Virus record (IMG/VR): IMGVR_UViG_3300015264_000292
Coordinates: 1-28,858 of that record
Length of the DNA: 28,858 nucleotides
Source: a virus
Strand: one strand, 5' to 3'
This document shows, piece by piece, positions 1 to 28,858 of this stretch; position 1 is the first letter of the stretch, and each line of letters starts with the position of its first letter. The notes under the pieces are model-generated. The model ran no database searches and was not told the DNA's origin. It saw only the letters and a program-made list of their open reading frames with translations. The position numbers and the translations under genes were made by a program.

Positions 1-84
1 CATTTCCATTTCAAACTGTTCTTCAGCAACAGCTATTTCAAGGGTTATTCCAGTCACCAAACAGATGATGACAATGATACGCAT
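1..84 (-). CDS. Signal-peptide hypothetical protein, 5' part only
   Basis: Reading leftward from an ATG at 84, the first 28 codons are open to the window edge. They encode MRIIVIICLVTGITLEIAV followed by AEEQFE. A basic residue, a hydrophobic run of about 17 residues and an Ala-x-Ala-like site look like a Sec signal peptide or a single membrane anchor. The start is 3 bases after the stop of the DoxX gene, so the two are probably co-translated. Everything after residue 28 lies outside the window, so no function can be given. Confidence 0.55.
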   Translation of the reverse strand, partial: MRIIVIICLVTGITLEIAVAEEQFEMEM

Positions 85-87
85 GGA

Positions 88-540
88 TTACATCATTGTG
101 GAGATGTAAGCATCCAAGCTGTAGGGGCCACCGCCGGTCAGCATGATGGTCAGCAAGATGATGGCGTATAGCACTTCTGGAAGGTACAGCACGTCATCGA
201 CATAATCAGCCTTGTCTAAAGGCTTCCAGCCACCAATGCGCTTGATACCATCCACCAGTGTTGCCACACAGCAGACGATGAACAAGCCCAAGGCTGCCAG
301 AGGCACCATGAAGCCTATGGCCAACGCCATGCCACCTGAGAATTCAACGCTGGGCACAAACCAGCTATTGAACTCGGCTTCGGGGACATGATCATCCACC
401 ATGGTTTGTACTATAGTGGCATGCCGTGTTGGATTGAACAGCTTGTGGTAGCCCGATATAGTGAAAAATACCCCCATACTTATTCGCAGTATTGTGATGC
501 CGATTAAGGGTAGGTTAAAGCCTAGAAATAGATATTCCAT
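88..540 (-). CDS. DoxX-family integral membrane protein
   Basis: About 150 residues with four hydrophobic segments. The motif GVFFTISGYHKLFNP near residue 25 and the VEFSGGMALAIGF stretch near residue 65 match the DoxX/DoxD-like membrane family, whose cellular members are linked to oxidative-stress or redox complexes at the inner membrane. The ATG at 540 is chosen because AGGAGGAG lies 5-8 bases upstream; an in-frame ATG 14 codons earlier has no such site and runs into the leader hairpin. The next gene starts 3 bases after its stop. DoxX proteins are uncommon in phages, so this is a candidate auxiliary gene; its role in infection is unknown. Confidence 0.75.
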   Translation of the reverse strand: MEYLFLGFNLPLIGITILRISMGVFFTISGYHKLFNPTRHATIVQTMVDDHVPEAEFNSWFVPSVEFSGGMALAIGFMVPLAALGLFIVCCVATLVDGIKRIGGWKPLDKADYVDDVLYLPEVLYAIILLTIMLTGGGPYSLDAYISTMM

Positions 541-546
541 TTTTCT

Positions 547-604
547 CTCCTCCTGTTTGAAGCAAAATGCTTCAAGAAGCATATTTGTTTGTGGTATGCT
601 TCTT
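547..604 (-). promoter_or_regulatory. Leader module with two stem-loops before DoxX
   Basis: Upstream of the DoxX Shine-Dalgarno lie a 7-bp stem (557-563 with 569-575, loop AAAAT) and a 10-bp perfect stem (574-583 with 595-604). The first arm runs directly into AAACAGGAGGAG on the - strand. The same arrangement recurs before the genes starting at 1562 and 2102, and in altered form before 2868, so this is a repeated 5' untranslated module. It may set RNA stability or translation; no promoter hexamers are obvious in it. Confidence 0.6.
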
Positions 605-626
605 GCAGCATTAGTGAGAATTTAAA

Positions 627-926
627 ATGGTTCAAACTCCGAAACGGGCTTTTCAATATCATCGCAATAATGCGAGAAAACGAAAAATTAAATTTAGCTT
701 TACATTTGAAGAATGGGTTAAATGGTGGGAAACTAATTTAGGTCCTGATTGGTATTTGAAACGTGGATGCAAATCAGGGCAGTACGTAATGGCTAGGAAG
801 CGAGATAGAGGTGCTTATAAAGTGGCAAATGTTAAATGTATTCCTTGTAATTTAAACAATCTTGAAAGCATGTACGGAGAGGGTAGGAATCACCCTCTCC
901 GTAGAAGAAACATTCAGTCATCATGA
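627..926 (+). CDS. Small HNH-type/homing-endonuclease-like protein
   Basis: A 99-residue basic protein, the only + strand gene in the first 10 kb that I can support. The block FEEWVKWWE..LGPDWYLKRGC..GQYVMARKRDRGAYKVANVKC...NN resembles small phage ORFs often annotated as HNH endonucleases or endonuclease-associated DNA-binding proteins. A full HNH catalytic set is not visible, so activity is doubtful. The last 18 codons run through a perfect 12-bp stem (873-903) and into the conserved end of the neighbouring leader module, and the gene overlaps the opposite gene by 13 bases. This suggests it was inserted into the module and took its C-terminus from it. The upstream ribosome site is weak (GTGAGAATTTAAA). 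Confidence 0.55.
   Translation: MVQTPKRAFQYHRNNARKRKIKFSFTFEEWVKWWETNLGPDWYLKRGCKSGQYVMARKRDRGAYKVANVKCIPCNLNNLESMYGEGRNHPLRRRNIQSS
873..903. repeat. Perfect 12-bp inverted repeat (stem-loop)
   Basis: TACGGAGAGGGT at 873-884 pairs perfectly with ACCCTCTCCGTA at 892-903 around a 7-base loop. It overlaps the 3' end of the HNH-like ORF. In position it corresponds to the second stem-loop of the leader modules (compare 1602-1619 and 2135-2154). No T-run follows on either strand, so it is not a typical intrinsic terminator. Confidence 0.75.
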
Positions 927-1081
927 TAACCTCTGATCCCCATGCGCTCTTCCATGAGGTCAGCAATGTAGTTGGTGACAGCCACCAATTCCTTCATTTT
1001 TTGTGCCTGATAGATGGCTGAGATCGATACGATTAACGTTGTGACTGTGGCCAGCGCTATCAGGATCATATCGACCATCAT
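914..1081 (-). CDS. Small single-pass membrane protein
   Basis: About 55 residues starting MMVDMILIALATVTTLIVS. One strongly hydrophobic N-terminal helix (residues 4-24) is followed by a charged amphipathic tail containing MKELVAVTNYIADLMEER. The size and topology resemble small phage inner-membrane proteins, but nothing points to a specific family such as holin or spanin. The start is taken at the ATG-ATG pair at 1081/1078, 7 bases after the stop of the preceding gene; a longer reading frame upstream overlaps that gene and looks like shadow. There is no clear ribosome site, so translational coupling is likely. Confidence 0.6.
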   Translation of the reverse strand: MMVDMILIALATVTTLIVSISAIYQAQKMKELVAVTNYIADLMEERMGIRGYHDD

Positions 1082-1088
1082 GGTGGGT

Positions 1089-1562
1089 TTAGTCCAGAGC
1101 GTCGACGACACTGACCGGGTTGTCGTCCATGAAGACTGCCTCTTCAGCGTCAATAGCGTCCACGAAGCCCGGCGCTGAAGAACCCTTCAGGCCGTTATCG
1201 TTCAGTGTCCATTCGCCATTAACGACGAAATAGCTGAACATGGCAGTTTGAATGGTCTCATTGACCTCTTCTTGCCATTCAGCGCTGTTGAAGGCGTGAA
1301 CTTGCACGCCGACTGAATCGCGGCCGTCTGTAGCAACGGTAATAGCGACGTTTTTGCCGATGTTGGTGTCGTTGAAGTTGACCGTAATTGTGGTGATGCC
1401 CTGTGCTTGGTTCCACAGAGCAACGGCGTTGCCGACGTTGTCGATTTCCCAGCCATTGCCGACGCTGATTTCATCCAGCCCGGCACGCCCAGCATTGGTA
1501 TCCCAGATAATCGAAGGTACTTGCAGCGTGCGATCCGGATTGTTAACTTTGAACATAATCAT
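1089..1562 (-). CDS. Conserved-looking phage protein of unknown function
   Basis: 157 residues, acidic, predicted mostly beta-strand (TITTITVNFNDTNIGKNVAITVATDG), without membrane segments or Cys/His clusters. The start ATG-ATT-ATG follows AGGAGGAG, giving a strong ribosome site. It is preceded by a leader module (1573-1619) and followed closely by the small membrane protein. I do not recognise a family; the beta-rich composition would suit a secreted or virion-associated protein, but there is no signal peptide. Confidence 0.7.
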   Translation of the reverse strand: MIMFKVNNPDRTLQVPSIIWDTNAGRAGLDEISVGNGWEIDNVGNAVALWNQAQGITTITVNFNDTNIGKNVAITVATDGRDSVGVQVHAFNSAEWQEEVNETIQTAMFSYFVVNGEWTLNDNGLKGSSAPGFVDAIDAEEAVFMDDNPVSVVDALD

Positions 1563-1572
1563 AGTTTAACTC

Positions 1573-1619
1573 CTCCTGTTTGAAGCAAGATTGCTTCTTG
1601 CTGCGCTATCACTAGCGCA
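1573..1619 (-). promoter_or_regulatory. Leader module with two stem-loops before gene at 1562
   Basis: On the - strand the order is a 7-bp stem-loop (1602-1608 with 1613-1619, loop TCAC), a 6-bp stem-loop GAAGCA/TGCTTC (1582-1587 with 1592-1597), then AAACAGGAGGAG and the start codon. The GAAGC...GCTTC-AAACAGGAGGAG segment is nearly identical to that at 547-575. The sequence on the far side (TAGAAACATTCAATCATCA at 1622-1640) is matched at 903-921, which delimits the module. Confidence 0.65.
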
Positions 1620-1631
1620 GTGTAGAAACAT

Positions 1632-2102
1632 TCAATCATCAATTTGGTTTATGGAGAGGTCACCCTCAGCAACTAATGTGCGGATGCGTGCAGCAACTGC
1701 CAGTTCACCGATGGAACCTGTTTTTTCTGCCTCAGGGTAATAATTAGGATCGAATATTTGGTAGCTTTGATGTGTAGTAATTTCAAAGAATTCTTCAGCG
1801 GCGTCAAAGCCCATTGTTGTAACATCTTTGAAAAAGGGTACGAGTATACCAATAGGGCTAATTGTGAAGGAAAAGCCTTCATCCTTGAATATGCCACTGA
1901 TAGCAGCTAAACCTAATGCACAAGCCGATGTGCCACAATTAACTGGCACAGTTTCAGTTTGTCTATCATAAAAGTCTTCTTCAGTACTCCAACTCATGTA
2001 AGCAGGTTTGGCCCAACCATTAAGGTCGAATTTGACACCTTGTGGGTTGGTTGCATCTGTTTCCAACAGGTTAGCCAGCTTCAGTAATCTGTCTGTTCTC
2101 AT
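1632..2102 (-). CDS. Conserved phage protein with CGTSACALG motif
   Basis: 156 residues. The pattern is RLLKLANLLE at the N-terminus, FDLNGWA near residue 25, CGTSACALGLAA near residue 56, then an FFEIT block and an AARIRTLV end. This matches a common phage hypothetical family in which a Cys-Gly-Thr-x-x-Cys-Ala-x-Gly motif is followed by a helical C-terminus. Its function is unknown. The ribosome site AGGAGGAGATT precedes the ATG closely. Confidence 0.7.
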   Translation of the reverse strand: MRTDRLLKLANLLETDATNPQGVKFDLNGWAKPAYMSWSTEEDFYDRQTETVPVNCGTSACALGLAAISGIFKDEGFSFTISPIGILVPFFKDVTTMGFDAAEEFFEITTHQSYQIFDPNYYPEAEKTGSIGELAVAARIRTLVAEGDLSINQIDD

Positions 2103-2106
2103 AATC

Positions 2107-2154
2107 TCCTCCTATCGAAGCTGAATGCTTCTCACTGCCCCTTAGCAGGGGCAG
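2107..2154 (-). promoter_or_regulatory. Leader module with two stem-loops before gene at 2102
   Basis: It contains an 8-bp GC-rich stem CTGCCCCT/AGGGGCAG (2135-2142 with 2147-2154, loop TAGC), then a 5-bp GAAGC/GCTTC stem (2117-2121 with 2127-2131), then AGGAGGAG. It is the third copy of the leader layout. The small GAAGC stem is conserved in sequence, while the larger stem is conserved in position only. Confidence 0.6.
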
Positions 2155-2165
2155 GACAGAAGTAT

Positions 2166-2375
2166 TCAACGTTTGCTTCGCAATTTCCATGGTTTACGTG
2201 GCACTGTTGCAGGGTTAAGTCTGCGTTTTTGCTCAAACTCAGTTTCGTTAGCTTGTTTAATTGCTATTTCTACTCGACATGAATCACAACTGAATCTCTT
2301 CTTGAGATCGTACCTGTAGGTAAATTTCTTACCGCAGTTTCCACACTGTCTGCTACGGAAGGAACCTCTTAACAT
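2166..2375 (-). CDS. Small zinc-ribbon protein
   Basis: About 69 basic residues. CGNCGKKF near residue 11 and CDSCRVE near residue 30 form a C-x2-C...C-x2-C zinc ribbon, followed by a Lys/Arg-rich tail (RKPWKLRSKR). Small zinc ribbons of this kind usually bind nucleic acid or partner proteins. The ATG at 2375 is preferred over a TTG 14 codons upstream because no ribosome site precedes the TTG; it overlaps the metalloprotein gene by 23 bases, so coupling is likely. Confidence 0.65.
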   Translation of the reverse strand: MLRGSFRSRQCGNCGKKFTYRYDLKKRFSCDSCRVEIAIKQANETEFEQKRRLNPATVPRKPWKLRSKR

Positions 2376-2868
2376 GTCTTTTCTCGACCCCTTCAAATGC
2401 AAAGCGGGATACGTCAATGACGTGTCCTAATTCAGCATGAGGTAGTGCGTCGAGAGCATGCTTGTGCAGTTTTGGTTGGAGCTCAAAGGCTTCTTTTTCC
2501 CATGGAAGGTCCTTGTAAAACATTTGACATGTAAGAGATGAGAAAGCTTCGCCTTGCCAGACACAGTTTCCCTTGTCGTCAGCCAAATCACCGCGTAGGT
2601 ATTGGGCAACGTGAACCATTTCATGCCCAAGTACTGAGATGCCTTCAAGTAAATTAAAGGCCTTTGTATTGAGTATTACCAAGAACTGATCAGGGGCTAA
2701 TTGTGTCATTGCCCCTAGTCGATTTTTGTTGTCCATATGGACGCGACGTACAGATACTGTGCAATCATGCTTTGCAATGTTGAGGCGTTCACAGTTTGCC
2801 TTGAACGTTTTTGAGAGGATGACTCTTTCTTTGGCGGTGAAGTCATCATCAAAAAGAATGGTTGCCAT
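2353..2868 (-). CDS. HExxH zinc metallopeptidase-like protein
   Basis: 171 residues. The zinc-binding helix SVLGHEMVHVAQYLRGDL lies near residue 80-97 (His-Glu-x-x-His), followed by a W-x-G block and PWEKEAF near residue 125, whose second Glu is a plausible third ligand. This arrangement is typical of a phage-encoded metalloprotein family with SprT/minigluzincin-like cores. Target and activity are unknown. The ATG at 2868 is chosen because AGGAGGAG lies just upstream; a longer frame to 2940 has no ribosome site and crosses the structured leader. Confidence 0.7.
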   Translation of the reverse strand: MATILFDDDFTAKERVILSKTFKANCERLNIAKHDCTVSVRRVHMDNKNRLGAMTQLAPDQFLVILNTKAFNLLEGISVLGHEMVHVAQYLRGDLADDKGNCVWQGEAFSSLTCQMFYKDLPWEKEAFELQPKLHKHALDALPHAELGHVIDVSRFAFEGVEKRHVKRFLP

Positions 2869-2873
2869 GTTTT

Positions 2874-3037
2874 CTCCTCCTGTTTGATAGTCACGATGAT
2901 CTATCGGAGGTGACAGCAACAAAGGCATAGCTGCGCTCACTCGGGGAAAAGTGAGGGGGCAGGTTGCAGCTTTTTCCCTATCCGCTTACGGGGTGGGGAA
3001 GCGGTAGTTGCCTAAGTGCTGCCACCACCGATAGATC
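2874..3037 (-). promoter_or_regulatory. Large branched stem structure between two - strand genes
   Basis: GATCTATCGG at 2898-2907 pairs perfectly with CCGATAGATC at 3028-3037. The helix continues inward with GGTG/CACC (2909-2912 with 3023-3026) and AGCA/TGCT (2915-2918 with 3017-3020). Inside are two further hairpins: AGCTGC...GCAGCT enclosing CTCACT...AGTGAG, and CCGCTT...AAGCGG. The outer arm begins at the stop codon of the gene at 3036, and the other end is 30 bases from the start at 2868. It may be a riboregulatory leader, an RNA-processing site or a cruciform; no known riboswitch was recognised. Confidence 0.55.
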
Positions 3038-3320
3038 AGGATTTTTTACGCCACATGGCGTTTAGTCGCTTCTTACCCTCAGCAACATCAATCTGACTAA
3101 GGTTTGGATGACGGCCCCACCAAGTGAGCTTACGATCACAAATCAACAATTCAGCGTTGGCTTGCTTGCGGTCAACTGGTGTGCTGAAGGGGTTGTAGAG
3201 GATAAACTGCAAGTAAAGCAGGTTATCATAATGCCGTAGGTAAGCCTTTGTGGCATCCTGTTTGCTGTAGGGTGTGAAGAAGGATGGTGGCTCAGTACGG
3301 CCTTCATTGTAACAAAACAT
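3036..3320 (-). CDS. Hypothetical protein
   Basis: 94 residues, basic and rich in Tyr/Trp, with no membrane segments or known motif. Visible features are a DATKAYLRHYDNLLYLQF helix in the middle and a GKKRLNAMWRKKS end. The ribosome site AAGGAAGT precedes the ATG by 5 bases. It lies between the branched structure at 2898-3037 and an inverted repeat at 3333. Confidence 0.65.
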   Translation of the reverse strand: MFCYNEGRTEPPSFFTPYSKQDATKAYLRHYDNLLYLQFILYNPFSTPVDRKQANAELLICDRKLTWWGRHPNLSQIDVAEGKKRLNAMWRKKS

Positions 3321-3332
3321 GTTTACTTCCTT

Positions 3333-3618
3333 TGATTATTAGTAGGGGCATCAGGAATTATTGGTCATGCACGGGGTAGATTTTGAAAGGCAATTTACTG
3401 CCATGCGTGTGAGATATGGCATAGATTACTGCTTGATCATGATCATGAAATGGCCCAATCATAATTGTGGCCATACTGTTTTCAATGTAGTCACCATTGG
3501 TTTTGTGGGCTTTGGTAGCCGGTACTTGACGGCACACCAGCCAACGTTTGTCATCGGCATCATATTTTGACATAGGCCTGACCTTTCATAAGATGAGAGA
3601 TGCCCCTGCTAATAATCA
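3333..3618. repeat. 20-bp inverted repeats flanking one small gene
   Basis: TGATTATTAGTAGGGGCATC at 3333-3352 and its reverse complement (one mismatch) at 3599-3618 bracket the gene at 3358-3573 and nothing else. No target duplication or transposase is visible. It could form a long-range RNA stem around the gene or mark a small inserted cassette. Confidence 0.7.
3358..3573 (-). CDS. Hypothetical protein inside inverted repeats
   Basis: 71 residues, rich in His and Asp (MIGPFHDHDQAVIYAISHTH), with no recognised family. GAAAGGTC lies about 8 bases before the ATG. Both flanks carry the 20-bp inverted repeats, so the gene may be a separate cassette or be translationally controlled by a long stem. 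Confidence 0.6.
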   Translation of the reverse strand: MSKYDADDKRWLVCRQVPATKAHKTNGDYIENSMATIMIGPFHDHDQAVIYAISHTHGSKLPFKIYPVHDQ

Positions 3619-3624
3619 AGGTGA

Positions 3625-3652
3625 TGAAAAGGGTTGGCCCGTAGGCCAACCC
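3625..3652 (-). terminator. Probable intrinsic terminator, - strand
   Basis: A perfect 9-bp stem GGGTTGGCC/GGCCAACCC (3631-3639 with 3644-3652) with a four-base loop that reads TACG on the - strand is followed there by TTTTC. It would stop transcription arriving from the structured region and the gene cassette to its right before the 3573 gene. Confidence 0.55.
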
Positions 3653-3689
3653 CCTTCACCTTTGTAAACAGAAGGAGGAGTATTTACCA

Positions 3690-3737
3690 ATGCTCATACA
3701 TGTCAACACTGCAAACCTTTACAGGAAGCTGCATTAG
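3690..3737 (+). other. 15-codon micro-ORF with strong ribosome site
   Basis: GAAGGAGGAG at 3671-3680 is followed 9 bases later by an ATG and the short frame MLIHVNTANLYRKLH, then TAG. The Shine-Dalgarno is the best + strand one in the first 10 kb. It opens the ORF-free structured region, so it may be a leader peptide or simply a ribosome-binding stretch within a structured RNA. Confidence 0.35.
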
Positions 3738-3739
3738 GT

Positions 3740-4580
3740 TAGGGCAAGCGTAACAAAATTGGTTGCCGTTTGCGTTTTGAACCGTGATTGAAATGTGACC
3801 TTGGTGTGTGGCTTATGCTGGTACATTATGACGTACCCACCCGAACTTTAGTGCCGTTGCTTTATTTGTACGGGAATGCTGCCCAAGTCCTTGCACCACA
3901 GCGGGTGACTTCAGGTGTGGAACCCTGAGAGGTTTTTACATTATGGGTCAGTTTTGCATGGTTAGCGGTTTAAACGCGCCTAGCAGCCCCAAGGGTAAGT
4001 TTTAGGTGTTTTGGGCGGCCATGACAGCGGCAAGCCGGTTAAACGCACCGGCAAGGCTGTCATGGCCCCTACTGGGCACCTATGATTTGCTTGAGGCATA
4101 CATGATTGCATTGGTACCGTGGCCCCATGTTGGCATGCTCAGGCTTGTCAGCCGTTAGCGCCTTTTAGTATGCGCCTAAAGCCTTACGCCCTGCGCCGCA
4201 TAGTGCGGCCTCATGCAATCAACTTGCGTTTTTCAACGCGGGTACCAGCGGGGCAGCTGTTCTTTCATCACTATTGCCAGTGTATTACCGTTTGAGTTTC
4301 AAAGGGTAAGCTAGGCTAACCCTAAGTGACATAAACCCTAACAAGTACCCTAGCGGGAGGCTAAAACGCCCTTACTTCACTTATAGTGACCCTGAGTTGC
4401 TGCTATTTTTGGCCCTTTATAGATTTGCAGCTGGGCTTGGCCGCGCCACCTCATTTAAAACCCCGTAAGGCTTGGTAAGGTGACTTTTTGTGCCACTTGG
4501 TTCGGATGCCTTGCGGGCTACCAAATCAGGCAGCAGTAAGCTCAGCCTAACCCAGCTAAAGTGTCAAAAAAGCCAGAAGT
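3740..4580 (+). ncRNA. Candidate large structured non-coding RNA
   Basis: About 850 bases with no long ORF on either strand but dense complementary arms. A composite hairpin spans 4003-4082: 4003-4008/4077-4082, 4012-4015/4068-4071, 4017-4028/4056-4067 (12 bp) and 4034-4039/4047-4052. Others are 4103-4111/4213-4221 (9 bp), 4112-4118/4241-4247 (7 bp, crossing the last), 4195-4200/4204-4209, 4310-4315/4349-4354 with the crossing 4323-4329/4377-4383, and 4429-4435/4551-4557 enclosing 4462-4471/4508-4517 (10 bp). U4466-G4513 and G4013-U4070 pair only in the + strand transcript, which favours that strand. Size, phage setting and pseudoknots recall the large ornate phage RNAs (GOLLD, ROOL); identity is not shown. 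A replication origin is an alternative. Confidence 0.5.
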
Positions 4581-4589
4581 TGTGACTCT

Positions 4590-4844
4590 TCACAGGTTTT
4601 GTGGAGGTGATCTTTTGGCAAGCAACATCTTGTAGATGGTGTATCCATGAGGACCAGATAGAGCGCGACAGATGGAAGCATCTTTATCGTTGAAATTGTC
4701 TTTCATACCTTTGTAATTCTTATATTCTAATAGCCATGCCAGACTAAACGGATAAAATTTACCTACACCCAAATAACTGTCTATTTTGACATAGACTTCA
4801 ATACGCAGGGATGCATACTCATCTCTCTGTTTGGTGGTTAGCAT
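4590..4844 (-). CDS. GP-signature small protein (cassette A, sixth gene)
   Basis: 84 residues. The C-terminus RALSGPHGYTIYKMLLAK carries the signature shared with the other cassette proteins (L-x-G-P-H-x-x-T-I-x-K). The N-terminal 60 residues are unlike those of its neighbours. The start overlaps the preceding gene by 26 bases, with GGAAG about 10 bases upstream. Last gene of cassette A; the structured region follows. Function unknown. Confidence 0.7.
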   Translation of the reverse strand: MLTTKQRDEYASLRIEVYVKIDSYLGVGKFYPFSLAWLLEYKNYKGMKDNFNDKDASICRALSGPHGYTIYKMLLAKRSPPQNL

Positions 4845-5103
4845 TGACTTTGTCTTCCCATTTGATCACCAGCATTTTATAGATAGTGTAACCATTTGGC
4901 CCGCATAGCAGTTTCAAGGTTTGAGTAGATTCATCCCGCCAATGCGCAGTCATTTGTTGAATATCAGCATAACCAAGGATATCAGCTATGTGGCGATGAG
5001 ACATATGTGGAAATGGATTAACCAAGATAGAATTAATCATGCCTTTGGATTTCCAATGCCATAACCGCCCATTGAAAGCACTGTAGAGGATACTGCCCAG
5101 CAT
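4819..5103 (-). CDS. GP-signature small protein (cassette A, fifth gene)
   Basis: 94 residues with C-terminal signature LKLLCGPNGYTIYKMLVIK near residues 65-83, followed by a charged tail. The N-terminal part is His/Trp-rich and unrelated to its neighbours. AAGGAGGA 7 bases before the ATG is the strongest ribosome site in the cassette, so this gene may be expressed independently of the upstream overlap chain. Confidence 0.75.
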   Translation of the reverse strand: MLGSILYSAFNGRLWHWKSKGMINSILVNPFPHMSHRHIADILGYADIQQMTAHWRDESTQTLKLLCGPNGYTIYKMLVIKWEDKVNANHQTER

Positions 5104-5129
5104 ATGCTAATCCTCCTTGAAAAATGGGC

Positions 5130-5264
5130 TCATTTTATCCAGCCATGAAGAAAATCATGACCCAGTAGATTAAGTGCACGGGGCTGGGTAACACCCCATG
5201 CTATGAGACATTTAGCTGCATTTATGTGTAGTTCCCAGTCAAGCATGTTATTCACGTGTTTCAT
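5130..5264 (-). CDS. Truncated GP-signature relative (cassette A, fourth gene)
   Basis: 44 residues from the ATG at 5264, which follows TAGGAAG by 4 bases and overlaps the preceding gene by 17 bases. The end RALNLLGHDFLHGWIK aligns with the start of the signature (LKLLGG.HGATLYK) in its neighbours but lacks the Pro and Thr and stops early. It may be a decaying copy or a short functional variant. Too short for usual gene-length limits. Confidence 0.5.
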   Translation of the reverse strand: MKHVNNMLDWELHINAAKCLIAWGVTQPRALNLLGHDFLHGWIK

Positions 5265-5481
5265 CTGACTTCCTAGCCAACAAGATCTTGTATAAGGTAG
5301 CGCCGTGCACCCCACCCAACAGTTTCAAGGTGGGTAGATGATTGTGATAGGGATTTTCGGTTGTAACTCCTAAAACATTTCTGAGCAGTCTTTTAGCACC
5401 GTGTTCATTGAAGCAGTATCCAGCTTCTATCAAGCGTGTTCCAGCCTCCCGGATAATTGAACAACTACGACAATTACACAT
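5248..5481 (-). CDS. GP-signature small protein with Cys N-terminus (cassette A)
   Basis: 77 residues. The N-terminus MCNCRSCSII and the stretch TRLIEAGYC match the next paralogue (5474-5701), and the end LKLLGGVHGATLYKILLARK is the signature, with Val in place of Pro. Three Cys in six residues could hold a metal or form disulphides. The ATG overlaps the previous gene's end by 8 bases. Confidence 0.7.
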   Translation of the reverse strand: MCNCRSCSIIREAGTRLIEAGYCFNEHGAKRLLRNVLGVTTENPYHNHLPTLKLLGGVHGATLYKILLARKSDETRE

Positions 5482-5701
5482 CTGAGGACTTTCTGGCTAA
5501 AAGCATTTTATAGATGGTGGCACCGTGGAAACCAGCTATTAGTTTCAAAGTGCTGAGATTGCCAAGCCATGTCAGTGAGGATGGATAGGGCACGACATCC
5601 TGTAAAGCTAGACAGGCTGTTTCAATATCAGGGCAGAGCCCAGCATTTATCAAGACATCAGCTGCATGTGTAAGAATACAGGAATTACAGTTACATTTCA
5701 T
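5474..5701 (-). CDS. GP-signature small protein with Cys N-terminus (cassette A)
   Basis: 75 residues. MKCNCNSCILTHAADVLINA pairs with the N-terminus of the gene at 5248-5481 (CNC-x-S-C, then LI-x-AG-x-C), and LKLIAGFHGATIYKMLLARK is the signature. The two are clearly sister copies that have diverged in the middle. The ATG overlaps the previous stop as ATGA, the classic sign of translational coupling. Confidence 0.75.
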   Translation of the reverse strand: MKCNCNSCILTHAADVLINAGLCPDIETACLALQDVVPYPSSLTWLGNLSTLKLIAGFHGATIYKMLLARKSSDV

Positions 5702-5961
5702 GGGATAATAAGGTCTTTCCTGGCTAGCATAGCTTTGAAGATAGTCAGACCGTGAGGAGCACAGATTAATCGGAGACGAGCAAGATCATGGTCAGTCAAC
5801 AAACAGGTGTTTCTCAAGATAAAGGGATCTTTGTATCCCAAGGCAGCCCAGAGTAATTGGTCTAAATCATCTGGTTCACTGTAATTGAAAGTCAATTCCA
5901 ATACATTGCAATCACGCAGGTAATGATAGGCAGTGTAGAATATGTGATGTTTGTAGTGCAT
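5698..5961 (-). CDS. GP-signature small protein (cassette A, first gene)
   Basis: 87 residues from the ATG at 5961, chosen because AAGGAAG lies 6 bases upstream; a TTG at 5994 has no ribosome site. The N-terminus is aromatic and His-rich (MHYKHHIFYTAYHYLRD). The end LRLICAPHGLTIFKAMLARK fits the signature. First gene of the cassette; TATACT at 6003-6008 (- strand) could be its -10 box, but no good -35 is seen. Confidence 0.7.
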   Translation of the reverse strand: MHYKHHIFYTAYHYLRDCNVLELTFNYSEPDDLDQLLWAALGYKDPFILRNTCLLTDHDLARLRLICAPHGLTIFKAMLARKDLIIP

Positions 5962-6600
5962 GGATGGAAGCTTCCTTGAATAAATAAAACTCAAACCTTG
6001 TTAGTATAATCATAAAACAGCAGCACATCAGAATTTAATGTGTCGCTAAAAATGGTGAGAATTACGCCCATATCAATCAATAAATTAGGTTATAGAGATA
6101 GGAAGTGTCTTCTGCAAATAAACTATCATCTCAGGATGTAAGATGGGGTGTTATGGGGGTCAATAAATGTAATAGACAAGGTTGGAGCATGGATTACGAC
6201 TAAGACGACGATATATCTTACATACTTCTGTAGATGAGAATGAAGACTAAGATGAGTTAGAATTCATCCATAGTCTTAATAAAATGCATCGTCCTCTTGA
6301 CAAATCAAATCGTCCTCTATATCGCTAACGGCTTGTTAAGCGCGTAGGCGATATGAGGATGAATCGCAAGATGATCTGCATTCATCCGTGGATGAAAATA
6401 GATTCCTCGAGGCGATTCGGTACAAATCGGTAGAGCTCTACCTAAATCGGTAATGCTCTACTACTTTCATCATCTAGTGGATGAGTTGTATTCGTAGATG
6501 ACCCTTTTTCTTCATCATTGTCTTCTTCCACAGAAGCTTCTTTGTCTGTAGGATGAGCTATCTTGGGATGAGCTCTTTGTCTAAGTATGTTTCTTTATAT
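5962..6600. promoter_or_regulatory. Gene-free control region with several repeats and dyads
   Basis: No convincing gene. It holds: two ATCGTCCTCT copies 21 bases apart (6288 and 6309), the first ending in TTGACA (6297-6302) with TATATC 15 bases on; a dyad ATATCGC...GCGATAT around CGCTAAC/GTTAAGCG (6319-6354); a 7-bp palindrome TTCATCC-GT-GGATGAA (6381-6396); two direct copies of AAATCGGTA-NN-GCTCTAC (6424-6441, 6444-6461); and two GGATGAGCT copies near 6550-6575. Spacing near multiples of the helical turn suggests repressor or activator sites. Confidence 0.45.
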
Positions 6601-6646
6601 TAGTTTTCTTCGTGCAAAATGTCTTCTTTCTGCCTCCAAAAATGAA

Positions 6647-6691
6647 CAAAAAAATAGCAGCAAGGGTGCTTGTGGCATCTTTGCCGCTATT
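6647..6691 (-). terminator. Intrinsic terminator of the 6782-7929 operon
   Basis: On the - strand AATAGC-g-GCAA pairs with TTGC-t-GCTATT (arms near 6681-6691 and 6653-6663), followed directly by a run of at least seven T. It lies about 90 bases past the stop of the last gene of the operon. Confidence 0.65.
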
Positions 6692-6781
6692 TGTATCATC
6701 TCCGCAACAACAGTATCAGTTCATTTTCACGGTACAGCAACCACGCCAACCATGCATAAACGTGTTCATTGTGTTGCATTT

Positions 6782-6943
6782 TTATTCAGCTTCATTGCGT
6801 ATGAAATCACCACGTACAATGCTGGTGAGGTCAGTTTCAAACATGGCTGACCCTTCAGCCACGGCGTGTTGCATGCTGTAGGCTTCAATTACTACAGCCT
6901 CAGCGTTGTCAGCCTTGATGACGTATTCATAAAATGTTTTCAT
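6782..6943 (-). CDS. 53-residue hypothetical protein
   Basis: An unlisted small frame: MKTFYEYVIKADNAEAVVIE and then a mixed helical C-terminus ending RNEAE. GAGGGCAGGC lies 3 bases before the ATG, and the whole 22-base leader is duplicated before the gene at 7287, which supports expression. Acidic, soluble, no known motif; it looks like a small alpha/beta protein. Overlapping + strand frames here are judged shadows. The terminator at 6647-6691 follows. Confidence 0.65.
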   Translation of the reverse strand: MKTFYEYVIKADNAEAVVIEAYSMQHAVAEGSAMFETDLTSIVRGDFIRNEAE

Positions 6944-6944
6944 T

Positions 6945-7309
6945 TTGCCTGCCCTCAAAGTGTGAACGGGGCAGCATGATTGCCGCCCCGTTTAGCTCAG
7001 TTGGTACCCTGTGCATTTTGATATGCCCGCCGCATTTCAGTTACAGCATGCATCATGATTGTGTAGGCAGTATCACGCCAAGGTGCTTGTGTTGCCAACC
7101 CTTGAATGTAGGCCCAAACAAATTGTTGGTATGGGCCGGTATTAGCCAACACTTTTGCATAACGGTATTCAATGGCGGTATCAACGCTGGCCAGTTGAGC
7201 ACGTGTCAACTTTACTTTTTTATAACCGGCTGCGTTCAAGCGGTTCAACAACTGCTTAGGGGTGTACTTGACTTGTGTTTTTAACATTTGCCTGCCCTCA
7301 AAGTGTGAA
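6945..7309. repeat. Duplicated 22-bp gene leader (6945-6966 and 7288-7309)
   Basis: TTGCCTGCCCTCAAAGTGTG followed by AA is identical at 6945-6966 and 7288-7309, each ending 1-2 bases from a - strand start codon and each containing the ribosome site GAGGGCAGG. Upstream of each copy is a GC-rich stem: AACGGGGC/GCCCCGTT (6965-6972 with 6985-6992) and GGCCCCGC/GCGGGGGCC (7313-7320 with 7327-7335). Confidence 0.75.
6997..7287 (-). CDS. Hypothetical basic protein
   Basis: 96 residues, basic N-terminus (MLKTQVKYTPKQLLNRLNAA), then a helical core. A VLANTGPYQQFVWAYIQ stretch near residue 47 loosely recalls the GP signature of the flanking cassettes but is internal and lacks the Thr and Lys. It has the duplicated leader and ribosome site. 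No family recognised. Confidence 0.65.
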   Translation of the reverse strand: MLKTQVKYTPKQLLNRLNAAGYKKVKLTRAQLASVDTAIEYRYAKVLANTGPYQQFVWAYIQGLATQAPWRDTAYTIMMHAVTEMRRAYQNAQGTN

Positions 7310-7347
7310 GCTGGCCCCGCATTTGCGCGGGGGCCGTATGATTTACT

Positions 7348-7929
7348 TCACAGCTGTGGTGCGGGCAACTGTTCAGCCGTTGTACCTTCATTGCCGGTCA
7401 CGTCACCAGCCTGAAGCGTGGCCTCAACCAAGGCCTGTTCAGCGGGTGTGGCCGGGCGGGGCTTGCTTGCCCCATTGCCGGGCTTGCGGGCCTTGCTGGC
7501 AGGCTTTTTGACCTTGGCCTTATCAGCTGGCTTGTCAGTTTCAGCCGCACCAGCGGCCACCTTGGCGGCTTCAGCCTTGGCAACGCGCTCAATGCGTTGT
7601 TTGCCCTTGGCCGTGACCTCATTGCGGTACACCTTGTGACCGTTGTCAGCCAGCGGCGCAGGCACTTCACGCAAATATGCGTCAGCAATCAGGCCACGCA
7701 TTTTGTTGAGTTGCGGTGCACCGCAAGCCATCACAATTTGGCTACCAGTCACGCCGCAGTCACGGGTTGACATGGCAATAGCCAAAGCCTGCTTACCGGG
7801 GCGGCAACCTAGCCCGTGAACGCTGGCCAGTTGTTCAGCGCTAGGCTTGGGGCCTAGCACCTTGTGCTGCCAGTTTTTGAACAGGGGTACGTAATGGGTT
7901 GCGGCGTTGGTTTCAGTGATGTTTGTCAT
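7348..7929 (-). CDS. Hypothetical protein with Lys/Ala/Pro-rich tail
   Basis: 193 residues. The first half is a compact domain with CGVTGSQIVMACG near residue 58 and HKVYRNEVTAKGKQRIERV near residue 98, which could be a small winged-helix-like fold. The second half is low-complexity Lys/Ala/Pro (KVKKPASKARKPGNG), like histone-like or disordered DNA-binding tails. A DNA-binding role is an inference. AAAGGTC precedes the ATG, and a TTGACA-N17-TATGTT promoter lies at 8061-8089. The gene is visibly more GC-rich than its neighbours. Confidence 0.65.
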   Translation of the reverse strand: MTNITETNAATHYVPLFKNWQHKVLGPKPSAEQLASVHGLGCRPGKQALAIAMSTRDCGVTGSQIVMACGAPQLNKMRGLIADAYLREVPAPLADNGHKVYRNEVTAKGKQRIERVAKAEAAKVAAGAAETDKPADKAKVKKPASKARKPGNGASKPRPATPAEQALVEATLQAGDVTGNEGTTAEQLPAPQL

Positions 7930-8479
7930 TGTAGTTGACCTTTAGGTTTTAGTCATAGTTGAACCACCTGCCCGTGACCGCACCTTTTCAAGGGTGCCAC
8001 TGTGAGGCTTGGGGGCCTGAGCCCCTGCGCTGCTATATGCAACGCCGTGTCAACAATGCAAACATAATGGCTATGGGTATCAATGTCAATACTACAAACA
8101 AAAATAATATAACGATGTTGTGATGGCAATGCACCTAAGCATGCACATCATCTTGGGGACAGTGTGGCTGGAATACAATGAGGAGGAAGAAGTGAATGGA
8201 GGGGAGGGAGATGATAGTTGCGTGGATGGGACAGACCATGAGAATTTTGCTAGATTAGAGAATGGTCCCCCCGGGGTGCCTCATAAGGTATATCCTCCCC
8301 TTAGGATAGATAGTAAAAAATTGAGTTACTTCTGGAGATGATAAAAATACATATATCCTCCCCTTATGGTGGATACCAAAATTCTAGGATGCTTCCACGA
8401 ATACTAGAAATTTATTCATCCATCTTGAATTCCTGCTTGGGAAAGATAAAATTTATTCAGGTCTCTTCCATAGAAGCTT
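7930..8479. other. Gene-free stretch with hairpins and a duplicated motif
   Basis: No gene is supported. It contains a GGGGC-CTGA-GCCCC hairpin (8012-8025), a CACCTT...AAGGGTG hairpin near 7980-7996, and two identical copies of TATATCCTCCCCTTA (8289-8303 and 8352-8366). Read on the - strand, those copies contain AAGGGGAGG, a strong ribosome site, each followed by a frame of only 8-9 codons. Confidence 0.45.
8061..8089 (-). promoter_or_regulatory. Sigma-70-like promoter for the 7929 operon
   Basis: On the - strand TTGACA (8084-8089) is followed after exactly 17 bases by TATGTT (8061-8066), 130 bases before the first gene of the operon. The -35 box matches the consensus fully and the -10 box at 4 of 6. 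Confidence 0.5.
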
Positions 8480-8767
8480 TTACTTGACGTGCAACCCCCA
8501 TATTTTAAAATAGGTAGTTGCATTTGGACCCAACAGCATTTCCACACGTCGTGCCATTTCATCTGACAGTGTATAATAATCGCCATATTGAACCTTGTCC
8601 TGCTGCTCCAGTTTTATAAACCGAGTCAAGGTGCTGGTTAGCAGCCCTGCATCATGCAGTTTTTGCCTGAGGGCATGCTCAGCGAGGATGGCTTTGGCCA
8701 TCCTCACACCACTAATTTCTTTCAATTGAAAATACCCCTTGAAACTGAAATAATTTGGATCTCTCAT
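8480..8767 (-). CDS. GP-signature small protein (cassette B, seventh gene)
   Basis: 95 residues from the ATG at 8767; GAGAAG lies 7 bases upstream and the ATG overlaps the preceding stop as ATGA. The end RRVEMLLGPNATTYFKIWG is the signature (L-x-G-P-x-x-x-T-x-x-K). The N-terminal two thirds are helical (VRMAKAILAEHALRQKLHDA). Last gene of cassette B. A longer start at 8800 lacks a ribosome site. Confidence 0.7.
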   Translation of the reverse strand: MRDPNYFSFKGYFQLKEISGVRMAKAILAEHALRQKLHDAGLLTSTLTRFIKLEQQDKVQYGDYYTLSDEMARRVEMLLGPNATTYFKIWGLHVK

Positions 8768-8937
8768 TTGAACACTTCTCTGGATACTTCTATCCACCAT
8801 CTGAGGTGTAACGGGCCTATCAGCAGAAAACAGTCATAGCTCTGTTCGTGTTCTATCCAGTACTCTTTATAAAACAGGTGAGTTGGATTGTTGTAAGTCT
8901 TCCAACTGATGCATAGATTGCCATTATCATACTTCAT
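8764..8937 (-). CDS. Short GP-signature relative (cassette B, sixth gene)
   Basis: 57 residues, below common gene-length limits. MKYDNGNLCISWKTYNNPTH opens it, and CFLLIGPLHLRWWIEVSREV near the end resembles a degenerate signature with GP kept and the Thr/Lys lost. It starts 11 bases inside the previous gene with AAGGT 8 bases upstream and ends in an ATGA overlap with the next gene. Its exact fit in the overlap chain is the best evidence that it is real. Confidence 0.6.
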   Translation of the reverse strand: MKYDNGNLCISWKTYNNPTHLFYKEYWIEHEQSYDCFLLIGPLHLRWWIEVSREVFK

Positions 8938-9184
8938 TTATGTTTACCTTGTACCATGCTCTGATGATGGTGGAAGCATATGGTCCTAACAGATAACCTA
9001 TCCGGGTTGCACCTTCTGGAGTTAGCTTCCATATACCGTTCCGTGGATTTTCATATTCACCTACATAGGCCCAAAATTTTACATAATCGCCTCTGCTTTC
9101 TACCAACGGGTGTTCTCCCCAATTGAAATAGGCTTGGTTCATCTTGTCAGTGCTGACTTCAACAGTGTTTTCTGTCATTGTCAT
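8927..9184 (-). CDS. GP-signature small protein (cassette B, fifth gene)
   Basis: 85 residues from the ATG at 9184, favoured over 9214 because GGAAGAG lies about 10 bases upstream. It has the cassette-B core: an aromatic helix (NQAYFNWGEHP), a KFWAYVGE block, then RIGYLLGPYASTIIRAW with Arg replacing the usual Lys. It overlaps the preceding gene by 26 bases. Confidence 0.7.
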   Translation of the reverse strand: MTMTENTVEVSTDKMNQAYFNWGEHPLVESRGDYVKFWAYVGEYENPRNGIWKLTPEGATRIGYLLGPYASTIIRAWYKVNINEV

Positions 9185-9476
9185 CAAATTCACGCTCTTC
9201 CTTGGTTCTACCATTCCTGACTTGATAGGCTTTGAGGAAAGTATAGTGATAGGGGCTGGATAGTTTTTCTATTTTGCGTACAGCGCTGGCCCTGAGCATC
9301 AGTGTGTATTTTCGGTTTGGTAATCGTTTGTGCAGCAGAGGCCCACCTGTCAAACCAAGGTACTTTGCAAAGTCAGGGATTGATTTTCCTTGTTGCCCCC
9401 AAAAGGTTTTCCAGTTGGCTTGTGCATCGAAGTATTTTTCACTGTCTATTTCTGTACCGGGGTCTTGTTTGGGCAT
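9159..9476 (-). CDS. GP-signature small protein (cassette B, fourth gene)
   Basis: 105 residues from the ATG at 9476, which overlaps the upstream stop as TAATG; GGAAAAG is 10 bases upstream. NWKTFWGQQGK and DFAKYLGLTGG are the cassette-B core, and VRKIEKLSSPYHYTFLKAY is the signature with Ser for Gly. The charged tail after the motif is the longest but one of the set. Confidence 0.75.
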   Translation of the reverse strand: MPKQDPGTEIDSEKYFDAQANWKTFWGQQGKSIPDFAKYLGLTGGPLLHKRLPNRKYTLMLRASAVRKIEKLSSPYHYTFLKAYQVRNGRTKEEREFDDNDRKHC

Positions 9477-9766
9477 TATACAGGTCTTTTCCGTGGTGGT
9501 GGTATTTGCCCTTGCCATCCTGTTTTGGCTTTGAAAGCTTTCAGCAAGGCATAGTGGTGTGGGCTGGCTAGCATCTTGATTTTGTTATAAGTTGTTTCGT
9601 CTACTTGGTAGGCCCATGTTGAGTTTAAGCCATTGTAGGGCACAGCTTTATATTCCCCGACAAATTTACTGAATTTAAGTAGCATTCTTGGGTTCGGGTT
9701 CATGACATTGTTCCAATTTTGGATGGCTAGCAGGACTTCATCTCCATTGACAAGATATTTGGTCAT
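9476..9766 (-). CDS. GP-signature small protein (cassette B, third gene)
   Basis: 96 residues. AIQNWNNVMNPNPRMLLKF and KFVGEY are the core, NKIKMLASPHHYALLKAF is the signature with Ser for Gly and Ala for Thr, and the tail is Pro/Arg-rich (PPPRKRPV). It starts 4 bases after the preceding stop without a clear ribosome site, so it is probably coupled. Confidence 0.75.
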   Translation of the reverse strand: MTKYLVNGDEVLLAIQNWNNVMNPNPRMLLKFSKFVGEYKAVPYNGLNSTWAYQVDETTYNKIKMLASPHHYALLKAFKAKTGWQGQIPPPRKRPV

Positions 9767-9770
9767 TGGC

Positions 9771-10040
9771 TTACTCGATCATGTTCTGTGCTTTGTATAT
9801 GGCCAACAGGGTTTTATAGTGAGGGCCATTGAGTGCCCTTATCTTGCGGGCTGACTCTTTAGATACTTCAATGGTGTGGATGGTTCTGCCCCAAAAAGCA
9901 TCTTTCAGTTTTTCAGCTTCGATTTCTTCACCAAGGTATTTAAGATAGGGCTGCATGGAGAAGGATTTGAGCCCATGAAATTCATACCAACGTTCCGCTG
10001 CTGTTTTCAATTCGGTTGTTGTTACGCTCATTGTCTTCAT
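9771..10040 (-). CDS. GP-signature small protein (cassette B, second gene)
   Basis: 89 residues. It has AAERWYEFHGLKSFSMQPYL with LKYLGEE as core and RKIRALNGPHYKTLLAIYK as signature. GAGG lies 7 bases before the ATG at 10040. The start lies 59 bases inside the preceding gene, the longest overlap in the cassette. Confidence 0.75.
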   Translation of the reverse strand: MKTMSVTTTELKTAAERWYEFHGLKSFSMQPYLKYLGEEIEAEKLKDAFWGRTIHTIEVSKESARKIRALNGPHYKTLLAIYKAQNMIE

Positions 10041-10335
10041 CTAACATCCTCAGTTCTAGCATTTTCATGATAGTGTTGAAGTGTGGACCATTTAACATGT
10101 CCAGTTTTCTTTGAATTTCTGGTTTGGTAATGTCAACAATGTAATTTCTTTCATAACTGGGACTTTTTTTATAACCATTTTCATTCCATGGGTCATCAAG
10201 TAACAGGGCCATCATCCGGTATGGCATTGATTTGTCAGTGGTGAACTTAATAGGATCGTTAAAATCAGGTCCGAGCCATTTTTCCATAATGGCATTTAAA
10301 ATATCCATATAAAATAATTCTGATAAGGTTGGCAT
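9982..10335 (-). CDS. GP-signature small protein (cassette B, first gene)
   Basis: 117 residues. The signature QRKLDMLNGPHFNTIMKML is not at the extreme end but is followed by a 26-residue Asn/Glu/Arg tail, part of which is encoded over the next gene. AGGGGG lies 5 bases before the ATG. As the first gene of the cassette it should set expression of the rest; it is divergent from the + strand gene at 10437. Confidence 0.75.
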   Translation of the reverse strand: MPTLSELFYMDILNAIMEKWLGPDFNDPIKFTTDKSMPYRMMALLLDDPWNENGYKKSPSYERNYIVDITKPEIQRKLDMLNGPHFNTIMKMLELRMLDEDNERNNNRIENSSGTLV

Positions 10336-10344
10336 GTTGCCCCC

Positions 10345-10373
10345 TTGATAGTGTGGGTTTCACCAGGTAGCAT
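10345..10373 (+). promoter_or_regulatory. Possible promoter of the rightward gene block
   Basis: TTGATA (10345-10350) is followed after 17 bases by TAGCAT (10368-10373), 64 bases before the first + strand gene. It lies in the divergent gap between cassette B and the rightward genes, where a switch would be expected. The -10 box is weak. Confidence 0.35.
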
Positions 10374-10436
10374 ACTGTCACTTTATATATTCTTCAGCTG
10401 GAAGTTATTCATTCTTTAACTGAAAGGTAGAGTTTA

Positions 10437-10604
10437 ATGGCCAAGTCTAGTAAAGCCCATCCCGGCTTCGCTGCTGTAGAAAAGAAAATAGGACAAAATC
10501 CAAAGATCAAGAATCCCGGTGCAGTGTTAGCTGCTGCGAGCCGTGGTGCTTCCAAAGCGGCACTCAAGGCCAATCCGAGATTAAACCGAGTGAAGGGGAA
10601 ATAA
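10437..10604 (+). CDS. Small basic phage protein, 55 residues
   Basis: MAKSSKAHPGFAAVEKKIG, then GAVLAAASRGASKAA and a basic end. The HPGF...V..KI and A-A-x-RxAS pattern is a familiar small basic phage protein found near structural genes; function unknown. AAAGGTAGAG lies 4 bases before the ATG. The next gene starts 1 base after the stop. Confidence 0.7.
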   Translation: MAKSSKAHPGFAAVEKKIGQNPKIKNPGAVLAAASRGASKAALKANPRLNRVKGK

Positions 10605-10605
10605 A

Positions 10606-10764
10606 ATGCCTAGTAAAAGTCTAAAACAGAAAAGATTTATGTCTGCGGCTGCTCATTCGCCAGAGTTTGCAAAGAAGGCTGGTACCCCAATCAAGGTAGC
10701 AAAAGAATTTCATAATGCTGATAAAGGAAAATATGGGCATAAGCCCAAGGCAAAATCTAAGTAA
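10606..10764 (+). CDS. Small basic phage protein, 52 residues
   Basis: MPSKSLKQKRFMSAAAHSPE, then FAKKAGTPIKVAKEFHNADK and a Lys-rich end. The Q-x-RFM-x-AAAH-x-P-x-FAKK-x-GIP-like pattern is common among short phage proteins of unknown role. AAGGGG precedes the ATG. The stop codon directly abuts the first base of the tRNA, so the three elements are probably one transcript that must be processed. Confidence 0.7.
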   Translation: MPSKSLKQKRFMSAAAHSPEFAKKAGTPIKVAKEFHNADKGKYGHKPKAKSK

Positions 10765-10842
10765 CGCGAGGTGGCGCAGCCCGGTCAGCGCGACGGCCTC
10801 ATAAGCCGTAGGTCATCGGTTCAAATCCGATCTCCGCAACCA
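10765..10842 (+). tRNA. tRNA-Met(CAT), initiator-like
   Basis: A full 78-base cloverleaf: acceptor from C1 (10765), D-arm GCGC/GCGC, anticodon stem ACGGC/GCCGT with loop CTCATAA (CAT at 10800-10802), T-arm ATCGG/CCGAT and encoded CCA. Base 1 is C facing A72, the unpaired end that marks bacterial initiator tRNA. Positions 29-30 keep G-C pairs, but 31-39 is C-G and 11-24 is C-G, unlike the usual initiator. An A5-C68 mismatch and a G6-U67 wobble weaken the acceptor stem. Confidence 0.85.
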
Positions 10843-10848
10843 ACTTAT

Positions 10849-10914
10849 GCTGGATCTTCGCAAGCTACGGTAAGTGCACCCCGTAGGACGGTTGCAAGCC
10901 GTCATCCAGTACCA
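10849..10914 (+). ncRNA. tRNA-like element with minimal D-arm, CCA end
   Basis: 66 bases between two tRNAs. GCTGGAT (10849-10855) pairs with ATCCAGT (10904-10910), with one G-U, and is followed by A and CCA. GACGG/CCGTC (10887-10891 with 10899-10903) makes a 5-bp, 7-base-loop T-arm in the canonical position. The middle arm CTACGG/CCGTAG has a 10-base loop, the D region is only CTTCGCAAG, and there is no variable loop. No standard anticodon loop is visible. It could be a degenerate tRNA, a bizarre functional tRNA or a processing and stability element. Confidence 0.6.
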
Positions 10915-10916
10915 AT

Positions 10917-10991
10917 GCCCGGATAGCTCAGTGGCAGAGCAGCTTGTTTGTAACTAGAAGGTCGGGGGTTCAAGTCCCTCTCCGGGCTCCA
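10917..10991 (+). tRNA. tRNA-Thr(TGT)
   Basis: A 75-base cloverleaf: perfect acceptor GCCCGGA/TCCGGGC, D-arm GCTC/GAGC, loop TTTGTAA with TGT anticodon, T-arm GGGGG/CCCTC with TTCAAGT, discriminator T and encoded CCA. The anticodon stem GCTTG/CTAGA has two mismatches (ends 27-43 and 30-40), unusual for a working tRNA. It starts 2 bases after the tRNA-like element. Confidence 0.85.
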
Positions 10992-10993
10992 TC

Positions 10994-11023
10994 TTGACTT
11001 GAACAAGGAAGAACAATTATCTT
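10994..11023 (+). promoter_or_regulatory. Possible promoter for the cold-shock gene
   Basis: TTGACT (10994-10999) and TATCTT (11018-11023) are 18 bases apart, starting 3 bases after the tRNA-Thr CCA and 37 bases before the cold-shock start. A 5-bp dyad ACAAG...CTTGT overlaps the -10 box. Confidence 0.35.
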
Positions 11024-11059
11024 GTCATTTGTGTTCATTGCTTAGTTAGGGCTTCGAAA

Positions 11060-11287
11060 ATGTCTAGTGATTTTGTTACGGGTGAAGTAAAGTGGTTTAG
11101 TTCTGAAAAAGGTTATGGCTTTGCTCTTGTTGATGGCAAAGATATTTTTATTCATAGTAAACGTTTAAGAGAGTCTGGTTTTTGCAGAGATGCAACAAAT
11201 GTAGCTTTGGATCCGGGTGACAAATTAAAGTTTAAAATTGAATCTGGACCAAAGGGAGCTTTTGCCATAGATATTTCAAAGGGGTAA
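11060..11287 (+). CDS. Cold-shock domain protein (CspA family)
   Basis: 75 residues, the normal size of a single OB-fold cold-shock domain. GEVKWFSSEKGYGFA near residues 8-22 holds the RNP1-like KGYGF, and DIFIHSKRL near residue 28 is the RNP2-like strand. Such proteins bind single-stranded nucleic acid as RNA chaperones or transcription antiterminators. The Phe-Val-His of cellular RNP2 is here Ile-Phe-Ile-His. It may aid translation or antitermination late in infection. Confidence 0.9.
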   Translation: MSSDFVTGEVKWFSSEKGYGFALVDGKDIFIHSKRLRESGFCRDATNVALDPGDKLKFKIESGPKGAFAIDISKG

Positions 11288-11290
11288 AAA

Positions 11291-11659
11291 ATGGATAAGA
11301 AGCCTGATGCAAAAGCTATAGTCACAGTTAAGAGTATCCCTGAAGCTACTGAAAAGAAAAGTTGGGGAGGCTCAATTGAAGATTGGAAAAGTGATTATAG
11401 TGGGTCCAGACGCAAGGGCATTTCATCTTCTGATTGGGATGATAGTCCATCTGACAGGCTTTCAGATAATGCTGGTGAGCGCAAAATGAAGGTTTCTGAT
11501 TCGGAAAAAACTGAAGCACCTAATTACAAGAGTGGCATTAGTGCTTTCGCTAACAAGCCTAAAACTTCCCATGGCTTTGGCCATACAGCAGCAAATTATG
11601 ACGGGCATCACCGAAATAGCGGTCATTCTGGCGCGCACAGAATTGGCAAGAAACATTAA
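11291..11659 (+). CDS. Ser/Lys-rich protein with SGAHRIG tail
   Basis: 122 residues, hydrophilic and low-complexity, probably disordered, ending GHSGAHRIGKKH. The C-terminal tag is shared with the next two genes, although the bodies differ. It starts 3 bases after the cold-shock stop. Small basic proteins in this place could be packaged into the virion or bind nucleic acid, but nothing in the sequence proves that. Confidence 0.7.
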   Translation: MDKKPDAKAIVTVKSIPEATEKKSWGGSIEDWKSDYSGSRRKGISSSDWDDSPSDRLSDNAGERKMKVSDSEKTEAPNYKSGISAFANKPKTSHGFGHTAANYDGHHRNSGHSGAHRIGKKH

Positions 11660-11679
11660 CCTTCAAAGGAATAAATCAG

Positions 11680-11982
11680 ATGCCTACAGATGTCAGACCC
11701 AAGGATTATAAGCCCGGTAAACACGAATCCCAGCCTCAAGGTCACGGAATTGGTATTCCGAAGAACCCGGTGGATAATTTGCCTAAGGGTGGCGGTGCTG
11801 GGAAGCATGAGTCTCAACCCCAAGGCCATAGCCTTGGTGTGCCTACGAGGAGTAATCCTGTGAAAAACATGGGGATACATAGCCCCAACAATGGGGCAGG
11901 TATCTTCAAGTCTGCTACGAGCAGTGTTTTGCGTAATTCAGGCGTAAGCGGAGCGCACCGTCTTGGGTGTAAAAAGAAATGA
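11680..11982 (+). CDS. Repeat protein with SGAHRLG tail
   Basis: 100 residues with two copies of a 20-residue unit (GKHESQPQGHGIGIPKNPV near residue 13 and GKHESQPQGHSLGVPT near 41). It ends SGVSGAHRLGCKKK, the second copy of the shared tag. AAAGGAA lies about 9 bases before the ATG. Pro/Gly/His-rich and likely disordered. Confidence 0.7.
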   Translation: MPTDVRPKDYKPGKHESQPQGHGIGIPKNPVDNLPKGGGAGKHESQPQGHSLGVPTRSNPVKNMGIHSPNNGAGIFKSATSSVLRNSGVSGAHRLGCKKK

Positions 11983-12284
11983 AGAAAAGAATTCGTACAC
12001 AACCATCGAGCCCTTATTACAGTGATGAACCGGCTGTATCTAAGGCTCTTATTGCTGATAAGGCTCCAATTCAGAATACCTCGCTTAGTAATAAGTCAAA
12101 TAAAATAGTTGATAAGAAGCCGGGTAGATTGTCAGGCCTCGCTGGCTTCACCAGCAAGAGTAAACCACATGCGGGGTCTTTTGCTAAGGTACCTGCATTT
12201 GGCACACAAGCAAAACAACCAGCTAGACTTCGTATGAGTGGACATTCCGGGGCTCACAGAATTGGCGCAAAATCTAAAATGTAG
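11979..12284 (+). CDS. Basic protein with SGAHRIG tail
   Basis: 101 residues, Lys/Ser/Pro-rich, ending RMSGHSGAHRIGAKSKM, the third copy of the tag. Its ATG overlaps the previous stop (ATGA), so the two are coupled. No folded domain is evident. Confidence 0.7.
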   Translation: MKKRIRTQPSSPYYSDEPAVSKALIADKAPIQNTSLSNKSNKIVDKKPGRLSGLAGFTSKSKPHAGSFAKVPAFGTQAKQPARLRMSGHSGAHRIGAKSKM

Positions 12285-12295
12285 TGGAGTAATTA

Positions 12296-12826
12296 ATGGC
12301 TTTTGAAATTCACACATCTCAGTTTTGGAATGGTGCTGATCAATTAGCATTTGAGAATGCTGTTCAAAACTATATTAATACGATGCATGCTTTCAATATG
12401 GTGGTAGGCAAGCCTCGGCCAACTGCTGTTCATCCCCTTATTGAAAGGGCAGTTAGGAGAATTCAAATACAAGGGCAGCCAGATAAGTATGTAGCTGATT
12501 ACGTGGTTATTGATGACACACCCCAGCCTCCTTCTCTTGAAGATAAGAAAAACAAACTTATGTCTGATTTAAGGTTTGCTGAAAATGCAGCAATGGAGAA
12601 AGTGCTTCCTGCGCGTAAGATACGTTTAGCGCATATTAAATATGCTGATGCTCTATCTCTTGATGAAAGTGTCCGTACTGCAACACACCAAGAAGATATT
12701 GACTTGATTGGAAAAGTTCAGGGTATCCGTGAACATTATGCATTGATTGCTGCTCAAGCAGAAGCAGAAATTGAAGACTTGACAGAACAGACTATAGACA
12801 GTTGGCAATTACCGACGTTTGGATAA
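12296..12826 (+). CDS. Hypothetical protein before the terminase genes
   Basis: 176 residues, largely alpha-helical. A first part with HPLIERAVRRIQIQGQPD is followed by an acidic linker and a long coil (DLRFAENAAMEKVLPARK). GGAG lies 6 bases before the ATG. The position before the small terminase suggests a packaging or head role, but no family is recognised. Confidence 0.65.
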   Translation: MAFEIHTSQFWNGADQLAFENAVQNYINTMHAFNMVVGKPRPTAVHPLIERAVRRIQIQGQPDKYVADYVVIDDTPQPPSLEDKKNKLMSDLRFAENAAMEKVLPARKIRLAHIKYADALSLDESVRTATHQEDIDLIGKVQGIREHYALIAAQAEAEIEDLTEQTIDSWQLPTFG

Positions 12827-12829
12827 GTT

Positions 12830-13429
12830 ATGGTCAAGATAATCCGACTTGAGACGCCTCAAGTTGTTCCTCGTGATAAAACAAATTACAAAGGTAATCC
12901 AGGAACACCTTCTCAGTTGAGTTTAAGAAATTTACGCAAGCATGCAGTCCCACCGGGCGGTGTTTTGAATCCTTATGGGCATTATGGCAATTCACGTAGA
13001 CAGCGTTATAGGATCACTTGGTTTGGATTGAAACTTAAACCTGCCCTCAGGGAGGAAGCATTGAAACGGAATAGAATTAAACTTCAACAAAAGAGAGCGG
13101 TGCAGCTTGAATTGCATGAGCTACAGGCTTTGGCTCGTGAAAATGCTACAGCGGCAATGCGTACTCTTATTGAAATTGTAAAGAATAAGCGTGCACCCGA
13201 GGCAACTCGAATTGCCGCATCAGCAGTTATCCTTGATCGCGGTTATGGGAAAGCCTCTCAAACCACTATCACGGCAAGTATAACCAATGGCAAAGCAGAT
13301 AATCTCAACTCAACCGAACTCGACAACCGAATTAGCCGAGCTCTCAAGAGAGTTGAAGATCTTACAAACCGAACGCCAAAAGCGGGAACGAGCCAAAAAC
13401 GACCTGCTAACCTACGCCTCTATAATTAA
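12830..13429 (+). CDS. Terminase small subunit (probable)
   Basis: 199 residues. A basic N-terminal half (RRQRYRITWFGLKLKPALRE) precedes the helix-turn-helix-rich stretch ARENATAAMRTLIEIVKNK and APEATRIAASAVILDRGYGK, the pattern seen in phage small terminase subunits. That protein recognises the packaging site and hands DNA to the large subunit. Its last 143 bases overlap the large terminase start in another frame. Confidence 0.65.
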   Translation: MVKIIRLETPQVVPRDKTNYKGNPGTPSQLSLRNLRKHAVPPGGVLNPYGHYGNSRRQRYRITWFGLKLKPALREEALKRNRIKLQQKRAVQLELHELQALARENATAAMRTLIEIVKNKRAPEATRIAASAVILDRGYGKASQTTITASITNGKADNLNSTELDNRISRALKRVEDLTNRTPKAGTSQKRPANLRLYN

Positions 13430-14960
13430 TATACCGAGTGGCCCGTTGCGTGAGGAGAATGAAGACGAGGTCGAGCAGTTTCGGCCTCGTAAGCATTTAT
13501 TTGGGGCGCATCATTTGCTCTGGCTTGATTGTCTTCAGCAAGTCGAAGATGGAAAGATAAAGCGGTTGCTTGGTCTACTTCCACCGGGGTCTGGCAAATC
13601 AATTTATACTTCAGTTGTCTTTCCTACTCACGTTATGGGTAGGTTTAGAAATTCATTTGTTATTGTAGCAAGCTATGGCTCAGAGCTGCCACGTAAGTTT
13701 GGTCGACGTGCTCGTTCCATTATTCAGCAACCAGTCTATAATCGTATTTTTAACACTTTGCTTTCTGAGGAAAGCAAAGCGGCTGATGAATGGGCATTAC
13801 AGAATGGTAGTGAGTGGATGGCAGCCGGTATCTTGACTGGCATCACAGGTAACCGTGCTGATGGTATTGTTTGGGACGATTTGATTAAGGGGCGTGAGCA
13901 AGCGGACTCACCAGTCATCAGGCAAAAAACATGGGAGGCTTATATTGATGATCTCCTCACCCGTAAGAAACCTCAAGCTTGGGAAATTGGAATCACTACC
14001 CGATGGCATGAGGACGATCCTGCGGGTCGTATCCTACCCGAAAATTATAACGGTCAAAGTGGGTTATTGCAGTGTCGAGATGGTAATGAATGGTATGTCG
14101 TATGCTTACCTGCTGAGTGTGAACGTGAGGACGACATACTGGGGCGCAAGGTAGGTGAGATACTTTGGCCTGAGTGGTTTAACGAGGAAATGTTTAGGTC
14201 ACCTAAACGTAATCCCCGTACTTGGTCATCCCTGTATCAACAGCGCCCAGCCCCTGATACGGGCATGTTGTTTAAATCTGAATGGTTGAAAACCTTTGAA
14301 CAAAATCCTCATACTGGGTATCCAGTTGATTTTGAGCTCGGTGATCTGAATATTTATGGTGCCAGTGATTATGCGGTGACCAAGGATCGTGAGAATTATA
14401 CAGTTCATATTGTGGTGGGCGTGGATAACAAAAGCAATATCTATGTGCTGGACCTTTGGCGTAAGCAGGAGTCATCAGATGTTTGGGTTGAGACTTTTTG
14501 TGATTTGGTCAAGTTTTGGAAGCCAATTGGGTGGGCTGAGGAAACAGGTCAGATCAATAAAGGTGTTGGTCCGTTTCTTGTGAAACGTATGCGTGAACGA
14601 CAGGCACATGTCGCTCGTGCGCAATTTCCACCTACCAAATCAAAAGCCCAGCGTGCACAGAGTATCATCGGCCGTATGGCGCAAAATGGACTTTATTGTC
14701 CTTTTGGTGCATCTTGGTTTGGTGAGTTTAGAAGGGAACTGCTTCTGTTTGATGCGGGTACCTTTGATGATCAAGTGGATGCTTTGGGTTTGATAGGGAT
14801 GGTGCTAGATAGAATGATCTCAGCTGACAGTTCTTCTCAATTCAAGGAAGAGCCAAAAGTGTTTTCTACTGTTCCCGGTTTGTGTACAGTTACTTTGGAA
14901 GAAATGTTTGAAGCCAATGAACAGCGTAGCACCAAGACTGGTATTTTACGGATACACTGA
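13287..14960 (+). CDS. terL: Terminase large subunit
   Basis: 557 residues: an N-terminal ATPase with Walker A PPGSGKS near residues 99-105 and a Walker B-like GIVWDD near 193-198, and a C-terminal nuclease with YGASDYAVTKDRENYTV near 355-371 and a DDQVDAL end near 495. This motor drives DNA into the prohead and cuts it. The only ATG is at 13287, which forces the 143-base overlap with the small subunit; no strong ribosome site precedes it, so a later non-ATG start is possible. Confidence 0.93.
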   Translation: MAKQIISTQPNSTTELAELSRELKILQTERQKRERAKNDLLTYASIINIPSGPLREENEDEVEQFRPRKHLFGAHHLLWLDCLQQVEDGKIKRLLGLLPPGSGKSIYTSVVFPTHVMGRFRNSFVIVASYGSELPRKFGRRARSIIQQPVYNRIFNTLLSEESKAADEWALQNGSEWMAAGILTGITGNRADGIVWDDLIKGREQADSPVIRQKTWEAYIDDLLTRKKPQAWEIGITTRWHEDDPAGRILPENYNGQSGLLQCRDGNEWYVVCLPAECEREDDILGRKVGEILWPEWFNEEMFRSPKRNPRTWSSLYQQRPAPDTGMLFKSEWLKTFEQNPHTGYPVDFELGDLNIYGASDYAVTKDRENYTVHIVVGVDNKSNIYVLDLWRKQESSDVWVETFCDLVKFWKPIGWAEETGQINKGVGPFLVKRMRERQAHVARAQFPPTKSKAQRAQSIIGRMAQNGLYCPFGASWFGEFRRELLLFDAGTFDDQVDALGLIGMVLDRMISADSSSQFKEEPKVFSTVPGLCTVTLEEMFEANEQRSTKTGILRIH

Positions 14961-14962
14961 AA

Positions 14963-17530
14963 ATGGATATTGAACTTGATCCGTTAGCTGGGCCTGATGG
15001 GGGTCGTAAATCTGAGCGTAAAGCTCATTTTTGGTGTGACCAAATTGAAAGGATGGGAAAGGATAAAGGCTACCTTAATTTCATTAAGCGTGGTCACAAG
15101 ATTGAAGCTCGTTACCGTGATGAACGTAATCGTGTGGACGAAGATTCACGTCGAAAATATAATGCACTTTGGTCCAACGTAGAAATTCTTAAGCCAGCTA
15201 TTTATGGCAAGACCCCTACACCACTTGCTGAGCGCAAGTTCGGTGACAAGGATCCTATAGCTCGTGGTGCTGCACAAATACTTGAACGTGCTTTGCGTAA
15301 TGAGATAGAAATTTGTGGCTTCCATGAAGCCATGAACCAAGCGGTCAGTGATTATTTGTTGCCGGGGCGTGGCACGTTGTGGGTTCGTTATGAGCCTCAA
15401 ATCGAAGCTGGTGTTTCATTGTCAAATGAAGATAGTATTGATATGGAGGATAATCAGGGTCAAATAAATTCTGATGCTGATGCTACTGATGGTGAAGAAC
15501 TTGAACCTGAAGATCAAGACATTGAGGACAAAGATCAGGACAAAGATATAACTGAAGAGGACCCCGCTGAAGAAAAGCTGACATCCACGGGTGACCAAAT
15601 TGTCCGTGAGTCTACCCCGGTTGATTATATTCATTGGGAAGATTTTCTTATATTTCCAGCCCAAGCACGAACTTGGTCTGAGGTAGTAGCAATTGGTAAG
15701 CGTGTTTTTCTTACCTATGAACAAATGCGTGACCGTTTCGGTAAAGAAATTGCCAAGGCAATTCCACTTGAGAAGGACGAGCGACAAAAAGATCGCTACG
15801 AAAATTCACATCAAGAGAATGAAGTTAAAGGTGAGATATTTGAAATATGGAGCAAGCAGGACCGCACAGTTTATTGGGTGGCTACTGGGTATGATTATCT
15901 TATGGATCGTAAGGACGACCCATTAAATCTTGAAAACTTTTTTCCAGTGCCACGACCGATTATAGCTAATCAAACTACCGGTACATTGCTTCCGGTAGCT
16001 GACTATATCCAGTATCAGGATCAGGCTACGCAAATAGACGAACTGAGCCAACGTATAGCTATGCTTACCAAGGCTTGTAAGGTTGTCGGTACCTATAATT
16101 CCGCTGCAAAAGGCATCCAGAGGCTTTTGAATGAGTCTACTGAGAATGAATTAATCCCGGTTGATGACTGGGCAATGTTTTCTGGGGATAAAGGTGGTGT
16201 TGCTGGTCAGATGTCCTTTATGCCTTTAAAGGAAATCATTGGTGTTCTTAATGAGCTAATGTCTATAAAGGAGAAGCAAATTGAGGAAATGGATCGGCTG
16301 ACTGGTATCAACGACCTGATGCGAGGTACAACGGATGCACGAGAGACGTTGGGCGGTCAGAGGCTGAAATCCAATAACACTGGGACGCGTCTGACTGCTC
16401 GTCAGAATGAGGTTGCACGTTTTGCCCGTGACACTGTGCGGATCATGGCCGATATTATGGCGCAGCATTTTTCACCCCAATCGCTTGTTGAAGCTTCAGG
16501 TGCGATGTATGAGGAAGGCCTTGGCCCAGATCAAGGGTTGATGCAGCAATTGCAAGCGCAGTCTCAGGCACCAGCTTTGCCTGCTCCGCCTATGGCTGGA
16601 GCACCTCCTATGGGGAATTTTACCTCACCTCCTATGCCCGGCGGTGCAATCACCGGCATGCCGCCTGCGGCGGCCCCCCCTGCTGCCCCGACTGTGCCGC
16701 CGCAGGCAGGCCCGAACGTAGTTCCGTTCCCCAAACCACCTATGTCGGCCCCTCCGGGAGCTTCCCCCGGCCTGCCCATTACAGCCCCGCCTGTAGCGCC
16801 GGGCTTGCCTGTGGCCCCTCCACCCGATCCTATGCAAATGGCGCTTCAGCAAGCCTCACAGCGCATTGGTGAGGCTATCAAATTGATCCGTAATGAGCGT
16901 TTTCGTGGATTTCGGGTTGATATTGAGGTCGATTCTACGATCTACGGTGATGCGGCGCAAGAAAAGGGAGATAGAACTGAATTTATCTCAGAAGTTACGA
17001 AATATCTTCAGACTTCTATGGCAATGGCTGCCCAAGTACCCGAAATTCTGCCTCTTCTCGGCAAATTGTTGCAATTTGGCGTGCGTGGCTTCCGTGTAGG
17101 GCGCGATCTTGAGTCTACTATTGAAGAATTTTGTGATTCGGCTGTTAAAATTGCCAAACAGAAGCAACAACAGGCCGCTTCTCAACCAAATCCGGAGCAA
17201 ATCAAGGCGAATGCACAGGCCCAGCAGGCACAAGCTACTGCACATGCAGCAGAACTACGTTCTCAAGCCGATATGGCTAAATCTAAGAACGATATTACGA
17301 CCGCAGGCATTGAAGCACAATCGGCTCAGCAACAGGCTCAGGCTGAGGTTATACGTCAGAAAGAAGAGAGTGCTGGTGAACAACAGAATAACCAAGCTGA
17401 TTTGATCATGAAGCAAATGGACATGCGTATGCGTCAGATGGAAATGCAAATTGAGACGATGCGTATGCATGCTCAAATTAATAAAACAGTTGAACCGACT
17501 AAACCGGAGTCAATGCCGGGGGCAGCGTAA
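14963..17530 (+). CDS. Portal protein
   Basis: 855 residues, long for a portal. The N-terminal block KYNALWSNVEILKPAIYGK near residues 65-83 is typical. Residues about 150-210 are an acidic low-complexity insert, 525-630 a Pro/Ala/Met-rich linker, and 720-850 a Gln/Ala coil with Met-rich repeats (MDMRMRQMEMQIETMR). The portal ring is the DNA entry and exit point. The inserts are unusual and might sit on the inner or wing surface. Confidence 0.88.
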   Translation: MDIELDPLAGPDGGRKSERKAHFWCDQIERMGKDKGYLNFIKRGHKIEARYRDERNRVDEDSRRKYNALWSNVEILKPAIYGKTPTPLAERKFGDKDPIARGAAQILERALRNEIEICGFHEAMNQAVSDYLLPGRGTLWVRYEPQIEAGVSLSNEDSIDMEDNQGQINSDADATDGEELEPEDQDIEDKDQDKDITEEDPAEEKLTSTGDQIVRESTPVDYIHWEDFLIFPAQARTWSEVVAIGKRVFLTYEQMRDRFGKEIAKAIPLEKDERQKDRYENSHQENEVKGEIFEIWSKQDRTVYWVATGYDYLMDRKDDPLNLENFFPVPRPIIANQTTGTLLPVADYIQYQDQATQIDELSQRIAMLTKACKVVGTYNSAAKGIQRLLNESTENELIPVDDWAMFSGDKGGVAGQMSFMPLKEIIGVLNELMSIKEKQIEEMDRLTGINDLMRGTTDARETLGGQRLKSNNTGTRLTARQNEVARFARDTVRIMADIMAQHFSPQSLVEASGAMYEEGLGPDQGLMQQLQAQSQAPALPAPPMAGAPPMGNFTSPPMPGGAITGMPPAAAPPAAPTVPPQAGPNVVPFPKPPMSAPPGASPGLPITAPPVAPGLPVAPPPDPMQMALQQASQRIGEAIKLIRNERFRGFRVDIEVDSTIYGDAAQEKGDRTEFISEVTKYLQTSMAMAAQVPEILPLLGKLLQFGVRGFRVGRDLESTIEEFCDSAVKIAKQKQQQAASQPNPEQIKANAQAQQAQATAHAAELRSQADMAKSKNDITTAGIEAQSAQQQAQAEVIRQKEESAGEQQNNQADLIMKQMDMRMRQMEMQIETMRMHAQINKTVEPTKPESMPGAA

Positions 17531-17820
17531 TGAATAGATATGAAATTAAGGAATATATAGAGTCAAAGATTGTACCTCCATTTAAGATTGTTATGGGGAA
17601 CGGGCTTGCTACCCCATCTGGTATTTTCTTTTGGGATGCTAATTTTGATGCTGTTGCAATTCTTATTGGAAGGTATGACAACTCAAACGTGACTTGTTTG
17701 TCAATTTCTTCATTTGAACAGTTACGAGTTAAAAATGATACAGAACTTAAAAAATTGCTTGATGCCCGATTTAATCAAGCAATGAAAACATGGGAAATGT
17801 ATCTGGAGCAGAGTAAATGA
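17530..17820 (+). CDS. Hypothetical protein after the portal
   Basis: 96 residues, alpha/beta, soluble (IVPPFKIVMGNGLATPSG, then IFFWDANFDAVAILIGRY). The TAATG overlap with the portal stop and the ATGA overlap with the next gene show tight coupling. No family recognised. Confidence 0.65.
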   Translation: MNRYEIKEYIESKIVPPFKIVMGNGLATPSGIFFWDANFDAVAILIGRYDNSNVTCLSISSFEQLRVKNDTELKKLLDARFNQAMKTWEMYLEQSK

Positions 17821-18182
17821 TTTACCGGCGTAGTTTTCTTAAAGGAATGTCAGCTTTGTTTATTGCTCCGGCAATTATCAGAGTTGAGAACTTGATGCCA
17901 ATAAAGGAGTACATGCCTGCTGTACCTGTGTGGTGTCCTGAAGGATGGCTCCCGTTTGATGGTCGAGAGATAAAAAGGAAGTTTTATCCTGATCTGTATG
18001 AGGCGTATTGTCGAATGCATTTTCCTCTAAATGTTTCTAACTTTTCTGACCCTGTAGTTCCTGCGGATTTACCTTCTAATGAAAGACGAGTTATATCTTA
18101 TAAAGATTTTAAACGTTCTAATGGAACGATAATGCGCGCAGGAGCTGGTCATACCATTTATCTTCCGGAGGGGGTAACATGA
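17817..18182 (+). CDS. Tat-like N-terminus with tail-collar-like segment
   Basis: 121 residues. MIYRRSFLKGMSALFIAPAI matches the twin-arginine signal pattern R-R-x-F-L-K plus a hydrophobic stretch. VWCPEGWLPFDGREIKRKFY near residue 38 resembles the phage tail-collar pattern P-x-GWL-x-C/F-DG with YPDLYEAY. Short phage proteins starting this way are common and unexplained. Whether it is exported or the RR motif is a fold feature is unknown. Confidence 0.6.
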   Translation: MIYRRSFLKGMSALFIAPAIIRVENLMPIKEYMPAVPVWCPEGWLPFDGREIKRKFYPDLYEAYCRMHFPLNVSNFSDPVVPADLPSNERRVISYKDFKRSNGTIMRAGAGHTIYLPEGVT

Positions 18183-18481
18183 CGACATTTGTATACCGTA
18201 ATGGTGAGCTTGTTGACAAAGATATAGCAGGGCCAAAAAATGAGAAGCTTAGTCATGCGTCTTATGTCATTAGTGATGAAATGGAAGCTACCCGTCATAT
18301 GGCGACGGGTGAATATCTCACGAGCAAATCAAAATTTAGGCAAGCAACCCGTGCTGCAGGCTGCGTTGAGATTGGCAATGAAACATCCACGCTCTTGAAG
18401 CCCCGTCAAAAAGTAGAACTCGATAGGGGGGCTCGACGTGAAGCGATTCAGCGCGCAATCTATGATTTGCGTAATCGTTAA
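18179..18481 (+). CDS. Conserved phage structural-region protein
   Basis: 100 residues: YRNGELVDKDIAGPK, a YVISDEMEATRHMATGEY block near residue 30, SKSKFRQATRAAGCVEIGNE near 50, and a basic helical end. This pattern is familiar in phage genomes just before scaffold or capsid genes, but it has no assigned function. The ATG overlaps the previous stop by 4 bases. Confidence 0.7.
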   Translation: MTTFVYRNGELVDKDIAGPKNEKLSHASYVISDEMEATRHMATGEYLTSKSKFRQATRAAGCVEIGNETSTLLKPRQKVELDRGARREAIQRAIYDLRNR

Positions 18482-18520
18482 TTTCGATGGGTCGCACAAG
18501 CTGCCCAAAAGGAGAGTAAT

Positions 18521-19807
18521 ATGTTGAGTTCTTTTGCACGTCATTTTAATGAAACTGTATTTCGTGGCCCCGATAATGAAGGTGGTGGCGGCGATGGTTT
18601 GGAAAATGTTCTTGACAATAGTGGTGACGTTGGGGCTGGCGGGGGCGATGTTGGTGGTACAGATAGTGCTGCTGGGGCTGGTGAAAACGAACCCGAAAAA
18701 CCGCTTTCAGTGCGGGAACAACTTAAAGCATCGATTGAAGAAGTAAGGGCTGACGAAGAAGGCAAAACTAAAGCGCCTAAGAAGGATGCTAAAACTGGTA
18801 AATTCCAAGCAGCACCAAAACCCGGTGAGCCTCCTATAGAGGGCGCAGAGCCCCCTGTAGTTAATGCTGTTGCTGCACCTTCAGATTTACCTCCGGAAGC
18901 AAAAGCTGAATGGGATAAAACCCCGCCTGCTATGCAAGCGGCTTTTATCAAGCGTGGCCAAGAAATGGCTGCTGGGGTTGAACAGCTGAAACAACGTTAT
19001 AATCTGATTGATCAGGCAATTGCCCCGCACAATGATGCTTTGCGGCAAATGAATGCGACTCCGGCAGATGCCGTCAACCGCATGTTTCTGTGGTTTAAGG
19101 CGCTGGCAGGAAACCCCACACAATCCTTCCCAGCCCTTGCAAAGAGCATGGGTATTGATTGGGGTAAGATATCTCCTACTGCTGCGGCTCCTGCCGCTGG
19201 TGCGGCAGCCCCTGCAGCGGGTGCTGAAGGAGCGGGTGGGGCACCTCCGGTTACTGAGATACCTGCACCTGTTAAGGAATATATTGGCAATCTTGAGGAA
19301 CAGCTTAGGCAATTGTCTGGTGTTGTGAACCAAATTGGTGGTCAATTTGGAAATATGCAGCAATCATTTCAGACACAAAGTGAAGCCAAGACCAGAGAAA
19401 ATCTCAGTATTTGGGCAAAAGATAAGGCTCATTTTGAAGAAGTTCGTCAGGATATGGCGAAATTAATAGAAACTCAGGTAGTGCCTTTGAAAGCAAATGG
19501 TGAAGTTGATCTGGACACTGCCTACGAACGTGCTATCTATTTTAACCCTGAAGTACGGAAGAAGGTTCTTGCTGAACAACAGCAGGCAGACCTTGCAGCT
19601 CGACAGCAGAAGCAGGAAGCGGATACAACCGCTCAGCAGACGCAAGTTGGGAAAGCCCGTAAGGCCGCAGTTTCGCTTCCTGCCTCTTCCACTCCCGGAG
19701 TCACACAAGGCAACAGGGCAGTGGTTAACAAGAAGCCCGGTCAAAAAACGCCAGTACGAGACTCTCTAAGGCAAGCTATTCAGCAAATTAGAGATCAAGA
19801 AGCGTAG
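18521..19807 (+). CDS. Scaffold-like head assembly protein
   Basis: 428 residues, acidic and helical, with Gly/Ala/Pro-rich low complexity at both ends. DLPPEAKAEWDKTPPAMQAA near residue 124 and DALRQMNATPADAVNRMFLW near 170 form a conserved helical middle, and coils follow (EEQLRQLSGVVNQIGGQF). Composition and position directly before the capsid gene indicate a scaffold that shapes the prohead. AAGGAGAG lies 7 bases before the ATG. Confidence 0.75.
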   Translation: MLSSFARHFNETVFRGPDNEGGGGDGLENVLDNSGDVGAGGGDVGGTDSAAGAGENEPEKPLSVREQLKASIEEVRADEEGKTKAPKKDAKTGKFQAAPKPGEPPIEGAEPPVVNAVAAPSDLPPEAKAEWDKTPPAMQAAFIKRGQEMAAGVEQLKQRYNLIDQAIAPHNDALRQMNATPADAVNRMFLWFKALAGNPTQSFPALAKSMGIDWGKISPTAAAPAAGAAAPAAGAEGAGGAPPVTEIPAPVKEYIGNLEEQLRQLSGVVNQIGGQFGNMQQSFQTQSEAKTRENLSIWAKDKAHFEEVRQDMAKLIETQVVPLKANGEVDLDTAYERAIYFNPEVRKKVLAEQQQADLAARQQKQEADTTAQQTQVGKARKAAVSLPASSTPGVTQGNRAVVNKKPGQKTPVRDSLRQAIQQIRDQEA

Positions 19808-19838
19808 AGTGGTTACGACATGCTAAGAATATGAAAGC

Positions 19839-19858
19839 TGTGGCTTCCACAAGAAGCC
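19839..19858 (+). promoter_or_regulatory. Overlapping alternative hairpins in the capsid leader
   Basis: TGTGG-CTT-CCACA (19839-19851) and GGCTTC-CACAA-GAAGCC (19842-19858) share bases, so they cannot form together. They sit in the 121-base leader of the capsid gene, where RNA switching or stabilising could matter. No T-run follows, so no termination is implied. Confidence 0.4.
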
Positions 19859-19928
19859 CAGCCTCATCCTCCAGCGGTTACCATTAGGTTGGGCGTAGCG
19901 TTTTCAACCAATAACCCGGAGATAAACA

Positions 19929-20966
19929 ATGGCAGTAGGTTTTCCAAACCTGTCTGAAATTGTTACCACGACTTTGCGCAACCGTACTGGCGAGCTTGCG
20001 GACAATATGTCCCGTAATAACGCTGCGCTGTTGCGTCTCAGCCGCCGTGGTAACGTTAAGACCTTCAGCGGTGGCCGTACCATCGTCCAAGAACTTAATT
20101 ATGCTGATAACCAAACCTATCAATGGTATTCCGGCTATCAGACTTTGAATATTGCACCCAGCCAAGTTTTCACGGCTGCGGAATTCCCTATTCGTCAGTC
20201 AGCAGTTGCTGTTTCAATCAGCGGTCTGGAAGAGCTCCAGAATTCTGGTGAAGAAGCAATCATCGACTTGCTTGAGTCCCGCATCATGAATGCGGAAGAC
20301 ACTTTCATGAACGGTCTGTCACAAGGTATTTATGGTGACGGCACCGTAACTGGTTCGGTTGGTGGTTTGCAGCTTCTTGTTGCAGCGAATCCAACTTCTG
20401 GTGTGGTGGGTGGTATTGACCGTTCACAGTGGACCTTCTGGCAGAACCAGACTTGGTCAGCTAATACCAACGGTGGTACTGTTCTTTCATCAGCTTCCAT
20501 TATGCAGCAAATGGATGCACTTTGGGTACAGTTGATCCGTGGCCGGGATTTCCCGGACTTGATTATCGCTGATAATACTACGTATCGTTTTTACCTGAAC
20601 GCGTTGCAAGCAATTCAGCGTATTCAGATTGAGAATGGTGCACCGGATATGGCAGAGGCTGGTTTCCAGACCCTTAAGTATCTGAATGCTGACGTGGTGC
20701 TGGATGGTGGCTTCCAAGGTTTTGCTGCGGACCCGCTGCCACCCCAAATTGGCTCTTCTACCTCAGCACTGGGTGGTGCCCCTTCTACTACAATGTACTT
20801 CCTTAATACCAAGTACCTTATGTGGCGGCCCCATGCTCGTCGCAACATGGTTCCCCTTGATCCGGACCGTTTCTCGGTCAACCAAGATGCCATGGTTCGT
20901 TTGATTGGCTGGGCAGGCAATTTTACGGTCAGTAATTCTTTCCTGCAGGGCGTCCTCGTGAGTTGA
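19929..20966 (+). CDS. Major capsid protein
   Basis: 345 residues. FPNLSEIVTTTLRNRTGELA starts it, SGGRTIVQELNYADNQTYQW near residue 47 and VAVSISGLEELQNSGEEAII near residue 92 are hallmark blocks of an HK97-fold capsid family, and RPHARRNMVPLDPDRFSVN closes it. This protein builds the icosahedral shell. CCGGAGATAAAC precedes the ATG. There is no obvious delta domain, in line with a separate scaffold gene upstream. Confidence 0.9.
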   Translation: MAVGFPNLSEIVTTTLRNRTGELADNMSRNNAALLRLSRRGNVKTFSGGRTIVQELNYADNQTYQWYSGYQTLNIAPSQVFTAAEFPIRQSAVAVSISGLEELQNSGEEAIIDLLESRIMNAEDTFMNGLSQGIYGDGTVTGSVGGLQLLVAANPTSGVVGGIDRSQWTFWQNQTWSANTNGGTVLSSASIMQQMDALWVQLIRGRDFPDLIIADNTTYRFYLNALQAIQRIQIENGAPDMAEAGFQTLKYLNADVVLDGGFQGFAADPLPPQIGSSTSALGGAPSTTMYFLNTKYLMWRPHARRNMVPLDPDRFSVNQDAMVRLIGWAGNFTVSNSFLQGVLVS

Positions 20967-21028
20967 ATGCCTTGACGTAGGTGTTTTACTAGCATAAGAG
21001 CGATGCATAGTAATCTTTAGGAGGTTAT

Positions 21029-21655
21029 ATGCGTCGCTCAGTAAGCGTAAATGCTAGGTATGGTCGTTGGTTTGTTCTTAGTTTTTCACACAAGAATGTC
21101 AGGGGTGAATTGTATTGGCATTGTAAGTGTGAATGTGGAACTGAAAAGGTAGTTAAAGGTGGTTGTTTGTTGAAAGGTGAGTCTTTATCTTGTGGTTGTT
21201 ATTGGCATGAACAGATAACTCAGCACGGAATGACAAATACACCAACTTTTAAGAGTTGGGACTCGATGCTTCAACGATGCACAAACAAAAATGCACCTGA
21301 TTATTCTCGTTACGGAGGTGTGGGTGTTAAGATATGTTCTCGTTGGCTTACAAGTTTTATTAATTTCTATGAGGATATGGGTGAACGTCCTAAAGGCACT
21401 ACAATAGATCGTTATCCAAATCCTAAAGGTAATTATGAACCAGATAATTGCCGATGGGGTACGCAAGAACAGCAGTCACGTAATAAGAAAAATTCACGAT
21501 GGCTTATCTATAAAGGTGAATCTAAAATGCTAGTTGATTGGGCGTGTGAGTTTGGCATACCCTATGATCTGTTGCTTAGGCGGGCCAATAGGGGCTTGAC
21601 TGAAGAGCAACTTTTTGCTCCTTCAAGGAGCAGGAAAGTATCTAGATTTAAATAG
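21029..21655 (+). CDS. Free-standing HNH/AP2-type endonuclease-like protein
   Basis: 208 residues. A Cys-rich N-terminus (HCKCECG near residue 32 and SCGCYWHE near 54) is followed by a WDSMLQRCTN block near 77, GVGVKICSRW near 95, then DNCRWGTQEQQSRNKK near 138. This is the usual layout of phage homing-type endonucleases with zinc-knuckle, HNH-like and DNA-binding repeats. Its location between capsid and tail-head genes fits a selfish insertion. AGGAGG precedes the ATG. Confidence 0.75.
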   Translation: MRRSVSVNARYGRWFVLSFSHKNVRGELYWHCKCECGTEKVVKGGCLLKGESLSCGCYWHEQITQHGMTNTPTFKSWDSMLQRCTNKNAPDYSRYGGVGVKICSRWLTSFINFYEDMGERPKGTTIDRYPNPKGNYEPDNCRWGTQEQQSRNKKNSRWLIYKGESKMLVDWACEFGIPYDLLLRRANRGLTEEQLFAPSRSRKVSRFK

Positions 21656-21702
21656 GCGTAAGATGGAACTTTCTGCGCACACTCAAGCTATGTTGATGCT
21701 GT

Positions 21703-22212
21703 ATGCCGCAATCTACGGACCCACAACGTTTAACGACAGATTTGGTCAGTGGGAATCGTTTAACACAAGACCTATCGTTGCAATCGCTCATCCTGAGCCA
21801 GTTAGAAAGGCAATTGGATGCCGGTGTAAGTCTACTAAACCAAGGGTATTCGTTAATACTCGCAGAGTCAGTAGAGGACAACATGCAAGAAGTGAAGGAT
21901 TTAGCTGCTGGCATGCGGGGGTTAATGGCAAACTTGAGAAAGTTAAATGTCGACGCTAAGAATAGGCTAACATCAGAAGTCACCCGGGCAGAGGTTAATG
22001 CACAAAAAGCAATGTCGCTTGCCAGTGAATTGAGTGATGCTAATAAGGAGGTCGAGGATTTTCTTGGGGAGTCAGGTTCAAATTTTCCTCCCTCAGAGGC
22101 CTCAGATACCCAGCCACAAGTTGGCGAAAAGAGGAAGATAGAAGAACCACAAATACGTAAGGGTGATATTAATGGTGTTGTTTTAAATCCAGATGCACCT
22201 AAGGAACAATAA
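21703..22212 (+). CDS. Coiled-coil virion-region protein
   Basis: 169 residues, helical (LSLQSLILSQLERQLDAG, then NLRKLNVDAKNRLTSEV), with a Ser/Glu/Lys tail. The ATG has no ribosome site. A second frame opening at 21663 with MELSAHTQAMLMLYAAIYG overlaps it for about 250 bases, and its first half reads like protein, so the true product might start there and shift frame, or the two may be separate. The end of the 21663 frame is Cys/Arg-rich and looks out of frame. Confidence 0.6.
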   Translation: MPQSTDPQRLTTDLVSGNRLTQDLSLQSLILSQLERQLDAGVSLLNQGYSLILAESVEDNMQEVKDLAAGMRGLMANLRKLNVDAKNRLTSEVTRAEVNAQKAMSLASELSDANKEVEDFLGESGSNFPPSEASDTQPQVGEKRKIEEPQIRKGDINGVVLNPDAPKEQ

Positions 22213-22518
22213 ATGAGCATTCTTTATGTAACTGAATTGAATGCCATTGGTGGTGGTGGAAACCATCCTATTTCTGGTGCACAATGGCCCCCTGTTGCGG
22301 AACAAACGGTTGCAATTGGTGGTGCCTCGGCACAATCGGCACCTTTTAATAAAAATACTACATTGCTTAGAATTAGTGTGGATAATGCTTGTTCCATTGC
22401 TTTGGGGGTAAACCCTACCGCTGCGGTAACAGGTGCACGTCTGGCAGCTAATCAAACTGAGTATTTTTCTATTCCACCGAATTCTGGTTTTAGGTTGGCT
22501 GTGATCCTCAACTCATAA
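22213..22518 (+). CDS. Hypothetical beta-rich virion-region protein
   Basis: 101 residues (VTELNAIGGGGNHPISGAQW at the N-terminus, RISVDNACSIALG in the middle), beta-rich with an ILNS end. It begins directly after the previous stop with AAGGAAC upstream. Its size and fold class would suit a head-decoration or capsid-associated protein; unproven. Confidence 0.65.
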   Translation: MSILYVTELNAIGGGGNHPISGAQWPPVAEQTVAIGGASAQSAPFNKNTTLLRISVDNACSIALGVNPTAAVTGARLAANQTEYFSIPPNSGFRLAVILNS

Positions 22519-22531
22519 GGAATATTTTAAC

Positions 22532-23173
22532 ATGATGGGGACAAGTGGAGGTACAGATTCTGGCGCACATAGTGCAGCTGCGACACAAGCTTTGGCCTCT
22601 TTGCTTGAGATTGTATCAAATCCAAGTGCTGCTACGGCAACCTTGAAGGAGCTGACTGCTAAAAGTGCGGAAATTCAAAAGCAGCTTGCTGAAATGGAGA
22701 AACAACGTCTTATTATTGAGGATGCTCAAAAGGAAGCAACTGTAACGCAACAAAAGGCATTACAAATTCAAAGAGACACTAATGACAAGGAGGCAGATTT
22801 AGCTTCCCGCGAGCGTGATTTAGCCAGAAAGGCTTTTACTGTTGAAGAGCGTGAGAAATCTTTGACTTCAGCAAATCAATATCATGAAAAACGGAAAGTA
22901 GAACATTCACAACGTGAACAAACTTTGATCAAACTTGAGAAGGAAGTTGCTGATAAGGTTAGTAAGTTGTGGGTAGATGCTGAAAAAACTATTGCTCAAA
23001 ACAAGGCTGCTGCCGAAGCAACTTGTCAAAGTATTCTTAATGACGCGAATATGGTAAGGTCAGAAGCAACTAAGAAGCATGAAACTGCATCTGGTATATT
23101 GGCAGAGGCGGAAGCTAAGAAGCAGCTTTATGAAAAACGTTTGGCTTCCCTCAAGCAACTTGTTGAGGGCTAG
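22532..23173 (+). CDS. Long coiled-coil protein
   Basis: 213 residues; almost the whole length from residue 35 is charged heptad-like helix (QKQLAEMEKQRLIIEDAQKE, later EREKSLTSANQYHEK). No catalytic motif. Phage proteins of this form serve as tail or head connectors or internal rods, but none is recognised here. Start ATG-ATG at 22532, about 10 bases after AAGGA. Confidence 0.65.
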   Translation: MMGTSGGTDSGAHSAAATQALASLLEIVSNPSAATATLKELTAKSAEIQKQLAEMEKQRLIIEDAQKEATVTQQKALQIQRDTNDKEADLASRERDLARKAFTVEEREKSLTSANQYHEKRKVEHSQREQTLIKLEKEVADKVSKLWVDAEKTIAQNKAAAEATCQSILNDANMVRSEATKKHETASGILAEAEAKKQLYEKRLASLKQLVEG

Positions 23174-23176
23174 GTG

Positions 23177-23524
23177 ATGAAGAAACAAATGGGATATTTG
23201 ATGGTTGACCACCGCGCTTCTCCGGGACTTCCTGAAGATATTGCAAGACAGGTTGGTTATGTTCCGGAGCTCTGCCGTGAGGGTAAGGTATATGAAGCTG
23301 ATACTTTGACTTGTGCTCATTGCAGAGGGACAATTGTCAAGAATCCATTCAGAACCAGAGAGCGTCATTACTGCACAAAGTGTTCTGGTCATTATATCTG
23401 TGATGGTTGTGCTTATCTGGCGTCTTTGCCAGATTTTGTTCATGTGGCTTTTGAAAAGGTTGTTGAAGATCTTAAAAAGCAGACAATTATTATGGGTACT
23501 CCTGACACTTTGACTGGAGAATAA
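23177..23524 (+). CDS. Three-knuckle zinc-binding phage protein
   Basis: 115 residues. CAHC, CTKC and CDGC lie near residues 47, 69 and 78, enough for one or two zinc sites. MGYLMVDHRASPGLPEDIAR at the N-terminus is shared with common phage small zinc proteins of unknown role. The ATG at 23177 follows GTTGAGGGC, which may serve as its ribosome site. Confidence 0.75.
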   Translation: MKKQMGYLMVDHRASPGLPEDIARQVGYVPELCREGKVYEADTLTCAHCRGTIVKNPFRTRERHYCTKCSGHYICDGCAYLASLPDFVHVAFEKVVEDLKKQTIIMGTPDTLTGE

Positions 23525-23528
23525 GATA

Positions 23529-23924
23529 ATGTTTATTATTAGATTAATGTTGATTATAACTTTTTTTAGCGTCTTTATGTTTGAAGCTGTGGCACAAGTT
23601 ACGCCACCTGTTCCAACAGCAATTGTTACTTATGAGAGTATATGGATAAGATGGTCTCCATCTGGTAATGGTACTGATATACCTAGTTATAATATTTACA
23701 GTAATGGCATTCGTATTGGAACTGTTTATGCAAATAATCCCGGTGGCACTCAATATATAGCTGGTTTTAATAATGGCGGTGGTGTTCTATTAACTCCTAA
23801 CACTCTTTATTCATATACGGTTACAGCGGTTGATGCTGCTGGAAACGAAAGTGCTCAATCAGCTCCTAGTGTTTTTACTTCAGGTTTTCCTGATAGCAAA
23901 TACAAGTGCAAACTGCGAAAATGA
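23529..23924 (+). CDS. Secreted-type fibronectin III domain protein
   Basis: 131 residues. MFIIRLMLIITFFSVFMFEA is a likely signal sequence with cleavage near residue 22. The rest has fibronectin-III strands: IWIRWSPSGNG, YNIYSNGIRIGT and a YTVTAVDAAGNESAQS end. FN3 domains in phages usually decorate heads or tails and bind weakly to sugars; an export signal is unusual for that role. Confidence 0.7.
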   Translation: MFIIRLMLIITFFSVFMFEAVAQVTPPVPTAIVTYESIWIRWSPSGNGTDIPSYNIYSNGIRIGTVYANNPGGTQYIAGFNNGGGVLLTPNTLYSYTVTAVDAAGNESAQSAPSVFTSGFPDSKYKCKLRK

Positions 23925-23969
23925 GTAAAGAGCTTTAATCTTATGATTGATAATAAGGAGACATAGACT

Positions 23970-24488
23970 ATGTCTAAGCGCATCTTTCAAGCGACGACTT
24001 TTACTCCAACAGCACAGGCTGATGGTGCGGGTGCCATCACAGGTCCTTTTATGGCACTAAAAGCTGGTTCGGCGACTGATATTCTCAAGATAGGTAAGAT
24101 CCTTCTTGGCGGGCAAGCTGGAAGCACTGCAATTAATGCAATGGTTTTGACAAGAAGTTCAACACTGGGCATTACCCCAACTGCTTTAGCACTGCCAAAT
24201 TCAGATGCTGCAGTTAATGTGGCTGCTACTGCGGTTACTACTTTACCAATTGCTTCTGTTGCTGCGGCTACAGCTCCTGTTAGAAACGCAGCTGCAACTG
24301 TTGCTCGTCTTATGCTTACTTTCAATGCATTTGGTGGTATTGTTCAGTGGCAGACAAATCCGGGTTCAGAAGAGGAATGGGTATCGGTAGGTGTTGCTAC
24401 AACTTCAAATTCTGAAACTCTTTTGTCAGCTGCTAATGTTGGTACTCCTGGTTTGATGTCTGGTGAATTTTTCTATGAAGTGCTGTAA
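23970..24488 (+). CDS. Ala/Thr-rich beta virion protein
   Basis: 172 residues, Ala, Thr and Val rich (DAAVNVAATAVTTLPIASVA), with a C-terminal beta block (NAFGGIVQWQTNPGSEEEW, later GTPGLMSGEFFYEVL). This is a typical composition for a head-decoration or minor virion protein. AAGGAG lies 11 bases before the ATG. Confidence 0.7.
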   Translation: MSKRIFQATTFTPTAQADGAGAITGPFMALKAGSATDILKIGKILLGGQAGSTAINAMVLTRSSTLGITPTALALPNSDAAVNVAATAVTTLPIASVAAATAPVRNAAATVARLMLTFNAFGGIVQWQTNPGSEEEWVSVGVATTSNSETLLSAANVGTPGLMSGEFFYEVL

Positions 24489-24493
24489 TTACT

Positions 24494-24730
24494 ATGGCTG
24501 ATGATGGCTTCATTCAGGTTCCAGCTGATTCGGTTGGTAAGAAAGTTGACACTACTGAAATTGTTCGTCCAATTACTCAAGAAGTTGTCGAACGGCAGCG
24601 TATGGAAGTTTATGATCCGGATGGTGAGCCAGTTGCTACTTCTGATGTTGTGGCACAAGTCAAAGAAACAAATGAGTTGCTACTGCTGATTATTGAAAAG
24701 CTAGATCTAATTCTAGAGATTAAAGGATAA
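24494..24730 (+). CDS. Small acidic protein with C-terminal helix
   Basis: 78 residues: a loose N-terminus (ADDGFIQVPADSVGKKVDTT) and a Leu/Ile helix (NELLLLIIEKLDLILEIKG). The helix looks like a coiled-coil or membrane-peripheral element. It starts 5 bases after the previous stop. Common as a tiny phage gene between virion genes; role unknown. Confidence 0.65.
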   Translation: MADDGFIQVPADSVGKKVDTTEIVRPITQEVVERQRMEVYDPDGEPVATSDVVAQVKETNELLLLIIEKLDLILEIKG

Positions 24731-24735
24731 ACGTA

Positions 24736-25500
24736 ATGGACTTTAATCCACTGATGGAAGTTGATCGCACAAAGCCACATGCGGAGCTGGACGGAACTGA
24801 TATTGATCCGAGGTTGTCTCGCTATCGCGAGCAGATGGTCATTAGTTCAATTCCGACCAAGCATCCTCTAGCAGACGAAGGTTCTTATTTCGTTACGCAA
24901 AATGCTCAGACCGGTATTGCTACGGCGGCAGCTCCGACTACGTTTTCGGCTACCAATCCATTCATCTTGATTTACAACGGTTGTAACCCATCTGATGATT
25001 TTGCAACACGGTTATACCTCGATTATATTATGTTGCTGGTCAGTGCGGCGGGAGCTGGTAGTACCAGTGTGCAGTTCGCCATTACCAAGGACATTGGCAA
25101 TCGTTATACTTCGGGTGGAACTGACTTGACATCAAATATTGCTACTACTGGCCCGACTAGTTTGGGTACTTTGACCCGTGTTTATGCTGGTAATATTACA
25201 GCGGCAGCGGCTTCTGGCAATGTCAAGACTGTGGTGGGTAACCGTATTTTCAAGATCATGACGGCACCAGCACTTACGATTGGCGATGAATATACTGCAC
25301 GGTTTGGTGCCACCAATATTGTCGAATCGATGCAGTATCTGAACAATTCCACGACCCTGACCAGCATTGTCAACAACACCAAGAATTTGCCTCCGGTTGT
25401 GATTGGGGCAAACGAATCGTTCTTGCTTCATCTGTGGCTACCGGGGCAAAATACTACGCCACCTACACTTATTCCGGAACTTGGTTGGTGGGAAAGATAA
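24736..25500 (+). CDS. Virion structural protein
   Basis: 254 residues, no Cys/His motifs except a few, beta-rich and Thr/Ala-heavy (TSVQFAITKDIGNRYTSGG, ALTIGDEYTARFGATNIVE). The N-terminal MDFNPLMEVDRTKPHAELDG is not a signal. Head or neck structural protein by position and composition; exact role not visible. Confidence 0.65.
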   Translation: MDFNPLMEVDRTKPHAELDGTDIDPRLSRYREQMVISSIPTKHPLADEGSYFVTQNAQTGIATAAAPTTFSATNPFILIYNGCNPSDDFATRLYLDYIMLLVSAAGAGSTSVQFAITKDIGNRYTSGGTDLTSNIATTGPTSLGTLTRVYAGNITAAAASGNVKTVVGNRIFKIMTAPALTIGDEYTARFGATNIVESMQYLNNSTTLTSIVNNTKNLPPVVIGANESFLLHLWLPGQNTTPPTLIPELGWWER

Positions 25501-25501
25501 A

Positions 25502-25810
25502 ATGACGATGCAGTTTAGTTCTTTTCCACTTCGTCGTGATGTTACGGTAGATGGGGTCTCAAATACGGTAACTGTTGACTTCTCTGAGGACATCAAACGA
25601 GAAACCACGTTCGCGAACTCTCAGCCAACGGGATTCAGAAACGTGTCCGCTAGTTTGCCAGATGCTAGTGGTAATTTGATTCCTTTTACGGTTAGCCGCC
25701 ATGGGAGAAAGATTATCGTTACATTCGACTCGGTACCTCCAGTGCTTAATATCAATGGTGATCCAAACGTTTTTAATTTAATCGTCACGCTTCTCTTCGA
25801 CGCTGACTAA
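25502..25810 (+). CDS. Small beta-rich virion protein
   Basis: 102 residues from the ATG at 25502, which follows GGGAAAGAT and starts 1 base after the previous stop. It has short beta strands (DVTVDGVSNTVTVDFSED, KIIVTFDSV, LNINGDPNVFNLIVTLLF). A longer frame to 25403 lies inside the previous gene and is rejected. Its fold class would fit a tail-tube, joint or decoration domain. Confidence 0.6.
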   Translation: MTMQFSSFPLRRDVTVDGVSNTVTVDFSEDIKRETTFANSQPTGFRNVSASLPDASGNLIPFTVSRHGRKIIVTFDSVPPVLNINGDPNVFNLIVTLLFDAD

Positions 25811-25825
25811 TACGGGGAGTTAAAT

Positions 25826-26020
25826 GTGTCACTCGCACTCTGGGAATTTTTTCTTGATCCTGCAGAGTGGGGTCCTACAGTCGGTGGTGAGGTTATAGTT
25901 GTTAGAGGTACGCAAATAACACGTGTACAGCAATTAAAAATAACATCATCATTTGTTCAGCCCTATAATAATTCACTCTATACTGTTACTATCACTTTGA
26001 TGGGACAAATATGTATATAG
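25826..26020 (+). CDS. 64-residue protein with appendage-type tail, GTG start
   Basis: GTG start with GGGGAG 7 bases upstream. MSLALWEFFLDPAEW opens it, and the C-terminal PYNNSLYTVTITLMGQICI recurs almost exactly at the end of the gene at 26491-27291 (PYNQSLYSVTYTLMGQ) and as repeat units in the partial gene at 27293. It looks like a single-repeat unit of the same appendage system. Confidence 0.6.
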   Translation: MSLALWEFFLDPAEWGPTVGGEVIVVRGTQITRVQQLKITSSFVQPYNNSLYTVTITLMGQICI

Positions 26021-26032
26021 GTGGTGTGACGC

Positions 26033-26485
26033 ATGACGTTACCTCCGGCGCTAACTCAAAATTCGTTAGCTTACGCACTTAATCTTGTGCAGAATTTTGC
26101 TGCACAGACTAAAGATCGTGGAACCAGTGCTGTTGCTGTAATGGCGGCAGGCTCGGTTGATACTATTTTTATCTTTAGTCTGCTTGATGCCCTCAATGGC
26201 TTGATCTCAAACTTGAATTTGATCAAAAATACTGCTGGCCTCGATGCTTATGCAACTGCACAAGTTCCGGGTTATACTGGTACGATGTCGAGTGATATCA
26301 CTGCAACAATCAATGCAGCACAGGCGTGTATCGATTGGGTAGTTGCCAATTTTCCGGTGAATAGTGGATTTTTACTCGGGCAATCGTTGAATGCTAATGG
26401 AACTCGTACCCAGCGCAGCTTTAGCATAGCACAGACGGCTGGGTTTAGAACAGTACTGAATAGCTTGCTGGCAACGATCGGGTAA
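26033..26485 (+). CDS. Conserved phage virion-region protein
   Basis: 150 residues, helical N-terminus (LAYALNLVQNFAAQTKDRGT) with IFIFSLLDALNGLISNLNLI and a C-terminal RSFSIAQTAGFRTVLNSLL. A similar helical pattern is widely seen in phage virion gene clusters; its exact role is unknown. No membrane segment is certain. Confidence 0.65.
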   Translation: MTLPPALTQNSLAYALNLVQNFAAQTKDRGTSAVAVMAAGSVDTIFIFSLLDALNGLISNLNLIKNTAGLDAYATAQVPGYTGTMSSDITATINAAQACIDWVVANFPVNSGFLLGQSLNANGTRTQRSFSIAQTAGFRTVLNSLLATIG

Positions 26486-26490
26486 GGCCA

Positions 26491-27291
26491 ATGGCCTTCT
26501 CGAAGATACAGAGTGTTAGTGTTGGCACTACCGGTGCTGCATCAGCAACGACAATTGCGGCTACGGTATCGGCGGTGGGAAGCGGTAACGTAATCTGTGG
26601 TTTGGTATCATGGGACGATATTGGGCCATCTTTGACTTCGGTTACTGATAATCAAGGCAATACCTATAATCTTGAAACAACAATCCTTAATGTTGGGGAT
26701 GGACAACGAAACGCGGCATTTTCACGCACGAATATTACTAATGCCCCAACTGTAATTACTGCAAATTTTAGTGCGACGGTTGATTTCCGAGCTATTTTTG
26801 TCGATGAATTTTCAGGCGGTTCTACAGCATCGACTGATGAACGTGATGGGACCGCACATGGTGGTCAATATCAAGCTTCACCCGGTACTGGAACGGACGC
26901 AGTTACCAGTGGCAGTTTTACTACTGCGGTAAATGGTGATTTACTTTGGGGTGGTTCTTCTACTCAGTCCGTTATTACGCTTACTATAGGGACAAGTTTT
27001 AGCGCCGGAGGATCGGCGGGTGGTGGACCGGTTTGTGCAACAGAATATAGAGTGCAAACGACGGCAGGCTCAGGTACGGCAGCTACATTCACCGAATCAG
27101 GTACTTCTGGCCCGACTGTCACATATCTGATTGCAATCAAACCCCCCGGTGGAGCGGCTGCTGTACCTTTTAAGTCTTATGATTGGTCAGTAAACAAGAT
27201 CTTACCAGATTGGCAACCGGCAGCATTACAGCCTTATAATCAGAGTCTTTATAGTGTGACTTATACTCTGATGGGGCAGGCATGGTGCTGA
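26491..27291 (+). CDS. Appendage protein, beta-sandwich plus YN..LY tail
   Basis: 266 residues. The first about 220 are a Ser/Thr/Gly-rich beta-sandwich (DNQGNTYNLETTILNVGDG, VDFRAIFVDEFSGGST). The C-terminus is YDWSVNKILPDW then PYNQSLYSVTYTLMGQAWC. Repeat modules of the next gene are therefore used here once, as an anchor. It is probably part of a fibre or receptor-binding complex. Confidence 0.65.
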   Translation: MAFSKIQSVSVGTTGAASATTIAATVSAVGSGNVICGLVSWDDIGPSLTSVTDNQGNTYNLETTILNVGDGQRNAAFSRTNITNAPTVITANFSATVDFRAIFVDEFSGGSTASTDERDGTAHGGQYQASPGTGTDAVTSGSFTTAVNGDLLWGGSSTQSVITLTIGTSFSAGGSAGGGPVCATEYRVQTTAGSGTAATFTESGTSGPTVTYLIAIKPPGGAAAVPFKSYDWSVNKILPDWQPAALQPYNQSLYSVTYTLMGQAWC

Positions 27292-27292
27292 C

Positions 27293-28858
27293 ATGGGTGT
27301 TCTCCTTGATGCCAAAGCCCTAACGGTTACTGCTGCGGGAGGTGGTGGTTCTGGCTTTACCAGCCCGCAGACTAATACCACGTTAACTATTGGACCGAAT
27401 GCTACCCTTCTTATTGCTGCGGTTGCCCTTGGTGATTCGGCTGCACTTGGTGCAGTTTGTACTGGTGTGACATGGGGTGGTGTCCCCATGACACAACTTC
27501 CAGGATCACCTTTAAATGAAACAGATAATTTAGTTCAGGTTGCTGTTTTTGGATTGTTAAATCCAGCTTATGGCAATCAAACGTTATCGGCTGCTTTTAC
27601 TGGCACCACTGGTGGTACTGGGAATCAAAAAGTCTATATTGATTGTTTTTCATTTACTGGTGCTACCACCATTAGCATTGCTATCTGTATTCCTTCTTCT
27701 GATGTTGTGACAGCTGCAACAATCGCAAATGCTGGTCTTTTTACACTTAATCCTCAAGCGGTGACGACTGTTAGTGGTGATGCAGCTTTTGCTGTCATGA
27801 ATACGGCGAGTACTTCAAATCCAGCAGCAAATTTTGGGATATTGATTAATAAAGATAATGCAATTTCAGGCATCAATTATGGCAGTGTTTATGCGTCGGC
27901 TACTGGCCTTACAACAAATCTTCAATTTTCTGGAATAGCTGCTGGCAATCCAAATGCTACTGGTCTTTTCTATCATATTGTACAAGGAGTAGTGGCTCAG
28001 ACACGTGCACCGCTTTTCTTTAAGGCATCTCCAACACGATCTACACAAACATACTCGTCTTATAATCAAGCTCTTTATTCTGTTACGACACAAGCACCTT
28101 TTGTTCAAACAGATTGGTCAAAACCTTTCATCCTGAAAGCATCACGGCAATTGCCGGATGCATACAATATTAATTTATTTACTAATCCTATTCCGTTTGG
28201 GCCTTATGATTATAGTAAAGGTGCCTATCGGGTATCTCCACTTCGTCCTGATGCAACACAATCACTTAATCTAAATATATTTACTAATCCTATCCCATTT
28301 TTTAACTTTATTCCACAGCCAGCGACTATACCATCCTTCTTTGCAGCGACGATACCTTACAATGTGCCACTTTACACGGTCACAATAGTTGCTGCTCCTT
28401 TTGCACAATATGATTGGCCGATTGTTAAGAAACCGCTCCTGCAGCAGGATATTGTTCAACCATTTAATCCAAATATATTTACTAATCCTATTCCTATTCT
28501 TAATTTTAATTTTAATACGGTAAGCAAGCCGTCAGTTATCCCTGATCTTTCAGTATCGTACAACCCTAACTTGTACAGTGTAGTCACGGTTCAGGTGCCG
28601 TTTAGTCAAACGGATTGGACACGGCCATTTGTTTTTAGGCCTGTTCGTGGGTTTGATCTACCCTTGAACATGAATTTGTTTACGAATCCTATTCCTGTTT
28701 TTAACTATGATATGTCTGTCTCAATTAGGGTTAAAGGATTCTCAGATACTACTATTCCATACAATGTTAATCTGTATGGCATTGTTACTGTACAAATTCC
28801 ATTTGCTCAATATGATTGGTCAAGAGGTTTTGTGCCTCGACTTGCCTTTGTGCAGGGG
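27293..28858 (+). CDS. Repeat fibre/appendage protein, 3' end missing
   Basis: Open for 522 codons from the ATG at 27293 to the window edge. Residues 1-240 are a beta-sandwich like that of the gene before (VTWGGVPMTQLPGSP, VAVFGLLNPAYGNQTLS). From residue 257 on, two repeat types alternate: YNxxLYxV..PFxQxDW at about 257, 355, 425 and 498, and NxFTNPIP at about 296, 330, 396 and 463. Such arrays usually form fibrous shafts. The gene opens 1 base after the previous stop. Confidence 0.7.
   Translation, partial: MGVLLDAKALTVTAAGGGGSGFTSPQTNTTLTIGPNATLLIAAVALGDSAALGAVCTGVTWGGVPMTQLPGSPLNETDNLVQVAVFGLLNPAYGNQTLSAAFTGTTGGTGNQKVYIDCFSFTGATTISIAICIPSSDVVTAATIANAGLFTLNPQAVTTVSGDAAFAVMNTASTSNPAANFGILINKDNAISGINYGSVYASATGLTTNLQFSGIAAGNPNATGLFYHIVQGVVAQTRAPLFFKASPTRSTQTYSSYNQALYSVTTQAPFVQTDWSKPFILKASRQLPDAYNINLFTNPIPFGPYDYSKGAYRVSPLRPDATQSLNLNIFTNPIPFFNFIPQPATIPSFFAATIPYNVPLYTVTIVAAPFAQYDWPIVKKPLLQQDIVQPFNPNIFTNPIPILNFNFNTVSKPSVIPDLSVSYNPNLYSVVTVQVPFSQTDWTRPFVFRPVRGFDLPLNMNLFTNPIPVFNYDMSVSIRVKGFSDTTIPYNVNLYGIVTVQIPFAQYDWSRGFVPRLAFVQG
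28061..28858 (+). repeat. Tandem protein-coding repeats in appendage gene
   Basis: FTNPIP is encoded at 28178, 28280, 28478 and 28679 (first codon of each). The YN..LY units follow in the same frame. DNA identity is partial (ACTAATCCTATTCC in several copies), so the repeats are old or under selection. Confidence 0.7.

Follow-up and report, generated by a model that had tools for sequence, protein, structure and literature searches.

The stretch of DNA analysed here, the window, comprises 28,858 nucleotides (positions 1 to 28,858 of IMG/VR record IMGVR_UViG_3300015264_000292) and carries two minus-strand cassettes of small open reading frames, a left one at 4590–5961 and a right one at 8480–10335. 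All of the thirteen small reading frames claimed in an earlier note are present on that strand, at or near the positions given there. Positions 7313–14952 of the window are confirmed by a separate assembly, L125 (7640 bp, 99.97% identical). The features are listed below together with their orthologues in the sister phages G1 and G2.

5698–5961, minus strand: m6, family member that opens the left cassette; HMM E 1.3e-12; orthologues of 49% in G1 and G2; the start is at 5961, not at the TTG at 5994.
5474–5701, minus strand: m5, family member with an N-terminal CxCxxC; HMM E 1.1e-12; 4-base overlap with m6.
5248–5481, minus strand: m4, family member with an N-terminal CxCxxC; HMM E 2e-14; in the tree it groups together with m5 and one member from G1.
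5130–5244, minus strand: m3, truncated family member (MLDWELHINAAKCLIAWGV..., 38 amino acids) without the motif.
4819–5103, minus strand: m2, family member, 94 amino acids; HMM E 6.9e-21; orthologues 63–72%.
4590–4844, minus strand: m1, family member, 84 amino acids; HMM E 1.1e-16; G2 orthologue 63%.
9982–10335, minus strand: m13, acidic family member (pI 4.9) of 117 amino acids that opens the right cassette; full-length HMM E 1.3e-22.
9771–10040, minus strand: m12, family member, 89 amino acids; HMM E 2.8e-21; orthologues 73–75% identical.
9476–9766, minus strand: m11, family member, 96 amino acids; HMM E 5.2e-21; G2 orthologue 60%.
9159–9476, minus strand: m10, family member; HMM E 8.9e-22; orthologue 67%; start shifted from 9518 to 9476 (MPKQDPG), following the G1 orthologue.
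8927–9184, minus strand: m9, family member; HMM E 5.3e-20; the start is likely at 9184 or 9178, not 9214.
8764–8937, minus strand: m8, 57 amino acids, not a family member.
8480–8767, minus strand: m7, family member; HMM E 6.2e-14; no orthologue in G1 or G2.
7348–7929, minus strand: conserved 193-residue neighbour between the two cassettes, with no Pfam or PHROGs match.
10386–10408, minus strand: conserved near-palindrome ATAACTTCCAGCTGAAGAATATA in the divergent region before m13.

The start of m7 is likely at 8767, which gives a 4-base overlap with m8, rather than at 8800, because the HMM match begins at that methionine. The genes had been described as overlapping by 4–59 bases. The maximum of 59 bases stands and is found between m13 and m12, where the overlap has the same length in the window, G1 and G2; with orthologue-supported starts, however, neighbouring genes range from a 26-base gap to the 59-base overlap.

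Eleven of the thirteen reading frames share the C-terminal motif L-x-[GS]-P-[HY]-x-x-T-[IL]-x-K-(4x)-R. The other two, m3 and m8, had been assigned to the family as carriers of degenerate versions, which is incorrect. The motif is absent from m3, a truncated copy that matches the N-terminus of the intact L116:5674–5931 and corresponds to roughly the first 38 residues of a member that two sister phages carry in full; the window lacks the remainder of the gene and also the TauD gene that comes next in two sister phages. The family HMM does not find m8, and its 'IGPL' sits in a different, conserved context. It is a separate small conserved protein, unrelated to the family, the homologue of which in G1 is fused N-terminally to a family member (L116:1712–2143). 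The correct count for the window is eleven members and one truncated copy, instead of thirteen.

With m3 and m8 excluded, the proteins belong to one homologous family, since HMMs built from some members retrieve others above background. An HMM derived from the right cassette retrieves m1 at E 0.005 and m2 at E 0.1, both held out from the left cassette. At E < 0.01 it also picks up 26 frames elsewhere, in other contigs: 25 belong to the family, and the remaining one is the 3′ half of a member broken by a stop codon. No reversed frame reaches 0.01. In the retrieval of one half of the members by the other, proposed earlier as a check, random 6-versus-5 splits recovered a mean of 83% of the held-out members at E < 0.05; the poorest split recovered 20%. 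An HMM built from the eleven members of the window adds 31 matches, all in three contigs of sister phages; the 47 other relatives yielded none. The link between the left and right cassettes is weak when judged from the window alone and is solid only with the sister phages added.

The full-length profile covers all members and describes one domain of about 75–95 residues. It consists of an N-terminal helix, a helix with a second anchor in the front half of the domain, [FL]xx-h-L-G, a variable segment, and two helices joined by a [GS]-P-[HY] turn. The AlphaFold2 model of m12 is a confident small helical fold (pLDDT 86.5, pTM 0.77); that of m2 has a pLDDT of 81.4 and a pTM of 0.68. The earlier picture of a constant C-terminus behind a variable front was right in that the family is real and its front more variable; however, the whole is a single conserved domain, and the statement that the rest of each sequence diverges strongly understates the likeness. 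The C-terminus is not a docking tag attached to unrelated fronts but comprises the last two helices of that domain.

In the last two helices, polar residues (H69, T72, K75, and R80 of the profile) rank among the best conserved positions even though the fronts differ. Through them, every member could dock onto a common host partner, for example RNA polymerase or a protease, while the variable front brings different clients; we consider this unlikely. The fold alone could give the same conservation, through a helix-capping G-P-H-x-x-T turn. The extras carried by the fronts do vary, from CxCxxC in one subgroup to a TauD dioxygenase. A TauD gene is inserted or fused within the left cassette of G1 and G2, and the one in-frame fusion, in G2, may not be translated as a single protein, because its TauD gene has a possible start codon of its own. 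A phage-made adaptor toolkit, with a single domain present up to 14 times per genome, the shared last two helices on one host partner, and cysteine-motif (possibly metal-binding) and enzyme-fused fronts steering clients, is similarly improbable.

The model of m12 raises the possibility that the proteins are a diversified set of small regulators that bind DNA through a Cro/XRE-like domain of five helices. Helix 3, which lies in the most variable segment, would read DNA, and the members would control phage promoters, among them their own through the palindrome. The top match to m12 in VIA-align 2 is HigA2 (Z 6.2, 67 residues, rmsd 2.9), followed by Aca2 and, lower down, SinR, P2 C, P22 c2, and lambda cI, and helix-turn-helix (HTH) proteins make up most of the list. 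Several XRE/HTH entries also occur among weak Foldseek matches in the PDB and BFVD, a palindrome lies in the putative early promoter region, and several members are basic. However, no Foldseek match is better than E 0.3, with those of m12 in the PDB above 1, and the m2 model has no HTH match. Profile–profile comparison with HTH_3 (25 sequences) in hhalign gave a probability of 1%, inside the range of column-shuffled decoys, and Pfam and NCBIfam searches gave no HTH hit. Membership in the XRE or Cro/C1 HTH class is thus unsupported by sequence. In the CxCxxC subgroup, the LG anchor (helix 2) and the GP turn are separated by 16–19 residues (18 in m5), a spacing that was read from the sequence and is mostly helix 4, and which would be too short for helix 3. 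The acidic character of m13 is shared by its orthologues in G1 and G2, and the conserved residues of the family fall outside the would-be reading helix. Cro/C1 (XRE) proteins such as HigA2 and Aca2 resemble the family in size and, weakly, in helix arrangement in one of the two models; they differ in that there is no sequence-profile similarity, the second model is unmatched, and the subgroup has no apparent room for helix 3. A regulator family is a doubtful explanation, somewhat better placed than adaptors. The pattern G-x-x-x-x-T-[IL]-x-[KR] also prompted the idea that the conserved helix-turn-helix hairpin might itself be a LacI-like DNA-reading unit, although its reading-face positions are often hydrophobic.

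About 45 members, forming three gene groups, are known from four phages plus fragments. The carriers are a group of uncultured tailed phages with 8 to 14 copies per genome, all different (some genomes are incomplete). In the remaining sequence examined, the full-length profile has no clear matches outside the four phages and the fragments. The wide alignment (A3) was too diverse for scanning contigs; scans with close sub-alignments led back only to these phages and fragments of them, apart from a long single-copy relative carried by two sister phages (G029 and G048). A capsid-protein search of genome contigs identified only more distant relatives, mostly in MAGs, and the family is absent at E ≤ 0.1 from six of those capsid-related genomes. 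Among the genomes compared, the family is confined to a small phage clade. A sister phage whose capsid protein is 90% identical lacks the right cassette at the corresponding site, and the 193-residue neighbour is also retained in a sister phage without the cassettes. GcrA is encoded by sister phages, which hints at hosts among the Alphaproteobacteria.

The arrays are subject to turnover, which includes gain, loss, truncation (m3), TauD insertion or fusion, and a TGA stop codon that splits the counterpart of m9 in G1 (L116:1365–1712). The truncation and the interrupted gene are what would be expected of near-neutral by-products of local gene duplication that are kept by chance and decaying. However, the majority of members are intact, and the gene positions are maintained from phage to phage, with a dN/dS of 0.12–0.35 at each measurable orthologous position (0.17–0.29 for m13), although synonymous sites are often near saturation and reading frames overlap; the corresponding values for the capsid protein are 0.04–0.08. 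Because these values are well below 1 at all measurable positions, the near-neutral explanation is largely refuted and very improbable. This mode of evolution, with turnover, truncation, and a dN/dS above that of the capsid protein, is typical of accessory early genes, and the members stand in tightly packed, promoter-proximal minus-strand cassettes. The conserved positions and purifying selection suggest specialised functions without identifying them; the phrase 'aimed at varied targets' is not directly supported. No positive selection was detected at the whole-gene level, where overlapping frames and saturated dS restrict the test; the selection measured is purifying, and an arms-race signature is therefore unsupported.

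The right cassette begins beside a divergent promoter-like region with the palindrome, which lies between hexamers TTGAAT and TATATA that were spotted by eye and read as a promoter by consensus. The palindrome core CTTCCAGCTGAAG is identical in the window, G1, and G2, and occurs once per genome stretch examined; it is a putative regulatory element. In G1, genes for helicase, primase, and clamp follow further along the strand of the cassettes, and because these replication genes stand downstream, the cassette-bearing minus strand is probably expressed early. Promoter-proximal clustering of small genes, a feature of known anti-defence and takeover genes, is present here.

Searches of Pfam, PHROGs, NCBIfam, PADLOC (which holds defence, not anti-defence, models and is limited for finding takeover relatives), and PDB sequences gave isolated single-member matches (best E 0.012), none common to several members and none to a described anti-defence or takeover family. 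T4-like phage proteins occur among the weak BFVD structure matches (E 0.46 and up). Whole-window megablast against a phage collection gave no match. The protein family is previously undescribed and absent from all libraries searched.

The two cassettes are tandem arrays of paralogues of one orphan domain, and the array has the look of the phage's own set of proteins for host takeover or anti-defence. The explanation favoured here, to which we assign about an even chance, is that tandem duplication produced an accessory cassette, expressed early, of small proteins directed at the host. The genes of both cassettes would be the first to be transcribed upon infection, starting at the divergent promoter and organized as operons with translational coupling. 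The proteins would then target the host, either by shutting down or diverting its functions or by blocking its defences. Duplication may have been followed by specialisation of each gene position; the target would then be set by the variable middle and front, and the two conserved helices at the end would maintain the fold or a contact common to the members. The weak HTH resemblance leaves room for a regulatory role. Should the copies act on host systems, a single locus would provide a natural variant panel of a single fold for finding targets and defences, and the family HMM permits further such arrays to be recognized in metagenomes.

Mx8-like phages (Myxococcus phage Mx8 and Bradyrhizobium phage ppBjS10J-1) have a related major capsid protein (45–54% identity); they differ in that tblastn with three single members gave no significant match in the phage collection. 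No closer analogue than the archaeal viruses was found in the literature on tailed phages. In archaeal viruses, duplicated small early genes, including that of the anti-CRISPR AcrID1, cluster and diversify (PMC11065993), so that such arrays are already known, and it is the family that is new to the libraries searched. Early expression has been shown for the archaeal clusters and anti-defence activity for some of their genes (PMC11065993), both of which are inferred here; by contrast with those viruses, the carrier is a tailed phage and the domain has no detected relative. The resemblance lies in organization: the archaeal anti-defence genes, such as the duplicated AcrID1 copies of rudiviruses, are likewise small, clustered, and present as several paralogues per virus, and, like the family described here, are mostly without database relatives, with HTH or RHH domains detected in some (PMC11065993).

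The 28,858-base virus record is probably a fragment of a virus genome. Its structural module, which includes terminase, portal (phrog_12082), and major capsid protein (phrog_9953) genes, occupies the plus strand from 11 kb onward, and both small-protein cassettes lie on the minus strand from 10.3 kb downward. The capsid protein shares 45–54% identity with its counterparts in Bradyrhizobium phage ppBjS10J-1 and Myxococcus phages Mx8 and Mx9, and reaches 95% against IMG/VR contigs. Three sister phage contigs carry the small-protein family: G1 (IMGVR_UViG_3300012096_000007, 64.8 kb; G001), G2 (3300027903_000007, 57.7 kb; G002), and G8 (3300037840_000217, 15.1 kb; G008). The window is matched at 99.97% identity across 7.6 kb, right cassette included, by the separate assembly L125.

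All thirteen ORFs of the earlier note are present (m1–m6 in the left cassette and m7–m13 in the right, numbered from the lowest coordinates). Eleven carry the C-terminal motif L-x-[GS]-P-[HY]-x-x-T-[IL]-x-K; m3 and m8, previously described as carrying degenerate versions, do not. With a threshold of E ≤ 0.01 per record, an HMM of these eleven has 14 matches in G1, 10 in G2, and 7 in G8, and none in 47 other relatives. The right-cassette HMM finds the left members m1 (E 0.005) and m2 (E 0.1), and the left-cassette HMM reaches only m12, at E 0.99. That one half of the family retrieves the other half holds more weakly, though consistently, within the window: random splits recovered a mean of 83% of members (minimum 20%), and none of the reversed frames matched at E 0.01. 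Judged by sequence, the two cassettes are one family, the proof of which comes from the sister phages and not from the window alone.

ORF 5130 (m3) aligns instead with the front of an intact G1 member (L116:5674–5931) that also has a G2 counterpart. The window is missing the C-terminal half of m3 and the TauD gene located further on in G1 and G2. The G1 TauD counterpart is a separate gene (PF02668, E 1.7e-15), and in G2 one family member continues in frame into the TauD-family protein; this fusion may be unused as such, because a ribosome-binding-like AAAGG precedes an internal ATG. The homologue of ORF 8764 (m8), formerly regarded as a decayed member, is fused ahead of a family member in G1 (L116:1712–2143). 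By this comparison m8 is a separate protein outside the family, and it may work together with the family member encoded after it.

The constant C-terminus had been viewed as a docking or oligomer motif with a variable front; it belongs instead to one domain, since an iterated profile runs full length, up to 95 positions, and matches about 45 distinct members. The best-conserved columns are L65 (41/45), P68 (39/45), H/Y69 (42/45), G/S67 (41/45), T72 (34/45), L36 (33/45), K/R75 and R/K80 (35/45 each), and G37 (27/45); W or Y16 is present in 29/39. Between 16 and 51 residues separate the front-half LG anchor from the GP turn, and an N-terminal CxCxxC marks a subgroup made up of m4, m5, and two members from G1. 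We regard it as quite improbable that the family consists of adaptors for one shared partner.

AlphaFold2 models calculated with the family alignment predict for m12 strands 2–4 and 53–55 and helices 5–19, 26–33, 36–47, 58–67, and 72–83 (pLDDT 86.5, pTM 0.77), and for m2 helices 7–19, 23–28, 34–43, 48–53, 57–66, and 71–93 (pLDDT 81.4, pTM 0.68). From these boundaries, the C-terminal motif is modeled as the turn joining the final two helices. Helix-turn-helix proteins rank top, weakly, in the m12 fold comparison (HigA2, Z 6.2, 67 residues, rmsd 2.9), and a set of DNA-binding regulators is a conceivable though doubtful reading of the family: the best Foldseek match of m12 in the PDB has an E of 1.5, the m2 model has no match, and comparison of the HTH_3 profile with the family profile fails. 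Searches of Pfam, PHROGs, NCBIfam, PADLOC, and PDB sequences returned no family relatives, only isolated chance-level matches, and tblastn of single members against phage or plasmid records returned nothing significant.

Positions m1, m6, m11, m12, and m13 form strongly supported cross-phage clusters; m2 and m10 orthologues also group, with support that falls short of the strict limits. The dN/dS is 0.12–0.35 per family position, compared with 0.04–0.08 for the capsid protein and 0.07–0.23 for other structural-module genes, with some dS values near saturation and a bias from overlapping frames. Copy content differs: two right-cassette members shared by G1 (L116:1685 and 2112) and G2 are missing from the window, and m7 has no orthologue in G1 or G2. 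Both of these phages also have a third group of members at another location, beside an XRE regulator gene. Sister phages G029 and G048, with 85% capsid identity, have a longer single-copy relative, and G007 (capsid protein 90% identical) has no cassette between the ORF 7348 homologue, recognized by eye, and the cold-shock gene. GcrA cell-cycle regulator genes (PF07750) occur in cassette-less sisters (L185:3874–4314, minus strand; G011, G029, G048), suggesting alphaproteobacterial hosts for those phages, although the sample is small and includes fragmentary contigs; G1, G2, G8, and the window fragment yielded no such gene. A gene for a DoxX-family membrane protein (window 88–582, minus strand; PF07681, E 2.6e-17) is kept in G1 and G2. 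At L007:2745–4100 in G2, the best terminase large-subunit match to the window spans only 324/557 residues and begins about 1.35 kb past the end of the small-subunit match, which suggests an insertion in the gene.

In G1, the cassette strand runs on to AAA ATPase (phrog_1297), helicase, primase, and sliding-clamp genes, and is therefore most likely the one expressed early. In the divergent region ahead of m13, the window, G1, and G2 share a 13-base core, CTTCCAGCTGAAG, flanked (read by eye) by TTGAAT and TATATA, which are spaced 17 bases apart; its palindrome occurs once in the window. Another element, the identical 23-base leader TTTGCCTGCCCTCAAAGTGTGAA at 6944–6966 and 7287–7309, precedes neighboring ORFs:

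6782–6958, minus strand, ORF after the TTTGCCTGCCCTCAAAGTGTGAA leader
6997–7287, minus strand, ORF after the TTTGCCTGCCCTCAAAGTGTGAA leader

A structured 5' leader of about 60–70 nucleotides recurs in front of numerous early genes in G1 and G2, and also precedes a single gene in the window:

window 2105–2168, minus strand, leader of one window gene
L120 6710–10137, minus strand, several copies
L116 11626–14163, plus strand, several copies
L117:1452–1510, leader
L121:17671–17728, leader

RNAalifold predicts a three-way junction with the Shine-Dalgarno region AGGAGGAG paired with TTCTG, and the leader includes a covarying hairpin with four pairs changed on both sides. Rfam did not match it in the window, L116, or L120, and it was not found ahead of the small-protein cassettes. 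It is a candidate for a new translation-control RNA.

The family and the anatomy of its cassettes are well supported. There is about an even chance that the cassettes are a host-directed early arsenal, a reading that draws on their position, size, clustering, and accessory distribution, and on analogy with archaeal viruses, for which a precedent has been published (PMC11065993).
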